NCBI GenBank assembly: GCA_947494335.1 | Contig: CANLUT010000001.1 | Coordinates: 496,001-560,000 of the forward strand | Length of the DNA: 64,000 nucleotides | Source of the DNA: Oligoflexales bacterium | GTDB taxonomy: Bacteria > Bdellovibrionota_B > Oligoflexia > Oligoflexales > RGVZ01 | Direction: 5' to 3' | Shown: piece after piece, positions 1 through 64,000 of the stretch | Position numbering within the stretch: position 1 is the first letter of the stretch | Layout: every line of letters starts with the position of its first letter | Position numbers and translations under genes: made by a program | Notes under the pieces: model-generated | The model's input: only the letters and a program-made list of their open reading frames with translations | The model's database searches: none | Told to the model about the DNA's origin: nothing

Positions 1-1
1 C

Positions 2-1321
2 CTAGACGATCCTGATAAAAACGATCCTGTTAAAAATAAAAAGTTGCAGGCAGCACTGACGGCAGAGCCAGCGCCACAGTTGGAAGTTCCTAAAGATCCT
101 TTCGCAGAACTAGAGATGGCCACCTACCGTCGTATCGTAGCGGCTTACACAACGGGTGATTTTGATGGGGCGCTCAAATTGTCGAATCAAGCATTAGCTG
201 CGCCGGAGGCGTCACCAGCCTTTAAGGATTGGTTGACGCGCCAATGGCCTGTGTTGATGACAAGCGTGGCTTGGATGAAAATCAAGACCCAGGATTGTGA
301 CGAGGCGAGCAAGATTTTTTACAAGGTCCTCGGTGTCGCGCAGGTACCCGAGGCTCAGAAGGGATTAGGGTTTTGCCTACGCGTTTCCAAAAACTGGCCT
401 GAGGCCGCTAGTTATTTGGCGACCTATGTTCTAGCGAGACCAGAAGACATTGAAGGCCGTCTTATCTATTCAGACACGTTAGAGTCATTGGGACGATTTG
501 ATGAAGCAGTGACGATTCTTGAAGGAGCGCAGACAGCTGGCGAGGGACAGGAGGCTGCCATGTCCGAATTGGCCAAACAACGCCTCCAAGCCATGAAGGC
601 GAAGGCCAAGTCTGGCGCTAAACAGAAGACAGAGCGCAGCGAGCACTTCTATGTGAGCTACCGGGAAGATGATCATGAGGCCATCTTGAGGCCGGTGCTT
701 GATATCCTTGAGGCCGCCGTTCAGGAGTATTCTGAGATTTTCGGTGTGGCGCCACCCTCAACACCAGTAGAAGTCATTCTTTATCGCAAAGAAGAGTTTC
801 GCGATGTGATTCCCGGAGGTCCTGGCTGGGCTGAAGGGGTTTTTGATGGGCGCATGCGAATTCCGGTGGCGTCACATATGCTAAATCAAGTTCAGGGACC
901 ACTGGCGACGGTTCTGCGTCATGAGTTATCTCATGCTTTGTTATCGTTGCGCTCAAACGGTCGTGCATGGCCTACATGGTTTGACGAGGGCACGGCGCAG
1001 TATCTTTCTTGCCGGCAAAGAGACTGTGATCAATTTCGATTTCCTCCGACGCCCGGGGTGTTTAGTCCGGTAGATACCCTCAATCAGCCCTTTGTAACAC
1101 TGGATTCGGTTGAGGCAGGTCGTGCCTACTTGCACAGTCTTTATATGGTTCGTGGGATTGTGCGGAAGAAAGGTGAGTTGGGTTTTACGGATGTTGCGTC
1201 CCGAGTTCCTGCAACTGGGCCGCTAACCTCTGAGTTCATCGCAGAGATTTCTGGATGGGACTCCTTTGCGCTGCTATGGCGTGACGTCAATGCGTGGTGG
1301 GGACAAAAAGAAATCTTGTGA
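2..1321 (+). CDS. TPR-containing zincin (peptidase MA-like), 5'-truncated
   Basis: The reading frame is open from base 2, so the gene enters from beyond the left edge and about 439 residues are visible. The N-terminal part is alpha-helical with TPR-like repeats at about residues 30-200. It is followed by a metallopeptidase region with HELSH (about residue 307) and, downstream, WFDEGTAQYL, whose Glu is the likely third zinc ligand; this is the gluzincin pattern of the peptidase MA-like group. A ttg at base 44 could start a shorter product, but the upstream in-frame sequence (acidic and Lys-rich, with two DP-containing segments) reads as coding. Role inferred: a periplasmic or membrane-associated protease or assembly factor; no substrate can be named. 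Confidence 0.75.
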   Translation, partial: LDDPDKNDPVKNKKLQAALTAEPAPQLEVPKDPFAELEMATYRRIVAAYTTGDFDGALKLSNQALAAPEASPAFKDWLTRQWPVLMTSVAWMKIKTQDCDEASKIFYKVLGVAQVPEAQKGLGFCLRVSKNWPEAASYLATYVLARPEDIEGRLIYSDTLESLGRFDEAVTILEGAQTAGEGQEAAMSELAKQRLQAMKAKAKSGAKQKTERSEHFYVSYREDDHEAILRPVLDILEAAVQEYSEIFGVAPPSTPVEVILYRKEEFRDVIPGGPGWAEGVFDGRMRIPVASHMLNQVQGPLATVLRHELSHALLSLRSNGRAWPTWFDEGTAQYLSCRQRDCDQFRFPPTPGVFSPVDTLNQPFVTLDSVEAGRAYLHSLYMVRGIVRKKGELGFTDVASRVPATGPLTSEFIAEISGWDSFALLWRDVNAWWGQKEIL

Positions 1322-1365
1322 GTGCTGTCTCCAAGAATGCGCAACTCTTACCACATTCATTCTGG

Positions 1366-1396
1366 TAAATTATCTAGTAAATTATCTAATAAATTA
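1366..1396. repeat. 12-bp AT-rich tandem direct repeat
   Basis: Two nearly identical 12-mers, TAAATTATCTAG and TAAATTATCTAA, are followed by a partial third unit. They lie in the 199-bp gap upstream of the lipoprotein gene at 1521. They could be an upstream activator or regulator site, or simple slippage; nothing decides this. Confidence 0.5.
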
Positions 1397-1520
1397 AAAG
1401 TGTTGAACTATTCCCCGCAGGAATTTTGTCTGCCCTGAGAAACTTTGATACCATCGATTTATTGTGTTTTACGAAGTTTGTCAGTTTATCGTCTAAGATT
1501 TCAATGCAAAGGATTGCGCC

Positions 1521-3110
1521 ATGAAACGAACAAGTCGACAAAAATTAGCTCTCGTGAGCAGCTGCCTGATTGCAGGCGGACTGATGTGGAATGCGTGCGG
1601 TAAGAAGAAGAGTAACAATGATAGCGCTGCTAATTCGGAAGCCACAGCAGCTTATCCATCTGGGTTGGCGATTGCTGTTTACCCGCAGACAAATTCGACA
1701 GCTCTTAGTCTTGATGACGACAAAGAGCAGAGCGTTAAGGCTAAAAACGAAGACGCAGGAAAGCGACTCCGCGGCGAAGGCGAGTGTTTCCCTCCCGCCT
1801 TAGCGAAAGCTGGTCCAAATGACACGAGCGAAACCTGCTACGAGTTCGATTCAGAGATGATTGTTGTCAATAACGCAACCAGTGGCACCCCGGTTTACTT
1901 GTCCGGTACCAGTGATGGTAAGTCCAAGATCACCGGCTCATCGGAAGCTTGCATGGTGAGTTTCACCCGCGGCAAAGTAAAACAATTATCCGCGATGGTT
2001 GATCGTACCCTCGGTATGGTTCAGATGATGATTTGTCAGGCGAAGAAATCTGGTACAGCTCTTCTTCCTTCTGCAGATGGTGAGTCGATCGATTTCAAAG
2101 CAATCATGGACGCGGCGGCTACTGCAGCTGGCAAGGATCCAAGTAAAATGCCAGTCAGTGCAGCGAAGATGACTCGCAGCGGCACGAAGTATGTCACAGA
2201 AATTGAAATGAAGATGCCAGCAATGCCCGGTGGTGCAGCTGGTGCCAATGATCCTAAAGAAAAAATCACTTTGACCCACAATCCGGGAGCTGACGAGTCC
2301 ACTTACACTGGTAACATCGTGATTCGTCGTGACAAAGACTTCGGTGCTCAGAATGCTAACAAAGAACGTATCCTGACAATCAATTATGAGCGCTCTGGTG
2401 ACTCGGTGAAGTACAAGCTTTTAACAGCAAGCCTAAGCACCAAGATTTCTGCAAACGCGGTCGTGGATGGCAAGCTTGATCTCAACGTTAGCACCAATGC
2501 CATTGGCGAGTATGTTGATCCGACGACAAATTCTGCATTTACTCAGCAAAACGACGCCGCCAGTGGAATCATGATGATTGGATACAATATGAATCCAAAT
2601 ACCGGAGCAGGTAACTTTGCTTACTGGGTCAATCCAGGCGCGACGTTTGATGAGAAGCCGCGTGGTTTTGTGTCTAGTGTTACCGCAGATGCTACGACAG
2701 GTTTGATGTCTGGATGTGCTTCTTCCGGTGCTTTTTCTCAAGGAAGTATTCGTAAGTCGATCAAGAACTCGCTGGAGATTAAGCCCGATGGCAGCCACCA
2801 TCCGTTTGCTTGTGACACTAGCTGCACACTTACAAATGGTTACTACGCGAGTACCCGCTCTGGAATGAACATTCATATGTACGTTCCTGCGGTGCAAGTC
2901 GCCTCAGTCGGAGAAACGTGGACAAAGAAACAGAATACTGGTGGCAACAGCCCTGATCCAGGCCTTGTCGCTCGGCAGTGCTTTGCGCAAGGATCCGACG
3001 GAGTGTATACCATTGATACGACGAAGACTCCCGACACTGCAGGTTTCGGATTGTTCACACACTCTGATTCTTCGTTACCAACGCCTCCAGACCTCGGAAC
3101 AGTTAAATAA
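1521..3110 (+). CDS. Putative lipoprotein, unknown function (529 aa)
   Basis: The protein has a basic N-terminus, a hydrophobic stretch and Cys26 in the context WNACGKKKS. This looks like a lipoprotein signal, although Trp at -3 is a poor lipobox residue. The rest is polar and rich in Ser, Thr, Gly and Ala, with several Cys and no family I recognise. The ATG has AAAGGA about 7 nt upstream, and a strong intrinsic terminator follows the stop. It is a single-gene unit, convergent with the SpoIIE-type gene. Probably an envelope protein. Confidence 0.7.
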   Translation: MKRTSRQKLALVSSCLIAGGLMWNACGKKKSNNDSAANSEATAAYPSGLAIAVYPQTNSTALSLDDDKEQSVKAKNEDAGKRLRGEGECFPPALAKAGPNDTSETCYEFDSEMIVVNNATSGTPVYLSGTSDGKSKITGSSEACMVSFTRGKVKQLSAMVDRTLGMVQMMICQAKKSGTALLPSADGESIDFKAIMDAAATAAGKDPSKMPVSAAKMTRSGTKYVTEIEMKMPAMPGGAAGANDPKEKITLTHNPGADESTYTGNIVIRRDKDFGAQNANKERILTINYERSGDSVKYKLLTASLSTKISANAVVDGKLDLNVSTNAIGEYVDPTTNSAFTQQNDAASGIMMIGYNMNPNTGAGNFAYWVNPGATFDEKPRGFVSSVTADATTGLMSGCASSGAFSQGSIRKSIKNSLEIKPDGSHHPFACDTSCTLTNGYYASTRSGMNIHMYVPAVQVASVGETWTKKQNTGGNSPDPGLVARQCFAQGSDGVYTIDTTKTPDTAGFGLFTHSDSSLPTPPDLGTVK

Positions 3111-3130
3111 GGCTAGCGTTTGAGAATAAT

Positions 3131-3163
3131 AAAAAGCCCGGCACTAAACTGCCGGGCTTTTTT
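3131..3163 (+). terminator. Intrinsic terminator
   Basis: A 13-bp stem (AAAAAGCCCGGCA paired with TGCCGGGCTTTTT) has a 6-nt loop and a T-run. It lies between the convergent genes ending at 3110 and 3178. The A-run on the other side lets it work in both directions. Confidence 0.9.
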
Positions 3164-3177
3164 GTTTGTGAATGATC

Positions 3178-5340
3178 TCAGGCAACCTTCTTGATCATCA
3201 CCATCGCCTTATCGTCAGGCAGTACGGACTCTTTTCCGATCTCGATGATAGTTTCAAACAGTTTATCAGATGTCATAATGCTTCGATCGAGGCGGCCCAT
3301 GGCGTCAACCAGTTTACGCATCGGTCGTGCGCCCTCAAGACAGCCATCTGAAAAGCAGACTAGCAGATCTCCGGGTGCTAGCTGGAGGTCAATGAATGAT
3401 GTTTTGACCTCTTGCTGTGATCCCAAGGTGCCGCCGCGGGAACTGATCAATTTGATTTTATCTGTAGAGATATGAAGCCATCCTGCCATGCCGTGGACGG
3501 CGATGCGTGCCTTGCCATCAGCGGAAACATCGGCGAGGCAAAACGATGTGCCGGCTTTGCCGCGGAATAAATTGAACAAATGATAGTTCAAATCGCGGAC
3601 TGTTTCTTCGATGCCTTTATCCTGTGAGTCTTTCTGTCTAAGTGAGCCAATGGTGGCTGCGACAGCTAAAGCTGCAGCCGGCCCCTTGCCGGTGACGTCA
3701 CCTAAAATGAATCGCTTGCTACCATTCTCTCCGCTTCCTTTGAAAATCCAATCTCCGGCCATACGTTCAGCAGGAATGTAGTGGAAGCTGAAGTCTAAGG
3801 ACTCCTCTCGTCCTTGCATTGGCTCTGGCAATAGGGTGCTTTGCACCGTCGATGCAAGCTCTAGACGGTCATTCAGGTTCTGGAGCTGGAATTGTAGTTG
3901 ACGTTGCTGAGCATGCTGCAGCGCGCTTTCTACGCCCGTGATGGCGGCCATAAATATAAAGAGAATAAGATCAAAGACCCAGGTTAGATTAACAATGGTC
4001 AGATTGAATTGAAGGCTTTTGGTATTGGCTATGAGTTTTGCAAGGTCTACAAAAGCCAGTGCGGTACCAATAAATAGTATCACGGCAAACGCGAAGGCAA
4101 TCCTTGATCGCATGCGGGAACGTTCCGACTCAGAGAGAAGTCCAGCCATGACGACAGCAAGGACTGTGGATGATACGTATACCAGTGGTTTAAGAACGAT
4201 GGCGGTAATGTCCAAAGAGCGGGTTGCTACGCTGTAGCTGACGCCGAATAGACAGACAAAACTTTGAATGCCCATCAACACAAAGCCCGCGACGATCAAT
4301 CGCTCAACGAATTTAATGTCCAAGCGGAAGAAGGAATAGATAAATCTAGCTAACACCAGCAACGAAACGTTTCTTGCCATTAACGCAAGTAGAGCTGCAG
4401 TTTGACCCTTGACCCCCAAGTCGAGTGCATAATCCGATCTGAAAAACAGTTCGAAGCTAGACGTAAGACCAAAGAGAAGAAACCAGCCAATCTCCCGGTT
4501 GTTTCTTGCAAATACAAACAGTAGAGAGAACACAACACAGAACGCAAGCTTTGGTAGCAAGTAAAGAAGTTGCAAACTGGTCGCGTTATCATGACTAAAG
4601 AAGGTGAGGGGTGAAAGCAGAGCGCGAGGGCCAATCACGAGATCTCCGCGATTAGCGATGCCTTGATAGGGAAGCGTCCCAATATTAGCCTTGATGGCGA
4701 TATCAACAGACCCATCAGCTCTTATAAACTCAGCAGGTAAAGGGGCCAGCATGGTTTCTTGGGTGCCTTGAAAAACGAGCTGCTGGTTTAGGTAAAGATC
4801 CCACGACTCCGCAAACATGAGTATCGTGTGAAGACTGTAGGGCTCTTTCGCAGCAGCGTCTTGAATGTTTTGCGGTATAGTTATCCGAGCTCTGTAATAA
4901 ACCGCATCACCCGATTGCCAATCTTTGATGGGGAACTCTCTTAGTGGGAGAACCGATTGACGCTTGAAATAGGACGACGGGGTAGAAGGATCGCGGTAAC
5001 AGTCTTCGCGCTCGCAGCCCAAGCTTTTGCCGTAGTGCAGATCCCAACGGACACCTTGTTGCGTCAGATTGTAAACATTTGGCGCACTATATGCAGTGGG
5101 TGGCCAATTTCCGTAATCAAGAAGTCTTGTTACAAAAAACATTGACGATAAAACCATGGTGCCAATCGCAAGAACGATGGCAATCGTTTCCTGGTATTTA
5201 CTTGTTGGTGATCGGCTTGTTGAGTCACGGGCAATCATGTGGTCCCGCAGTCTGCGGGTGAGTGGCAATTTAATGAGTAACCGATCGATCCCTGCGGCGA
5301 TCTTGTCTACTCTTAATTGTAACGCTTCCCTGCGTTTCAT
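3178..5340 (-). CDS. 7TMR-DISM-type membrane receptor with SpoIIE/PP2C phosphatase domain
   Basis: Order of parts: a transmembrane segment near residues 50-70, an extracytoplasmic beta-rich region to about 245 with a GCEREDC pair, a bundle of about seven transmembrane helices to about 470, a short Gln-rich coiled coil (about 475-505), then a SpoIIE/RsbU-type PP2C domain. The phosphatase shows GDW, GDVTGKGPAAAL and DLLVCFSDG, the acidic metal-binding motifs of that family. Known relatives dephosphorylate anti-anti-sigma factors in partner-switching pathways. No anti-sigma or STAS gene is next to it, so the partner is unknown. The ATG at 5340 has AAAGG about 7 nt upstream. The architecture parallels the cyclase at 23127. 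Confidence 0.88.
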   Translation of the reverse strand: MKRREALQLRVDKIAAGIDRLLIKLPLTRRLRDHMIARDSTSRSPTSKYQETIAIVLAIGTMVLSSMFFVTRLLDYGNWPPTAYSAPNVYNLTQQGVRWDLHYGKSLGCEREDCYRDPSTPSSYFKRQSVLPLREFPIKDWQSGDAVYYRARITIPQNIQDAAAKEPYSLHTILMFAESWDLYLNQQLVFQGTQETMLAPLPAEFIRADGSVDIAIKANIGTLPYQGIANRGDLVIGPRALLSPLTFFSHDNATSLQLLYLLPKLAFCVVFSLLFVFARNNREIGWFLLFGLTSSFELFFRSDYALDLGVKGQTAALLALMARNVSLLVLARFIYSFFRLDIKFVERLIVAGFVLMGIQSFVCLFGVSYSVATRSLDITAIVLKPLVYVSSTVLAVVMAGLLSESERSRMRSRIAFAFAVILFIGTALAFVDLAKLIANTKSLQFNLTIVNLTWVFDLILFIFMAAITGVESALQHAQQRQLQFQLQNLNDRLELASTVQSTLLPEPMQGREESLDFSFHYIPAERMAGDWIFKGSGENGSKRFILGDVTGKGPAAALAVAATIGSLRQKDSQDKGIEETVRDLNYHLFNLFRGKAGTSFCLADVSADGKARIAVHGMAGWLHISTDKIKLISSRGGTLGSQQEVKTSFIDLQLAPGDLLVCFSDGCLEGARPMRKLVDAMGRLDRSIMTSDKLFETIIEIGKESVLPDDKAMVMIKKVA

Positions 5341-5359
5341 TCAGTGACCTTTCAGTCCG

Positions 5360-6613
5360 TCATTTTTTTGCAGCTACAGACTTGGCAGCTGTGGCGTTGA
5401 GTTCTTGCATTAGCCAGTCTCTCAGCGATGCGGATCCAGATCGACCAAGCTTGGACCAGTCAAGTGTGTTGTAGCTTAAGCCTTTTTCATCAGAGCTATA
5501 CAGCATGCCAATTGTCGGTGATGTGACGTCTGCCAAATCAAGTATAAGATTGCCGATATCTGAGCGACATGACTCCATGAAAACAACGTTGAAGAAGAGG
5601 TCCCGACCTTGATCTAGAAGGGCGCTAAGAAGTTGGAACTTAGTGATTCCAGCAGCAATGGCTCCTGCGGCAGAGCTACCGCGGATGAGACCAGCTGCGT
5701 CGAGTCCCTCTTTGTCTAGACCATCTTTCTCCAATCCGATTTTATCTAGTCCCTCCTTGTCGAGACCATTCTTGTCTAGACCGTCTTTATCTAGGCCATC
5801 TTTGTCGAGACCGTCTTTCTCGAGACCGTCCTTGTCGAGTCTAGTTCCTGAGCCCATCACCATAAGCGGTGATGCTTTCTTCTTCACAAAACGGTCGCGA
5901 AGGAACGGCTTGGTGATGATTCGAGACTCATAGGCAATTTTTGGTGTAATCGCCAATTGGTCATTACCGTGAGATTTGAACACGACGGAATATTCAAATT
6001 TTTGAGTAGGAAACAGGCTGCGTACAATCTCCAACGAGGCATTGAGCATATCTGGATGCGATAATGGGCTATGCTCATGGATGGGATTACTTTTAATTCG
6101 AGCATAAATATCGGCTAAGCGCTTCATCTCGGCAGCTGGGATTGGCTTGGCCTGGTTTTTGGGTAAGCAATATAAAACGTTGTTTTGTACAATTCCCTCG
6201 TTGGATATTATGACTGCACCAGCACTAATGGATGCTTTTTCGGAGCAAATTGAGTTTTTAATTCCGAAAATATCCGTATAAACGGCATCAGCAAAGTTAT
6301 TGAAATCGTTCTCTAAGCTTTCTGCAGCCTTTTCGAGGCTTGTGGCAGAAATTTCGGGATCCGACTTTGCATCGCTGAGAGTGGCGAGGATACTGTTGCG
6401 CTCGGATCTGTAAGTAGCAGTGTCCATCGGATTGTTTGCGTAGTAGACAAGAACTTGAGGTTTATTGGGATCGCGCGATAGATTATTGCTGACCTGCAAG
6501 CCTGGTTTCAGATCCTTAAATGCTGCGAAATCGCTACCGAACTTACAGCCGGTGATTGCTAAAAACGCTGCAAAAATTGAAATGGCTTTTGCACGGCAGA
6601 CAAATTGTTTCAT
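5360..6613 (-). CDS. Lipoprotein, clan CD cysteine peptidase-like, with pentapeptide-type repeat insert
   Basis: The signal peptide ends in LAITGC, a good lipobox (Cys about 23). Three hydrophobic strands resemble a caspase-hemoglobinase fold: VLVYYAN near residue 53, VVFKSHGND with His215, and VVFMESCRSD with Cys349. His-Gly after one strand and Cys after the next is the catalytic dyad pattern of clan CD (clostripain, gingipain, caspase). Residues 259-309, between the two catalytic candidates, are ten tandem five-residue units (consensus LDKDG). AAGGA lies 8 nt upstream of the ATG. The peptidase assignment is inferred from motifs only. The neighbour, transcribed divergently, is a C25 peptidase of the same clan. 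Confidence 0.6.
   Translation of the reverse strand: MKQFVCRAKAISIFAAFLAITGCKFGSDFAAFKDLKPGLQVSNNLSRDPNKPQVLVYYANNPMDTATYRSERNSILATLSDAKSDPEISATSLEKAAESLENDFNNFADAVYTDIFGIKNSICSEKASISAGAVIISNEGIVQNNVLYCLPKNQAKPIPAAEMKRLADIYARIKSNPIHEHSPLSHPDMLNASLEIVRSLFPTQKFEYSVVFKSHGNDQLAITPKIAYESRIITKPFLRDRFVKKKASPLMVMGSGTRLDKDGLEKDGLDKDGLDKDGLDKNGLDKEGLDKIGLEKDGLDKEGLDAAGLIRGSSAAGAIAAGITKFQLLSALLDQGRDLFFNVVFMESCRSDIGNLILDLADVTSPTIGMLYSSDEKGLSYNTLDWSKLGRSGSASLRDWLMQELNATAAKSVAAKK
5687..5839 (-). repeat. Ten 15-bp in-frame tandem repeats (LDKDG units)
   Basis: These encode residues 259-309 of the lipoprotein at 5360-6613. Units vary at the fourth residue (D, N, E, I, A) and sometimes D to E at the second. 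The period is exactly 15 bp, so copy-number changes keep the frame. Leu every five residues suggests a pentapeptide-like coil. The Asp/Gly-rich DKDG motifs could alternatively bind calcium. Confidence 0.9.
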
Positions 6614-6874
6614 GTCTAAATCCTTCCCTTAAACTGCGTTGCGCGGATGCTTGAGAAGGGTATCGGACTCTTCTGGGAAAATGTTGAGCAATTGTAGAAA
6701 AAGTCTGTGATTATGGGTGCTTATTTGAGTCATATCCATCAGCCGAATTGATGTGGAACAGAGACTTCCTCATATCGTGCCTTGTGGTGACGTTTGGTTG
6801 GCGCGCAGATGTGCGCTAGAATATTGAGATTAAGTTTGTTTATTGGAAATAAATCAATGCGAGGAGGTCCAGGG

Positions 6875-9829
6875 ATGAGGCGTTCCATGTTTGCGCTTCT
6901 GGCTGCGGTTGGCATGATGTCGGCTGCGCCAGCGATGGGAAAAGTATCAATATCTAAAAACGGCAATCAGACAGTTTACGACATCGAGATCGAAGGCGTG
7001 GACATGACGCCTGTCAGTATTGGTGGCAAACAGTTTGTATCGGCTAAGTTTAAGGGTGTTGAGCGTTTCCATGCTGTGAAATACGAACTTGGAAAACCAG
7101 AAATTCCGGTAGTACGACTCATGGTCGATGGGGACGTTGTGGTGCAGGCCGTTGGTTCTAATTTATCCGGTGCATCGGATCCGACTAAGCCACTGAAGCC
7201 AGCGCAGCCTTCGTGGAGCAAATCTCTTAAATTCCCCCCGCCAGTCGCTTACGATGCTCCGACATACGAGACTGACATTATGAATGTTGAGCCTCTTTAC
7301 GGAGTTGAAAAAGTCGCCTCTTACCGTGGATTGGCGCGGCAGATGGTGACGCTCAACGCGATGCGTTACAACCCGGTCAGTGGTTTCTACCAATATCACA
7401 ATCACTATCGCGTAACGGTGACCAGCAGTTTCAAAGAAGCTCAGACGCAGCCGACGCTTGCTTTGGTTATTGGAGCGCAGTTTGCGTCAAGCCCATCGGT
7501 TGATAATCTTATACGTTCTAAAGAGTCGCAAGGTTTTAGAGTCAGGAAGATCATTGTTGGTCAGAATGGTGTGACAACAGATGAGCACATTCGCGCTGCG
7601 CTAAAATCCATTTACAATGAAAATGTAAATTTACGTTTCGCGCTGATTGTCGGCGATGCTGAAGACGTACCAGGATATGATTCAACTCACATTAGTGGTG
7701 TTACAGATCATTTTTATCGCGCCATTGACACTGACAATTACGAGTCAGACATTAATGGCCCCGACATAGGCGTTGGTCGCTTGTCTGTGAACTCTGAGGT
7801 CCAATTATCAACCGTTGTAACAAAAATTGTACGCTACACAGACGGACGCTTTGCCGCGGATCGCTGGATGCAGCATCCTGCCTTCATCACAACTCACGAT
7901 CGCTGGCAAACCGCAGAGGGGACTCACAATGCTGTGATTGCAAAGCATTTCGCCCCGCGCGGCTATGACCGCGTATTTCCTGATGCATCGGAGAAGGGTG
8001 GAGACAAACTTTATCCAATTTCTCTCGACGCGACAGATCAGCAAATCGTTGAGCACATGAAGCAAGGGCGTTTTATTATCAATTTCAGTGGGCATGGATC
8101 CCATACGGGCTGGGAGGATGTCACGACTCAGGATGTTTTATCCATGAATGATCCCAACGCTCTGCCGTGGGTAATTTCCAACGCCTGTATAACCGGAGAC
8201 TTCAGAGAAGAGCCAGTATTTGCAGAAACATGGCAGCGTCACCCAAATGGTGCGATTACGTTTTGGGGATCCATGGATAGTTCTTACTGGGATGAAGACG
8301 ATATTCTTGAGAAGGCGATGTACGATGCAGTGTTTGATCGCGGTACTCGATCCTTTGATTTGATTCATCAATATGCTCTTGGAGAGGTGTGGCGCCACTA
8401 CGGCGGACAAGCGAAGAGTGCATACTATTGGGAAACCTATGTGACATTTGGTGATCCGTCTCTTGAAGTGCGGACACGTAAATCGACGGATGCGACGGTG
8501 GAAGGTCCTGATGCGCTGATCATTGGAGCTGAAGACGCATCTTGGCGGGTGACGACTGAAGACGCTCCTGTCGTTGGTGCGCGCGTCACTCTGCGCCGTG
8601 CATCTGATGGTAAAACTGTGACCGGAGTCACGGGTCAACAAGGAGAGGTGACTCTCCCATTGTCCGCATTTGGCTCAACTGCAGAACCTGTCACGCTTAT
8701 CGTCGCCGGTGGCGATTTACGCCGTGTGTCAAAAGAGCTTGCATTGATTGCACCCAATCAGCCACATCTTGGATTTTCTGCCTGGACACTCAATGGCCGG
8801 GCGGGTGGCGGTGTTCACGTCGGTGAACAGATCAATCTTGGCGGTGTCGTTGAAAACTTCGGCATGGTGGCTACAAGTGGTGGTCGTCTGATCATCGAGA
8901 GTGTTGTTGGTCCTGGTGCTGTCACTAGGTCTGAAGTGACTGTTCCACCGATGGGGAGCAGAGAGCGTATTTCTTTAGCTGCAGGACTGGCGTTTACAGT
9001 AAATGCCGAGGCGCGTCGCGGTGAGGTCGTTCGTGTTCAGCTACGATGGGAGACCAATGAAGGGCAGACAGGAACGTTAGTTTTAAGCTGGCCTGTACTG
9101 CGTGCAGATATCGAAGTCACGGCAGTAGACTACGGAGCTGAGGGTGTCGAAGGAGTCGGTGCTGAGGGTTATTTATATTTAACGATCAAAAATGTCGGCA
9201 CTGAGACCATTCGTTCCCTTGAGCTTGCTCCTCAGAGTGGTACCTGTACTGCTGGAGCTGATGGCAGACTTACGATTGGTGAATTAGCGCCGGGAGCTAG
9301 GGCTCGCGTTCCCCAGAGCATCCATGTCACGACCGATGGCCAGTGTAGCAGCGGTTCTGCAGGGAGTATTTCTCTTGCAGGGCACTATCAGAGCGTTTCG
9401 CGTCAGTTATCGCTTGCGGCTGGGTTCAATTATTTAGTGGGTGTTTTGGAAACTGATGTCGAGCGCATGGAGGGACTTGGTCTCGCGATTCCTGATCGTG
9501 GTGAAGCATTGACGCAGTCAATTCAGATGAATGGTGCCGGACCGATCAAGGATCTCTCGGTCTTTGTGAAAATCAATCACACTTATATCGGTGATCTCGA
9601 AGTTCACTTGGTATCGCCTACCGGTAAATCCGTGCTCCTGCACAACCACACTGGAAGTGGAAACGACAATATCGAGCAGCGTTATGGTCGCGGCGGAGTC
9701 AATATCGGAGAGCTTGATACTCTGATCGGTGATGAGGCCCGGGGTGAGTGGAAATTACAGGTTCGAGACACTATGTCTTCCGACACGGGAACCTTGGAGG
9801 CTGTCGAGCTTTCCATCAGACACTGGTAA
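6875..9829 (+). CDS. Gingipain-like peptidase (family C25) with C-terminal P/Homo B domain
   Basis: Start chosen at ATG 6875 because AGGAGG (6862-6867) is 7 nt upstream and the product begins with a clean signal peptide (MRRSMFALLAAVGMMSAAPAMG). An upstream in-frame start at 6794 is unlikely. The 984-residue product has a propeptide-like beta region and then the C25 catalytic core with NFSGHGSH (His407) and ISNACITGD (Cys438), the clan CD dyad. Ig-like beta domains follow, and the last ~120 residues match a proprotein-convertase P-domain (HTYIGDLEVHLVSPTGKSVLL, then a GEWKLQVRD strand). Known C25 enzymes are secreted proteases. I see no T9SS-type C-terminal domain, so export is probably Sec plus an unknown outer-membrane route. 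The gene is monocistronic, with a terminator. Confidence 0.88.
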   Translation: MRRSMFALLAAVGMMSAAPAMGKVSISKNGNQTVYDIEIEGVDMTPVSIGGKQFVSAKFKGVERFHAVKYELGKPEIPVVRLMVDGDVVVQAVGSNLSGASDPTKPLKPAQPSWSKSLKFPPPVAYDAPTYETDIMNVEPLYGVEKVASYRGLARQMVTLNAMRYNPVSGFYQYHNHYRVTVTSSFKEAQTQPTLALVIGAQFASSPSVDNLIRSKESQGFRVRKIIVGQNGVTTDEHIRAALKSIYNENVNLRFALIVGDAEDVPGYDSTHISGVTDHFYRAIDTDNYESDINGPDIGVGRLSVNSEVQLSTVVTKIVRYTDGRFAADRWMQHPAFITTHDRWQTAEGTHNAVIAKHFAPRGYDRVFPDASEKGGDKLYPISLDATDQQIVEHMKQGRFIINFSGHGSHTGWEDVTTQDVLSMNDPNALPWVISNACITGDFREEPVFAETWQRHPNGAITFWGSMDSSYWDEDDILEKAMYDAVFDRGTRSFDLIHQYALGEVWRHYGGQAKSAYYWETYVTFGDPSLEVRTRKSTDATVEGPDALIIGAEDASWRVTTEDAPVVGARVTLRRASDGKTVTGVTGQQGEVTLPLSAFGSTAEPVTLIVAGGDLRRVSKELALIAPNQPHLGFSAWTLNGRAGGGVHVGEQINLGGVVENFGMVATSGGRLIIESVVGPGAVTRSEVTVPPMGSRERISLAAGLAFTVNAEARRGEVVRVQLRWETNEGQTGTLVLSWPVLRADIEVTAVDYGAEGVEGVGAEGYLYLTIKNVGTETIRSLELAPQSGTCTAGADGRLTIGELAPGARARVPQSIHVTTDGQCSSGSAGSISLAGHYQSVSRQLSLAAGFNYLVGVLETDVERMEGLGLAIPDRGEALTQSIQMNGAGPIKDLSVFVKINHTYIGDLEVHLVSPTGKSVLLHNHTGSGNDNIEQRYGRGGVNIGELDTLIGDEARGEWKLQVRDTMSSDTGTLEAVELSIRHW

Positions 9830-9850
9830 TGATAGATGTCTTGTGTGAGC

Positions 9851-9874
9851 AAAAGGACCCTTTCGGGTCCTTTT
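9851..9874 (+). terminator. Intrinsic terminator of the C25 peptidase gene
   Basis: A perfect 10-bp stem (AAAAGGACCC with GGGTCCTTTT) and a 4-nt loop start 21 bp after the stop codon. Confidence 0.9.
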
Positions 9875-9911
9875 GTGTTTCCACTAATTGGCACCATCGG
9901 ATGAATTCTCT

Positions 9912-9985
9912 AATCAGTCGGGTGGCACAGATTTGGCACAGATTTGGTGCCAGGGTGGCACCAAATCTGTGCCACCCGACTGATT
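9912..9985. repeat. Long inverted repeat carrying the dispersed GTGCCACCCGACTGATT motif
   Basis: The outer arms are 25 nt and perfectly complementary (9912-9936 and 9961-9985). A second nested palindrome pairs 9937-9952 with 9956-9971 around GGG. The left arm also holds a duplicated GGCACAGATTT unit. The end motif GTGCCACCCGACTGATT recurs at 11438-11455 and 27800-27817. The structure resembles REP/RAYT-type extragenic elements. It follows the terminator of the C25 gene and precedes the 3' end of the M48 gene. Confidence 0.85.
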
Positions 9986-9997
9986 ACAAGTTTCTGT

Positions 9998-11242
9998 TCA
10001 AAGAGTGTCTTGTACGTCTCGCAAGGAAGTCGCAGTCTTCAATTGCCCATTGGGCGTTTTAGCTAGCTCCGGATTTTTCGCTTCTAAGTTCGGTCTAAGT
10101 TGATGTCTTAAGTGAAATAGTCGCCAGCATAACGACGGGTGGGATCTGGATGACAGCGCACCAAACTTTGGGGGTTCCTGTTTATTCGATATCATCGTCA
10201 GACATTTTTCTTTGTCCTTTTCCCCGTACTGCAAAGCAACCATTCGCTCAAAAACCGCCTCGTATTGCTTAATTGAAAATCCAGATTTGATGAAAAGAAT
10301 CATGCCAACTTCATCAGCTTGTTCCTCTTTGGCTGAAGTTTCCCGAGACTTTTCTGCATATGCCTCCAAACTTTTTTGTATCCCGTTATATTCCATTAAC
10401 TGATTCGAAGGCAGGACTTGTTCTTCCATGATTCTTTTAACCTGCTCGTCGGGATGTCCGGACATCTTATCCCAAAAGTTTTGATCTAACTGCACATTAT
10501 AGTGATAGCTTTCCGGTTGCATAGATACGTCATCCGTTCTCCTCGCAATTTCGACTGCATAATTATGGCTCGAGGTTGCTTGAAATCTTGCCAGCTGCCC
10601 AAGATCGTTTTCCTTTAGTTCAAGAAGGCGTTGGGAGATTCTCGCGAATTTTTTCGAAATTCCTAGCATGGCCGATTTTTCAAGAGGTGCCAGTTTCAAC
10701 CACATTCTATTGTAGGCTTCATCATTTAGAAGAGTTGCGTCAGGCAAGGGGGGGGATTCGGCATGACGCAACAAGATGTGCGCAGACTCATGGGCTAACA
10801 TCGCGAGAATTGAAATAGGTTCCATTTCCTGAAAAACTGTTTTGCTGAATAATACAGTGCCTGAATTACTGTAGGAAGTACCATTAATACCTGCGCTTGA
10901 CAGCAAGCCAAGGCAAAAATTTCTAGGCGAAAATTGGCCTGAAAAAACGTCGTTTCCCGCTGATAAATGATTCATTAGCTCACCAAGGTAAGCTGTTACT
11001 TTTTGATTCTGATCAATTTTTTTTAATACACATGGTTCAAACGGAGTATGGCGTGGTACAGATAGCTGTACATACGAAATTTCAGACGTTGGTTTAGGCG
11101 ATGTCGCCACGCCCAAGCGATCTTTCCCACATGCTGAGAAAAATATCGAGGATGCAACGGTCAATTGGATCAATCCACGACTTCGACGAGTCGTCCAAAG
11201 CTTTAGAAAACTAACTCCTGAGTATGGTGTCTTGAAGTTCAT
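9998..11242 (-). CDS. M48-like metalloprotease lipoprotein
   Basis: Start set at ATG 11242, which has AGGAG 6 nt upstream; a longer frame to 11269 lacks one. The 414-residue product has a signal ending FFSACGKD, a probable lipoprotein Cys. It then carries LAHESAH (His151/Glu152/His155), the HExxH zinc site, a downstream EEQADEVG motif supplying the third ligand (Glu about 311), and a SHPS...R segment. This is the M48 (Oma1/BepA-like) layout. M48 lipoproteins of Gram-negatives often act in outer-membrane protein quality control; that role is inferred here. The gene sits between two copies of the dispersed repeat in an AT-richer patch, suggesting an accessory module. Confidence 0.82.
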   Translation of the reverse strand: MNFKTPYSGVSFLKLWTTRRSRGLIQLTVASSIFFSACGKDRLGVATSPKPTSEISYVQLSVPRHTPFEPCVLKKIDQNQKVTAYLGELMNHLSAGNDVFSGQFSPRNFCLGLLSSAGINGTSYSNSGTVLFSKTVFQEMEPISILAMLAHESAHILLRHAESPPLPDATLLNDEAYNRMWLKLAPLEKSAMLGISKKFARISQRLLELKENDLGQLARFQATSSHNYAVEIARRTDDVSMQPESYHYNVQLDQNFWDKMSGHPDEQVKRIMEEQVLPSNQLMEYNGIQKSLEAYAEKSRETSAKEEQADEVGMILFIKSGFSIKQYEAVFERMVALQYGEKDKEKCLTMISNKQEPPKFGALSSRSHPSLCWRLFHLRHQLRPNLEAKNPELAKTPNGQLKTATSLRDVQDTL

Positions 11243-11657
11243 AATCCACTCCTGCTCCAGGACCCACACCCTCTGATCAGGGGTGGTTATCTTGTAAATC
11301 GCCTTCTAAAGGTCGAGGGGGTGCATCATCCGTGCCATAAATAACCACTAAATATTATAAGAAAAAATTAGCCTTTCAGCCTGAGGCTCGCTACAAACTG
11401 CAATAATTTTTTACAGCCAGAAAAGGTGCCCAGAAAAGGTGCCACCCGACTGATTCCAATTAAATGTGTCCCGAAATTTCCGAATTTTAAAAAAAAATCT
11501 TGCCCCGCCTAAAGTGCCGATATCAAAATTAATTATTGATCTACAATTTTTTTTTAAGGTCCGGGGACGCAAATTCCGATCGGCTTTTTATAGGGCCTTA
11601 ATTGTCTAAGACGATTGCTATTGATTTTCGGACACCAATTTTCGTTGGGGATATCGA
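11243..11657. other. AT-rich intergenic region with repeat fragments
   Basis: This 415-bp stretch has no convincing gene. It contains a second copy of the dispersed motif (11438-11455), a TGTGTCCCGAAATT fragment (11465-11478) related to the inverted repeat at 12280-12350, poly-A/T runs near 11489 and 11549, and a GGGGACGCAAATT string at about 11563. It should hold the divergent promoters of the M48 gene and the small lipoprotein, but I cannot place -10/-35 boxes with confidence. Confidence 0.6.
11418..11455. repeat. Dispersed repeat copy with 13-bp tandem duplication
   Basis: CAGAAAAGGTGCC is directly duplicated (11418-11430 and 11431-11443). The second unit runs into GGTGCCACCCGACTGATT (11438-11455). 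The layout mirrors the copy at 9912-9985, where a GGCACAGATTT unit is duplicated before the same end motif. Confidence 0.8.
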
Positions 11658-12275
11658 ATGAAATTCTTTGCGTTTTCTCAGATTGCATTATTAATACTCG
11701 CATCGTGTAGCGACTTCTATCAAAACCACTTTTCAATGAAAATAAGTGAGCCTCATGGAGTAAAGACCTGCTGGTCAGCTGACATGGTTCGTGAAGAACG
11801 ACAGCATGTAAACCAATCGAACTATGAAGAATTTACCAGAAACCTTGAGGCCAAGAAATTGAAACCTGTTGAGGATTCTGACTTGGTAGACATCGAAGAA
11901 TGCCCAGAAATTTCGAAGATGCCGTGCACCAGAGAATCATGCACCCCGTCCTACAACCCCGGCGATACGCTCATTTGCAACCACGTGGGAGTTGAAAAAA
12001 AACCCGTAAAGGTAATTTATGCTGGGCAGATTTCTGAACGGATTTTTCAAAACGAAAGCGGCAACCTTGTTTTTTTGAAAAAGTCACCCTTTTACTTCAG
12101 AGAGAAATGGATGCTTTGTCCCGGAGTGCGTTGGTTTGATGCGACGTGCACTTTACCGCCAGCTCCGTGGCACGTTCTTTTTAGAATTAAGTCAGATGTG
12201 ACGCCAAAGATTGAGAATGAGACGATTTTATATAACAAACGTCTTGTAGAGGTGATACCAAGTCCCGATAAGTAA
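11658..12275 (+). CDS. Small lipoprotein of unknown function (205 aa)
   Basis: The N-terminus MKFFAFSQIALLILASC is a clear lipoprotein signal (lipobox LASC, Cys17). The mature part is polar, with paired Cys around CPEISKMPCTRESC and further Cys in the C-terminal half, so disulfides are likely in the periplasm. I recognise no family. Codon use is more AT-rich than in neighbouring genes, and it lies in the repeat-bearing patch at 9.9-12.4 kb, which suggests acquisition by transfer. A terminator follows at 12367. Confidence 0.65.
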   Translation: MKFFAFSQIALLILASCSDFYQNHFSMKISEPHGVKTCWSADMVREERQHVNQSNYEEFTRNLEAKKLKPVEDSDLVDIEECPEISKMPCTRESCTPSYNPGDTLICNHVGVEKKPVKVIYAGQISERIFQNESGNLVFLKKSPFYFREKWMLCPGVRWFDATCTLPPAPWHVLFRIKSDVTPKIENETILYNKRLVEVIPSPDK

Positions 12276-12279
12276 TGTA

Positions 12280-12350
12280 AATTTGGGACACACGCTGAAA
12301 CTCAAATTGATGAATAATTAAGTTTGGGTTTGGTCGTGTGTTCCCAAATT
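12280..12350. repeat. Imperfect inverted repeat (AATTTGGGACACACG family)
   Basis: The left arm 12280-12294 and right arm 12335-12350 are complementary except for one extra base, around a 40-nt loop. A related string occurs at 11465-11478. Short GTGTCCC-type inverted elements are commonly linked to RAYT transposases in other genomes; no such gene is in this window. Confidence 0.7.
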
Positions 12351-12366
12351 ACTAAGTTGTCTGATC

Positions 12367-12390
12367 AAAAGGATCCTTTGGGTCCTTTTT
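12367..12390 (+). terminator. Intrinsic terminator
   Basis: AAAAGGATCC pairs with GGGTCCTTTT (one G-T pair) around TTT(G), followed by T residues. The sequence is nearly identical to the terminator at 9851-9874. Confidence 0.85.
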
Positions 12391-12517
12391 GTGTTTCTGT
12401 CAATTTAGGGGGGGGGTGGGATGTTACTCCAGTCCACTTGATTCAACGTGCATTGTCTCATTATGATAAGAGAGCTGAAGAACGAGACGGTTTATACAAA
12501 AATAGCGGGGCCTAATC

Positions 12518-12985
12518 ATGAGCAATCCAGGTGTAAAGACAGAAACCCTAAAAAACTTTCAGCTATTTGCCGGATTGTCAGCCAACGATCTTGAACACAT
12601 CGCCAACGTTTTGAAGCATCACGTGGCGCCTCAGGGCACTCAGTTGATTAAGCAAGAGCGCAATGATGGTGAGGTTTTCTTTATCGTCGAGGGTCGTATT
12701 CGCGTAGAGATGATTGGTGTCGATGGGAAGGCCATGGAAATTCTGACGACTTTAAATGCTGGCGACACGGTAGGTGAGTTGGCCCTGGCGCGCGTCGGTC
12801 GCCGCACAGCGTCAGCGGTCGCTCAGATGGATGCGCAGCTCTATACGGCCGAGGCATCTGCGCTTAATGCCTTGTTTGAAAAACATCCAGAAATCGGGCT
12901 GCAGGTGTTTAGAAATTTGTCCAAAGTTTTGGCCAGCCGACTGGTAGACACAAACTTTCTTGTTCGCAACGCGGCAGCACGCTAA
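12518..12985 (+). CDS. Cyclic nucleotide-binding domain protein
   Basis: The 155-residue protein is essentially one CRP-type cNMP-binding domain: FQLFAGLSANDLEHI at the start, the beta-roll, then the phosphate-binding cassette GELALARVGRRTASA with the conserved Glu and Arg that contact the cyclic phosphate and ribose. There is no helix-turn-helix, so it is not itself a CRP-like transcription factor and probably acts by protein contact. A class III adenylate cyclase lies at 23.1 kb; a link through cAMP is inference. Confidence 0.9.
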   Translation: MSNPGVKTETLKNFQLFAGLSANDLEHIANVLKHHVAPQGTQLIKQERNDGEVFFIVEGRIRVEMIGVDGKAMEILTTLNAGDTVGELALARVGRRTASAVAQMDAQLYTAEASALNALFEKHPEIGLQVFRNLSKVLASRLVDTNFLVRNAAAR

Positions 12986-12995
12986 TTATTTTGAC

Positions 12996-14459
12996 TTAAT
13001 CCAATAATACATCGAGTCCTTGCCGGGTTTTAATGGATGGTCCATTCGTTTTTCCCGCAGCTCCTGTGAATACAGGGCGGTACATGTCATTGCCGCGGAT
13101 AATGCTTTTTCTTTTCGGTAAGCAGGCAGATCCTCTCTTTAAGCAGGTGATAGCCCTTTGGTAGCCTAGATTCATTTCGTAATTGTATCGTTGCGCCATT
13201 GTGTTTCCAGTCAGGTCGTCTGGACGATCCAATAGTAGTTTTTGCTCTGCCTCGGTTGGCAACATTTCCAGGTCTGTCCACCAGCGCGAGACTTCCTGTA
13301 GATTATTAATTTCAACATCATACCAAGTCTTCATCACGGTCGACTCTGTGGTGCCATACTCCCATCGGCCTGAGGAGAGTGCCCGAGCCGCCGGAAATAG
13401 ACGCTTTGCATCTTGCATAACGCCCGGCATGGAAAATCCGCCATTATAAACCCGCGTTTTTCTCTGTAGGCCGTTTACAGAATAGCGCACTAACTTCGCG
13501 TCTGAAGTCTCAGAGATCGGAAGAAAGTAGGTTGGTTCAGCGATGCTGGCGAGAACGGCTAACTTAACGTCCTCTCCGTTTTCCATAAGCCTGACGTCAC
13601 ACAGGCGTTCTTCTTGGCTGATATTTTCAGTTAAATATTTAAACATCACAGGATCTGCAAAATAGGTGCAAATCTTCCCGATTTTCACCAGTCGAGAGGA
13701 TGGCGCATAGCCGGATTCCCAATAAGAAAAATCTCCCATATCAAAGCGCCTCGTTTGTGCGCTCGGAGTAGCCAGCCAGGCGCGCCTATCGTTGATATCC
13801 TGGTTGGAGGTGGTGATGATTGTGGGTAGCTGCGGTACACAAGACCCTTTGCCGGTGATGTGGTCGACCAGAGGGATCATCGGGTTAATCGGTGCTCCAA
13901 ATTCCCGGCCTTGTTTGATTGCAGAAAGAATTTCCAGAATTTTTTCAGAAGTGCTCTCTTTTACAAGTGAGGCGGGAAATTGTGTCATGATGGTTTGAGC
14001 TTCGCGGATTGAATCAGCCGTAAATCCACGACAGGTAAACCACGCAGCGAGAACTGAGCCGCTGCTATTACCTGTAATGACAATGTCGCCGCCGGTTTGA
14101 GCGGCCGGGTTTGTCTCTCGTCTAAGAAGCCCCATGCGTTCGTATGCGGCTTTCGTGCCGCCGATATCCCAAGTCAGGGCTGTGCCTTTGCCTTGGTAGG
14201 CGTAAATCAGTTTCGGGTTAATGGTCTCCGCGCGATTCGCGGCGATTTTCATTTGCATGCCAGAGCGAGTCATTATGATTTTAGTTGCGCCCTGAAGAAC
14301 CGGAGTTGCCACTTCATTTTGCGGCTGTGTCTGATCGGTTATTTTTTCTGGTTTCTTTGACGAAATCGACTCTTTGCCGGTACCGCAGGCTGCGACCACG
14401 AAGAGACTTGCGATCAAAACACTCTGCTCTCGAAATCTCTTTTTCGGTGTAAGGCTCAT
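12996..14459 (-). CDS. Patatin-like phospholipase lipoprotein with altered catalytic Asp
   Basis: Start taken at ATG 14459 (AGGA 8 nt upstream; an upstream ATG at 14513 lacks an RBS). The 487-residue protein begins with a lipoprotein signal (VVAACG). Patatin features follow: a Gly-rich YQGKGTALTWDIGGTKAA segment, GNSSGS with the nucleophile Ser132 in GxSxG, and ASIAEPTYFLP. Where patatins carry the catalytic DG[GA], this protein reads VYNGGFSMP, with Asn339 in place of Asp (codon AAT). It may therefore be a weak or non-catalytic member. It is an outer-membrane or periplasmic lipoprotein by signal. Confidence 0.75.
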   Translation of the reverse strand: MSLTPKKRFREQSVLIASLFVVAACGTGKESISSKKPEKITDQTQPQNEVATPVLQGATKIIMTRSGMQMKIAANRAETINPKLIYAYQGKGTALTWDIGGTKAAYERMGLLRRETNPAAQTGGDIVITGNSSGSVLAAWFTCRGFTADSIREAQTIMTQFPASLVKESTSEKILEILSAIKQGREFGAPINPMIPLVDHITGKGSCVPQLPTIITTSNQDINDRRAWLATPSAQTRRFDMGDFSYWESGYAPSSRLVKIGKICTYFADPVMFKYLTENISQEERLCDVRLMENGEDVKLAVLASIAEPTYFLPISETSDAKLVRYSVNGLQRKTRVYNGGFSMPGVMQDAKRLFPAARALSSGRWEYGTTESTVMKTWYDVEINNLQEVSRWWTDLEMLPTEAEQKLLLDRPDDLTGNTMAQRYNYEMNLGYQRAITCLKRGSACLPKRKSIIRGNDMYRPVFTGAAGKTNGPSIKTRQGLDVLLD

Positions 14460-14544
14460 GACATTCGTCCTTGGGGGGCGCTGTGCGTCAGGTGTTTCGC
14501 GCGGGGAGGCCAAGATTGGCCAGTGATGATTTTATTAACAAATT

Positions 14545-14571
14545 TATTAAAATAGTCAAGTTATTTTAATA
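14545..14571. promoter_or_regulatory. Candidate operator TATTAAAATA-N7-TATTTTAATA
   Basis: A perfect 10-bp inverted repeat with a 7-nt spacer, about 85 bp upstream of the patatin-like start and 220 bp upstream of the TIGR02147 gene. The size and symmetry suit a dimeric regulator. AT-richness raises the chance of coincidence. Confidence 0.4.
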
Positions 14572-14704
14572 GAATCATTTAGAAATGCTCAGCGTCTCGA
14601 AAATAGGTCGCAGGAGTGCCTGCGTTAAATCTTATAAGGTGCTGAATTAATTAGAGCTACGAGTTGGAGGTGTCTACTGGTACCAATTTTATTAATGGGT
14701 TATA

Positions 14705-14721
14705 TTTTTACAATGTAAAAA
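14705..14721. promoter_or_regulatory. Candidate operator TTTTTACA-A-TGTAAAAA
   Basis: A perfect 8+1+8 palindrome centred 77 bp upstream of the GTG start of the TIGR02147-family gene, a sensible place for autoregulation. Confidence 0.4.
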
Positions 14722-14789
14722 CTAAAAGTCTTTAATTTACTAAATTTTTTAGATAAATTACCGATAAGAGATCAAGAGGTGCATGAATC

Positions 14790-15608
14790 GTGGATCGTCC
14801 TGTCATTACAACTTACAAAGACCCCGTTCGCTTCCTTGCGGATATGTTGGCTTTTCGTAAAGCGCAGGATCCCAGTTTTTCGGTTCTGGCTGTGACGCGT
14901 TCCCTGCGAAGGATCTCGCCGACGTTGGTATCCTTGATTCTTCGAGGCCAGCGCAAGATCACTTTGGACCGAGTCGATGAGCTGAGTAAGTTGCTAGGTC
15001 TCATGCCTGCTGAAAAGCAGTACTTCAGAGATTGGATCGCTCGCGCAGAAGATCCCAAGGCTGAGCAAGCGGTCCAAAAGTTTGCTGAAACACCAGCCAC
15101 GCGTCGTAAGTTAACCTCAAGTCACATTCTCAACGACTGGGTTAACGTCTTTGTCAAAGATGCCTTTGACCTTGAGCATATCCGGTCTAATCCAGATGAA
15201 ATCTATGCTCTATTGGGTGGTGTTGCATCCAAGAAACGTATTGATCAGTCGATTAAGTTTTTACTGCAACATGGGTATTTGAGGCGAAATGCTCAGGGTC
15301 ATTTCGTTCCGGAAGTTCCTTTGCATTCTGTGGATCAAAAGATCCCTAATGATAAGGTGCGAAAATTTCACAAGGCTCTTCTTCACAACGCCAAAGAGGC
15401 TATAGACCAATACTCTTCAGATCAAAGATACGCTAACGCCTTGGTTCTTTCGCTGAACCAAGAGACTTACCAAAAACTTTTAGCCTTGATTGCAGAGCAA
15501 GCTGAGTCATTGCAGTCATTTGCTGAAAATTTGCAGGAGGGATCAATGCTTTATCAGGTTACCATCAACGTCAGTCCTACGGGAGGCCACCTTGAAAAAA
15601 ATAAATAA
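14790..15608 (+). CDS. TIGR02147 family (putative transcriptional regulator)
   Basis: 272 residues. The N-terminal portion FLADMLAFRKAQDPSFSVLAVTR followed by SPTLVSLILRGQRKIT...LSKLLGL is the hallmark of the TIGR02147 family, which carries a Cro/CI-like HTH and occurs mainly in Fibrobacter and Bdellovibrio-type bacteria. The C-terminal half contains a winged-helix-like region and ends in a Ser/Gln-rich helix. GTG start at 14790 with AGAGGT 9 nt upstream. Its 3' end overlaps the next gene by 17 bp, indicating co-translation. Inferred role: regulator of the downstream secreted and barrel proteins. Confidence 0.85.
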   Translation: MDRPVITTYKDPVRFLADMLAFRKAQDPSFSVLAVTRSLRRISPTLVSLILRGQRKITLDRVDELSKLLGLMPAEKQYFRDWIARAEDPKAEQAVQKFAETPATRRKLTSSHILNDWVNVFVKDAFDLEHIRSNPDEIYALLGGVASKKRIDQSIKFLLQHGYLRRNAQGHFVPEVPLHSVDQKIPNDKVRKFHKALLHNAKEAIDQYSSDQRYANALVLSLNQETYQKLLALIAEQAESLQSFAENLQEGSMLYQVTINVSPTGGHLEKNK

Positions 15609-16818
15609 GAACAAAATCTTTTCTTGGACACTTTTGCTGGCCGGTGGGCTGAACTTGTTCTGCTCAGAGGCCCTCATTGCCAAAGCGGTTCCGTCTTCCA
15701 CATTCGTTGGAAACGGCGGCGACGCGCAAGATTTGGATCTTGGCGTTACGCTTGCAGTCATATCGAATGTGAGTCAGAGTCTCGACGCCGGATCCAAAGA
15801 TACGCTTTGTAAGTGTTCTGATGAGTGGCAGGAAAACGATATCTGCAGAGTGCTACGGCAGCTTTCATCCCAAGAAGTAAAAGCGTGTCAGCAAATTCTT
15901 CTAACTTACGGCCAGCAGTTGTCCGAACTCGCCGGTCGAAAATCTCCAGTTGTTTATGACTGGTCGTACTCTGATATGTCGGTGCGGTCTCAAGCCCAGT
16001 CACAGAGGGGGCGTCCAGTTGATGCCGTTACGCAGCCACAAAAAAAGCGCATCATCATAAATAGGTCACGGTTCCAGGCGATGCCGCCTTCCTATCGCGT
16101 GGCCCTTATCACGCACGAGTTGTTTCATTTGATACCGTTTGAAAAGGGTCTTTTAACCGATGAGGAGTCAGCACCTCCATTTGCATCCGGTCGCGCTATG
16201 CTTAACGCGTTAGGTGCTGCTATTGCAATGGAAGCTAATGAGCGTCAGGTTTTTAAGGACTTTAATGAGCTTCGTGACGTCTCACGTGCAGGTAAGGTGC
16301 ACCGTCTTTATCTAGAGGGTCGAAATATTCGACATCCAGAGAAAAGCGCCAACTCGCTCCTCAAAAGTCCTAACAGTGGAGGAACTGCATTAGGTTACAT
16401 CTATCAACCAGGTAGTCTCGGATTAAACATTTCAGTTGAAACCACTGGATATTCAGGCTCGGCATTTGGTATCGGGATTACAGAAAAGCAAGCCATCTAT
16501 CAACTGGGAGTCCAATACCGATTTTTCCCATGGAATGGGTACCTGTCGCGATGGAATGAATTGTATGTCACGACTGGTTTGAATGCTGGATTTGGTACGT
16601 CATATTACAAGGCCTCAAGCAGGTACGTTGATAAAAGCGACAAAGCATCCCTTCTGAGCGTTGGGGGAGCGGCAAAAATTTTTATTCCACTGAACAGGGA
16701 TTTGTGGATCACAGTCGGCAGCGAGTTTCGGCAGTTGCGTTACGAGTATAAAACGCTGCGGATAAAGACGATTGAAAATCAAGTTGTGAATACGATTGGG
16801 GGTGCTTATGGATTCTAA
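15592..16818 (+). CDS. Secreted zincin-like domain fused to outer-membrane beta-barrel
   Basis: Start chosen at TTG 15592, which has GGGAGG 5 nt upstream and gives a signal peptide ending ...EALIAKA. An upstream in-frame extension lies inside the previous gene. Of 408 residues, the mature N-terminus carries FVGNGGD, a motif common in exported Bdellovibrio proteins. Then comes ALITHELFHLIPF with HExxH at His175-His179, a metalloprotease-type zinc site; the third ligand is uncertain. Residues from about 270 are alternating amphipathic strands ending in GGAYGF, with the terminal aromatic typical of BAM-dependent barrels. It is the middle gene of a three-gene overlapping operon. Confidence 0.72.
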   Translation: MKKINKNKIFSWTLLLAGGLNLFCSEALIAKAVPSSTFVGNGGDAQDLDLGVTLAVISNVSQSLDAGSKDTLCKCSDEWQENDICRVLRQLSSQEVKACQQILLTYGQQLSELAGRKSPVVYDWSYSDMSVRSQAQSQRGRPVDAVTQPQKKRIIINRSRFQAMPPSYRVALITHELFHLIPFEKGLLTDEESAPPFASGRAMLNALGAAIAMEANERQVFKDFNELRDVSRAGKVHRLYLEGRNIRHPEKSANSLLKSPNSGGTALGYIYQPGSLGLNISVETTGYSGSAFGIGITEKQAIYQLGVQYRFFPWNGYLSRWNELYVTTGLNAGFGTSYYKASSRYVDKSDKASLLSVGGAAKIFIPLNRDLWITVGSEFRQLRYEYKTLRIKTIENQVVNTIGGAYGF

Positions 16819-17986
16819 AATTTTCGCCATGCTTCTGGCAGCATTTATATTTGTTTCTTGTGGAGTCGATGGTAACTCGAGCAAGGGAATAATCGGTAGT
16901 CCATTGCAACAAGAGTCGGGAATATTCAACTCATACGGTATTGAGACTTCGAAGGTATTTGTCGTTGATGAGACGACCGATAGGCTATTGGGAATTGGTC
17001 TCTCTGACTTTGCGATCAAGCATCAGTTTGAGCTGAAGAAGAAAGAGGATGAGCACGTCACAATTATGGACATCAACGAAAAGTTTGTGATCGACTTTTC
17101 CAAGAAACATCTGAATATTTATGGCCTTGATGGCGGTGTTTATGATCGTCCGTTTAACTTTCAAGGCACGCCGACGTCTGCTGCTTACAATCCTTTTACG
17201 CGGACGATGATTATACAAGATAACCTACAAAGCGTCGGCATGATGCAGCTGGCAGAAAACGGGTCGATCACCAGCTCTTGGCTTGGTGGCCCCCAACTTG
17301 CTAGCGGCACGTCGATCGTGGCGGGTGACTTGGATAAGACTGGCCGCCTGGTACTTGCGATGAGTGACGAGACGATGGCGGTCGTTGATGTTACTCAATC
17401 CATTGCGCAACAGTCTTGGCAGCAAACTGCATTCAGTCCAGGCCTCGGTAAAGTGACGTGGGTTGCTCCTGATAGCCGTAATCCAGATTTGCTGTTAGTT
17501 TCGTCCAGTACCAAAATTGCTATTATAAACTCGGCCACAAAGGTTGTCGTGGACCAGAAGACGCTTGATAGTTCCTCGAGTATTAGATTTTCATCCAAAG
17601 CTGGTCTTGGGCATGTTTTCACTGAAAAAGCTGGCGTAGTCAGTCTTTATTTTATCAATAGTCAGGGTGCCATAGGTGTAGAAAGTTTGGCTCAGGCGAG
17701 TTTGACAGGGCTGAAACAGTCGTTCCTTAGTGCAGATGCTGCTTCAATAACCCTGCTGTTTGAAGTTGGATATCGGGAGCGCTCGGTTCTGAAGATGCGT
17801 CTTTCTGACGCGCTAGTGGAAGTTGAAAAGAGTATCGATACGACTGGTGAGACAAGCATCAATGGCTCAACGGTTTTTGTCAATTTTAAGGATCCTTTAG
17901 GTGCTCTGGAACTTCACAGTTTGACGAGTGATGATGTAAAGCGCTTAGAAGGTTATAATTTTGACTATCTTAGAGCCCATAACTGA
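16808..17986 (+). CDS. Lipoprotein with beta-propeller-like repeats
   Basis: Start set at ATG 16808, preceded by GGGGGTG; it overlaps the stop of the barrel gene by 11 bp. The lipobox is FVSCG (Cys about 15). The 392-residue mature region contains repeated strand-turn-strand segments of the kind VFVVDETTDRLLGI, FVIDFSKKHLNIYGLDG and MAVVDVTQS, suggesting a WD/NHL-like propeller, although no canonical signature is complete. As the third gene after the TIGR02147 regulator and zincin-barrel, it may form an envelope complex with the barrel. Confidence 0.68.
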   Translation: MDSKIFAMLLAAFIFVSCGVDGNSSKGIIGSPLQQESGIFNSYGIETSKVFVVDETTDRLLGIGLSDFAIKHQFELKKKEDEHVTIMDINEKFVIDFSKKHLNIYGLDGGVYDRPFNFQGTPTSAAYNPFTRTMIIQDNLQSVGMMQLAENGSITSSWLGGPQLASGTSIVAGDLDKTGRLVLAMSDETMAVVDVTQSIAQQSWQQTAFSPGLGKVTWVAPDSRNPDLLLVSSSTKIAIINSATKVVVDQKTLDSSSSIRFSSKAGLGHVFTEKAGVVSLYFINSQGAIGVESLAQASLTGLKQSFLSADAASITLLFEVGYRERSVLKMRLSDALVEVEKSIDTTGETSINGSTVFVNFKDPLGALELHSLTSDDVKRLEGYNFDYLRAHN

Positions 17987-18000
17987 GCTCTGACATCTCT

Positions 18001-18066
18001 GTTTACGCCTCCTCGTCCATTAAGTTAATCTCCAGCAGGAGATATGACACACGAGGGGGCGTAAAC
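18001..18066 (+). promoter_or_regulatory. RBS-sequestering nested inverted repeat upstream of the PKS operon
   Basis: The 16-nt arms 18001-18016 and 18051-18066 match at 15 of 16 positions. The right arm contains the ribosome binding site GAGGGGG (18053-18059) and ends directly at the ATG (18067). Nested inside is ATCTCC-AGCA-GGAGAT (18028-18043). In RNA the hairpin would mask the Shine-Dalgarno sequence, as in translational switches or thermometers. There is no T-run after it, so it is not a standard terminator for the upstream gene. Confidence 0.6.
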
Positions 18067-19143
18067 ATGTATATTTTATCCGTTGGAATGGCCTTTCCTG
18101 GCCCGCTGCATAGACAAGATGATTTATTACCAGAGCTCAGTCGAGCCTGGGGTGACAGAGTCACTGATCGGGAGAGAAGTCTTCTCGAACGACTGTCTAA
18201 ATCTGCTGGTGTCCAATCAAAGCATCTGGCTATGGATCCTGGTGATTACTCGGTGAAGACGAGCTTTACTGAGCGGAATCGAGTGTTTCAATCGGTTGGG
18301 CTTGAGCTTGGAAATCAGGCGGTGTCGTCAGCTCTAAATGCAGTGGATGCGCTTGCGTCAGATATTGATGCAATTTTCTTTACGACAGTTACCGGTTTGT
18401 CGGTTCCAAGTGTCGACTCGTTGGTGGCAGGCTCGCTTGGAATGCGAGAAAATATCAAACGCGTTCCACTGTTTGGTTTAGGCTGTGTTGCAGGTGTTGC
18501 TGGCTTGGCGCGTGTCCATGACTACTTGTTGGCATGGCCGACCCATGCAGTGGTTCTTTTGGCTGTCGAGCTTTGTTCTTTAACGCTTCAAATTGATGAC
18601 TTAAGCCCCGAGAGCATCGTCGCTTCGACGCTGTTTGGTGATGGGGCCGGTGCCGTCTTGTGTGTCGGTGAGAAACACCCGCTAGCGGGCCGTGCGGCTT
18701 TGGAGTCTTTGGCGTCGACGTCAAGGCTTTACCCGAACACCAAGCACATCATGGGTTGGGATGTGGGTAGCCATGGTTTTAAGATTTTGTTGGACCCAGG
18801 TGTGCCGCAGTTGGTTAAAGATTTCTTTGCTGACGACGTTCGGCGATTTCTTTCTCAACATAATTTGCAAACAAGCGACATTCGTTCATGGATCAGTCAT
18901 CCTGGTGGACCAAAGGTTCTGCAGGCATTGACGTCGTCTCTTGACCTGACAGATGACGCGCTTTCAGTGTCACGGAAGCAGTTGGCGCAGGTTGGCAATT
19001 TAAGTAGTGCTAGCGTCTTGGGAATTCTCAAGCAAACGATCATTGAGCATCGCGATAAGATAGTAAAATCAGGTGATCATGCTTTGATGATGGCTATGGG
19101 GCCAGGATTTTGCTCGGAGCAACTGCTATGTCGCTGGACTTGA
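18067..19143 (+). CDS. Type III polyketide synthase
   Basis: 358 residues, close to normal for bacterial chalcone-synthase-like enzymes. The catalytic triad is visible: Cys140 in PLFGLGCVAG, His278 in SWISHPGG, Asn311 in VGNLSSAS. Also present are the FGDGAGAVL strand and the GWDVGSHGFKI segment. These enzymes condense an acyl-CoA starter with malonyl-CoA extenders without an ACP; bacterial relatives make alkylresorcinols or alkylpyrones. The following overlapping methyltransferase and flavoprotein genes match the Streptomyces srsA-srsB-srsC set, so the product is inferred to be a methylated phenolic or quinone lipid. Its RBS lies inside a hairpin. Confidence 0.93.
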   Translation: MYILSVGMAFPGPLHRQDDLLPELSRAWGDRVTDRERSLLERLSKSAGVQSKHLAMDPGDYSVKTSFTERNRVFQSVGLELGNQAVSSALNAVDALASDIDAIFFTTVTGLSVPSVDSLVAGSLGMRENIKRVPLFGLGCVAGVAGLARVHDYLLAWPTHAVVLLAVELCSLTLQIDDLSPESIVASTLFGDGAGAVLCVGEKHPLAGRAALESLASTSRLYPNTKHIMGWDVGSHGFKILLDPGVPQLVKDFFADDVRRFLSQHNLQTSDIRSWISHPGGPKVLQALTSSLDLTDDALSVSRKQLAQVGNLSSASVLGILKQTIIEHRDKIVKSGDHALMMAMGPGFCSEQLLCRWT

Positions 19144-19646
19144 TAGCTGGCATTCTGTTTTTAGGAACCATCGTCGAACGTTTGTTCGAACTGGTGGTGT
19201 CCAAGCGTAATGCCCAGTGGAGCCTCAGTCGCGGGGGAGTGGAAGTCGGAGGCGAGCACTACCATTGGATGGTGGTGATGCACACAGTATTTCTTATGTC
19301 TATGGTCGCGGAGTTTTTAGTATTTGGTGCTGGTGTATCAGCAGAATTGCGGTATGCCGCGATTGCCGTCGCTATAATCTGCCAATTCATGCGCTGGTGG
19401 ATCATTCATACTCTCGGTCATCAGTGGAACACACGCGTCATCGTGGTTTCTGGGATGGAACGCGTGAGGCGAGGTCCGTACCGATTTTTAAATCACCCAA
19501 ACTACGTGGTCGTCGCGCTTGAGACCGTGGCTTTGCCATTGATTTTTGGCGCATGGCGAACGGCAATTATTTTTTCTTTTTTGAATGCATGGATGATGCG
19601 CGTACGAATTGGCGTTGAAAATCAAGCCCTGAAGGCACTGCGATGA
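19128..19646 (+). CDS. Isoprenylcysteine carboxyl methyltransferase-family membrane methyltransferase (SrsB-like)
   Basis: Start taken at ATG 19128, overlapping the PKS stop by 16 bp. The 172-residue protein has four to five hydrophobic helices. Its conserved C-terminal block, HTLGHQWNTRVIV ... RGPYRFLNHPNYVVV, is the SAM-binding signature of the ICMT family. In PKS operons such enzymes O-methylate alkylresorcinols at the membrane; this role is inferred from context. Confidence 0.88.
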   Translation: MSLDLIAGILFLGTIVERLFELVVSKRNAQWSLSRGGVEVGGEHYHWMVVMHTVFLMSMVAEFLVFGAGVSAELRYAAIAVAIICQFMRWWIIHTLGHQWNTRVIVVSGMERVRRGPYRFLNHPNYVVVALETVALPLIFGAWRTAIIFSFLNAWMMRVRIGVENQALKALR

Positions 19647-20713
19647 GGTCACAGCAGCACAATTTTTATGATTTGATCGTGGTCGGCGGTGGAAGCGCTG
19701 GAATGGCTGCAGCGATTCACGCGGCGCAGGGCGGTAAGCGGGTCAAGGTCTTTGACGCCGCGGGACCGGATTTTGATAAACCGTGTGGCGAGGGTTTGAT
19801 GCCGCCAGCGATTCAAGCGCTTCAGCAGCTCGGTGTGCAAATCCCCGAAGCTAGTTCTTTGTCCGGAGTTAAGTACTTTGTAGGTCGCGGGCAGTCAGCC
19901 TATGCTCCTTTTGGGAGATCACATTTAGCTATGGGAATTCGGCGTCGCCTGTTACGGCAGTCCATGTGGCTGCGAGCCGCAGAGCTTGGTGTGGTAATCG
20001 CCGAAACAACGGCTGATAAAGTTTCTGTTTCGCACCAGTCAGTATGCGTCAATCAAGATACAGCGGATTATCTATGTATTGCATCGGGCGCACACTCTCG
20101 CGTTCTAAAGGACGTAGGATTGCGCTCATCGACCCGTAAAAAATCCCAAACTCAGAGATTTGGGCTTAGGCGCCACGTGAATTTGAAGCCTTGGAGTGAT
20201 TGCGTCGAAGTTTATTGGCGCGACCACTGTGAGCTGTACGTCACTCCGGTATCCAATAAGTGCGTTAATATTGCGATTCTCAGCTGGCAGCCATTTCAGT
20301 TCGATCATATTTTGAAACTATTTCCGGAAGTATTGGCTAAAATAGACGGAGCGACATGGGACGATGAAGCTTCGGGACGTGCGCCGCTTTTGCATCGCTC
20401 TTCGCGTGTTCAGTCTGGTCGCATTTTTGTTGCAGGTGATGCAGCTTTGTTTCTTGACGCTATGACAGGCGAAGGAAATACGCTGGCCATCCGTAGTGGA
20501 ATGGCCGTTGCCCGGGCCATCATGGAAGGTCGTCCAGCACTCTATCGATGGTATTGGCTGCAAGTTGTATGGCGTTACTGGCTGTTGACTGCGCCAGTTC
20601 TATTAGCGAGTCGACATTTATGGATGCGTAACAGACTTTTGAACCTGGTGGTTGGTTTTCCCGCGCTACTGAGGATTGGAGTTACATTTCTCAGTGCGAC
20701 GCCAAAGCGGTGA
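19643..20713 (+). CDS. FAD-dependent oxidoreductase (SrsC-like hydroxylase / geranylgeranyl-reductase-type)
   Basis: The ATG overlaps the methyltransferase stop in an ATGA arrangement. 356 residues. The N-terminal Rossmann motif is VVGGGSAGMAAAIHA; CGEGLMPPAIQAL is the segment seen in geranylgeranyl-reductase-type flavoproteins; and VAGDAALFLDAMTGEGNTLAI is the second FAD-binding GD motif. The C-terminus has Trp/Leu-rich hydrophobic segments suggesting membrane association. By analogy with SrsC, it may hydroxylate an alkylresorcinol methyl ether to a quinone. Confidence 0.87.
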   Translation: MRSQQHNFYDLIVVGGGSAGMAAAIHAAQGGKRVKVFDAAGPDFDKPCGEGLMPPAIQALQQLGVQIPEASSLSGVKYFVGRGQSAYAPFGRSHLAMGIRRRLLRQSMWLRAAELGVVIAETTADKVSVSHQSVCVNQDTADYLCIASGAHSRVLKDVGLRSSTRKKSQTQRFGLRRHVNLKPWSDCVEVYWRDHCELYVTPVSNKCVNIAILSWQPFQFDHILKLFPEVLAKIDGATWDDEASGRAPLLHRSSRVQSGRIFVAGDAALFLDAMTGEGNTLAIRSGMAVARAIMEGRPALYRWYWLQVVWRYWLLTAPVLLASRHLWMRNRLLNLVVGFPALLRIGVTFLSATPKR

Positions 20714-20716
20714 GAT

Positions 20717-20947
20717 CTATTGGTCTTCGAATTTGCGATCGATGAATTGTCGTAGCACGCTTACAGCTCGGTTGCTGTTTTGAAGTAGCTCTCTGGATTT
20801 CAATGATGGTTGCTGGGACTCTACGCGCGTGTTGAGCTCCTTGACAACGGAGTCCAGCGTTTGTATCGCCTGAATAAGATCCTGTTTTTGCTTTCTCTCT
20901 GCGGGCGAGAGTCGGTACTCATTCAGTTGCGTCTGTAAAAAGGGCAT
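20717..20947 (-). CDS. Small coiled-coil protein, unknown
   Basis: 76 residues, almost entirely helical with heptad-like spacing (LIQAIQTLDSVVKELNTRV). GAGGATCTGATCC lies before the ATG, placing GAGGA about 9 nt upstream, which supports it as a real gene. It is cytoplasmic, with no recognised family. It converges with the flavoprotein gene, 3 bp apart. Confidence 0.6.
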   Translation of the reverse strand: MPFLQTQLNEYRLSPAERKQKQDLIQAIQTLDSVVKELNTRVESQQPSLKSRELLQNSNRAVSVLRQFIDRKFEDQ

Positions 20948-21020
20948 GGATCAGATCCTCATTGTGGGTGAACGCGTTTTAATAGTTTTAATGAATAAGT
21001 CAAGAATTTTTAAACCTCCG

Positions 21021-21054
21021 AATATTTTGGGAAAATCATAATATCCCAAATATT
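21021..21054. promoter_or_regulatory. Inverted repeat upstream of corA
   Basis: AATATTTTGGGA (21021-21032) and TCCCAAATATT (21044-21054) are complementary except for one bulged base, around an 11-nt loop. They lie about 100 bp upstream of the corA start in the 205-bp gap. This is an operator or RNA hairpin candidate. Confidence 0.35.
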
Positions 21055-21152
21055 ACAATAAGTTATGGGGATTCATTCCGCGCCGGGTAGAAGCTTCCCA
21101 CTCCTTGTCACAGTCACAAAGTTTAAAATAAGAGCAGACGGGGGGCTCTAGG

Positions 21153-22121
21153 ATGCAGGTGGATCAGGTCATAGATATTGGCTCAGGACCAAATAGGTCC
21201 TTTTGGGTTGATATTGAAAATCCGAGCAAAGCTGAGCTTGAGGCGATTGCGGCAAAATACCGTCTGCCGTATTCCGCTGTGCAGGACTGTTTGGATGCAG
21301 AGCATCTACCGAAGTTTGAACGCTTTGGTGATTTGAATTTTATTATTGTTAGATCTTATGATGAGACGGCGGCAGCGGACTCTGACACCGTACAAGAGTT
21401 AACTCGTAAAGTTGCGCTTTTTGAATCGGAAGGATTTCTCATCACAATCCACCGGGTGAAGCAGAATTTTCTTGAGGCTTTAAAAGCCGAATGGCGAGCG
21501 AAGTCGGCTGCAGGCGATCTATGTAAATCCAATATCGTCATGTTGAGTGTCCTTAGCGACGCGATCAAGACCTTTGAGGGCCCCATTATCAGAAATCGTA
21601 ATTTGCTCGAGGACTTTGAATCGAAAGTTTTCCGCCATGCGGGTGAAACTTTGGAGGATGGATACTATTTGAAGCGTCGTGCGAGTACGTTTAAACGAAT
21701 GCTCCGTATGACGCTTGATATTCTTCCGGGGGTCACGGCCGAATACAAGGATGAAGCCAGCACACTGCAAGATGTTAAAGAGATGGGCGAGCGATTATAT
21801 TTTTACGCAGATGAGTTTTTCGACAACATAACGAACTTGCTGTCGCTCTATTTGTCTTTGTCATCTCATCGTATGTCGGCGGCGAGTCACAAGACCAACG
21901 AAGTTATGCGGATTCTGACGGTCTTCAGCGTCTTTTTCATGCCGCTTAATCTGATCACCGGTATCTACGGTATGAATTTTGAGTTTATGCCTGAGTTGAA
22001 GTGGCGCCGCGGTTATCCTATGGCTATTTTTTTCATGATATTAGTGACCTTTTCAATCTGGGCTTACTTTAATCGTAAGGGTGTGCTCGAGGCTAATGGT
22101 GACGAGCACAAACTTGGCTAG
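21153..22121 (+). CDS. corA: CorA family magnesium/divalent cation transporter
   Basis: 322 residues. A soluble N-terminal domain and long stalk helix are followed by two C-terminal transmembrane segments. The first ends in the family signature GIYGMNFE, with GMN at the pore mouth, and the last helix is followed by a short cytosolic tail. Known function: pentameric Mg2+/Co2+ uptake channel of the inner membrane. Monocistronic; an inverted repeat lies upstream. Confidence 0.94.
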   Translation: MQVDQVIDIGSGPNRSFWVDIENPSKAELEAIAAKYRLPYSAVQDCLDAEHLPKFERFGDLNFIIVRSYDETAAADSDTVQELTRKVALFESEGFLITIHRVKQNFLEALKAEWRAKSAAGDLCKSNIVMLSVLSDAIKTFEGPIIRNRNLLEDFESKVFRHAGETLEDGYYLKRRASTFKRMLRMTLDILPGVTAEYKDEASTLQDVKEMGERLYFYADEFFDNITNLLSLYLSLSSHRMSAASHKTNEVMRILTVFSVFFMPLNLITGIYGMNFEFMPELKWRRGYPMAIFFMILVTFSIWAYFNRKGVLEANGDEHKLG

Positions 22122-22125
22122 TTCA

Positions 22126-22929
22126 TTATTTGGGTGTGGCGCGTAATTTTGTGGCGACCGAAATGGCCAAGACGATCATCCCTAAACAAAGCCATTGGCC
22201 CATCGTCAGTCCCAATATCAGGCCGATCTGCGGGTCTGGCTCACGCGTAAATTCAACGACGAATCTAGCTGCCGCGTAATATGCTGTGAATGCCAGAGAC
22301 ATGGCCCCTGGGCGTGATAGAAGTTTCCTTCGGGAGAGCCACAGCACAGACCCCACCGCGATGCCTTCCAAAATGGCTTCGTACAACTGTGAGGGATGTC
22401 TTGGTGCTCCATCAAATGGAGCAGGAAAAACAACCGCCCACGGCACGGTTGAAATGCGCCCAGGGAGTTCGCCGTTTACGAAGTTTGCCAATCGTCCGAG
22501 TGCCAGAATCCAGGGAATACAAAATGCCACAGGATCGGTTAGCGAGAAAAAATCAACGTTTCGTTTTTTAGAAACATAGATCGCAGCGGATATAATTCCA
22601 AGAAATCCACCGTGAAAACTCATACCGCCGTTCCATAAAGCGATCACCTGAGTGGGGTGCTCGAGGTAGTGTAGCGGATTGTAGATGAGTACGTACATCA
22701 AACGGGAGCCGATGATGATTCCGAGCCAACCCCATAGAAGGAAGTCTTGTTGGGCGGAATGATCTGCAGGTTTGGTCATAAATGGTTTTGTGTAGCGAAG
22801 CGAACCGTATACAGCAAACCATCCAAACAGATAAACCAGCCAATACCAAGGCAGGGCCGCGTCGCCTACCTGCAGGGCGATGGGGTCGAGTTGATGGTGA
22901 TACCATTGTTCAAGGCCGGCTTCTGGCAT
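22126..22929 (-). CDS. lgt: Prolipoprotein diacylglyceryl transferase
   Basis: 267 residues with about seven membrane helices. Lgt motifs are visible: MSFHGGFLG, then GRLANFVNGELPGR, the signature binding phosphatidylglycerol, then HPSQLYEA. The enzyme attaches diacylglycerol to the lipobox Cys, the first step in maturing the many lipoproteins encoded in this window. Convergent with corA (4 bp between stops). Confidence 0.96.
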   Translation of the reverse strand: MPEAGLEQWYHHQLDPIALQVGDAALPWYWLVYLFGWFAVYGSLRYTKPFMTKPADHSAQQDFLLWGWLGIIIGSRLMYVLIYNPLHYLEHPTQVIALWNGGMSFHGGFLGIISAAIYVSKKRNVDFFSLTDPVAFCIPWILALGRLANFVNGELPGRISTVPWAVVFPAPFDGAPRHPSQLYEAILEGIAVGSVLWLSRRKLLSRPGAMSLAFTAYYAAARFVVEFTREPDPQIGLILGLTMGQWLCLGMIVLAISVATKLRATPK

Positions 22930-23126
22930 GGCGTCCGATGGTCTCCTTGATCGTCAATCTGGCGGCACCAGTTTATTGTACCATAGGCTTTAACAGTCAA
23001 AAATCTTTTGAAAAAGTCGGAAAGTTTGTCTCTTTCAGAATAGACGCCTCTCAGTGGTCGTCAAATCGGGCCGATCAGTAGGAATCTGTTGTTGGTCATG
23101 AGCTTCAGAGGTTGATATTCGATCCC

Positions 23127-25268
23127 ATGAAAACCGGAAACGTTCGTTCAAGTCATAATCTGCCGCTCTATCGCTGGGGACTTTCTCTGGTTGCGTTGTG
23201 CTTTTGTTGGGCTATCACGCCATTTTCAATCTTTGAACGAAGCATATCTGTGGTTGATTTTGGCATGAAAGACGCAGACTCCTACATGAGCCTTGAGCAG
23301 CTCAAGTACCGTTATGATTATGTAGGCCAAGATGATGAGGGTTACGTCTGCCCAGGGCCGGCATGTCCACTTGATCCTGGAGTCAATCCGGCTGTTTTAA
23401 AACATGAGACACTGATTCAGCGATTCTTCTCTAAAACAGTCAGTGCTGAAGGTTGGCGCGGCAAGATGTATCTTCGATGGGACACCAGTGTGCCTAGTTT
23501 TGTTCGCGCCCCAGGGGAGCCGATTGCATTTGATTTTTACGGGCTTGCGGCAAAAAAATGGCGATTTTTTGTTAACGGACAGGAGATCAGCTCCGGGCAG
23601 GGAGCCCCGTCCATTGATGCCATCAATTTTCCTGCGCCGGGTCCGGCTGATTCGAGCATGATACTAGGTTTTGAGCTTGATGCTGGACGCAGTTTGTCAC
23701 CTGGTATTGTTGTTCTCGCGCAGCCTTTTTTAAGTCGACCACATGTTGCCAAGTATTTGCGAGCGGCATATTTGGGCCTAGACAAAGAGCACCTCATACC
23801 AATCAGCATACCGCCGACGGTTTTGGCGCTTCTCGCAGCGATCAGTTGCTTTCTTACGCCTTTTTACAAAGAGATCTTGGCTTTCTCATTTTGGGTCACA
23901 TTTATTAATTGGCGATTTTTACTCGTCAATAATTTGGTGCCGTTTCCGGGATTTCTCAATGTTGATTTTGTCACCTTTAGCTCCATGCTGATGTCGGCAA
24001 CATTGGCTTGCCAGTGGGCGTTTTTAAGCTTTTTTTTCCGAGTAAAATCTAGAATTAAGTGGTTACCGGTCGCAGTCTATGCGGCGATTGTCCCTGTGCT
24101 ATGGGGAGCAGGACTTACAGGAATCGGTCTCGATTTCATTGTGGGTCTGTATCGAAACTTCGAGTGGCAGACAGCCTTATGCTATGCTGCGGGAGCTGTG
24201 ATGGGCTTTCGCGTTTGGATGACTACTAAAAAGCTCGCGTGGGCCAAATATCGTCGGTTGGTCGCTTTCGCGGTTGCAGCGTATAGCTCAGTTCTAACGG
24301 TTGCGTATTTGCTGATGTCGTCATTTTTGTATGGGATGCTGTCCGCTGATGGTTTGATTCCGCAAGATATTGTGTATAAATTTATGGCCTATGGTCCTCG
24401 CGGTTATATTCTACTTGTGGGATTTGTCATTGCTCTTGAGTGGGCGATGATAGTTCGGGATCGCCAGCGTGTTTTACAGCGGTTTGGTAAGGTCGTTGAT
24501 CCCCGTTTGGTCAACGATATCATCCGTGGCCCCGAAAAAGAGTCAAAGCTAATTCCAAATGCAGTGGTTCTATTTGTAGACATACGCATGTTCACAACTA
24601 TCTGCGAAGTGATGGGTCCAGAGCGTGTCGTTAAGGTTCTGAATGAATATCTCGACGTTGTAACGACGGCGATTCAAAATCATGGTGGAGTGGTGGATAA
24701 ATTCGTTGGTGATGCCGTTATGGCTATTTGGGGCGTACCAGAAAAGGGAGAGCAGGATGCCATGGCTGCGGTGAAAGCGGCCATAGACATTAGAACGGGT
24801 ATTCGGACTCTGAATGAAAGACGCATAGCGGCAGGCGAGTTTCCCATCGACGTGGGTATTGGTATTCATGCGGGACAGACTATTTTTGGAGCAATGGGTA
24901 ACGGTGTGCGCGTTGACCATACAGTGATTGGGCCAACTATTAATATCGCTTCTCGTTTGGAATCGATGACCAAAGATTTCGGTTGCGATATTGTTATCTC
25001 TTACAGCGTACTGGCTGATGTTGAGGGAAACGTTCTGATAGAGGATGTCGGACTAGTCGATATCCGCGGTATGGCTGCTCAGGTCGGTGCTGCCAAACTT
25101 ATCGGTGTTCAAGTGAGTGATGATGACTTTGTGATTGGTCATGACATCTTAGAGCAAGTGGTCACTGTGCGCCGCCCAGGTAAAATTGTAGGGACACCAA
25201 ATACCTATGTAGATCGTAATTACCGCGGATTAGCCGTTGTCGAAACCGGCACCCATTCTGCTGCCTGA
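23127..25268 (+). CDS. Membrane-anchored class III adenylate/guanylate cyclase with 7TM sensor
   Basis: Start uncertain: ATG 23127 is preferred over TTG 23112, neither with an ideal RBS. The 713-residue protein has an N-terminal membrane segment, an extracytoplasmic region (VCPGPACP pair near the start, jelly-roll-like strands), about seven transmembrane helices, then a class III cyclase domain. Metal-binding Asp485 (LFVDIRMFT) and Asp529 (FVGDAVMA) are present, with the purine- and transition-state-contacting VDHTVIGPTINIASRLE. The sensor layout parallels the SpoIIE protein at 3178. Known role: cAMP or cGMP synthesis in response to an envelope signal; the ligand is unknown. Confidence 0.9.
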   Translation: MKTGNVRSSHNLPLYRWGLSLVALCFCWAITPFSIFERSISVVDFGMKDADSYMSLEQLKYRYDYVGQDDEGYVCPGPACPLDPGVNPAVLKHETLIQRFFSKTVSAEGWRGKMYLRWDTSVPSFVRAPGEPIAFDFYGLAAKKWRFFVNGQEISSGQGAPSIDAINFPAPGPADSSMILGFELDAGRSLSPGIVVLAQPFLSRPHVAKYLRAAYLGLDKEHLIPISIPPTVLALLAAISCFLTPFYKEILAFSFWVTFINWRFLLVNNLVPFPGFLNVDFVTFSSMLMSATLACQWAFLSFFFRVKSRIKWLPVAVYAAIVPVLWGAGLTGIGLDFIVGLYRNFEWQTALCYAAGAVMGFRVWMTTKKLAWAKYRRLVAFAVAAYSSVLTVAYLLMSSFLYGMLSADGLIPQDIVYKFMAYGPRGYILLVGFVIALEWAMIVRDRQRVLQRFGKVVDPRLVNDIIRGPEKESKLIPNAVVLFVDIRMFTTICEVMGPERVVKVLNEYLDVVTTAIQNHGGVVDKFVGDAVMAIWGVPEKGEQDAMAAVKAAIDIRTGIRTLNERRIAAGEFPIDVGIGIHAGQTIFGAMGNGVRVDHTVIGPTINIASRLESMTKDFGCDIVISYSVLADVEGNVLIEDVGLVDIRGMAAQVGAAKLIGVQVSDDDFVIGHDILEQVVTVRRPGKIVGTPNTYVDRNYRGLAVVETGTHSAA

Positions 25269-25329
25269 CTTTAAGTCATTATCAAAAAACTTAGTGATCT
25301 TATGGCTTAGGTCATAGCATAATGTTGTT

Positions 25330-26022
25330 ATGGCTACAGGAAAGTGCTTATTAAACTTACAGTTTGAGACAGTCGGAGATCGGACGATTGTGTGTCTGGA
25401 CAGCTCGTTGCAGGCATCGTTAGATCTTCTTCGTGAGATTAGCTCCTCGGATATGCTCGCTAAAGCCGATGAAATCAGGCATCCCGAGCGACAGCGGGAG
25501 TGGATTCTTAGCCGAATGCTAATGCGCGAAATTGCAGGATACGTTCCCGAAAAGGGTGAGCACGGCGAGCTTATTTGGCGCGATGAACACGCAGGAAGTC
25601 TGACGCATAAAAAAGGCCATGTGGCTCTTGCGTGGCGAGCTGTCGCATCTAAGTCAGATGATCCCGGTATCGACTTAGAGTCTGTGCGTGATTTGGAGGA
25701 TGACCTCCAGCTGAAAGTTGTAACATTTGCCGAGGTAGATGTTGGCTCTCAAATTGGTAGGGGGTGGTCAACGGCTGTATTCTCTGCAAAGGAAGCTATT
25801 TTTAAATGTCTTTTCAGGAATGTTGGTTTCAGATTCTACTACGAGGCCGCTGAGCTTTTAGATGTGAATTACGCGGGTGGCCACGGTATTATGATGTTTT
25901 CGATGACCAGGCACCTCAGTGAACGAGTTCCTCAACATTCAAAAGTCCGCGTTGATTTTAAAAAAATTAGGCTAGGTGCAGATGAATTCTGGCTGACGTC
26001 AGCCAGAAGAGGTTTTTTATGA
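25330..26022 (+). CDS. 4'-phosphopantetheinyl transferase (Sfp/EntD-type)
   Basis: 230 residues. PPTase motifs are in order: RQREWILSRMLMR, SLTHKKGHVALAW, DPGIDLE with the Mg2+-binding Asp/Glu, and FSAKEAIFKCLF, the WSxKEA-type motif. It transfers phosphopantetheine from CoA to a carrier-protein Ser. There is no carrier protein or modular synthase in the window, so the partner could be the fatty-acid ACP. Its stop overlaps the next start (ATGA), an operon with gamma-glutamyltransferase. Confidence 0.88.
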   Translation: MATGKCLLNLQFETVGDRTIVCLDSSLQASLDLLREISSSDMLAKADEIRHPERQREWILSRMLMREIAGYVPEKGEHGELIWRDEHAGSLTHKKGHVALAWRAVASKSDDPGIDLESVRDLEDDLQLKVVTFAEVDVGSQIGRGWSTAVFSAKEAIFKCLFRNVGFRFYYEAAELLDVNYAGGHGIMMFSMTRHLSERVPQHSKVRVDFKKIRLGADEFWLTSARRGFL

Positions 26023-27797
26023 GTTGGTTTCGATTTCTGATTCAGCTTTGTGGTTTGCTACTAGTAACAACGTGTACAACTACGACGGATAGTCAGTCTT
26101 TACTTTCGCGTTCTTTTGGCCCCGCCCAGCAAGGGCGGAGGGCATCCGACTATCACGCTGAAAGTGACCGCGGCATGGTTGTAGCCGCTCATCCGTTGGC
26201 CTCCGCTGCCGGCGCAGCCATGCTGAGCCGTGGTGGAAATGCCATTGACGCAGCAGTCGCAACATCTTTCGTGATTAGCGTCGTTCGCCCGCAGAGCACT
26301 GGGTTGGGCGGTGGTGGCTTTATGCTTTACCACGACCAAGCTCGGAAGCGTCAGCGTATCTTTGATTTTCGTGAGCGGGCGCCCATGAAGGCCAATGCGA
26401 CGATGTTTATAAATGATAGGGGTGACTATAAGAATGTTTTCTTTAACGGTCAGCAAGTCAAAGACCCAGCGATCGTGGGGCATTTGTCAGTCGCTGTTCC
26501 TGGACTGGTGAAAGGTCTTGTCGAGATACACCGTGAACTTGGCAAGCTTAAGTTGAATGAAGTGATCGCACCTGCCATAGACGCTGCCAGCAAAGGGTTT
26601 CCAGTTTATCCATCACTGGCAAAAGAAATTAAGGAGCGTGAGCAGTGGCTGCAACTTTATCCTGGTAGCCGACAGATTTTTTTTAAGGATGGAAAGCCGC
26701 TTGAGGCGGGACAGAAACTTGTACAATCCGATTTGGCAGAGACTTTAAAACTGATTGCAGCGACTGGTTATCGTGATTTCTATGAGGGCGAAACCTCCAA
26801 GAAAATTGTGTCTGAAATAAAAAAGGGGGGAGGCGTTCTTGACACGACTGACCTAAGGTCTTATCGGATGATCGAACGGGTCCCGGTATCAAGTTATTAT
26901 CGGGGGCACCGTGTTGTTTCTATGCCACCGCCTTCGTCAGGTGGTGTGCATATCATTGAAATGTTGAACATGCTTGAGCAAAAAGACCTTTCAAAGCTTC
27001 ACCCGCGTGGAGCGACCTATCTTCATTATTTAGCTGAGGTTATGCGCCGCGCATTTGCAGATCGCGCTAAAGAGATGGGAGATCCAGATTTTGTGGATAT
27101 TCCAACTCATCGCCTGACGTCGAAGGCTTATGCAAAGAATCTGGCTGCATCAATTGATCCGCAAAAGGTGACTCCGTCATCGACTATGGGTCTTTCAGCT
27201 CCGACAGGTGAGTCGCCCTCAACAAGTCACATCAGCGTGATGGATCAATGGGGTAATGCTGTGGCTACAACCCAAACTGTGAACTACTCATTTGGGAGTT
27301 GTGTTGTCGCAGTGGGTACCGGCGTTGTTCTTAATGATGAGATGGATGATTTTACGACAAAGCCGGGGGGCAGTAATGCTTTTGGGCTAGTGACGGGCCC
27401 CAAGAACGATATTGCGCCTGGAAAAACACCGCTTTCAAGTATGAGTCCAACCATGATTTTGGACAAAAAGGGTCAGGTAGAGCTTGTTGCTGGTTCGCCT
27501 GGCGGTCCGCGTATTATCAATGCGGTTTTGCAAACCATCACCAACGTGATTGATTTTAAAATGTCGCTTCTAGACGCCGTCCATGCAACCAGAATTCATC
27601 ACCAGTGGATGCCGGATACGTTGCGATATGAAAACAATGCACTTGATGACGACACAAAAAAGCGCCTGACAGCCATAGGACATGCACTAACTCCAATAGA
27701 AACTGTGGGCGATGTGCAGGCGATTTCTCGTGATAGTAGCGGTATGATCCACGGCGTCAGCGACATCCGCAGCGATGGCAAACCCGCCACCCCATAA
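26019..27797 (+). CDS. ggt: Gamma-glutamyltransferase, lipoprotein form
   Basis: 592 residues with a signal ending LLVTTCTTT, so it is probably lipid-anchored rather than a soluble periplasmic enzyme. The large-subunit motif is VRPQSTGLGGGGFMLYHD. The autocleavage site and nucleophile is Thr402 in PSTSHISVMDQWGNAVA, giving the usual large and small subunits. Known reaction: transfer or hydrolysis of the gamma-glutamyl group of glutathione and related compounds. Translationally coupled to the PPTase gene. A dispersed repeat begins 3 bp after the stop. Confidence 0.95.
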   Translation: MSWFRFLIQLCGLLLVTTCTTTTDSQSLLSRSFGPAQQGRRASDYHAESDRGMVVAAHPLASAAGAAMLSRGGNAIDAAVATSFVISVVRPQSTGLGGGGFMLYHDQARKRQRIFDFRERAPMKANATMFINDRGDYKNVFFNGQQVKDPAIVGHLSVAVPGLVKGLVEIHRELGKLKLNEVIAPAIDAASKGFPVYPSLAKEIKEREQWLQLYPGSRQIFFKDGKPLEAGQKLVQSDLAETLKLIAATGYRDFYEGETSKKIVSEIKKGGGVLDTTDLRSYRMIERVPVSSYYRGHRVVSMPPPSSGGVHIIEMLNMLEQKDLSKLHPRGATYLHYLAEVMRRAFADRAKEMGDPDFVDIPTHRLTSKAYAKNLAASIDPQKVTPSSTMGLSAPTGESPSTSHISVMDQWGNAVATTQTVNYSFGSCVVAVGTGVVLNDEMDDFTTKPGGSNAFGLVTGPKNDIAPGKTPLSSMSPTMILDKKGQVELVAGSPGGPRIINAVLQTITNVIDFKMSLLDAVHATRIHHQWMPDTLRYENNALDDDTKKRLTAIGHALTPIETVGDVQAISRDSSGMIHGVSDIRSDGKPATP

Positions 27798-27799
27798 TT

Positions 27800-27817
27800 G
27801 GTGCCACCCGACTGATT
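27800..27817. repeat. Third copy of GGTGCCACCCGACTGATT
   Basis: Identical over 18 bp to 11438-11455, and over 17 bp to the right arm at 9969-9985. It sits exactly between the ggt stop and the truncated 3' end of the pseudogene on the opposite strand, so it marks a sequence junction. Confidence 0.85.
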
Positions 27818-28164
27818 CGCAATTTCTGACCAGTCATTTACCTCTAGGGGCAGATTCGCTCCAGAAAGGACGCCAGATAACGTGCTTCCTTGCATGGCGC
27901 CGGATAGTTTCACGCGACTCACATAATGGCTATTTGTCGTTTTTCCATTAATCGTTTGTGTGCTCACGCGGGCGGATCCCTCGATACAGTCTCCAAAGAC
28001 ATTCACGTTGTTAAATTTATTAAATAGACACGCCTTGCCATGGTGTTTTCTGCGATATCATCCCAGGTGGTGACGGTTCGGGATGCAGCGCGCGCATCCA
28101 TGCCGGTAGTGAAACCAGCAAAGGCAATCGAGTAAGCCAAGACAAGGAAAAATTTACGATACAT
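27818..28164 (-). pseudogene. Secreted-protein pseudogene: frameshifted and 3'-truncated
   Basis: On the minus strand an ATG at 28164, with GGGAGG about 6 nt upstream, opens a signal peptide (MYRKFFLVLAYSIAFAGF...) and runs to TTWDDIAEN before meeting a stop (TGA) near 28003. Another frame overlaps it and continues with sensible sequence (KACLFNKFNNVNVFGD, then a Ser/Thr/Gly-rich region). The two join if one base is added or removed near the GAAAAC run at about 28050. The 3' end runs into the dispersed repeat at 27817 and then antisense to ggt, with no proper terminus. Both defects suggest a decayed exported-protein gene; an assembly error could explain only the frameshift. Confidence 0.65.
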
Positions 28165-28306
28165 CGATCCCTCCCAGGGTGAGGTGGGGGTTATATAAGA
28201 TCTGTTGGCTTTTTAAAGTGTGCCCTGACAGAGTCCATAAATTCCGATGGCCGGTAGCCTAAATCAGCCGATCTATCGGGGAGTTGGCCATGATATTTGC
28301 CAGGAT

Positions 28307-29164
28307 CTACGATTGTTGCCGAAACTGCTCTAAAAGCTTCTGCCAACGAAACTCAACAGACTTAGAATAGTCTTCCCAGCTATGAATCGTTTCATCTGTG
28401 CCGGGTTTTAGAAGGGTGCGTGAGACAGGAAACAAAGATGATGGATGCTCAGCGCATATTTTCCGCGTATTGGCGTCGAAGGCTGCGCCTTGAGCGCCGA
28501 TGCCGGGTAGCAAGTACGCATGGGGAGCGTTAGGTAGCTTTTCGAGCAGTGAGAACGGAATCGATGTTGCCCCCAAGACCCATCCTAGTTGTTGTGTCAA
28601 ACGTTCGGACTCAGCAAACTGCATAAACTGTTTAAATACATCCAGGGCTATTGGTTCGCCGTTTTTTGAGGGTAGCATCTGAATATCGCGACCAGCCTGA
28701 TTGCTAGAAAGCCATACCACATAGGCTCCACGTCCCTTTTTCAGCCATGGTGTGATCGCCTTGATAGCGTCTACTCCCATCCAAGGAAGCACCGTTAGAG
28801 CATCAGCTTGATAGGTGTCATAGGCTGTTTTTCCATAGGCTGACATCGTGCTACTGATGTCACCGCGTTTAGCGTCCAAAATAACAAATAGATTTCGTTT
28901 TTTGGCGTCCATGATCACGTCCCTAAGCGCGCTCATACCGACTGGGCCAAACTGTTCGAAAAAGGCTGACTGAAACTTAATTGAGTGCGCTTGGCCGGAT
29001 ATTTTTGACACGACCGCATCGTACCAGCGCTCTAGAAATGACTCTGGTGCTAGTCGTTCATATTGTTTCCGCAAAAAAGGGTGGAGTTCTGAGACGTCCG
29101 GGTCAAAGCCAATACAAATGGAGTGACCTTTTTCGTTAATCTTGTCTTTCAATAGAGTGTGCAA
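28307..29164 (-). CDS. pyrF: Orotidine 5'-phosphate decarboxylase (long type)
   Basis: 285 residues, the length of the longer bacterial (PyrF type 2) family. Motifs are ICIGFDPD at the N-terminus, the catalytic LDAKRGDISSTMSAYG, and PHAYLLPGIGAQG near the phosphate site. Start is TTG 29164 with AGGTGG 5 nt upstream. It catalyses decarboxylation of OMP to UMP, the last step of de novo pyrimidine synthesis. A stand-alone gene. Confidence 0.95.
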   Translation of the reverse strand: MHTLLKDKINEKGHSICIGFDPDVSELHPFLRKQYERLAPESFLERWYDAVVSKISGQAHSIKFQSAFFEQFGPVGMSALRDVIMDAKKRNLFVILDAKRGDISSTMSAYGKTAYDTYQADALTVLPWMGVDAIKAITPWLKKGRGAYVVWLSSNQAGRDIQMLPSKNGEPIALDVFKQFMQFAESERLTQQLGWVLGATSIPFSLLEKLPNAPHAYLLPGIGAQGAAFDANTRKICAEHPSSLFPVSRTLLKPGTDETIHSWEDYSKSVEFRWQKLLEQFRQQS

Positions 29165-29256
29165 CTGGCCACCTGCTTATATCGAAGGATCATCGTGAGC
29201 GTAAAGCTCAGTCAGCATTTCGTCAACCATGACTCTGAAAATTTTTGAAGAATTAT

Positions 29257-29934
29257 TTAGTGAGCAAGACTCTTAGCGATTTCAGGATCTCGTTTCGGGA
29301 CTTTTTCCTGCTTCACTTTCTCAATTTGGCGACGAAGGCCCGCCAGAAATTGTACAGGCCAGTTTTTCTGAAATGTATTTACCACAAATTTTGGTACTGA
29401 TCCCTTGGGGTCGCTAAGTAGCGTGATATCCATATAAGTGGAGGTATTGTCTTCTGGTCTAAGATAGAAGGTGCTTAATTCGAGTCGCGCTCTGATGCGG
29501 TCAGGGTCAATAAACTCCCCGTCTACAGATTGGTAGCTGATCCAATAAGTATTTTTAGCCCGTATTTTTAGTGAGCCCATCGCCACAGTGTAGCGATCTT
29601 GGAGCGGCCAGGGCATCTTAACGCGGGCGTATTCGATACGGGAATCTCGATCCAGCTGGCGCACAGTGGTTTTTTCTTCCACCATGGGGACCCACTCTGG
29701 CGACCGAGCGTTATCACTCATGACGGCAAACACATCGTCGATCTTGTAGGGTAGGGTTGCAATCCCGCGGACAGCAATGACTTCGCTGTCTTTGTGCTCT
29801 CGGCGCCACACCTGAACGCCGTCCTGTTCTGTCCAGTAACTCCAGTCTTCAGTGCTGGGATCGGGTTCTGCCGAGGCGGAGCCCGACATGGCTATCAGAA
29901 TAATCAGAGGTCCATATATTAAGCGTTTCAGCAT
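29257..29934 (-). CDS. START-domain (SRPBCC) lipid-binding-like periplasmic protein
   Basis: Start at ATG 29934 gives a clean signal peptide (MLKRLIYGPLIILIAMSGSASA) and 225 residues; a GTG at 29970 is possible. After WSYWTEQDGVQVWRRE, the START pattern follows: VRGIATLPYKIDDVFAVMSD, WPLQDRYTV and a C-terminal helix (VNTFQKNWPVQFLAGLRRQIE). Such domains form a hydrophobic pocket for lipids. Export implies a periplasmic lipid role; the ligand is unknown. Confidence 0.85.
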   Translation of the reverse strand: MLKRLIYGPLIILIAMSGSASAEPDPSTEDWSYWTEQDGVQVWRREHKDSEVIAVRGIATLPYKIDDVFAVMSDNARSPEWVPMVEEKTTVRQLDRDSRIEYARVKMPWPLQDRYTVAMGSLKIRAKNTYWISYQSVDGEFIDPDRIRARLELSTFYLRPEDNTSTYMDITLLSDPKGSVPKFVVNTFQKNWPVQFLAGLRRQIEKVKQEKVPKRDPEIAKSLAH

Positions 29935-30058
29935 GTTGATTAAGACGCCCCCGTTAACTTTTCCTGCCACAATGAAGTATTCGGCAGAGACATACAGGAG
30001 CTCAAGGGAGCAGAGCTGCGCCCAAGTAAAATCTCATAAAATCAACAGCTTAGTGCAA

Positions 30059-32080
30059 TTACTTGGGTAATACGATCTTGTAGATACCGGAAGCTATGAA
30101 TAACTCCATGAGCTGACCATCGATTTTCCCACCACGAACATCCATGTTGATAATGTCGAGTGCTTTTTCTGCGCTAACGGCCTTTTTATAAGGACGGTCG
30201 GCCGCAGTTAGGGCGTCATAAATGTCAGCGATGGCCATCATGCGCGACTGAATCGGGATTTGTGAGGCTAAAGCTTGATTGGGATAGCCCGTTCCGTCGA
30301 GCTTCTCGTGATGCTTTGCGGCGATCTCGGGGACATTCGACAGGCGGTGTCCCCAAGGAATTTTCCTCAGAAACTCGTAGGTGTGAACAACGTGACTCTG
30401 GATTTCTGCAAATTCCTCTGCGGTGAGGGATCCCCTCGACACGCTGAGAGCTTTTAGTTCTTCTGTGGAAAGATAGCTTTTCTTGCGTCCATGTAAATCT
30501 TCATATGTCATTTTTGCGATTTCATTTAGACGCTCAAAACCGCCTTGTTCAAGGACCGTTGGTTCGTTAGCTTTCATAATGAACGATAGATAATCGTCGA
30601 GTTCTGCGAGCTTTCGACTTCTCAGCTCTGCCAGGTTGTCGACAGAAAAATCCATGGGAAATGCAGCTGGATTATTCATGAAATTGATCTGAGCGCGCAT
30701 AAAGCCGATTTCAATTGAGGCTCGAATCAGTTCAAATCGCTCCATGAGTGCTTCAAACTGCCACGGATAAAGCTTTTTCGCCTTCACTAAGACATTCTCA
30801 CGAACCCCCAGTTTCCCAAAGTCGTGCAGCAATGACGCGTATTCGATTTCCTGAATCTGATCCTCGGAAAACTTGATGTTTTTGAAATGCGGATCGTCGC
30901 TGCGGTCAACAGCTTTGGCAAGGCCGGTCGTCAATTTGGCTACGCGGTGTGAATGACCGGAGGTCGTTGGATCACGCTGCTCAATCGCCGTGACTGATGC
31001 ATTTACAAAGCCGTCAAACAGACGACGGATCTCGTTGTGCATTTCAGCATTTTCAAGAGCTATACCGGCCTGTTGGGCAACGATTTCGGCGTACTCTTCA
31101 TCGCGCTCTAGAAATGGGATGACGTGATCTTTGAAGTCTTGGGGCGCTCGAAGATCTGTTTTCCAGTCGCGTTTACGGTTAATCAACTGAATGACCCCAA
31201 TCACACGGTGACTGATGTCAAACATCGGGAGGGTTAGCATAGAGTGTGATTCGTAGCCGATACGTTGATCAAAGGATCTATTATGCTTCACACCAAAAGG
31301 GTTTCTGGTGGCATCGTCTGAAAGATCGTAGAGATCGGGGATATTAATCGGCTTTCCATGGATGGCAGCGTTACCAACGATGGACTTGTTATCAATTGGT
31401 ATTGTGAACTCGGCGAAGTCAGGTTTGATCGATGAGTTCTGTGTGAAGCGAAAACGCAGTTTGGCATCTTCAAGTCTTGAGCTGCCGCTGGCGTAATCTA
31501 GAGTGTAAATAGATCCAGCGTCTGCTCGACAAATCTGACGTGCTTTTAGCAAAATCAGGTTCAGCAACTTCGTGATGTCGCGCTCTCCGTTCAGCTCTCT
31601 GGAGATGCTCATAACGTGCTTGACGTTTTCTGTGGTTTCTTCAAGAACGTCACGTTCGGCGTTGGCATTTGTCAAAGCGTTTTGAAATGACACAATACTT
31701 TTAATGCAGGCATGTAAACTGCTGACAGAGGTCGGTAGGCCAAGTGTGAGGGATCCAGCTTGCACGGCTTCTAGGGGTAGTTTCTGTAACTCCTCTTCAG
31801 TTCCTGCGCAGATAATCGCTGCCATTGGCAATTTGTAACGCTCAACTTGAGATTGCATCCGGTCAAACGACATGAAGGACTCAGGTCCAAGGATGACTTG
31901 AGTAAAGCCGTCTTTTTGAAGCGTGAGGCATTGTAAGTCTTTGCCATGGAGTGTTGGCTTCCACGCAGACAGAAACTCATCTTGCAGAATGGCGGCAAAT
32001 AGGGATTCGATGGTTTTGAGCGAAATCGATTCAGCAATTTGTTCGTTTGAAATAACTGAGAGCTGGCGTGCACTTGTCAT
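30059..32080 (-). CDS. GAF / HD-GYP domain protein (c-di-GMP phosphodiesterase-like) with long insertion
   Basis: Start at ATG 32080 (GGGGAAA upstream), 673 residues. An N-terminal region of about 130 residues resembles a receiver-like fold without a clear phospho-site. It is followed by a helix, a GAF domain (about 155-345: LLNLILLKARQICRADAGSIYTLD, later IGVIQLINRKRD), then an HD-GYP domain with HDFGK at residue 419 and HHEKLDGTGYP at residue 590. The metal ligands are intact. The 171 residues between the two motifs are far more than in canonical HD-GYP proteins (about 60-70), so there is an insertion of about 100 residues. Likely degrades c-di-GMP; a PilZ effector lies at 53.2 kb. Confidence 0.88.
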   Translation of the reverse strand: MTSARQLSVISNEQIAESISLKTIESLFAAILQDEFLSAWKPTLHGKDLQCLTLQKDGFTQVILGPESFMSFDRMQSQVERYKLPMAAIICAGTEEELQKLPLEAVQAGSLTLGLPTSVSSLHACIKSIVSFQNALTNANAERDVLEETTENVKHVMSISRELNGERDITKLLNLILLKARQICRADAGSIYTLDYASGSSRLEDAKLRFRFTQNSSIKPDFAEFTIPIDNKSIVGNAAIHGKPINIPDLYDLSDDATRNPFGVKHNRSFDQRIGYESHSMLTLPMFDISHRVIGVIQLINRKRDWKTDLRAPQDFKDHVIPFLERDEEYAEIVAQQAGIALENAEMHNEIRRLFDGFVNASVTAIEQRDPTTSGHSHRVAKLTTGLAKAVDRSDDPHFKNIKFSEDQIQEIEYASLLHDFGKLGVRENVLVKAKKLYPWQFEALMERFELIRASIEIGFMRAQINFMNNPAAFPMDFSVDNLAELRSRKLAELDDYLSFIMKANEPTVLEQGGFERLNEIAKMTYEDLHGRKKSYLSTEELKALSVSRGSLTAEEFAEIQSHVVHTYEFLRKIPWGHRLSNVPEIAAKHHEKLDGTGYPNQALASQIPIQSRMMAIADIYDALTAADRPYKKAVSAEKALDIINMDVRGGKIDGQLMELFIASGIYKIVLPK

Positions 32081-32268
32081 GTGTTTCCCCAAGTCCGTTT
32101 GAATTTACTCACGGTTCTTTGATTGCACCAAAAGATCTGAAAATGGCTCTATATTTAGTTTACATGACGCTTGCCTTTGTCCGAAGCAGTAGGTAAATTT
32201 TTCATCGCTTTAATGATTGCTTTCGACGTGTATCGATATGGGACTTATGCTCGCTGAAGGGGGTTCAA

Positions 32269-33000
32269 GTGGACTGTGGATTGATTGTTGATGTTGAAAC
32301 AACAGGCTTAAACCCGACTCAAGACAAGGTGATAGAGCTTGGTCTGATCGAATTTCGAGTAGGCACAAATGGTGTCCCCATAATCGGGAGCATGTACTCG
32401 GGCCTGGACGATCCCAAGATGGCATTGACCCCAGAGGTTAGTCGCTTGACCGGTCTCACGGATGAGGTTCTTTCAGGTCAAACGATTGACTGGGTGCTCG
32501 TAAAAAAACTATGGGACCGTGCGAGTGTGGTTGTTGCACACAACGCCGAATTTGATCGTGGCTTTTTGGAAGCGAGACCCGAACTAAAAGGAAGTCTAAA
32601 ACATTGGGCTTGCAGCGTGAGACACATTGACTGGCGTGGCAAGAATTTTGGAAGTTCAAAGCTCCAGTATTTGGCGGCAGATCATGGATTCGCAAATCCG
32701 TTTGCGCATCGAGCATTGTTTGATTGCGCGACAACATTTCGGCTCGTCTCGCCCCATTTGTCGGAATTGATCGAATCCAGCTATGAACCTGAATATGACA
32801 TCATTGCTGTCGGCAGTCCGTTTGAGACAAAAGACATTTTGAGGCAAAATGGCTACCGGTGGGATAGCGAGCAGCGTAGCTGGCGCAAACGAATCGGCGC
32901 GCGCAAGCTTGAAGCTGAGCGCGCATTTTTAGCGGCAGAGGTCTACAAAGGGACTCCGCGTCATGTGGAAGAAGAGTTCTACTTCAACCCTAAACGTTGA
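32269..33000 (+). CDS. DnaQ-like 3'-5' exonuclease
   Basis: GTG start; 243 residues. Exo motifs are ExoI VDVETTGLNP, ExoII VVAHNAEFDRGFL and ExoIII HRALFDCATTF, all DEDDh metal and His residues present. A small C-terminal module follows (LRQNGYRWDSEQRSWRKRI), a Trp-containing motif I recognise at the ends of some bacterial exonucleases. Probably a repair or proofreading-type exonuclease acting on single-stranded DNA or RNA; not linked to a polymerase gene here. Confidence 0.85.
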   Translation: MDCGLIVDVETTGLNPTQDKVIELGLIEFRVGTNGVPIIGSMYSGLDDPKMALTPEVSRLTGLTDEVLSGQTIDWVLVKKLWDRASVVVAHNAEFDRGFLEARPELKGSLKHWACSVRHIDWRGKNFGSSKLQYLAADHGFANPFAHRALFDCATTFRLVSPHLSELIESSYEPEYDIIAVGSPFETKDILRQNGYRWDSEQRSWRKRIGARKLEAERAFLAAEVYKGTPRHVEEEFYFNPKR

Positions 33001-33002
33001 CT

Positions 33003-33770
33003 TTAGTTCAACGTGACTGATTGTGACTTAAGGACAAATGCCCCTGATTTTGTTCCACGGACAGTCATGATAAGAGTCTGGGTTCCTTTAGTCGCATCAG
33101 ACCAAGACGTGATCTTGGCGCGGCGATTTTTGACTTTGCCATCAGACACAAACCAAGAGACGCGGTAGGATTCGCTGCCCTCAGATGAGATGGTTCCCTC
33201 CAAGTCAATAGTACCCGACGCTGCGGCGTCAACCGGTTTACTAATGGCGATTTCAGGTGACTTCCATGCCAGTTGGGGAGCAGTTGAAGGATACACCACT
33301 GTATCGCCGACAACGGCTTCATACTCAGATCCAGCCGAAAATCTTACTTTGTAGCGTAGTCGAGCATATCCCTGCTTAGCAATGCTCGCAGCTACTAGTG
33401 GATTATCTGTTGGGACGGACAGTGTCGTGCGATAAGCGTATAAACTAAGAGGTCCGACAGCGGTTTCAGTGGGTTGTGCATCAATTGGCGTTACAGGTTG
33501 CGCCACTCCGTAACGGCTGACGGTGTCTAGCTCGACGGACGGCGCGATATTCAAACCCTGCGGGCCAGCTAGGTGAAACGTCAAATTGACGATATCTCCA
33601 GGTTTTGCATTAATCGGGGTCTGTTCTACTCCCAAAGTCCGAAGTTTTTTCAGGACCTCAGCCCGATCAGCATTATCGTCTCCGCAGGATGAGTACTGAC
33701 TCAATGCGATAGTGATCAAAATTAACTGCTTTACCCAAGTGCGACCTTTCAAAACTGAATGCAGTGTCAT
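33003..33770 (-). CDS. Lipoprotein with Ig-like region, unknown
   Basis: 255 residues. The signal sequence ends in SQYSSCGDD, an acceptable lipoprotein Cys, and Asp at +3 is compatible with various sorting outcomes. The rest is beta-strand-rich (TLSVPTDNPL, ARLRYKVRFSAGSEYEAVVGD, YRVSWFVSDGKVKNRRAKI) and looks like one or two Ig-like domains. No catalytic motif. Convergent with the exonuclease, 2 bp apart. Confidence 0.65.
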   Translation of the reverse strand: MTLHSVLKGRTWVKQLILITIALSQYSSCGDDNADRAEVLKKLRTLGVEQTPINAKPGDIVNLTFHLAGPQGLNIAPSVELDTVSRYGVAQPVTPIDAQPTETAVGPLSLYAYRTTLSVPTDNPLVAASIAKQGYARLRYKVRFSAGSEYEAVVGDTVVYPSTAPQLAWKSPEIAISKPVDAAASGTIDLEGTISSEGSESYRVSWFVSDGKVKNRRAKITSWSDATKGTQTLIMTVRGTKSGAFVLKSQSVTLN

Positions 33771-33957
33771 CTAAAGTCCCCAATCAGAAGCAAAGGTTAT
33801 GGCTGCTTTAATTGTTTTCCATCAAGGCATTGATGTCAAACTTGTACAACGATAGTTGAAAGATACTATGCGAAAAAATACTTACATTTTGTTGCTCGGA
33901 ATTTGATTTTCTTGTAAGAATCTTAGCATAAATCAAAAGTGTTCCGAGGGGGGCTCG

Positions 33958-34575
33958 TTGATTCAAGGCAACATCTATTTTGTCGAACAAGACGGCACGA
34001 TTTCGGATGATGTCTGCGCGCTTTTAAGCGCCAATGGTTACAATGTTGTATTGTTTCGTAGCGGAGAGGAATTTCTCGACCGCTGGGATCGTTCTCTTGA
34101 AGGTTGTCTTCTCCTCGACATCCGCTTGCCCGGCCTTTCCGGGATTGAGCTTCTAGGTCGCATCTCTGATTCTGCCCGTGTTCTGCCGGTTATCATGTTT
34201 ACCTCGGTTATGGATATGCAGCTCGCAGTTCAGGCAACCAAAAATGGGGTCTACGATTACTGTCCTAAAAATTTCGCTCCCGAAGTTCTGCTCGCTAAAA
34301 TCAGCGAGGCCATGCGCGTTAACAGAGAGCGTCTTAGTAAGATGTCAAATCACGTGAAAACAATTCAAGCCATCGCATCGCTGACGGATCGTGAGCGTGA
34401 AATTTTGCATTTTCTTTGTGAGGGTAAATCCTCGAAGAAAATTGGTCAGGAACTAGGTATATCCAGTTATACCGTAGACAATCATCGAGCCAGGATTATG
34501 AGTAAGATGGGTGTCAACTCTGTGACCAAGATTGTGCAAATGACATTGAGTGCACGGAACAATCAGGGAACTTAA
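33958..34575 (+). CDS. Two-component response regulator, FixJ/NarL-type
   Basis: TTG start with AGGGGGG 5 nt upstream; 205 residues. Receiver domain: Asp54 (LLLDIRLPG), Thr82 (MFTSV) and Lys104 (YCPKNF), all phosphorylation-pocket residues. C-terminal LuxR-type HTH: LTDREREILHFLCEGKSSKKIGQELGIS with TVDNHRARIMSKMGV. It activates transcription after phosphorylation by a histidine kinase; no kinase is adjacent (orphan regulator). Confidence 0.93.
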   Translation: MIQGNIYFVEQDGTISDDVCALLSANGYNVVLFRSGEEFLDRWDRSLEGCLLLDIRLPGLSGIELLGRISDSARVLPVIMFTSVMDMQLAVQATKNGVYDYCPKNFAPEVLLAKISEAMRVNRERLSKMSNHVKTIQAIASLTDREREILHFLCEGKSSKKIGQELGISSYTVDNHRARIMSKMGVNSVTKIVQMTLSARNNQGT

Positions 34576-34581
34576 GTGTCT

Positions 34582-35778
34582 CTAGCTTCGACCGCATTGT
34601 GAGCGTCGACGTAGCTCTCGTTCTATAAGCTGCAGTTCGCGGCCGGACTGTCCAGCAATACTCGTGTTTTCTTCTGCACGCCGGAACAGATAAGGCAGCA
34701 CAGCTGCGATAGGTCCGTATGGTAAGTACTTTGCAGCGTGATAGCCAGCACTCGCCAAATTAAAAGATAGATCATCACTCATGCCTAGTAGCTGTGCGAA
34801 CCAAACTCGGGCATGGTCAGGACTCATGTTTCCTTTTTCCATTAACGCAATGGTTCTTTGGCAGGAGTTCGCATTGTGGGTGCCAGCACATAGGAAGGCT
34901 GGAGAGTTGTTTCCAAGGATCACGGCCAATGCATCATCGTAGGCTTTGTCGGTGGCTGCTTTATCGGGGTGGATTGGGCTTTCATAACCTCGCGCGGCGG
35001 CGCGTGCCCGCTCCTTCTCCATGTAAGCCCCGCGAACAAGTTTGATGGCTGGAATAAATCCCTCTGCAGCACCGAGCGCTAGTAATTTTTGTACATTGCT
35101 TAGTCCCTGCTTGCAGTACATTTGGATGGTTGTAAACACGACGCCGGACGCCCGGTTGTGTTTACGCATCATAGCAAAAGCTAAGTGATCGATTGCCGGC
35201 TGAATCCACGTTTCCTCAGCATCAATCATGACTTGTTTTCCAGCGCGAATGGCCTCGTCACAAATCTTGCTGACTCTCGCTTCGACTCGCTGCCATTCGT
35301 TGGCTAAATCTCCCGTCATGCTGTTGACGCCGATCTCTGAAACTTTCTCCAGTAGCTCAAAACGTGCGAGTGCCGTGAGTTTGAAAACACAAAATGGAAT
35401 CCTTGGCTGGCCTTTTGCCGCGCGAACCGTGTTCAGGACCTCACGCATGGCGGCGTCGAATCCGGCCTCAGTTTTTTCGCCCTCAACACCGTAATCAAGA
35501 ATACTGTAGACGCCGCCCTTGGAAAGCTGCTCAACGGTCTCCTGACATTCATCAAGTGTTTCACCGCCACAGAACTGTTTGAAAACCGTTGCACGGACCA
35601 ATGATTTGACAGGCAGGCGCAGTTTCAAGGCTGCCGAAAGAATCGGCGGCCCTGCGACGACCAACGGTTTGAAATTGATCGTACGAAAAAGCGACCACGC
35701 GCGGTAAAGATCGCGATCGCTTAAGTGCTTGAACGCAATCTCAGTATTCTGAAAGTCTGGTTTAGGATTTGCCATCAT
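34582..35778 (-). CDS. Proline dehydrogenase
   Basis: Start at ATG 35778 or 35775; 398 residues. It is a single-function PRODH rather than a PutA fusion. The sequence follows the FAD-binding TIM-barrel pattern of the family: GGVYSILDYGVEGE, VFKLTALARFELLEKVSE, VMIDAEETWIQPAID, VKLVRGAYMEKER and a final YGPIAAVLPYLFRRAEENTS. It oxidises proline to pyrroline-5-carboxylate and passes electrons to quinone at the membrane. The YGP..PYL.RR.EEN segment is the substrate-contacting helix. Confidence 0.93.
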   Translation of the reverse strand: MMANPKPDFQNTEIAFKHLSDRDLYRAWSLFRTINFKPLVVAGPPILSAALKLRLPVKSLVRATVFKQFCGGETLDECQETVEQLSKGGVYSILDYGVEGEKTEAGFDAAMREVLNTVRAAKGQPRIPFCVFKLTALARFELLEKVSEIGVNSMTGDLANEWQRVEARVSKICDEAIRAGKQVMIDAEETWIQPAIDHLAFAMMRKHNRASGVVFTTIQMYCKQGLSNVQKLLALGAAEGFIPAIKLVRGAYMEKERARAAARGYESPIHPDKAATDKAYDDALAVILGNNSPAFLCAGTHNANSCQRTIALMEKGNMSPDHARVWFAQLLGMSDDLSFNLASAGYHAAKYLPYGPIAAVLPYLFRRAEENTSIAGQSGRELQLIERELRRRSQCGRS

Positions 35779-35915
35779 ACCCGTCGATGTTGTTGCGCCG
35801 TTCGGATGATGGAATGATGACAAATTCCTGCATTTTTAACCAGCTGAGAAATTGCGAGCCTTCCTGTTCTGCCTTACAATGTTGCAATGATCCATTAACA
35901 TCCCGGAGGCTGCAG

Positions 35916-36734
35916 GTGATTTCCCTGAAAGGTGTCAAAAAATCCTTTGGAAGCGACGTGCTGCTCGAAGATATCTCGTTTACGGTGGAGCCGGGCGAAC
36001 GCATCAGCCTGCTTGGGCCGGGTGGGTGTGGAAAGACCACAATTCTTAAAATTATTCTGGGCCTTTTGAACCCGGACAGCGGAACTGTAGAACTAATGGG
36101 CAAGGACATGCTTGCCATGTCTTCCGACACTGAGCGTCGTCAAGTCTTGCGGAAAGTGGGCATGGCCTTTCAGCAGGGGGCCTTGTTTGATTTTATGACC
36201 GTCCGGGAAAACCTCTTTTTTGCCATGGAGCATATGACTGATTTTTCAGCTGAAGAGATGGACCGTCGAGTCAAAGAGCTCCTCCAGGCTGTCAAAATTG
36301 GACGCACCGAGCAGCAGTATCCCTTTGAGTTGTCTGGAGGAATGCAGCGCCGGGTCGGTATTGTTCGCGCCTTAGCAACAGACCCGGTGGTGGCTTTTTT
36401 TGATGAGCCCACAGCCGGCTTAGACCCAGTGACCTCGACCATCATCTTGAACATGATTCGGGATCTTGCTGGTAAGACGGCGGAACAGGCCTTGGTGGTG
36501 GCGACCTCTAATGTTGAAATAGCGATCAGATTTGCCGATCGCGTTGTGATTGTCCACGAGGGGCGGGTGGTGGCCGATGGTGCTTGGCGAGACCTGATCG
36601 TTAATGGCCCTGAATGGGTCCGGCATTTCTTAAGTGTCAGACTTATTGGCCTTGATGAGGAGTATGCCCGGGAGTTAGATTTGCCGGGTCAATTTATTGA
36701 CCGCTATTGGCACCAGGGTGGCTCTCACCCTTGA
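35916..36734 (+). CDS. ABC transporter ATP-binding protein, MlaF-like
   Basis: GTG 35916 chosen: GGAGG at 35905-35909 lies 6 nt upstream, and the product starts MISLKGVKKSFG. 272 residues. Walker A GPGGCGKTT (34-42), Q-loop AFQQGALFDFMTVREN, signature LSGGMQRRV, Walker B VVAFFDEPTAGLDP. The FQQGALFDSLTV-type Q-loop is characteristic of MlaF/Ttg2A, which powers phospholipid transport between membranes. No MlaE permease or MlaD gene is adjacent. It clusters with the acyltransferase and HAD genes downstream. Confidence 0.85.
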   Translation: MISLKGVKKSFGSDVLLEDISFTVEPGERISLLGPGGCGKTTILKIILGLLNPDSGTVELMGKDMLAMSSDTERRQVLRKVGMAFQQGALFDFMTVRENLFFAMEHMTDFSAEEMDRRVKELLQAVKIGRTEQQYPFELSGGMQRRVGIVRALATDPVVAFFDEPTAGLDPVTSTIILNMIRDLAGKTAEQALVVATSNVEIAIRFADRVVIVHEGRVVADGAWRDLIVNGPEWVRHFLSVRLIGLDEEYARELDLPGQFIDRYWHQGGSHP

Positions 36735-36767
36735 GGTGCCGCGATCCATTCTTGAGGTGACCGAGAG

Positions 36768-37616
36768 TTGTATTTTTTGATGTCGGCCTTTGCGCGTTTG
36801 ATTGGCGCGCTCCCTGAGTCCCTGCTGTCTGGGTTTGCCACTTGTTTAGGTGTGTTTCTTTTCGACGTTGTTCGTCTGCGACGCGCTTTGGTTGTTAGAA
36901 ATATTAAAATCGCATTTCCCGACCTTTCGCATCGGCAGGCCGTGGGTATTGGTCGTAGGGCTATGATTCACCTTGTAACAACGGTCATTGAGCTTTTTTG
37001 GGTTTACACCAATGACATGGAGCCTAGGGTCACGGTCGATCATCCTGAAATTTTGCGGGATGGTTTAGCCAAAGGTAAGGGCGTCTACATCATCTGTGTT
37101 CACTGTGGAAACTTCGAGGCTTTAGCCATGAAGTTCTCCCGGGCGTTTGCCAAAGTGACCACCCCGGTTAAAAAGATTGGATCCATGCCAGGGGTCAACC
37201 GCTTCATCTTTGAAAATCGGGCCAAGCAAGGCATGGATGCATTTGTTCGTACGAAAAAAGGCGAGGGGTTTTTGGCCATGCGCCGTGCTTTGGAAGAAAA
37301 GCGGATTGCAGGCTTTATGGTTGACCAGGCCCGTCCGGGCGAACCGCGGATTCCGCTCTTTGGCAAACCCGCCAAAACCAACACAAGTCTCGGTGCGATC
37401 TGGGAAAAGTGCCCCGCACCAGTGATTCCAGCCTACAGCGAGCGTGTCGGCTTTGGGCGCCATATCATACGGGTTCTTCCTGAGATTGAATTTACGTCGA
37501 CCGGTGACTTGCAGGCCGATATTTTGAGTCGAGCTGCCCAATGCAATACAATAGTGGAGGAGATTATTCGGCGTTGTCCCGACCAGTATTGGTGGGTGCA
37601 CGATCGCTGGAAGTAG
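36768..37616 (+). CDS. LpxL/HtrB-type lysophospholipid/lipid A acyltransferase
   Basis: 282 residues from TTG 36768; ATG 36780 is an alternative. An N-terminal membrane helix is followed by the catalytic HCGNFE (His112, Glu117), the HX4(D/E) motif of the LPLAT superfamily. Later segments GFMVDQARP and IPLFGKPAKTN fit the LpxL/LpxM family rather than PlsC. Known function: late acylation of lipid A. Co-oriented with the upstream ABC ATPase (33-bp gap) and the downstream HAD gene (18 bp). Confidence 0.87.
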   Translation: MYFLMSAFARLIGALPESLLSGFATCLGVFLFDVVRLRRALVVRNIKIAFPDLSHRQAVGIGRRAMIHLVTTVIELFWVYTNDMEPRVTVDHPEILRDGLAKGKGVYIICVHCGNFEALAMKFSRAFAKVTTPVKKIGSMPGVNRFIFENRAKQGMDAFVRTKKGEGFLAMRRALEEKRIAGFMVDQARPGEPRIPLFGKPAKTNTSLGAIWEKCPAPVIPAYSERVGFGRHIIRVLPEIEFTSTGDLQADILSRAAQCNTIVEEIIRRCPDQYWWVHDRWK

Positions 37617-37634
37617 CATTCACTGAAGGCACCC

Positions 37635-38567
37635 TTGAGTAAGCGCAAAGTTAGTCCGTATCAATTGGTTGTAACTGACATCGACAATACGGTGTTTGAC
37701 TGGGTCAATTATTATGTGGCCTCGTTTAATGCTTTGCTCGACACTGTCGCCGGCGTTATTGGCTCAACGCGCGAGGTCCTTGCAGCAGAGGCCAAGGATG
37801 TCTTCACGACTCACGGCAGTATCGAATATCCGTTTCTAATTCAGGAGCTAAAGTCTGTTAACGAATTCTATGGCAGCAACATCGATGCCATGCTTAACGA
37901 GGCTGTATTCAAAGGTCGTGAAGCCTTTATGAAGGAGGCGTCGCGAGTTCTCAAGCCCTATCAGGATGTTCATAGGACTCTCAGTGAGATCAAGCGTCAC
38001 TACCCAGATTTGCCGATTATTGCATTGACGGATGCGCCGCGCTATGTCGCCATGTGGAAGCTAAACAAGCTCGGTCTTCTAGAATTCTTTCATGCAGTTT
38101 ATGGATTGCCAGACCCTCGAGTACCAACCTGCGAGGTCAATCGCCGTGTTAAGGTGGATCCCGAAATTCTGCTCAAGCACCTTCAGCAAAGTAATTTTGG
38201 ATTCAAGGGTAGAATTCGAATTTTACCCGACGATTACGAGAAGCCAGGAGTCCGTGGTCTTAAAACCGTACTCATGGATTACGAATTGGACGAACCAGTC
38301 GAGCATCGCAAAAGTGTTTTATGGATTGGCGACAATCTTCGCAAAGATATTGGTCTAGGCAATCGTCTGGGTGTTCGCAGTGCATGGGCTGAGTACGGCA
38401 CGAGGCTTGATCAGGGAATTTTGGCCAGTTTGGCGTTATTCAGTCCGACGCAGAACGTCCACAAGAATGTTTACATCAAAGCTGATGATCCTGCGGCCCC
38501 AAAGCCGAGTGTGGTGTTTGCAGCATTTGCCGATGTCTTGAAGGAGCTTGGTATCGAGGGAAAATAG
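37635..38567 (+). CDS. HAD-superfamily hydrolase
   Basis: TTG start; 310 residues. HAD motif I is VTDIDNTVFDW (DxDxT), motif II IIALTD, and motif IV VLWIGDNLRKDIGLG. Motif III Lys is probably in the 'MWKLNKLG' or RRVKVDPE region. An unusually long segment between motifs II and IV (about 80 residues, PDDYEKPG...) distinguishes it from small phosphoglycolate phosphatases. Substrate unknown. Last gene of the lipid cluster before a terminator. Confidence 0.82.
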   Translation: MSKRKVSPYQLVVTDIDNTVFDWVNYYVASFNALLDTVAGVIGSTREVLAAEAKDVFTTHGSIEYPFLIQELKSVNEFYGSNIDAMLNEAVFKGREAFMKEASRVLKPYQDVHRTLSEIKRHYPDLPIIALTDAPRYVAMWKLNKLGLLEFFHAVYGLPDPRVPTCEVNRRVKVDPEILLKHLQQSNFGFKGRIRILPDDYEKPGVRGLKTVLMDYELDEPVEHRKSVLWIGDNLRKDIGLGNRLGVRSAWAEYGTRLDQGILASLALFSPTQNVHKNVYIKADDPAAPKPSVVFAAFADVLKELGIEGK

Positions 38568-38602
38568 ATTTCCAGCGGCGTGTTTGCCGCTGAAATTTTT
38601 TT
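38568..38602 (+). terminator. Intrinsic terminator
   Basis: CAGCGGC (38573-38579) pairs with GCCGCTG (38586-38592), extended by ATTT/AAAT with one bulged C and followed by seven T. It closes the 35916-38567 gene cluster. Confidence 0.85.
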
Positions 38603-38631
38603 CAGTCAACTATCTTAATGTGAGTGTTTCC

Positions 38632-39570
38632 ATGAAGTGTCCTGCATGCAGCCAAGCCATGACCCCAGAACGTTATGAAGCTACATCTATCCACGAGTGC
38701 CAGGCCTGTCGATCCGTCTGGATCTCTACCGATGCTCTGTCATCAGCGATAGGTTCAACTGAAAAATTTTTTTCCGCGGATGAAATCAAAAATATTCTAT
38801 CAACGTTGCGACAAACCCCTCAAGCCGTCCGTAATTTGAAGTGTCCGACTTGTTCTGATGTGATGGTGTGTCATCATTATGCTGCAGACCTAGAGATTCA
38901 CATTGACCGTTGTCCTAAAGATCACGGAGTGTTTTTGGATAACTCTGAGCTGGAGGCGATTCAGCTAAAGTTTGAGGATCGATCAGCGCAGAGTTCCGCA
39001 AAAAAGACTTCGATCCAATCGACATCTCAGGCGCAAAAGCGCTGTCCACGCGATGGCGAGCAGTTAAAACCTGAGACCTATGAACAGCAATCTGTGGATT
39101 TATGTCCAAAATGCGGCGGTTTTTGGTGTGATGATGGAGAACTCGGGCAGATTGTCAAAAGTCGGGATATCAAACATGGTGATGTCTTGTTTCCTGAATT
39201 CAAAGGCAATGAAGCAGATGCCAACGCCAAAGGTGCCGATATTTACTCTCACGTCACGCCTTGTGTGGTGTGTGGCGCAGCCATGGTCCACCTGAACTAC
39301 TGTGCCAATTCAGGAATTATGATTGATAGCTGTCGTCAAGGTCATGGAACATGGCTTGATCGCAGTGAGCTCGAACGCGTTCAGGTTTTTGCAGAGCGCT
39401 GGCAGAAAAACGCGCAAGATGCCTATGCACGTCATGCGCAAAAATTTGCGGCCATTGCTCAGCAGTCTTCGGCTTACTACGAAGCCATGGTTAGGCGTCA
39501 CAAAGCCGAGGCTAGAAGTCTTTCGGTCGTTGGGCGGATTCTCAATTCTATTTTCGGTCAGTCACGCTAG
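38632..39570 (+). CDS. Four-fold zf-TFIIB zinc-ribbon protein
   Basis: Start at ATG 38632, since the first codons (MKCPACSQAM) open a zinc ribbon; an upstream extension crosses the terminator. 312 residues with four tandem zf-TFIIB repeats: CPAC...CQAC, CPTC...CPKD-H, CPRD...CPKCGG, CVVC...CRQGH. Each is followed by the W/F-x-D-x-x-E-L end typical of the family (VFLDNSELEAI, WCDDGELGQI, TWLDRSELERV). A Gln/Ala/Lys-rich helix ends the protein. Single-repeat versions are widespread and uncharacterised; four in a row is unusual. First gene of a co-oriented run to 42064. Confidence 0.82.
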   Translation: MKCPACSQAMTPERYEATSIHECQACRSVWISTDALSSAIGSTEKFFSADEIKNILSTLRQTPQAVRNLKCPTCSDVMVCHHYAADLEIHIDRCPKDHGVFLDNSELEAIQLKFEDRSAQSSAKKTSIQSTSQAQKRCPRDGEQLKPETYEQQSVDLCPKCGGFWCDDGELGQIVKSRDIKHGDVLFPEFKGNEADANAKGADIYSHVTPCVVCGAAMVHLNYCANSGIMIDSCRQGHGTWLDRSELERVQVFAERWQKNAQDAYARHAQKFAAIAQQSSAYYEAMVRRHKAEARSLSVVGRILNSIFGQSR

Positions 39571-39587
39571 TGTAGGGAGCGCAAGGT

Positions 39588-40328
39588 ATGATCGCGATCA
39601 TTATTGGTGTGGGTTTGTGCTTGATGGTACTTGAGCGTCTGATGCCAGATCAGATACTACAGAAAGTTGACGGATGGTGGCTGCGTGTCATTATCGTCAA
39701 CGTCCTACAGCTTGGTGTGGTGCTCCTGGCTGACTTGGCTTGGAATCAATGGTTTCAAGTGAGTCTATTTTCGCTACCGAACTATTTCTCGATGCCCATG
39801 GCTGCATTTATCTGTTATTTGCTCCTGACGTTTGTTTTTTATTGGTGGCATCGACTGCGTCATGACATCAACATCTTGTGGCTTAGCTGCCACCAACTGC
39901 ATCATAGCGCTAGCCGGATTGAGACCATAACTTCCTTTTATAAGCATCCGCTTGAGCTTATTATCAATGGCATCATCATTGCCGCCGTCAACTTCGGCAT
40001 TTGTGGACTCACCATAGAAGGTGCTGCTTGGGTGACTCTGTATACAGCGCTTGCAGAGTTTTTCTACCATATGAATATCAAGACACCTCGATGGGTTGGT
40101 TACATCATTCAACGCCCTGAGATGCATCGCATCCACCACAAGCGTGGGTTTCATTATAATAACTTCGCTGATCTTCCCGTATGGGACATGATGTTCGGTA
40201 CTTTTGAAAATCCTCCCACCGTCGAAACGCCGTGTGGATTTAAGCCAGAGCGCGAAGTTCAGTTTAAGGAAATTCTCACCTTCAAGAACGTGAACAACGC
40301 ATATCCGCTATTTGCCAGGAAGAAATAG
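39588..40328 (+). CDS. Sterol desaturase / fatty acid hydroxylase superfamily protein
   Basis: 246 residues with four to five membrane helices and the three His boxes of di-iron membrane hydroxylases: HRLRHD, HQLHHSASR and HRIHHKRGFHYNNF. Members hydroxylate or desaturate lipids at the membrane using O2; the substrate here is unknown. Lies 17 bp after the zinc-ribbon gene and 9 bp before a small envelope gene. Confidence 0.92.
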   Translation: MIAIIIGVGLCLMVLERLMPDQILQKVDGWWLRVIIVNVLQLGVVLLADLAWNQWFQVSLFSLPNYFSMPMAAFICYLLLTFVFYWWHRLRHDINILWLSCHQLHHSASRIETITSFYKHPLELIINGIIIAAVNFGICGLTIEGAAWVTLYTALAEFFYHMNIKTPRWVGYIIQRPEMHRIHHKRGFHYNNFADLPVWDMMFGTFENPPTVETPCGFKPEREVQFKEILTFKNVNNAYPLFARKK

Positions 40329-40337
40329 AGGTGAGCC

Positions 40338-40829
40338 ATGTCAGTTTTGTCCCAAGTAAATTGGCCGGTGCGAGTCGTTCTTCTCATCGGATCGTTGCAG
40401 TTGATTGGGTTTGTCACCCAACTAGATCTAGTCCGCAATATCGGTCGTCTGACGACGGCTTCACCGCTACCCTTGGTGTTCTCGGACTTTCGCGGCCTAG
40501 AAACGTTTTCCCTTGAGTTTAATATTCGCGCCGAGGCTCAAGATGGGTCAACATCTGAAAAGCTTATTACGCCGGAGCTCTATGGTCAGTTCAAGGGGCC
40601 ATATAATCGTCGTAATGTTTACGGCGCTGTGCTGGCATATGGTCCAAAATTGACTGAGCCTAGTGAAAAGCCGCTGGTCGATTCGGTGCTAAAATATGGA
40701 TTCTGCCAAGGTGGCCCCTTGATTGAGATGTTTGCGCTCACAAGCCCAGCGCGAAAAATTACGATCAATACGCGATCAAAGGCTCGAGGTGATGGTTCAA
40801 CCTATGTGACGGAGGTTGCATGTCCATGA
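40338..40829 (+). CDS. Small membrane-anchored hypothetical protein
   Basis: 163 residues with one N-terminal hydrophobic segment (VRVVLLIGSLQLIGFV), a likely anchor, and a soluble periplasmic remainder. Start ATG 40338 with GAGGTGAGCC upstream. Overlaps the HTTM-DCC gene by 10 bp, so it is probably a partner of it. I recognise no family. Confidence 0.7.
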   Translation: MSVLSQVNWPVRVVLLIGSLQLIGFVTQLDLVRNIGRLTTASPLPLVFSDFRGLETFSLEFNIRAEAQDGSTSEKLITPELYGQFKGPYNRRNVYGAVLAYGPKLTEPSEKPLVDSVLKYGFCQGGPLIEMFALTSPARKITINTRSKARGDGSTYVTEVACP

Positions 40830-42064
40830 CATCGTCTGTGAAGCTTTATCGCTATTCGAGCTGGCATTTTGCATTTTTCAGAATTCTCTTTGGTTTATAT
40901 CTGGCGATTCATTTTTGGGACTTGGTTGCGTATGCTCCCGAGATTTGGAGTGGTACTGGTAATTTGGGTGATCCGTCGATTCTGCCCAGCTACGGCATGT
41001 TTCCAAATATTCTTTTCTGGTTTACGTCCGCGGCATTTGCACGCGGTTTCTTGTGGTTTTTATTCTTGATGGCAGTGCTCTTTACGGTCGGTGCTTGGCG
41101 CAGGATTGTGGCGTTGATTCTTTGGTATGGTTGGGCCTGCCTAGCTGGTCGTAATCCGTTTATCGCCAACCCCGGTCTACCGTTTATTGGTTTGCTGCTG
41201 CTCGTCTGTGCCATCGCGCCTAATGGTGAACCCTTTGCTGTCACAAAGGGTAAAGACGGCGAGACATGGCGGATGCCAGAAGGCCTTTACGAGGGTGTTT
41301 GGATCATCATGGCCCTAGGTTACACCATCAGTGGGCTTCATAAGTGTCTTAGTCCCTCCTGGGCAGACGGCACGGCAATTGTTCATCTTCTGAATAATCC
41401 TCTCAGTCGTGACAATAGCCTCAGGCATATGCTGCTATCCATGCCAGAGATTCTCCTGAAGTTAAATACATGGGGCGTCCTCGCACTCGAGGTTTTATTT
41501 GCGCCGCTTTGTTATTTTGTGTTTACGCGCAAATGGACGTGGCTTGCCATGATTGGTATGCACTGCGGTATCGTCAGTCTGGTGAACTTCGCGGATCTGA
41601 CTATTGGTGTTTTGATGGTCCATTTATTCACGTTTGATGACCGCTGGTTGCCCGGTAAGAAAACTGAGCAGTCTCCCGTTCTTTTCTTTGACGGGGTTTG
41701 CGGACTTTGCAATGGTTTTATTCAATTTCTGTTTGACGTTGATGAGCAGTCGGTCTTCAAGGTGGCAACTCTACAAGGGGCGTTCGCTGCTGAAAAACTT
41801 CCTGACACACTGACCAAGAATCTTAACAGTTTGGTGGTTATGACAGATGAAGGCACGTTGCTCACAAAGTCTCGTGCGGTTTTATTTGTGATGACCCGTG
41901 TGGGTGGCCTTTGGCGCGTCGTCGGTATCGCGGGAAATCTAGTCCCAGCCGGCGTTACGGATATCGCCTATGATCTAGTGGCCAAAAACCGCTATCAATT
42001 GTTTGGAAAACTTGAAAGCTGCCGGATGCCAACACCGGGTGAGCGTTCCAGGTTTGTTGGGTAA
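40820..42064 (+). CDS. HTTM-domain membrane protein fused to DCC (DUF393) thiol-disulfide oxidoreductase
   Basis: Start ATG 40820 or 40826, GGAGG at 40811-40815. 414 residues. Residues up to about 280 form a multi-helix HTTM-like membrane domain (SWHFAFFRILFGLYLAIHFWDL near the start), the vitamin-K-carboxylase-like superfamily. Residues about 285-410 are a DCC domain with VLFFDGVCGLCNGF, a CxxC redox motif. DCC proteins are commonly encoded beside HTTM proteins; here they are one chain. Probably an inner-membrane thiol chemistry module; no substrate known. Confidence 0.85.
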   Translation: MSMTSSVKLYRYSSWHFAFFRILFGLYLAIHFWDLVAYAPEIWSGTGNLGDPSILPSYGMFPNILFWFTSAAFARGFLWFLFLMAVLFTVGAWRRIVALILWYGWACLAGRNPFIANPGLPFIGLLLLVCAIAPNGEPFAVTKGKDGETWRMPEGLYEGVWIIMALGYTISGLHKCLSPSWADGTAIVHLLNNPLSRDNSLRHMLLSMPEILLKLNTWGVLALEVLFAPLCYFVFTRKWTWLAMIGMHCGIVSLVNFADLTIGVLMVHLFTFDDRWLPGKKTEQSPVLFFDGVCGLCNGFIQFLFDVDEQSVFKVATLQGAFAAEKLPDTLTKNLNSLVVMTDEGTLLTKSRAVLFVMTRVGGLWRVVGIAGNLVPAGVTDIAYDLVAKNRYQLFGKLESCRMPTPGERSRFVG

Positions 42065-42211
42065 TATATATCTCTTTGGGTCACGCGATCACGGCTAACG
42101 GCTTTGGTCAATTATGCCTTTCAAAGTCCCCTAAATTCTGGTTACATGATAAGCAAGTCTAAGGTGGTCGTATCAATATCTATAAGTTTAAAGCTCACAG
42201 AGGATGCAACG

Positions 42212-42718
42212 ATGATGGCCAAAGTTTTTATGCGATGCTTCGCTTCGCTGGTTCTTTTGCTCGGTGTTAATGGTATCTCCCGTGCCGACTCCAGTAAGTA
42301 CGCCTTTGCTCAGATAACTGCTGTTGAGGATGGATATTTTGGAGCGAAGAGAGTTTACTACTCATTAAAGTGTAACGAGATTTTTCTAAGTTATCTGACA
42401 GAAGACACATCAAATAATGTGCTTTCTGTTGGAGTGCTGAAAGAAATATTACCGCGGAACTGCAATCGTCCCGTGCGGCAGGAGTGGGTACGCATCACGC
42501 CGGAAGGCCGCAATGTCTTGCCAACCGAAGCCTTTGATGAGGTATGGAAGTGCAGTGGCATCTGCTACATCATCTCTGATCCTGCCGAGGACCCCTACAA
42601 AAAAGTGACTAAATTCGGTACCAGCGAAGAGCAAGCGAGAGACCGGTTGCCGTGCCCTGCCGATGATCAGATCGACATGGTCTGTCGTCAAGTTGAGGTT
42701 GAAAGTGTGCTTGACTAA
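42212..42718 (+). CDS. Exported protein of unknown function
   Basis: Start ATG 42212 (AGAGG 8 nt upstream) rather than a longer frame from 42104 that would bury the signal peptide. 168 residues. Signal peptide MMAKVFMRCFASLVLLLGVNGISRA, then a mature region of about 140 residues with six to seven Cys (including CSGICYI), probably disulfide-bonded in the periplasm. No recognised family. Ends at a strong terminator. Confidence 0.68.
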   Translation: MMAKVFMRCFASLVLLLGVNGISRADSSKYAFAQITAVEDGYFGAKRVYYSLKCNEIFLSYLTEDTSNNVLSVGVLKEILPRNCNRPVRQEWVRITPEGRNVLPTEAFDEVWKCSGICYIISDPAEDPYKKVTKFGTSEEQARDRLPCPADDQIDMVCRQVEVESVLD

Positions 42719-42755
42719 CATTTTGCGTACTTGAATATGAGATTGAGTTATTAAA

Positions 42756-42791
42756 AATGGGCCACCTGCTATTTGCTGCAGGTGGCCCATT
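42756..42791. terminator. Bidirectional terminator hairpin
   Basis: A 13-bp perfect stem (ATGGGCCACCTGC with GCAGGTGGCCCAT) and 8-nt loop. The A-run at 42753-42757 gives a U-run on the minus strand, so it best serves the histone-like gene, while the plus-strand T-run is weaker. Confidence 0.85.
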
Positions 42792-42813
42792 GATCTTTTA
42801 ACGAAACCTTCGA

Positions 42814-42996
42814 TTATTCGAAGTCGCGGTCCATGACCGTCTTACGACCGTCGTTCTTAGCGCGTTCAATTGCTTTTTGTATTTCGCGCTCGACAACTTT
42901 GGTTAAAGCGTCCATCACGCTGGCTGATGTATTCATGCCAGATTGATCTTTGATAAGCTGTTTGACTTTGCTTGCAACTACCAACACCTGACTCAT
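42814..42996 (-). CDS. Bacterial histone-fold protein (Bdellovibrio HBb/Bd0055-like)
   Basis: 60 residues, start ATG 42996 with GGAGGG 6-7 nt upstream. The sequence has a helix (VLVVASKVKQLIKDQ), MNTSASVMDALTK leading a long central helix with VVEREIQKAIERAKND, then GRKTVMDRDF. This matches the minimal histone fold: a short first helix, long second helix, RKTV loop as in archaeal histones and DUF1931 proteins, and a final short helix. From memory it closely resembles the histone of Bdellovibrio bacteriovorus, reported to be a major chromatin protein; I could not align them here. Expected role: dimeric DNA-binding nucleoid protein. Own terminator. Confidence 0.85.
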   Translation of the reverse strand: MSQVLVVASKVKQLIKDQSGMNTSASVMDALTKVVEREIQKAIERAKNDGRKTVMDRDFE

Positions 42997-43034
42997 AGAG
43001 TCCCTCCAACATCATAGATTCATGATCTGCTTGT

Positions 43035-43055
43035 TCTGACCTATAACATGTCAGA
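43035..43055. promoter_or_regulatory. Inverted repeat upstream of the histone-like gene
   Basis: TCTGAC and GTCAGA arms separated by 9 nt lie 39-59 bp upstream of the start. The minus-strand spacer contains TGTTATAG, which could be an extended -10. An operator overlapping a promoter is possible; no good -35 is seen. Confidence 0.3.
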
Positions 43056-43060
43056 TGTGG

Positions 43061-43090
43061 AGAAAAATGAAAACCCCCAAAAGCGGGGGT
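43061..43090 (-). terminator. Intrinsic terminator of the 95-residue gene
   Basis: On the minus strand ACCCCC-GCTTTT-GGGGGT is followed by TTT and, after CA, TTTTT. It lies 28 bp past the stop at 43119 and separates this gene from the histone-like gene. Confidence 0.75.
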
Positions 43091-43118
43091 CAAAATTTAA
43101 TCTTTTTGATTAAATATT

Positions 43119-43406
43119 CTATTCGTCGACAGCGGCCTGTTTTTTAAGGACGTCGACACAGACGTCCACGAGGGCTTCCTTGTTTTCAAGGTGCTTCACA
43201 AGCGCTCCCAGGCGATGGCTTAAAAGTCCTGCAAGTTCTTTCAGGTCAACGTCTCCAGCCTCCACATGCCGAAGGATGACGTGATCTATCTCGTCTGCAA
43301 TTTTGAGTAACTTAACCGTGTTGGTGTCGAGTTTTGTTTTCGACGACGGACGTAGAGGAATAATCTTAGCCTGGGACTCGGTCTTTGGATCGTCACTGTT
43401 TGACAT
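43119..43406 (-). CDS. Small hypothetical protein (95 aa)
   Basis: GGGAGG precedes the ATG by 5 nt, supporting translation. The N-terminus is polar and basic (KIIPLRPSSKTKL); the rest is helical (LLKIADEIDHVILRHVEAG, LAGLLSHRLGALVKHLENKEALVDVCVDVLKK). No family recognised; cytoplasmic. It has its own terminator, so it is not co-transcribed with the histone-like gene to any great extent. Confidence 0.65.
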   Translation of the reverse strand: MSNSDDPKTESQAKIIPLRPSSKTKLDTNTVKLLKIADEIDHVILRHVEAGDVDLKELAGLLSHRLGALVKHLENKEALVDVCVDVLKKQAAVDE

Positions 43407-43656
43407 AAAACCTCCCGCGTAAGGGTAGTGGAGTCCTCAATGTGTGATCGGAAAACCACCATCTAACCTTAGTTTATCATAAAAGGCCTCTCTTTGTGCT
43501 CCTTGGGTCTCAAAATTACCTCTAAAATACAGAGGCTTATCCATAGGGTCCGCGAGGTGGCAATCCGGCATGACACCTTGAATTAGCGTGTGTTAAAACC
43601 TAGTTTCTCGAGTGGGATTGATCGCCAGATGGCGCGATATATTGAGGGCTTGCTCC

Positions 43657-45354
43657 GTGCAGAGAGTTTACTTATTGGTGGTTTGCTGGATCACAGCAGG
43701 GATTTTCTCTACGAGTATCGAGGCTTCCGAGTCCACCAAGAATCCTTGTTACCAGGCGCAAGACGATGATCTCCCTCCGGAAAAAGATCTGAGTAAGCTC
43801 ATGCCCGAGACGCTGCTCGCATCGTACCTTCGAGTGGACACAACAAATCCCCCTGGGTGTGAGGGAAGGGCTGCAAGGTTTTGGCAAAAATTTTTTGATC
43901 GTTACGGTATCGAGTCTCAGATCATTCCACTGCCCTTCGGCTATGACCGGGCCAACATCATCGCCAAGGTGCGAGGCACTGCTTCTGGTCAAAGACCCAT
44001 TATTCTTCTCAATCACATGGATGTTGTGCCTGCTGAGCCATCGCGATGGTGGAAGCCTCCCTTTGCTGGCCTTATCCGTGGTGGTTTAATTTTTGGTCGA
44101 GGTGCCTTTGATATGAAGGCCACAGCAGTGAATCAGGCGCTGATGCTTGCCAAAGCCAAGACTGAAAGATGGACGATGCATCGGGATTTGATTTTTTTGG
44201 GGACAGCTAACGAAGAAGGCCCCTTTGATCCTTCGCAGGGAGTCATCAGCGGTGCCGAGTGGATGCTGAAGCACCGTCTTCAGGATTTAAATCATGCTGA
44301 GTATGTCATTACCGAAGGTGGCTATATCCCCACTCAAAAGGGCCGTCCAGTCAGGTGGGAGGTCTCGCCGTGTGAGAAGGCTAGGCTTGAGGTTACATTT
44401 AAGATTTCTGATGATGTTGCAGATCCATCAGCGCAGCGTCTAGTCGTAGCGGAAGCGGTGACAAGACTTTGGTCAGGCTTTAAACCGAAAACTGTTGAGC
44501 CTTCACCACGCCAAAAACAAAAGATGACGCAAGATCCTGTGCTACGTGCGGAGTTGCAGACGACTCACGCACTGACGATTTTGGGTGGAGTGGGGAAGGG
44601 TAATACGATCGCTGGACAAGCCTTGTCACGATTGATTCTACGTGGATTTCCGAAAACTACATCCCAATCTCAAATCATCTCAAGCATACGAAAACAGCTG
44701 CCCCGGCGGGTGTCGATGACAAATGCCGAGTGGAAACATCATGATTTATATTTGACCATGAAAAGCACAGGAGACGCCGGGCATGCCTCTTTGCCACCGG
44801 TCGATGGTGGGGCTGGTGTGACCCTGGCGCGAGCGGTTTTAGAGTTGGAGCGAGCTTTCAAAGCTCGAAAGACCCCTGCAGTAAGTCTTGAAGTGCAGTC
44901 CTTTGCTGCGATCTCGGATGAAGCGACCCCTGAGACAACAGAGTTTGTGTTTGATTTCCGACTGCTTCCGGGTGATTCTCGTGATGCAGTTTTGGCGCAA
45001 GTGAATCAGCTGATTTCAGGGCTTCCATTGCAGTTTAACGTCACAGATGAGCCCGTCATTGCGGAGGCGTCTCCGATCAACACCCCGTTACTGGAGGCGA
45101 TCAAACGAGCCAATGTCATGGTTCACCCAAAACAAAAGAGTAGGCCACCCGTGGAAACCCCAATTTTAAACTCTACAACGGACGCAGCTTATTTTCGTCA
45201 GCGTGGGATGATTGTTTATGGGTTTGAGCCGATCATGCTTGATCCGAATGATGAGCATAGTCATGGAGACAACGAACATATATCAATAGAGTCGATGGCT
45301 TTTGCAACGCTGGTCACAGAACTTTATTTAAAAGATTTTTTAGGCCGACGTTAG
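43657..45354 (+). CDS. Exported M20-family metallopeptidase
   Basis: Start proposed at GTG 43657 (GAGGG 8 nt upstream), giving a signal peptide ending SIEA; a longer GTG start at 43612 is possible. 565 residues. M20 residues are visible: ILLNHMDVVPAE (His and Asp), GRGAFDMKATA (bridging Asp), GTANEEGPFD (catalytic Glu and ligand), TEGG, and a distal DPNDEHSHGDNE His ligand. The family hydrolyses N-terminal or acyl-amide bonds of peptides and amino-acid derivatives. A catalytic domain interrupted by a dimerisation lid fits the length. Periplasmic by signal. Confidence 0.9.
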   Translation: MQRVYLLVVCWITAGIFSTSIEASESTKNPCYQAQDDDLPPEKDLSKLMPETLLASYLRVDTTNPPGCEGRAARFWQKFFDRYGIESQIIPLPFGYDRANIIAKVRGTASGQRPIILLNHMDVVPAEPSRWWKPPFAGLIRGGLIFGRGAFDMKATAVNQALMLAKAKTERWTMHRDLIFLGTANEEGPFDPSQGVISGAEWMLKHRLQDLNHAEYVITEGGYIPTQKGRPVRWEVSPCEKARLEVTFKISDDVADPSAQRLVVAEAVTRLWSGFKPKTVEPSPRQKQKMTQDPVLRAELQTTHALTILGGVGKGNTIAGQALSRLILRGFPKTTSQSQIISSIRKQLPRRVSMTNAEWKHHDLYLTMKSTGDAGHASLPPVDGGAGVTLARAVLELERAFKARKTPAVSLEVQSFAAISDEATPETTEFVFDFRLLPGDSRDAVLAQVNQLISGLPLQFNVTDEPVIAEASPINTPLLEAIKRANVMVHPKQKSRPPVETPILNSTTDAAYFRQRGMIVYGFEPIMLDPNDEHSHGDNEHISIESMAFATLVTELYLKDFLGRR

Positions 45355-45365
45355 GCTTTAAATCT

Positions 45366-46046
45366 CTACTCTGGAGAGATCTTAGCAAATATAAGATTTC
45401 GCAAGTCAGCGACACTCGCACAGTAATGATCCACTCCAGCTGTGGTCAGCTCGTCTTTGGAGCCGTAGCCATAGCCGACGCCGAGGCTTGTGAGTCGGTT
45501 CGCTTTGGCAGCATCGGCATCGTGTCTGCGATCACCGATCATGACCACCGAGCGATCTGCGGCAATATTATAACGATCCAGCATCCAGCTCAGAAGATCA
45601 GCCTTATTGCTGCGCGTCCCGTCTAGCTCACTGCCGTGAATATCTTCAAAAAACTCTTCCAGTCCCCAGTGTCTGAGAATCTGTCGACCATAGGTGTGGG
45701 CTTTGGCCGTAGCAACAAACATGCGCACATCGAATTGCTGAAGATCCTGCAGTAACTGGCGGATGCCGTCATAAGGAATATCACGGTACATAAGCCCTTC
45801 GTTGACGTACCAGTGCCGGTATCGAACCACGGCCTTCTCTATAGTGTCTTTGTCGGTCGTGCCGATCAGCTTCGCCATACAATCACGCAGAGGTGGACCG
45901 ATCACCCATAGAAGGTCTTCTTCCGGCGGTACGGTTAGCCCTGACTCTCGTAAAAACTCTGAGTAAGCACCGATGATGCCGCCACGCGGATCAGTGATCG
46001 TCCCATCCAGATCCCATAGTAATGTCTTAAAGGGTTTCGACGTCAT
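45366..46046 (-). CDS. HAD-superfamily phosphatase, phosphoglycolate-phosphatase-like
   Basis: Start ATG 46046, which overlaps the PlsC stop (ATGA). 226 residues. HAD motif I LLWDLDGTITD, motif II VATAKAHTYG (Thr), motif III around RSNKADLL, motif IV MIGDRRHDADAA. The helical cap between I and II makes it a subfamily I (Gph-like) enzyme. Third and last gene of the outer membrane protein/PlsC/HAD operon. Confidence 0.88.
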   Translation of the reverse strand: MTSKPFKTLLWDLDGTITDPRGGIIGAYSEFLRESGLTVPPEEDLLWVIGPPLRDCMAKLIGTTDKDTIEKAVVRYRHWYVNEGLMYRDIPYDGIRQLLQDLQQFDVRMFVATAKAHTYGRQILRHWGLEEFFEDIHGSELDGTRSNKADLLSWMLDRYNIAADRSVVMIGDRRHDADAAKANRLTSLGVGYGYGSKDELTTAGVDHYCASVADLRNLIFAKISPE

Positions 46047-46858
46047 TGTTTGATGAGAAGTTCCCGTGTCCATTCGTACAATTCTTCGCAGTCTTTTTCT
46101 GCGTCAGAAACGCCACGTACAGGTCCAAACTCAATCACTGCTTTGAGTCGTTCGACTTTCAATAAACTCATCAGGTGGGTCGCAAAGGTGTCGTTTTCAA
46201 TGTAAGCCACCTTGCGCATGGGTTCATAGCGGATGCGAAATGGTTGTACGGGGATATTATGTTTTTCAGCGATCTTGAATGCACCGTGGCGCCATGGTTT
46301 GCTCTCATACATGCAGGTGGTACCTGACGGAAAAATGCCGATACTACGTTTGTGTTTCACGATGGTTTCGACAATGGCCTCGGCTGCATTGGCGCGTGAT
46401 TTGCCACTTTCTCGTTTCACGAACACAGTGCCCGCTTTTTTGCTGGCATCACCGATGACAAGCCACTTGGAGACTTCTTCCTTGGCAACAAACACCACGG
46501 GAACACTGGCCATGAGCAGCGGGATATCAACGTAGCTCATGTGATTACCGACGAAGAGCACAGGTGTGCCCATTTCGGGTGCAACGCCCTTAATCTCAAG
46601 GTCCATGGACATGACGCCTAAAACATCTCGAGCCCACTGCAAGATCATCGCTTGGAGTTTTACCTGGGGAAGAGATCCATGTTTCTTTTCTATTTTTAGT
46701 GCCTCGCGGTAAGCAGAGGCGGTGATCTGAAAGACCTTTGCAAACTTAGCGGGAACACTTAACTGGCGCTTCAAAGCACGACGACGTGTCCCCTTTGCAT
46801 GAGTGGAGGGCACGTCGTCTCGGAACTTCAATAAACGTCGGATTCGGTAGCGGATCAT
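46043..46858 (-). CDS. plsC: 1-acyl-sn-glycerol-3-phosphate acyltransferase
   Basis: 271 residues. The acyltransferase motifs are NHMSYVD (HX4D), GTVFVKRESGKSR and FPSGTT, with VQPFRIRY further down. Converts lysophosphatidic acid to phosphatidic acid in phospholipid synthesis. The start overlaps the stop of the upstream barrel gene and the stop overlaps the start of the HAD gene, both by ATGA. A basic N-terminus (RYRIRRLLKFRDD) suggests peripheral membrane binding. Paralogues could exist, so the symbol is tentative. Confidence 0.87.
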   Translation of the reverse strand: MIRYRIRRLLKFRDDVPSTHAKGTRRRALKRQLSVPAKFAKVFQITASAYREALKIEKKHGSLPQVKLQAMILQWARDVLGVMSMDLEIKGVAPEMGTPVLFVGNHMSYVDIPLLMASVPVVFVAKEEVSKWLVIGDASKKAGTVFVKRESGKSRANAAEAIVETIVKHKRSIGIFPSGTTCMYESKPWRHGAFKIAEKHNIPVQPFRIRYEPMRKVAYIENDTFATHLMSLLKVERLKAVIEFGPVRGVSDAEKDCEELYEWTRELLIKQ

Positions 46859-47502
46859 ATACCAGCTTTGACGCCTACCAAGATGGCTGTGTTATTGAAT
46901 GTTATATCCTTTGCACCAGAAGTGAGGTCAACGCCGCCCACTTTGCCTTCGGAAATCGATAAGGTCTCAGAAGACTGTTCAAACGCAACTGATACAGATA
47001 TGGGAAGAAGTGATGGCTCATAGTTCAGTCCTGCAGCAAGTCGTGGACCAGTGCTTTTAAGCACAACGCTTCCAGAAGCAGTCACACCTCCCACTGAGGC
47101 TTCAGCGGTTGCCTTATAGGCCGACACGGCTGTGTAACCAACGCGGGCGAATGGCACTAGATCCATGATGAGTGAGAAGGGCAGCCAAGCAGTGACTTCT
47201 GGGACGATGGCTGTAGACGTCATGGATTTAAAACCATGATCAGCAATCTTGGCGTCAAAGGCGTCAGAAACGAGGCGAACGCCGACTCCGATGGGAACAA
47301 GAGGAATTGGGTCAAGGTATCCAGCAATTTCTACGGTCTGGCCGGAAAGGGTTTTGCCGGAGGAACCACTCTGCTCAAAGTTACCGGAGCGTTGGCCGAC
47401 ACTCAGTTCGCCATGAATCAACGCCATGGCTGGGGTTGTGGCTAAGATTAAAGCAGAAATCGCCGCAGTTTTCGTGAAATGCAAAATCATGGATGGTCTC
47501 AT
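46855..47502 (-). CDS. Outer-membrane beta-barrel-like protein
   Basis: Start ATG 47502 (AAGGA 6-7 nt upstream), trimming a long upstream frame. 215 residues with signal peptide ending TTPAMA. The mature chain is mostly amphipathic strands with Gly/Ser turns (AGYLDPIPLVPIGVGVRLV, GPRLAAGLNYEPSLLPISVSVAFEQS) and ends TAILVGVKAGI, compatible with an 8-stranded barrel. First gene of an operon with plsC and a phosphatase. Confidence 0.7.
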   Translation of the reverse strand: MRPSMILHFTKTAAISALILATTPAMALIHGELSVGQRSGNFEQSGSSGKTLSGQTVEIAGYLDPIPLVPIGVGVRLVSDAFDAKIADHGFKSMTSTAIVPEVTAWLPFSLIMDLVPFARVGYTAVSAYKATAEASVGGVTASGSVVLKSTGPRLAAGLNYEPSLLPISVSVAFEQSSETLSISEGKVGGVDLTSGAKDITFNNTAILVGVKAGI

Positions 47503-47621
47503 AGGGCTTCCTTGCATAATGAGGATTTGCGATACTAGATAGTAAATCATAAAGGGTTTTGATTTTCCACAGATCAGTCTAGCCGGAAGATACAAATCCG
47601 GGCGATTATTTTGGGGTCCAT

Positions 47622-48782
47622 TTGCCAAAGTTTTATATGAATTCAGCGTTAAAGATCCTCTGCGGGAGCGTCCTGTCAGTGGTTGCAGCCAATGAAGCAT
47701 GGGCTAGCGGTGTGGCTAATCCCGCAGAACTGGCTGTAGTCAGGCACCGCGGTCATAGCAAAAAAGGTCATTTTGCAGTCATTGATCAGGGAAGTGACAC
47801 TGGCTTTGTGATTGGTCGTGATGTGTGCTTTTTTGGATCTGACCTGCGTAAATTGCTATGTGCCGGAATTGTGCGCACAAAGCCCCGCGCCGCAGCTATT
47901 GTGCTGACGCCTGAAGACAAAGATAAAATCACTGATGGAGTATACGCTTGGCCTGCAGATTTGGGGCCGGTGACCTCTTATATGGTGGAGCGGTTGCAGA
48001 ATGGCGCCCTCGACGACAAGGGTGATGCCGCAAGCCTGGCTGAGGAGGAGGAAGATCCTCCAGCGCCCATTCTACCGCCGGTGCTCAAATCCAGAACTCA
48101 GTTTCATATTGCCCCGACGATGTCGCTACCGATTTGGATGAATGATCTGCGGTTTGAGGCAGGAGCGCGTGCGAAAGGCTCTGGCGAAATCTGGAGCAGT
48201 GGTGACACGATCCGAGGATCAGTGGTGGGTTTTGGTCTAAGACACCACATCCCTCAAAACGGTAACGGCGATGCAGCCTTTGATGTGACCTATCACTTTG
48301 TTCCGCAAAACCCTGTGAAAGACGACTTTGATTTAACAGATGGCTCAGTAGCGGTGCAGTCAGCTGTGTGGTCTCATCATTACCGATTCCGATGGCTGCG
48401 TGGCGCTACTTGGCGTCACAGAGATGATAGTGATTTACTCCTCTATACAGGCCTAGGTTACGACCTTATGATGGCCAAGTTTGAAGCTGCGAAGACGGGT
48501 GCCTCCAAGGATAAATTGGTGACAGGCTCCATCTCGGCTCATGCAGTGGAGATTCCTCTTGTGGTCGCTTACCAGATGCATTTTGGTCGCTTCATGCTCA
48601 CCTCTGGTGCTGACATGGCTATTCCGCTCTATATGGGCGGCGTGAAAGCCAGAGGAACCCTTCATTATTCTGAAAACGTCGGCAATGCCGACAAATCTCT
48701 CGGCGGCGCCATTGACGCCCTCAACGTACGCCGAGGGTGGTTCTCCGTCGCACTACAGTTTGGTCTGGGTGCGGTGTTTTGA
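47622..48782 (+). CDS. Exported protein with probable C-terminal beta-barrel
   Basis: TTG 47622 or ATG 47637; GGGG lies upstream of the former. Signal peptide ends NEAWAS. Residues about 30-130 form a soluble domain (VVRHRGHSKKGHFAVIDQGSDTGFVIGRDVCFF). After an acidic Pro-rich linker (EEEEDPPAPILPP), the last ~230 residues are alternating strands ending in GLGAVF, a barrel-type terminal Phe. Divergent from the outer membrane protein/plsC operon with an overlap of upstream regions. Function unknown. Confidence 0.68.
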   Translation: MPKFYMNSALKILCGSVLSVVAANEAWASGVANPAELAVVRHRGHSKKGHFAVIDQGSDTGFVIGRDVCFFGSDLRKLLCAGIVRTKPRAAAIVLTPEDKDKITDGVYAWPADLGPVTSYMVERLQNGALDDKGDAASLAEEEEDPPAPILPPVLKSRTQFHIAPTMSLPIWMNDLRFEAGARAKGSGEIWSSGDTIRGSVVGFGLRHHIPQNGNGDAAFDVTYHFVPQNPVKDDFDLTDGSVAVQSAVWSHHYRFRWLRGATWRHRDDSDLLLYTGLGYDLMMAKFEAAKTGASKDKLVTGSISAHAVEIPLVVAYQMHFGRFMLTSGADMAIPLYMGGVKARGTLHYSENVGNADKSLGGAIDALNVRRGWFSVALQFGLGAVF

Positions 48783-48844
48783 GGCTTAAATCCACAGCGC
48801 TCAGAATATAAGGAATTTTCTAGTCTCGCTTCACCAGCGGGACC

Positions 48845-51598
48845 TTAGCTTCCTCGGCGCTTAAATGTCGGTGACTTCGCGGTGTCACACCCTGGAAAGC
48901 GCATTTCTGGGGTTTTGCCGTATACACTATCGTTCATGATGTTCGGATCACAGGTGAATAACAGCTGATTATCATCACTCACTTTGAAGCGAAGATACTC
49001 TGTTCGTTTGTCATTTCCACAACTGCTTTCAGTGAGGTTCTGCTTCGCGCCAAGAACCCAGTTTTTTAATCCGCAACCAAATTGATCGGGATCTTTATTT
49101 GCTGCAGTCACGCCTGAGTCCGTGAATATCAATCCCTCTTTGCGATTAAAGGAGACGTCAATCGGGAATGTGCCTGCATCGCTTGTAAAGGTTGCGGAAC
49201 CGTCTTCTATGATTTGTGAGAGCTTGGTGCCCAAAGCACAGTTTTCCGAGGCAAATAACTCTTCTGAAAATGTGACTTTGCCCCCGCTGATAATGCCTAA
49301 TCGCATCTGCTTCGATTTAACCGTATTTGGAGGTGCGCCAAAACTGTCTCCTCCACCGCCGCCGCCATCGGGCATGGATCCATCGCAAATCACTTCGTTC
49401 GCCGATGCGATAGAATAAGTTGAAATGGATTGAGCGCGGTCCCTTTTGCCAGGGGACGACGAGAAATAACAGCCATCGGGCGCAATGGCGGTGATGATAT
49501 TGTTTTCGGCCTCACTCTTGGGAATGGTGGCTAGTGTGGCCTCTGAAACTGTACCGACAGGAATGTTGGAGGAGTATCTTTCTACTGGTGCCATGCCGTT
49601 GATGCTTATTTTTAATTTATAGTCTGTTTTTCCATTTGTGACGGTTGTCTTGGCGATTACTTTCAAACCATCATCAGGTAGGTTCCTGACGGAAAAGCTG
49701 TTCCCGTGAGACCAGTCTGGCATGTCAGCGTCGGTAGTGCTAACGTTTTGGCAGTAAGATATTGACGGAGTACTTTCTAATTCGAGTTTGAAGCTGTAGT
49801 CCTTTTGCCGCTCTAAATTATTAATACTTTTTGAACCGTTAAATTCACCCCACCATACCTCTGATGACATGTCGAGGGCTTTGGGGTTTGATGAACAATC
49901 GAGACCGTCGTACTGAGTGATCATTAAATCATTCTTCATGACGCCGACGTGATCCCACCTTAACTGAGCCCAAGTTGAACGGGCCTCATAGCCCGTAGGG
50001 ATAAATTTGGGCATGTTCTGATACGGTAGGATTGTGTGACATTCTGAAGATGTTGTGGGAATGCTTGTAGGCGGTGTTCCCTCAATTTTGAATGAACGAA
50101 GGTTGCTCTCATCATCTCCATCTCCAAAATATATGAATGTGTCTGTCCCAGCGTCTTTGGACTTGCTCACGATTCCGCTGCAGTCTTGCGTGTTGTAGCC
50201 GTGTAACCTGTAAGAATAAATGCCGGATATGGCGCCCCAAAAAATCCCGTTATAGCCAGAACTGCTGTGAATAAATTTATTTAAGGAAATGCCGGTAGTT
50301 GATGATTTTATGGCTGGAACGGGAACGCAAGCCGATTTTAGGTCGCTCGCATTATCTTTCACTTGGACCCACATTGAAGTTTCGTCGCTGTCGGGACCGG
50401 TAAGACTTAAAGTTAGTGTCGCTTCTGTTGAAGTAATCGCTTTTATAAAATTAGAGTTACAATCCGCAGAGCCATAAGCACTCAAAGTTATCTGCGTCTC
50501 GTTGTATTGACGGCTCACAGTTGTATTGATCTCAGTTCCATCACTCGTTCTGCTTCGATCAACCTGATTTATGTCAATGTATGGAGGTGGGGGCGGACGC
50601 AGGTGGACTGGTAGGCAACTTGAAAATGACGTTGGATTGTCGACATTAAAAATCCTAAACGATGATGTTGCAATCAAGCTGTTATCTACGCCAACGAAAC
50701 CATAGGAGTCAACGTTTTGGGGTTGGCCATTGCAAGAAGTTCCTGGATATTTTTTAATTTCCAATTTGCTGGTTTCTCCGCGGAAAGACAAATGGACGGG
50801 ATTTATCACTTTTTGGTTTCCAGTTTGGACGAATCCCCACGTCGGTTTGAGAAAGCTTGGTTCGGTGTAGGCTTGTTGCGCAACACACATGCCCCAGTCT
50901 CCTAGCAGGGGAAATTTTGCATTTGCAACCGTGCCTGTTCCTTCACTCGTAGGAGCGCTGACTCGGGAGCTGATCGGCTTTTCAGCGCGTGCTAGTTGAA
51001 ACGTGCCAAATTTAGTTGTTTGGAACGTAACCTTGTTATTCGATATAACCACTTCTTCGCCAGGGATCACGCCTTTAACAAAGGTTACTTCGCCATTCAC
51101 GACCTGGCTCCAGTGATACATCACGACTAAATTATCGTTGTTGCCAACTAGTGCTAAGGCGGTGATTGATAGTGGCAAGGAGAGGGTGAACGGATTTGAC
51201 GCTTCAACGTTGGAGCTTGGAATAAAGCTTACACTCGGACCTGCCGCTGTGACGGTGTTGTTAGTTAGACCAATCTCTGCGAGGAAATCGGCAGAGCTCA
51301 ATGTTGGCCCTTGACCGACGGTGATTTCAACGGGGATTGACAGAGCTCCCGGAGGAATGGCGATAGCAGACCCTGCCAACGCTCCCGAATCAAATCTCAT
51401 AATTTGAGTTGTTGTAGCATTTGGATCAATGGTCGCTGTGATGTTACCAGCTTCGTCAATGGTGGTGGACAACGCAGCAAGGCCGGAGGTTTTATTGCGG
51501 ATGGAAGATTTCATAAACGAGTCACTGCAGGCCGTCGTGATGACTCCAGACAATGAAATAATTGCCATAAGATTTAGGTAGTTTGCTGTCCTGTCCAT
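48845..51598 (-). CDS. Large lipoprotein of unknown function (917 aa)
   Basis: GGAGG about 10 nt upstream of the ATG. The signal ends VITTACSD, a plausible lipoprotein Cys. Residues about 75-200 (IPPGALSIPVEITVGQG..., VTFQTTKFGTFQLA) resemble a ZU5-like beta domain as found near the N-termini of other bacterial surface proteins. The rest is beta-rich and Cys-containing, with recurring 'C-x-S/G' segments (GADCNSN, GYNTQDCSG, QYDGLDCSS) that hint at divergent internal repeats of about 130 residues. A GGGGG stretch lies near 745. Surface or periplasmic role inferred. Confidence 0.65.
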   Translation of the reverse strand: MDRTANYLNLMAIISLSGVITTACSDSFMKSSIRNKTSGLAALSTTIDEAGNITATIDPNATTTQIMRFDSGALAGSAIAIPPGALSIPVEITVGQGPTLSSADFLAEIGLTNNTVTAAGPSVSFIPSSNVEASNPFTLSLPLSITALALVGNNDNLVVMYHWSQVVNGEVTFVKGVIPGEEVVISNNKVTFQTTKFGTFQLARAEKPISSRVSAPTSEGTGTVANAKFPLLGDWGMCVAQQAYTEPSFLKPTWGFVQTGNQKVINPVHLSFRGETSKLEIKKYPGTSCNGQPQNVDSYGFVGVDNSLIATSSFRIFNVDNPTSFSSCLPVHLRPPPPPYIDINQVDRSRTSDGTEINTTVSRQYNETQITLSAYGSADCNSNFIKAITSTEATLTLSLTGPDSDETSMWVQVKDNASDLKSACVPVPAIKSSTTGISLNKFIHSSSGYNGIFWGAISGIYSYRLHGYNTQDCSGIVSKSKDAGTDTFIYFGDGDDESNLRSFKIEGTPPTSIPTTSSECHTILPYQNMPKFIPTGYEARSTWAQLRWDHVGVMKNDLMITQYDGLDCSSNPKALDMSSEVWWGEFNGSKSINNLERQKDYSFKLELESTPSISYCQNVSTTDADMPDWSHGNSFSVRNLPDDGLKVIAKTTVTNGKTDYKLKISINGMAPVERYSSNIPVGTVSEATLATIPKSEAENNIITAIAPDGCYFSSSPGKRDRAQSISTYSIASANEVICDGSMPDGGGGGGDSFGAPPNTVKSKQMRLGIISGGKVTFSEELFASENCALGTKLSQIIEDGSATFTSDAGTFPIDVSFNRKEGLIFTDSGVTAANKDPDQFGCGLKNWVLGAKQNLTESSCGNDKRTEYLRFKVSDDNQLLFTCDPNIMNDSVYGKTPEMRFPGCDTAKSPTFKRRGS

Positions 51599-51738
51599 AG
51601 ATCAGACGCCTCCATTTTCTCTGAGTCGGTGTTCGACAGATGGGGGGCATATCTTTAGAAGTTGTTGGCAGTTATCCTTTATTAAGACGGCTATTTCTGG
51701 CATATCATGGGGTTATCTGACATTAGCCTGAGGCCTTC

Positions 51739-53139
51739 ATGACCCAAAAACATACCCCCGAAAAATACCCATTTGACCTCCCAGCAGTGATCTCATCCCA
51801 AGTGGCGTCAGGTGTAAAAACACCACCTGAAAATGATGTCGCGTGGCAGGTTTTGCATCGTGCGCACGCGCAGCGCCTGCAATCTGCATGGGGTGGTGTG
51901 CTATCGCGACTTGGGGTTGATGGTCTCGTAATTCATTCGGGTCAGTCTGTGCTTAAATATAGTCGTGATGATCAGTATTGGCCTACGGCAATGACGCCCA
52001 ATTTTGCTCATTGGTGTCCATACGCCGAGACGCCAGCGTTTTTAGTGATTCGTCCGGGAGAAAAGCCAAAGCTGATCACCGAACGCCATCAATCATTCTG
52101 GGAAGGGCCTGCTCCACGAAATCTCCGCTGGGATCAGACGAGTTTTGATGTGGAGACTGTTGACGATCTTGGTGCGTTGAAGTGGCCTGTGAGCTACGCC
52201 TTTATCGGTGATGATCTAAAACTCGCGCTAAAAACAGGGCTTGTGATTGAGCAGTGTAACCGCGCAGATCTCTTGGCTGCAGCCGATGGTTTCAGAACAC
52301 TGAAGTCAGACTATGAAATTGCCTCGATGCGTGTTGCTGCCGAGGTTGCTGCTCGTGGTCATAATCATCTGCGTAAGCTCTTTGATCAAGGCCCAGTCAG
52401 CGAATTTGCGTTGCACTTAGAGTACCTGCGACTGACGGAACAATCTGATTTTGATTTGCCCTATGGCAACATTGTAGCTTTGGGGGCCAATTGCGGGATT
52501 CTCCATCACGTGCACTACGACCGTAGCGTCGTTGATGGGGCGACTTCGCTCCTTGTAGACGCGGGAGCTACGTGTAATGGATTTGCATCAGATATCACTC
52601 GCACCTGGGTGCGCGGCAGTACTGAGATGGCGGCATTTTTTGGTGCGCTGATTAAAGCAGTCGACAAGGCGCAACGTGAATTGGTCAAGGGCGTGACCGT
52701 TGGTCGACGCTATGAGGACCTCCACAATCACGCTCACGCACTCCTGGCTTCGGTACTTAAAGACAGCGGTCTTGTGACGTGCAGTGTCGATGAGATGGTT
52801 GCAGCAGGACTAACGCGGTTGTTTTTCCCCCACGGACTTGGTCACTCACTTGGGATTCAGGTGCATGATGTGGGTATGAAACTCGCCAAGCCGTCCGCGG
52901 AAAATCCCTACTTGAGAAATACCAGTATGATCACGGCGGGGCAGGTGGTCACGATTGAGCCGGGGATTTATTTTATCCCTAAATTGATGCAAGAGGTCCT
53001 CTCAGGGCCCAAGAAAGCAATTGTAAACGAGGCTCTCGTGAAGGGGCTCATGCCGTTTGGCGGCATTCGTATTGAAGATGATATTTTAGTCACCACTCAA
53101 GGTCCGATAAACCTGACAAGAGACCTTGTTTTTGAATAA
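51739..53139 (+). CDS. pepQ: Xaa-Pro dipeptidase (M24B)
   Basis: 466 residues; GAGG 5 nt upstream of ATG. The pita-bread metal ligands are all present: DAGATCNGFASDITRTW (two Asp), HGLGHSLGIQVHD (His), TIEPGIYF (Glu), GGIRIEDDIL (Glu). The N-terminal creatinase-like domain and length match PepQ of gamma-proteobacteria. Hydrolyses dipeptides with C-terminal proline in the cytoplasm; it could supply proline to the dehydrogenase at 34.6 kb. Confidence 0.94.
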   Translation: MTQKHTPEKYPFDLPAVISSQVASGVKTPPENDVAWQVLHRAHAQRLQSAWGGVLSRLGVDGLVIHSGQSVLKYSRDDQYWPTAMTPNFAHWCPYAETPAFLVIRPGEKPKLITERHQSFWEGPAPRNLRWDQTSFDVETVDDLGALKWPVSYAFIGDDLKLALKTGLVIEQCNRADLLAAADGFRTLKSDYEIASMRVAAEVAARGHNHLRKLFDQGPVSEFALHLEYLRLTEQSDFDLPYGNIVALGANCGILHHVHYDRSVVDGATSLLVDAGATCNGFASDITRTWVRGSTEMAAFFGALIKAVDKAQRELVKGVTVGRRYEDLHNHAHALLASVLKDSGLVTCSVDEMVAAGLTRLFFPHGLGHSLGIQVHDVGMKLAKPSAENPYLRNTSMITAGQVVTIEPGIYFIPKLMQEVLSGPKKAIVNEALVKGLMPFGGIRIEDDILVTTQGPINLTRDLVFE

Positions 53140-53206
53140 ATAATGATGTGGTACCATTGTGTTACCAAGTTGATGGTGGCTTAAAGCTGAAAACGGAGTT
53201 TGCGAC

Positions 53207-53593
53207 GTGCCTGCACCTGAATTTAAATTTATCGCTATCAAGTTCGATAAGATGGCTGATCAGGACGAAACAGTTCTTCAGGGATACATCCAGCGAGAGT
53301 TGACCAAACGAAATGCTGCGGTTGACGAAGCCAACACTCCCGTCAAGCAACAGCGCGAAGCATTTCGCGTTAAGTTTAACAATATGAAAGTCAAAGCGAT
53401 CGCGGAAGCGACGCAAAAGCTTCCGCAGCAAGAGTTTGAGGTCAATCTGGAAGACATATCGGTTGGTGGTTGCTGCATCGGGCTAAATAAAGAGATTGGC
53501 GTTGCCAAAAATGGCACCATCTATTTGACATTGCATTTCACGCAACCGAATCTTTCTGTTCGCGGCACAATCTTAGGGCTTCGCAAGTCCTAA
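53207..53593 (+). CDS. PilZ-domain c-di-GMP-binding-like protein
   Basis: GTG start, GGAG 8 nt upstream; 128 residues. The PilZ ligand motifs are present: REAFR (RxxxR) at about residues 50-54 and DISVGG (D/NxSxxG) about 30-35 residues later, followed by the beta-barrel strands. The first 48 residues are helical and not part of the canonical domain. Expected to bind c-di-GMP and alter a partner. Its 3' end overlaps engB, convergent, by 21 bp. Confidence 0.85.
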   Translation: MPAPEFKFIAIKFDKMADQDETVLQGYIQRELTKRNAAVDEANTPVKQQREAFRVKFNNMKVKAIAEATQKLPQQEFEVNLEDISVGGCCIGLNKEIGVAKNGTIYLTLHFTQPNLSVRGTILGLRKS

Positions 53594-54187
53594 TTCTTCT
53601 CGCAGTGCATCAAGTCCAGACTTTTTGATCGTCGAAATAGCGTGGGTGCTCACGAGGCGTACGCCCTTACTTTTCAGAGCATTTTCTAAAAACCGCATGC
53701 GCTGCATCAGTTCGCTCCGAGAAACTTTGTCGCACTTAGTTAAGACTAGTACCAGCGGGGCGCGCTGACTTAAGGCTAGAGCTAGCTGAAAGTCCGTGTC
53801 ATCCATATCTCTGCGTGGATCCCACAGGAACAAAAACTTTGTGATCACGGGTCTCGCTAGGTATCCGTCCATGAGCTCTTGCCAGTCCGCGTGCTCGCGG
53901 TTACCTGTGGCTGCAAAGCCGTAACCAGGAAGGTCGACAAAATAAAGGCTATCGTTCACCGAAAAGAAGTTAGCCATCTGCGTGCGTCCAGGTGTGCGAC
54001 TGGTTCGTGCTAGGCCCGTGTAATTCAGCAGGGCGTTGAGAAGGCTTGATTTGCCAACGTTTGAACGGCCTATGAACGCCAACTCAGGTAGGCTCATGGG
54101 TGGTAATTGGTGGGCCTTAGCCGCACTTGTTTCGTACTTGGCTTTCATGGTGAGGCAGCTTCTACAGGCGTTCACCATGAGCGTCAA
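53573..54187 (-). CDS. engB: Ribosome biogenesis GTP-binding protein YsxC/EngB
   Basis: 204 residues (ATG 54148 is an alternative start). G motifs: G1 GRSNVGKSS, G2/G3 region TSRTPGRTQ and VDLPGYGFA, G4 TKCDK, with STHAIS at the end as G5. The TPGRTQ segment is specific to this family. Essential GTPase in large-subunit assembly. Divergent from mutL. Confidence 0.95.
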   Translation of the reverse strand: MTLMVNACRSCLTMKAKYETSAAKAHQLPPMSLPELAFIGRSNVGKSSLLNALLNYTGLARTSRTPGRTQMANFFSVNDSLYFVDLPGYGFAATGNREHADWQELMDGYLARPVITKFLFLWDPRRDMDDTDFQLALALSQRAPLVLVLTKCDKVSRSELMQRMRFLENALKSKGVRLVSTHAISTIKKSGLDALREELGLAKP

Positions 54188-54342
54188 GGCTGAATAGCCG
54201 CTCTAAGGTGCTGAAATTTAAAGATGTCTTTGCCGGACTGATAAGGCCTTGGATCGCCCAAAAAAGTGCGGTAATGTCTGGAATTCCTAAGTGAATGCAA
54301 CAATTTAGACAGCTTTTGCGGTGAGCCTATGGGAGGGCTTTC

Positions 54343-56244
54343 ATGAGTCGCATCCATCTTCTTGATGACACCTTAATTAACAAAATCGCAGCCGGCGAAG
54401 TGGTCGAGCGGCCGGCGAGTGTGGTCAAAGAGCTGATCGAAAACAGTCTGGATGCCGGAGCCACTAAAATCTCTGTGGAACTTCAAGAGGGCGGTCGCAA
54501 ACGGATCCTTATTTCTGACAACGGGTCTGGAATGTCGAGGGACGATGCGGCAAAAGCGTTGCTTCGTCACGCGACGTCCAAGATCAAAAACGCTGAAGAT
54601 CTGTTTAATCTTCATACGATGGGCTTTCGCGGTGAAGCACTAGCGTCTATCTCATCCGTCTGCCGGTTTACGCTGATGACGTGTGAGCAAGGCTCGACTG
54701 CTGGCGTACGTTTGCAGTCAGATGGTGGTGCCAGTGTTGAAGAGGCTCCTTGGCAAAGTTCCGGCGGGACCACGATCATCTGTGACGATCTTTTCTACAA
54801 TGTTCCCGTTCGACAAAAATTTTTGAAAGCTGCGGCTGTCGAATACGGTGCTGTGCATGAGCTTATGCAAGCGCTCGCACTGGCTCATCCGGTCGTGGAC
54901 TTCACGTTAGTTCACAACAGCAAAGAGGTTTTACGCGCGCCCGCGATCACTCCCGATGAAAAGAACGAAATAACCTTGAGAAAAAGATTTTCTCAAGTGA
55001 TGCGTGGTGACGCAGGGCTCGGAATGGTTTACGTGCAAACTGAAGGCCCCTACGGTTCAATGACCGGTATGATTTCAGCACCCGGTGTTGAACGCGGATC
55101 AGCCAAAGATATGTTTCTCTTTATCAACGGTCGCTGGATAAAGGACAAATCCCTGCGCTTTGCAGTCCTCCGTGGTTATCACAGTCATTTGCTGCGCGGC
55201 AAATATCCGGTGGTTGCCGTGTTTCTCAAGGTTGATCCAGGACTGGTGGATGCGAATGTACATCCAGCTAAAACTGAGGTTCGATTGCAGTACGCTCAGG
55301 AACTTCATGCGATGGTCGCAATTGCAGTTCGCGAGGGACTAAGGCGTGCAGACTGGGCGGCTCAAGCTTCTGTTGAGATTGGTGTTGGTCCCTCGGCAAA
55401 CAAAACATCAGACGATAGCAGTGACGCGTCATCCTGGATGGCACCTTCCTCGCGTTCGCAGTCTTGGACCAGTGGCGCCGGAGCGAGTACGTCAGCGCGA
55501 TCATCTTTCACCGCAAGTGATACGCTGTCCTCATCATCACGCCCTGCCCAGTGGCGGGATGTCACGCCTAAACATCGCTCGTTATTTGATGACTTAAGTA
55601 CAAATAATTCGCCGTCTCATTCTGTGAATGTTAGTGCTGTGACGCAATCCATTCCCTGGTCCGACTTGCAATATCTCGGCAGCATCGCCGATTGTTATCT
55701 GCTATTCAGTCACGGTGACCGTCAAAGCGGCGCAAGACTTCTCGGTATAGATCAGCACGCGTTCCACGAGCGTGTGTTGTACGAACGCTTGGCCCGTAAT
55801 ACGGAGTTACTGCGAGCAAGCCAGGCATTATTGGTACCTGAGGGGCTGACCCTTTCGGTTAAAGAAGTTCAAGTTCTTGAAGAGCTAAAATCGATGCTAG
55901 AAGAGCATGGTTTCAAGTTCGACATCCTGGGTGATAACACGATTGATGTCCGAGCTGTGCCAGCATTACTTTCCAAGTGTGACCTGCAAACACTTATGGA
56001 AAGCTTGGCGAGCCATAAGGATTCGCAAATGCCAATTGAAGGCAATATAGGCTTGACTCATGACATGCTTTCCACCATGGCCTGTCACGCTGCTGTCAGA
56101 GCGGGGGAAAAGCTCGGTGAGAACGAACTTAAAATTTTATTGAATGAAGCTCGTGATGTTGACTTCTTTCATAATTGCCCTCACGGACGCCGTGTGTTCC
56201 GATGGTGGGACGAGGCCCAGATTGCCCGTTGGTTTGACAGGTAG
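54343..56244 (+). CDS. mutL: DNA mismatch repair protein MutL (endonuclease-type)
   Basis: 633 residues; ATG with GGGAGGG 5 nt upstream. N-terminal GHKL ATPase: ENSLDAGA, DNGSGM, HATSKI, GFRGEAL, and a conserved ANVHPAKTEVR. A Ser-rich linker (about 345-425) joins a C-terminal dimerisation domain with DQHAFHERVLYE at about 470, the DQHA(X)2E(X)4E metal motif of endonuclease-active MutL, and CPHGR near the end. This predicts a latent nicking MutL, as in MutH-lacking bacteria, unlike E. coli. Followed by miaA. Confidence 0.96.
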   Translation: MSRIHLLDDTLINKIAAGEVVERPASVVKELIENSLDAGATKISVELQEGGRKRILISDNGSGMSRDDAAKALLRHATSKIKNAEDLFNLHTMGFRGEALASISSVCRFTLMTCEQGSTAGVRLQSDGGASVEEAPWQSSGGTTIICDDLFYNVPVRQKFLKAAAVEYGAVHELMQALALAHPVVDFTLVHNSKEVLRAPAITPDEKNEITLRKRFSQVMRGDAGLGMVYVQTEGPYGSMTGMISAPGVERGSAKDMFLFINGRWIKDKSLRFAVLRGYHSHLLRGKYPVVAVFLKVDPGLVDANVHPAKTEVRLQYAQELHAMVAIAVREGLRRADWAAQASVEIGVGPSANKTSDDSSDASSWMAPSSRSQSWTSGAGASTSARSSFTASDTLSSSSRPAQWRDVTPKHRSLFDDLSTNNSPSHSVNVSAVTQSIPWSDLQYLGSIADCYLLFSHGDRQSGARLLGIDQHAFHERVLYERLARNTELLRASQALLVPEGLTLSVKEVQVLEELKSMLEEHGFKFDILGDNTIDVRAVPALLSKCDLQTLMESLASHKDSQMPIEGNIGLTHDMLSTMACHAAVRAGEKLGENELKILLNEARDVDFFHNCPHGRRVFRWWDEAQIARWFDR

Positions 56245-56266
56245 GAAGGGTAGGTAGACCAATTCC

Positions 56267-57202
56267 ATGAAGTGGCATTGTCATATGCCTGCCGGTGAGC
56301 GTCCTGAGTTTCTTGTGGTCGGTGGACCGACAGCGAGCGGCAAGTCTGCTGTTGGTCTTGAACTAGCTAGAGTCTTTTCTGGAAGCATCATTTGCTGCGA
56401 TAGTGTTCAGCTCTACAAAGGTTTTGATATTGGTTCGGCTAAACCATCACTTGAAGAGCGTGAGGTTGTTCCCCATCTTTTATTCGATGAGTTTGATTGG
56501 AGTGAGCCATGTGATGCGGCTATTTACGCTGCAAAAGCGCGGTTGGCCATTCAAAAGGTTCGTTCTGAGGGGCGTATACCTATTGTCGTCGGTGGTACTG
56601 GTCTTTATTTGCGTGCGCTTCTTGGTGATGCCTGGGATGACGATATCCCAAGTGATCCAGAACTTCGCGCATCACTCGCGGAGCGCTCTAGCGATGACCT
56701 CTACGCGGATCTCAAAGCTCGAGATCCTCGCCGCGCAGCACAGCTACATATCAATGATCGTTTCCGTGTGATAAGAGCGCTTGAAATCAATATATTGACT
56801 GGTTCTCCCGTAAAAGACCTTTCTCAACCATCAGCTCAGCGGCCGAGAAAGCATTTGATGATTTTTATGAATCCTCCGCGAGATGAGCTTTACGCCCGGA
56901 TCAATTTCCGGACGACACAGATGCTAAGTGATGGTTTGATCGACGAGGTGCGAGAGTTAATCCACTCTGGTGTGGATGCCGGGTGTAAGCCCTTGGGAAG
57001 TATTGGCTATAAAGAGGTAGTCGAAATGCTTCAAAATAAATTGGCGCCAGAGGATCTTGAAACGGCGATCGCCACCGCTACACGGCAATATGCAAAACGG
57101 CAGGTGACTTGGTTTAAGAAGGTGCCCAGTGATGCAGAACTTGCGCGGTTGGATGATCTTCGCGACGTGATTGATGCCATCAAACATGCTGACTTTATTT
57201 AG
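56267..57202 (+). CDS. miaA: tRNA dimethylallyltransferase
   Basis: 311 residues; Walker A GGPTASGKSAVG, DSVQLYKGFDIGSAKP (catalytic Asp region), VGGTGLYLRALL, and the ATRQYAKRQVTWFKK C-terminal block. Transfers the dimethylallyl group to A37 of tRNAs reading UNN codons. Directly follows mutL (22-bp gap), the same adjacency as in many proteobacteria, though no hfq follows. Confidence 0.96.
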   Translation: MKWHCHMPAGERPEFLVVGGPTASGKSAVGLELARVFSGSIICCDSVQLYKGFDIGSAKPSLEEREVVPHLLFDEFDWSEPCDAAIYAAKARLAIQKVRSEGRIPIVVGGTGLYLRALLGDAWDDDIPSDPELRASLAERSSDDLYADLKARDPRRAAQLHINDRFRVIRALEINILTGSPVKDLSQPSAQRPRKHLMIFMNPPRDELYARINFRTTQMLSDGLIDEVRELIHSGVDAGCKPLGSIGYKEVVEMLQNKLAPEDLETAIATATRQYAKRQVTWFKKVPSDAELARLDDLRDVIDAIKHADFI

Positions 57203-57360
57203 AGTTTCGACATCGTGCTTACCTAGTGCCCTGATTTAGCAGGCTTATCCATCTAATCCTGCAACCCGCGATACTTTCCCGAGTTTTTGTGGTTTTTTGC
57301 TAAAGTTTAAAGCTTGATTTACCGAAGATACTCCTAGATTTGAAGGAAGGTCTTTGGCCT

Positions 57361-58284
57361 ATGAAAAAATCGATCAAACAAGATTGCGAGCAGCGGCATC
57401 CGACTCTGCTCCTCGGATGTGTATGGTTTTCGTTGCTCTCGTGTTCCCCGGTCAATACGACTGCAAGTGTAACTGGTTCAGATGATGCTGGTGCAAAGAA
57501 ATTCATGCCTGGTACTCCAGCAGTTGAATCAACTCTGGCGCTTCCAGAGTGGTGTAACATGGATCGATCCAACGGAGAGGTTCGGTTTAAATGTTCGCGA
57601 GTCGATAGCGATGTGAATCTGGTCTACGAGGGTCGATTTACAGCGGCTAAGTCATTTAATCCGTCCAGTGATTGTTGGTTTGTCGATGAAGTGACAAAAA
57701 AAATAAACTGCCGAGGCACTCTGACTGGAGAGACATTTATAATGGATGTTTCAACAGCGAGGGAAAAAGTTACAGAATCCCTGCCTGCCGTACTGATCGC
57801 GATCAATTTTGCGGTGTCCAGTAAGTACGAGGCCAACAGTGACGCCGTAAGATTTACAAGTGACGTCACCTCGTTTTTTGGCAGTCGGATACAACAGATG
57901 ATGCGTCGCGAAGGGCTACCGGGTATTGCGGGAGATCTTGCCATGCTGGTCAATAAGTACATTCCAAATGGTTTATCCGCAGATCAAACAGCCGCATTTA
58001 AGCTTGTTGCCTTTCAGGCATTCGACATCATGGTGACAGAATTATCAGGTAAGAAAGATTATGATTTAGCTCGGGTTGTCCTGAGAGGACTGGAGCTGCG
58101 CCGAGCCTTGCCAGCTGACGTTCTCGGTGAGCAGCGAAACAGTTTGACAGGGACGCATGTGGCCGAACTTCTGTCGAGCAACGATGCGGTTGCTCTCGAG
58201 CGATTTTTTAAGATCATATCGCCCGGGGTTTCAGGGGTCAGCTCACAGGAACGCTTTCTGGCTGGATTGCGAGAGGTTCAATAA
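57361..58284 (+). CDS. Lipoprotein of unknown function (307 aa)
   Basis: Start ATG 57361; an upstream TTG at 57340 is weaker. The signal peptide ends FSLLSCSP (Cys about 28). The early part has paired Cys (PEWCNMD, FKCSRVD, DCWFVDE, INCRG). Beyond residue 125 it turns helical (AVLIAINFAVSSKYEAN, FKLVAFQAFDIMVTELSGKK), without recognised motifs. Own transcription unit. Confidence 0.65.
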   Translation: MKKSIKQDCEQRHPTLLLGCVWFSLLSCSPVNTTASVTGSDDAGAKKFMPGTPAVESTLALPEWCNMDRSNGEVRFKCSRVDSDVNLVYEGRFTAAKSFNPSSDCWFVDEVTKKINCRGTLTGETFIMDVSTAREKVTESLPAVLIAINFAVSSKYEANSDAVRFTSDVTSFFGSRIQQMMRREGLPGIAGDLAMLVNKYIPNGLSADQTAAFKLVAFQAFDIMVTELSGKKDYDLARVVLRGLELRRALPADVLGEQRNSLTGTHVAELLSSNDAVALERFFKIISPGVSGVSSQERFLAGLREVQ

Positions 58285-58389
58285 CTTACTGTAAATACGA
58301 ATAAATTTTTCATAGCATTAAGGTGATGAACTTTATTGCATTACATCTTATACTGCCCGACCCTGATCTAGATTAACGGGAGTATAGTT

Positions 58390-59118
58390 GTGACCAAACC
58401 ATCAGTACAAATGACAAGGCCCATTGAAGAGTCCATGGTCGCGGCGATGTTCGACCGCATCTCTGGTCGTTATGACTTCCTGAATCGCTTGCTGAGTGCT
58501 CGTCAGGACGTACGCTGGAGAAACATTCTAATTTCCATGGTGCCGACCAAGAAAAACGGCCGCTTTCTCGATATGGCGACGGGTACTGGGGATGTTCTTT
58601 TAGCGGCTGCTAAAGCGCACCCAGAGTACGCTGAATTCATCGGCGGAGACATCTCCAAAGGAATGTTGAGCTTTGCGGAGAGAAAATCAGGTGAGGCAGG
58701 CTTAACGAGCCGTATTCACTGGGCTGTTATGTCGGCTGAAACGATCCCAGAAAAAGCCGAATCAATCGACTGTGCATCTATCTCCTTTGGATTAAGAAAT
58801 GTCGTCAATAAAGAAAAAGCTCTTAGTGAGTTTGCGAGGATTCTGAAGCCGAAGGGTGTATTCCTGATATTGGAATTTTTCACGCCGACATCGGGTCTGA
58901 TGTCAAAGGTGTTTCAGTTTTACTTCCACAATATCTTGCCAAGAATTGGCAGTTTATTTAGCGAAAAAGAGGCCTATACCTATCTTCCTAAAAGCGTGGC
59001 GAGTTTCTACAGTCCAAGCGAATTGCGCGACAGCCTGCGCAGTAAAGGTTTTGTGGTGGAAAAGGAAATTAACTTCCTTTTCGGCGCGTGCCGCTTGGTG
59101 AAAAGTCGCAAAGCCTGA
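58390..59118 (+). CDS. ubiE: Demethylmenaquinone/ubiquinone methyltransferase UbiE/MenG
   Basis: 242 residues; GTG start with GGGAG upstream. SAM-binding motif I LDMATGTGDVLLAA; the family signature YDFLNRLLSARQDVRWR near residue 35; and SISFGLRNV, conserved in quinone C-methyltransferases. Methylates the quinone ring of respiratory quinones; which quinone cannot be told. Confidence 0.93.
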   Translation: MTKPSVQMTRPIEESMVAAMFDRISGRYDFLNRLLSARQDVRWRNILISMVPTKKNGRFLDMATGTGDVLLAAAKAHPEYAEFIGGDISKGMLSFAERKSGEAGLTSRIHWAVMSAETIPEKAESIDCASISFGLRNVVNKEKALSEFARILKPKGVFLILEFFTPTSGLMSKVFQFYFHNILPRIGSLFSEKEAYTYLPKSVASFYSPSELRDSLRSKGFVVEKEINFLFGACRLVKSRKA

Positions 59119-59144
59119 TTTGGAAATTAACAGTCAGAAGTTAG

Positions 59145-59176
59145 AAATCCCTCGCCGTCGCTGGCGAGGGATTTTT
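59145..59176 (+). terminator. Intrinsic terminator of ubiE
   Basis: A 12-bp stem (AAATCCCTCGCC with GGCGAGGGATTT), 6-nt loop and T-run, 26 bp past the stop. Confidence 0.92.
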
Positions 59177-59212
59177 TATGCTATGGTTGTGACTGAAGTG
59201 GTCGAGACTCCA

Positions 59213-60388
59213 TTAGAGGTCGTTACGCTTTAGCTTTGTCCAAGCGGCGTCGCGGCAGCTCCCATCTTGATCACAGCAGTAAACGATACACGCATTTATC
59301 ATTTCTGAATCCTGAGCGGTTGTTGCAACTCTTTGACAATAGTTACGGTCAGACTCTACGGGAAAGATGCTTTCCATATTCGCCTGCATATAGTTCATGC
59401 CTCGCCCCTTATTGCCGCAATAGAGTGCGCACATGTAAGAGCGGGTGTTGTAGAACTCACCTGGACCATTGTTGTAAAGATGGATGCCGAACTTTGCCAT
59501 ACAAGCCCTGACGCCAGAATAGTCGTCTTGAACGGGGATTGCTGAATTGACAAAGTTATCACGTTGACTATCCAGCCTGTCTCGGCCCTCATAGTAGCTT
59601 TGGATATCTTGGGCTAAGCATGCAGAGTTCGCGTAAAGTACGTAGCCGCCATAAGCTAGGTCGACACCGCAATTTGTCAATGTCAGTGCGATTTCCAATG
59701 AAGAAGCTATGCTCTCGACGCCCTTTGAAAGTTGGACCAAGCTCTTTGATCTCTCGCCTGCTAACCATTGCGAGCATTCGGCTAATGTTCCCATTCTCTC
59801 GATGATCGCTTTAACGCTTGATAGACCCAAACCGCCCAGCGATTGGATGCCTTGGATGCTGAGTTGACTTTGTCCCCGTAAATTTGATGCGACACCAGCA
59901 AGTGATACCAAATCCTTGACAGCCTCATAATTGCCGTCAAGACAACGGTACATCGCTTTACGTTTGATCTGTTTACCAAACTCAGTCTGACCGATAACTC
60001 CCTGGGTTGAAGTCACAATGGTTGACGTGTCACTTGCAAGATTTTGCAAGTCAATTGGCATGACACCGCCACTGCTCACAAACTCATTGATCTCATTAAA
60101 TAGATCGTAACCCGCTGCAGAAGCATCGTAGACGTCTTTAATACCTTTTGCGATATTTGCAACGTCCGTGACAATTCCACCACCTGCAAGTTTACCGGCA
60201 GACTTGAGCGAGTTATATGCGCATTGGAAAGCTTTTTGACTCGCTGCATCCGACGCTGCGCCACTGCTCTGGAGATCGCAACTAAAGCCCTCAGACTTAA
60301 CGGCAGAAGCTACTGGGGTCGAGCTCTTACAGGAAACAATCCCAAGGGATGCTATGAATAAAGTGGTCGCAGGCATGCTCCATTTCAT
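59213..60388 (-). CDS. Lipoprotein of unknown function, Cys-rich C-terminus
   Basis: Start ATG 60388 (GGAG 8 nt upstream). 391 residues; lipobox GIVSCKS (Cys about 20). The middle (about 60-260) is helical and Ala/Ser/Gly-rich. The last ~110 residues carry about ten Cys (CALYCGNKG, INACIVYCCDQDGSCRD), probably a disulfide-rich module. No family recognised. Likely an envelope protein. Confidence 0.65.
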   Translation of the reverse strand: MKWSMPATTLFIASLGIVSCKSSTPVASAVKSEGFSCDLQSSGAASDAASQKAFQCAYNSLKSAGKLAGGGIVTDVANIAKGIKDVYDASAAGYDLFNEINEFVSSGGVMPIDLQNLASDTSTIVTSTQGVIGQTEFGKQIKRKAMYRCLDGNYEAVKDLVSLAGVASNLRGQSQLSIQGIQSLGGLGLSSVKAIIERMGTLAECSQWLAGERSKSLVQLSKGVESIASSLEIALTLTNCGVDLAYGGYVLYANSACLAQDIQSYYEGRDRLDSQRDNFVNSAIPVQDDYSGVRACMAKFGIHLYNNGPGEFYNTRSYMCALYCGNKGRGMNYMQANMESIFPVESDRNYCQRVATTAQDSEMINACIVYCCDQDGSCRDAAWTKLKRNDL

Positions 60389-60759
60389 ATCGATGTCTCC
60401 TTTCAAAAAGTCAGTAGGTTGTGATCGACACTTTTGGAGCAGAGTTTGATATTATTTTTTAAATTACTGAATTTATTAGATTTTTTGAGCTCATTTACCC
60501 CAATTTCCGATGGCCTCCCCCACAAATCTTGCCTCTGTAACTCGCGATTCTAGTTACGTCCATAAATCCTCGGTGCCCTCGGGGTTGGTAAAACCCCCTG
60601 TAATATTCGTTAAATAGAACATAAAATGGTTAATATGACGTGGTAAAAACTTACTATTATCAAAATTTTATTAAAATATATTGACTTTTAATAAGTCACT
60701 AAGTTATAAGGCGCCGGTTGATGAAAATTTACTCAATACTCGCAAAAAGGAGATCAGCA
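60389..60759. other. AT-rich intergenic region with divergent promoters
   Basis: A 371-bp region between divergent lipoprotein genes. It has no gene-like frame. The half nearest 60760 holds a strong sigma-70-type promoter (described separately). CCCTCGGGG and similar short GC patches at 60580-60590 interrupt an otherwise AT-rich sequence. Confidence 0.6.
60681..60709 (+). promoter_or_regulatory. Sigma-70-type promoter of the lipoprotein gene at 60760
   Basis: TTGACT (60681-60686) and TTATAA (60704-60709) are separated by exactly 17 bp, a near-consensus housekeeping promoter. It predicts a leader of about 45 nt ahead of AAGGAG and the ATG, which supports the chosen start. Confidence 0.75.
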
Positions 60760-62106
60760 ATGATCAACAGAGCTAAGAGTTTGTACTGCGCGGCATTGGT
60801 CGCAGGTTTGATTGTCGGTTGCGGCAAAGCCAAGAAAGAAACTGTATACGTGGCCCAGCCTCCAACAAACGGGCAGCCGAACAACACTCAAAATCTCCCA
60901 AGTGACCCAGCATCCCAGACTGATTTGCTTGCGGTCGAGATCACCAACTTTTCCCAGGTGAGTGGCCAGAGCGTTCAGAATGGCGCGCAAATTCAATTTG
61001 CTTTGAAGAGTTCCGCAAGTCAGGTGTCTGGCATCCAGTACAAGTGCTCTCTTGAGCAAACCGGATCACTTGGCACGAATACAGCACAAGCGTGTACCTC
61101 TCCTTACACCGTAAGACCTCAAACGGATGGTCAGTACACGTTTACCGTGTATGCAGTCCACAATTCGTCTGGTGCTGTTGGTAACGCATCACAAGTGACA
61201 TTCGCTGTTGGCGTAGCTTATCCAGGCAACGGTGGTGGCGGCTATCCAGGCAACGGTGGCGCAGGAACAAACACTCAAGGAAATCAAAGCTACCAAGTGG
61301 GCGATCTTCTGATGGTGAACGTACCTTACGGTATGCACATGGTTTATCATTCACAGTTTCTCGGTTCCGGGTTCCCAAGATTCCGGATTATCGACGGTTC
61401 GATGAATGACTCCGCTGCTCCATATCCAATTTACTGCCGCGCGCAGCAAACTGGTGAGCGCCTGATTCAAGATCGCACGCTGACGGGCATGCCTGTGAAC
61501 TACTGTGAAATGTCCCAGTTCATCAATCCAAACGCTCCTGGTAGCCCTATGGAAAACCAGTTCCGCTGGATGAATATGAACACTATGGCTTACAACAGCT
61601 TTGCGATGTCGTCGGATGCGACTCTCGGACGTGGAAGCCTTGCTCGTCTCGACAACGAGTCTCTAGCCGGCATGTACGTGAACGTATTTACAAACATGAC
61701 AGGTCGTCCTTTAACGCAAGCTCAGGCGCCGTTTACAAACGAGTTTAGCCAAACTGTCAGTCGATTGCAGATGAACTGTGGTTCTGAGCCGATTCGCTAC
61801 ATCGGAACTGCACCAATCTGGCAAGGTTACTTCAATGGTACGATTGCGGTGAATCCAATGTTCGGTTGTACCCACGCGCGTGATGGTAAGTGGTTCGTAA
61901 GTATCGGTTCCTTCCCAATGGATCGCTACATCCCGACGTCTCCAACATGTGACTGGAACTGCTGGTCTAGACAGAACTTCACGAACGTTCGCGCGGCTGA
62001 AATCGTCGTTGAGTACGGTCCTTATGAAGTGCAGCAAGATCCAGTGCCATACGCTCGCAAAGCTCAAGACACAATGCTTGGCAACCTGAGAAAGCTGTCG
62101 CGTTAA
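60760..62106 (+). CDS. Lipoprotein with Ig-like and Gly-rich regions, unknown function
   Basis: ATG 60760 with AAGGAGAT 5 nt upstream. 448 residues; lipobox LIVGCGK (Cys about 21). After a Gln/Pro/Asn-rich linker, residues about 55-150 resemble an Ig-like domain (VEITNFSQVSGQSVQNG...YTFTVYAVHNSSG). A tandem YPGNGG linker follows at about 155-170. The C-terminal ~270 residues are Met/Asn/Trp-rich and Cys-containing. A near-consensus promoter suggests strong expression. Probably a major envelope lipoprotein. Confidence 0.7.
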   Translation: MINRAKSLYCAALVAGLIVGCGKAKKETVYVAQPPTNGQPNNTQNLPSDPASQTDLLAVEITNFSQVSGQSVQNGAQIQFALKSSASQVSGIQYKCSLEQTGSLGTNTAQACTSPYTVRPQTDGQYTFTVYAVHNSSGAVGNASQVTFAVGVAYPGNGGGGYPGNGGAGTNTQGNQSYQVGDLLMVNVPYGMHMVYHSQFLGSGFPRFRIIDGSMNDSAAPYPIYCRAQQTGERLIQDRTLTGMPVNYCEMSQFINPNAPGSPMENQFRWMNMNTMAYNSFAMSSDATLGRGSLARLDNESLAGMYVNVFTNMTGRPLTQAQAPFTNEFSQTVSRLQMNCGSEPIRYIGTAPIWQGYFNGTIAVNPMFGCTHARDGKWFVSIGSFPMDRYIPTSPTCDWNCWSRQNFTNVRAAEIVVEYGPYEVQQDPVPYARKAQDTMLGNLRKLSR

Positions 62107-62115
62107 ATTGTCTCA

Positions 62116-62144
62116 AACGTGTGTGACACCGAATCACACACGTT
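62116..62144. repeat. 11-bp perfect inverted repeat
   Basis: AACGTGTGTGA and TCACACACGTT flank a 7-nt loop directly upstream of the terminator hairpin, making a double hairpin in the 3' untranslated region, perhaps protecting the mRNA. Confidence 0.7.
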
Positions 62145-62154
62145 CTCACTCAAC

Positions 62155-62187
62155 AACCCCCGGGCACAAAAGTGCTTGGGGGTTTTT
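62155..62187 (+). terminator. Intrinsic terminator
   Basis: AACCCCCGGGCAC-AAAA-GTGCTTGGGGGTT followed by TTT, a 13-bp stem with two G-T pairs. It also lies at the end of the convergent ABC gene. Confidence 0.85.
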
Positions 62188-63997
62188 ATTTGTCATCTTC
62201 AGTTGATTGCGCCTGAATGCTAGTAGCGCCTAGAGACACTAATTCAAAGTAGCGTCCGCGTTTTGCCTCTAATTGAGCTGGCGAGCCTGCCTCGACCACG
62301 CGCCCCTGTTCGAGAACCAAAACTTTATCGCAGCGCTTGATGGTTTCCAAGCGGTGTGCAATGACAATCACGGTCCTGCCCTTGAGTAGTTTCTGAGTGG
62401 CATTTTGAATCAAAGCTTCGGAATGAGGATCGATACTGCTGGTCGCCTCATCTAGAATCAGAATCGGTGGTTTGCCGAGCAGGGCGCGAGCAAATACGAT
62501 GAGTTGACGCTGTCCATGGCTTAAGTTGGCGCCGTGCTCGCGAAGGTTAAAGTAATAAGTTCCAGGAAGCTGCTCAATAAAGGCATCGGCACCGACGAGA
62601 CGGCAGGCCTCACGTACCTCACTGTCGGATATGTTCTCGCGACCAAGACAGATATTAAATCTAATAGATCCCTCAAACAGAACAATATCTTGGGGTACAA
62701 TTCCCAGATGAGTGCGAACACTTGTGGGGCTTAGTTCTGCAATAGAGTCGTTATTAACGAATATATCTCCTGAAAAGCCTGCATAAAGTTTGGCGATCAG
62801 CTTAACGATGGTCGACTTGCCACTTCCCGTTGATCCGATGATTGCCAGCGAGGAGCCTGAGGGTGCCTCGAACGTTACGTTGTGCAGGACATTGGCACTG
62901 GCTTTGCCGTAAGTGAACGATACGTTTTCAAAGCGGATGCTTGCGGCATCTGGCCAATGAGCTTGTTTGTTTCCGGGAACGAAATCGCTACGGTCAAGGA
63001 GTCCAAAAATCCTCTGGATCGATGTGAATGCACCTTGGAGCATGGCCATTTTGGTTCCGAGCATCTTTAAAGGCTCAAACAGTTGCTGAACATATTGAAC
63101 AAAGGCAACCATCACCCCTGCTGTTAGAGTTTCTTCAAGGGCCGATCCTGATGTAAGGCCGGTGGTCTTGATGGCGATGAATAATACAATTCCAAGTGTA
63201 ATGGACGAGATCCCATCAATAGTAGAAAACATCAGAGCATCGTAGTAAACGTTTTCCAACTGGGCGTCGCGAAACTTTTTATTCAATCTTGAAAAGCGAG
63301 ATGACACTCCAGGCTCTGCATTAAGTAACTTAACCGCGTTAACGCTGGTCAATGCCTCTTGGGCAAAGCCGTTAAGTTCGGCCAGGTTTTTGCGAGACTC
63401 CAACATGGATTCGTTCAATTTTTTTGAAAACCATATGACGATCCATGTGATGATCGGGAGAATAATTAGCGCGACAACGGCAAGTTGTGGGGATAAGACG
63501 AACATACCGACGACGCAGCCAGCCAACACCATCAAATCAATGATGCTTGAAAGTACGCCTTGATTCAGCGATTCGCTCAAGGTGTCAAAATCACTCGTAG
63601 CACGGGTTGCCAAAGCGCCGCTGATTTGATGGTCATGCCAGGACGGAGCGAGATCGAGGACGTGTTTGACGAGTGCTGTTCTGAGATCTCGAATCATCTT
63701 GTGAACAGCTGTTGAGGTTGTCAGCGACTGTATACCAGCAAAAATGTAGCTTGTTAGGGATAGTCCAAGACATGCGGATGCCCACATCAAAGTGACTGCA
63801 AAATCTCCCTTTAGAATACCGTGATCGATGGCCCGTTGAACAGTTAGTGGTTGGACCATGGAAATGATGGCGACACAGGGCATCATGGAAGCGCCGATAA
63901 AGACCAGTTTTTTATTTGGCCTAAGCCAAGGCCATAGCTTTACCAATGAACCAAAAGAGAAGGCGCTGTGCATCTGTTTGTCCGCAGCTGTCTTCAT
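62186..63997 (-). CDS. ABC exporter, MsbA/multidrug type (fused TM and ATPase)
   Basis: 603 residues from an ATG 3 bp inside the right edge; the true start may lie outside the window. Six transmembrane helices (to about 320), then an ATPase domain: Walker A GSTGSGKST, Q-loop VPQDIVLFEGSI, signature ANLSHGQRQ (LSxGQ with His), Walker B ILILDEATSSID, and H-loop VIAHRLET. Homodimeric or heterodimeric exporter of lipids or drugs; the partner may lie beyond the edge. Stop lies beside the terminator at 62155-62187. Confidence 0.9.
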   Translation of the reverse strand: MKTAADKQMHSAFSFGSLVKLWPWLRPNKKLVFIGASMMPCVAIISMVQPLTVQRAIDHGILKGDFAVTLMWASACLGLSLTSYIFAGIQSLTTSTAVHKMIRDLRTALVKHVLDLAPSWHDHQISGALATRATSDFDTLSESLNQGVLSSIIDLMVLAGCVVGMFVLSPQLAVVALIILPIITWIVIWFSKKLNESMLESRKNLAELNGFAQEALTSVNAVKLLNAEPGVSSRFSRLNKKFRDAQLENVYYDALMFSTIDGISSITLGIVLFIAIKTTGLTSGSALEETLTAGVMVAFVQYVQQLFEPLKMLGTKMAMLQGAFTSIQRIFGLLDRSDFVPGNKQAHWPDAASIRFENVSFTYGKASANVLHNVTFEAPSGSSLAIIGSTGSGKSTIVKLIAKLYAGFSGDIFVNNDSIAELSPTSVRTHLGIVPQDIVLFEGSIRFNICLGRENISDSEVREACRLVGADAFIEQLPGTYYFNLREHGANLSHGQRQLIVFARALLGKPPILILDEATSSIDPHSEALIQNATQKLLKGRTVIVIAHRLETIKRCDKVLVLEQGRVVEAGSPAQLEAKRGRYFELVSLGATSIQAQSTEDDK

Positions 63998-64000
63998 TGG

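Follow-up and report, generated by a model that had tools for sequence, protein, structure and literature searches.

A histone gene on the minus strand

The window, by which we mean the whole 64,000-nucleotide stretch of Oligoflexales DNA that was analysed, contains a short gene that encodes a histone of the family of Bdellovibrio HBb (Bd0055). The gene and the features that surround it are listed in Table 1. The reading frame starts with an ATG at 42996, ends with a TAA at 42814, and yields the product MSQVLVVASKVKQLIKDQSGMNTSASVMDALTKVVEREIQKAIERAKNDGRKTVMDRDFE, which has a predicted pI of 9.2. When the same interval was read on the plus strand, it was interrupted by stops. A 60-residue open reading frame had been predicted for this interval without a strand; its boundaries proved to be exact, and it lies on the minus strand.

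Table 1. Positions of the histone gene and of neighbouring features in the window.
Feature	Position	Strand	Basis or remark
Histone gene, 60 aa, bacterial singlet (alpha3-type), HBb/Bd0055 family	42814..42996	-	Open reading frame, PDB match, coding constraint, fold
Shine-Dalgarno sequence GGAGG	43003..43007	-	6 nt upstream of the ATG; read in the sequence
Intrinsic terminator of the histone gene	42756..42791	.	Perfect 14-bp stem with a T-rich tail on each strand
Weak inverted repeat TCTGAC/GTCAGA around the -10	43035..43055	-	z -1.1; likely the upstream inverted repeat of the original prediction
Candidate extended -10 promoter element, TGTTATAGG	43040..43048	-	Kept in the L016 upstream region as TGTTATAAG
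Intrinsic terminator of the upstream 95-aa gene	43072..43091	-	Hairpin, separate from the -10 repeat
Upstream neighbour open reading frame, 95 aa, family unassigned	43119..43406	-	Profile searches, locus comparison

Transcription signals and neighbouring genes

The gene had been predicted to carry its own ribosome-binding site and a strong terminator, and both were found. Purine-rich stretches resembling the Shine-Dalgarno sequence were also present ahead of most of the histone homologues. The arms of the terminator stem (42756-42769 and 42778-42791) pair with an energy of -28.7 kcal/mol and a z-score of -6.6, and the minus-strand tail that follows the stem is TTTAAT, or TTTTT when the outermost A-T pairs are excluded from the stem. 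This terminator is common to the histone gene and to the convergent gene at 42104-42718.

An upstream inverted repeat had also been proposed as a sign of controlled expression, and this part of the original prediction failed. The TCTGAC/GTCAGA repeat has arms of 6 bp (43050-43055 and 43035-43040), and in a congener (L016) the arms are not complementary, such that the pairing is not kept. The repeat was ruled out as an operator on the grounds of its weak z-score and its non-conservation, and it is probably not a control element. The congener has the promoter-like TGTTATAAG without the paired arms, and the region was read as a -10 rather than as an operator. By eye, TGTTATAGG is probably an extended -10 element; a consensus promoter scan did not pick up this -10. 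Since the hairpin at 43072..43091 ends the transcript of the upstream gene, transcription of the histone gene is probably monocistronic. A histone operon was rejected: the upstream gene is terminated separately and, apart from the window, the nearest congener was the only one of the compared loci in which the two genes are neighbours.

The 95-aa product of the upstream gene matched no Pfam or NCBIfam family. One copy each was present in 24 of the 27 good-quality Oligoflexales genomes, down to approximately 33% identity, and the gene encodes an uncharacterised small protein of this order. On the other side, the histone gene of the congener adjoins a homologue of 37635-38567. In the window, approximately 4 kb (38548-42718) lies between these two genes and contains several others, including those for a cysteine-rich protein, a fatty acid hydroxylase family protein and a DCC1-like protein. 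This stretch is an insertion or deletion difference between the two loci.

Relationship to the Bdellovibrio histone

A sequence search of the PDB with the 60-residue product returned HBb/Bd0055 of Bdellovibrio bacteriovorus (8fvx, 8cmp) with an E value of 1.8e-15. The match was full-length and ungapped, with 34 of 59 residues identical (58%), and archaeal HTkC, an FtF histone, came next among the families at 9.4e-6. The bit scores were 58.9 for HBb, 28.8 for HTkC, 25 for HLp and at most 21 for all others, which places the sequence in a cluster with HBb. The product had been said to recall the Bdellovibrio histone, and the comparison with Bd0055 confirmed that it is a true homologue, which belongs to the published 'bacterial dimer' (alpha3) histones.

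The profile search that the original prediction had called for gave a divided result. Archaeal-histone profiles matched the product, but only below their curated cut-offs (PF00808, 18.1 bits compared to 21.4; NF043032, 28.1 bits compared to 50), and the product therefore falls outside the archaeal and nucleosomal histones as these profiles delimit them. Automatic annotation may miss the histone gene as a consequence. The second family named, DUF1931 (PF09123), matched neither the histone product nor any other protein of the genome. Members of that family, termed pseudodimers, are alike in having the histone fold, but their profile spans 138 positions and a double fold, whereas the window protein is a single fold of 60 residues. 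DUF1931 membership was ruled out by the absent Pfam match and by the lack of a second fold in the chain.

A length of merely 60 codons and the failure to attain the curated Pfam and NCBIfam cut-offs would be compatible with a spurious open reading frame or a chance resemblance at 42814-42996. The probability of this explanation is negligible, given the strength of the HBb match, the presence of a ribosome-binding site and the at least 229 relatives encoded in reference genome contigs, 80 of which were kept. It was refuted by the test of coding constraint. The congener protein is 92% identical to the window histone, and in the pairwise comparison of the two genes approximately 33 of 37 synonymous sites had changed, compared to 5 of 140 nonsynonymous sites. 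Synonymous change between the two genes is saturated, and the histone gene is under strong purifying selection.

Predicted fold and conserved residues

A single chain was modelled with AlphaFold2 from an alignment of 42 homologues. The monomer model (mean pLDDT 92) has helices at residues 2-19, 26-48 and 56-59, so that helix 2 comprises 23 residues and helix 3 four residues, or one turn. Alpha3 histones are defined by a shortened helix 2 and a helix 3 of 3-4 residues, and the window protein shares these traits with HBb, as it does the single fold without a tail. HBb entries were the top matches both in Foldseek (E 2e-4) and in VIA-align (Z 7.5, rmsd 1.7 over 55), where they ranked above nucleosomal histones. 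The claim that this bacterial gene encodes a histone fold was thus upheld by the model as well as by the HBb sequence match. HLp of Leptospira perolatii (9QT0) and HTkC of Thermococcus kodakarensis (9F2C), which likewise have the alpha3 fold, aligned with Z scores of 7.0-7.1 and rmsd values of 1.3-1.6; the Z scores of HBb, HTkC and HLp (7.0-7.5) are tied within tool error, so that dimer and tetramer types are separated by sequence and not by fold alone.

The positions that contact DNA in HBb (8CMP, 8FVX, 9EZZ, 9F0E, 8FW7) were taken from published crystal and simulation work (PMC11317129, PMC10627809). All seven site-1 contacts of the crystal structure (K12, T23, S24, A25, K52, T53 and R57) are identical in the window protein. 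At site 2, S9 and K10 are identical and T8 is replaced by A8 (two of three kept), and T8 is also the only one of the ten main contacts in simulations to be lost. The RD clamp, R51/D58, and D49 are identical to HBb. The RKTxxxxD motif corresponds to R51-K52-T53 and D58, and these four residues are invariant in the 42 homologues, as are S9, K10, K12, V54, M55 and R57. Helix 1 carries S9 and K10 together with K12 and K16. In the dimer core, V11 and L31 of HBb are kept, and I35 is replaced by V, I59 by F and L38 by E; with these substitutions, the interface may differ from that of HBb. Glutamate occupies position 38 in 10 of 11 Oligoflexales rows and 18 of 21 Chlamydiota rows of the alignment; 42 of the 51 other rows have L, M or I there.

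The nearly equal structural match to HLp and HTkC raises the alternative that the protein forms a face-to-face tetramer that wraps approximately 60 bp, like Leptospira HLp and as proposed for archaeal HTkC. The FtF tetramer residues are R48 and N52 in the numbering of the FtF profile (R49 and N53 in HLp). R45 of the window protein occupies the arginine position and R51 matches HLp R55, and R45 is combined with D or E at position 49 in 6 of the 11 Oligoflexales rows. The FtF asparagine is likewise missing from HTkC, which is a tetramer in the crystal and carries R and E at positions 45 and 49. However, the residue in place of the asparagine is D49, which in HBb forms a salt bridge with R51 (PMC11317129, PMC10627809), and the protein has the RKT lysine, a residue characteristic of bacterial dimers that shows no strong conservation in the FtF profile. 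Identity to HLp and HTkC in structural alignments is 36-41%, and their sequence scores are far weaker than that of HBb. The tetramer is on this evidence unlikely, and the dimer is preferred.

Distribution and phylogeny

The nearest named relative came from a metagenomic genome labelled Pseudobacteriovorax by its submitter, of the order Oligoflexales. The histone gene was found in 13 of the 27 good-quality Oligoflexales genomes, and some genera mix carriers and non-carriers; draft assemblies can miss a gene of 183 bp, and some of the absences may be false. As about half of these genomes did not yield the gene, it is not universally essential in the order. Within the genome, a search with the window protein gave no other match at E <= 10, which ruled out a second histone. 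Carriage by phage or plasmid was also rejected: the searches returned neither a phage match nor a related viral contig, and the plasmid matches were only distant haloarchaeal DUF1931/histone proteins with at most 42% identity.

Several relatives differed in architecture or label. Three proteins from contigs labelled Bacteriovoracaceae (L088, L090 and L095; approximately 131-149 aa) carry two HBb-like histone folds per chain, a doublet built from folds of the bacterial-dimer type. Others (L040, L045, L047, L052, L056 and similar proteins) carry E-, Q-, N- and T-rich N-terminal extensions of approximately 5-20 residues, which are common in homologues labelled Bdellovibrionales and Oligoflexia and absent from the window protein. 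A contig labelled Euryarchaeota archaeon (L071) encodes a histone of the bacterial-dimer type with 59% identity to the window protein; the contig is probably mis-binned, the other explanation being a transfer.

The bacterial-dimer histones of Chlamydiota, among which the literature names those of Waddlia and Simkania, are closer to the window protein than HBb is (L018, L023 and others; the nearest are 73-75% identical). They share E38 but mostly have N at position 45, where the window protein has R, and none of the Chlamydiota loci compared has neighbour genes in common with the window locus. In the protein tree, the Oligoflexales and Chlamydiota sequences were split together from other Bdellovibrionota, Planctomycetota and others with support of 98/95; this rose to 100/97 after removal of long branches and was 99/86 when column 38 was also masked. 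The placement of HBb, which forms a long branch, is unsure. The grouping suggests horizontal transfer between Oligoflexales and Chlamydiota. The tree rests on approximately 60 columns, too few to prove transfer, and topologies with a single Oligoflexales clade (p = 0.37), with a single Chlamydiota clade (p = 0.26) or with Oligoflexales joined to the other groups (p = 0.39) were not rejected by AU tests; transfer stays a suggestion since these vertical alternatives stand. It is possible, though doubtful, that the two groups form a distinct E38 sub-lineage that was transferred between phyla and whose handshake or higher-order interface and shaping of DNA are unlike those of HBb.

Discussion

HBb is a dimer that binds DNA across the genome without sequence specificity, and no other protein is as abundant in the Bdellovibrio nucleoid fraction; attempts to delete its gene failed (PMC11317129, PMC10627809). 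In simulations it bends DNA by 84 degrees across 36 bp (PMC11317129, PMC10627809), and one group found that it gives straight, sheathed filaments and not bending (PMC10627809). Homology to HBb, coding constraint, the monomer fold and residue conservation were established here for the window protein, and by its kinship with HBb it most likely also dimerises and binds and bends DNA, and may be abundant.

We consider it highly likely that the gene encodes a tail-less, single-fold alpha3 histone that bends DNA as a head-to-tail handshake dimer. Two copies would pair head-to-tail through the long helix 2, and the dimer would contact the DNA backbone at minor grooves without sequence specificity. 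The L1-L2 surface would bind through K12, T23, S24 and A25 of one chain and K52, T53 and R57 of the other, with further contacts from S9 and K10 at the start of helix 1, and the DNA would be bent much as by HBb. A short transcript of its own would encode the protein, which would act beside the products of the genome's four HU/IHF-family genes. HU/IHF proteins (PF00216) are unrelated in fold and sequence, and the function, that of small DNA-bending nucleoid proteins, is probably shared. The patchy distribution in the order and a full HU/IHF set that could handle packaging would fit a divergent protein of the histone fold whose role is not architectural, one that regulates locally, for instance, instead of packaging DNA in general. 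Such a role is very unlikely, as all but one of the DNA-contact and clamp residues are conserved and HBb binds its host's genome non-specifically and in great abundance.

Histones of Bdellovibrionota, Chlamydiota and other bacteria have already been published (PMC10627809, PMC11390915, PMC11317129), and the bacterial-dimer group has been described for Bdellovibrionia, Elusimicrobiota, Spirochaetota, Planctomycetota, Myxococcota_A and Chlamydiota. Histones of Oligoflexia or Oligoflexales were named in none of the main texts found, supplementary tables aside, though they may be among the sequences of the 2023 Bdellovibrionota survey. As expected, this organism joins the bacteria that have histones, which is an incremental step; modestly new are the occurrence in 13 of 27 good-quality genomes of the order and the grouping with Chlamydiota together with E38, the latter two a small unexplored twist within a known histone group.

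The present gene adds a patchy Oligoflexales branch, in a sister lineage of the predatory Bdellovibrio that has been studied less, to the known bacterial histones, and one member of this branch coexists with four HU/IHF proteins. If the grouping with Chlamydiota and E38 hold, they offer a natural series in which the gene is present or absent and position 38 is L or E. With such a series one could ask what a genome already equipped with HU gains from a histone, and whether histones of this kind spread between phyla.
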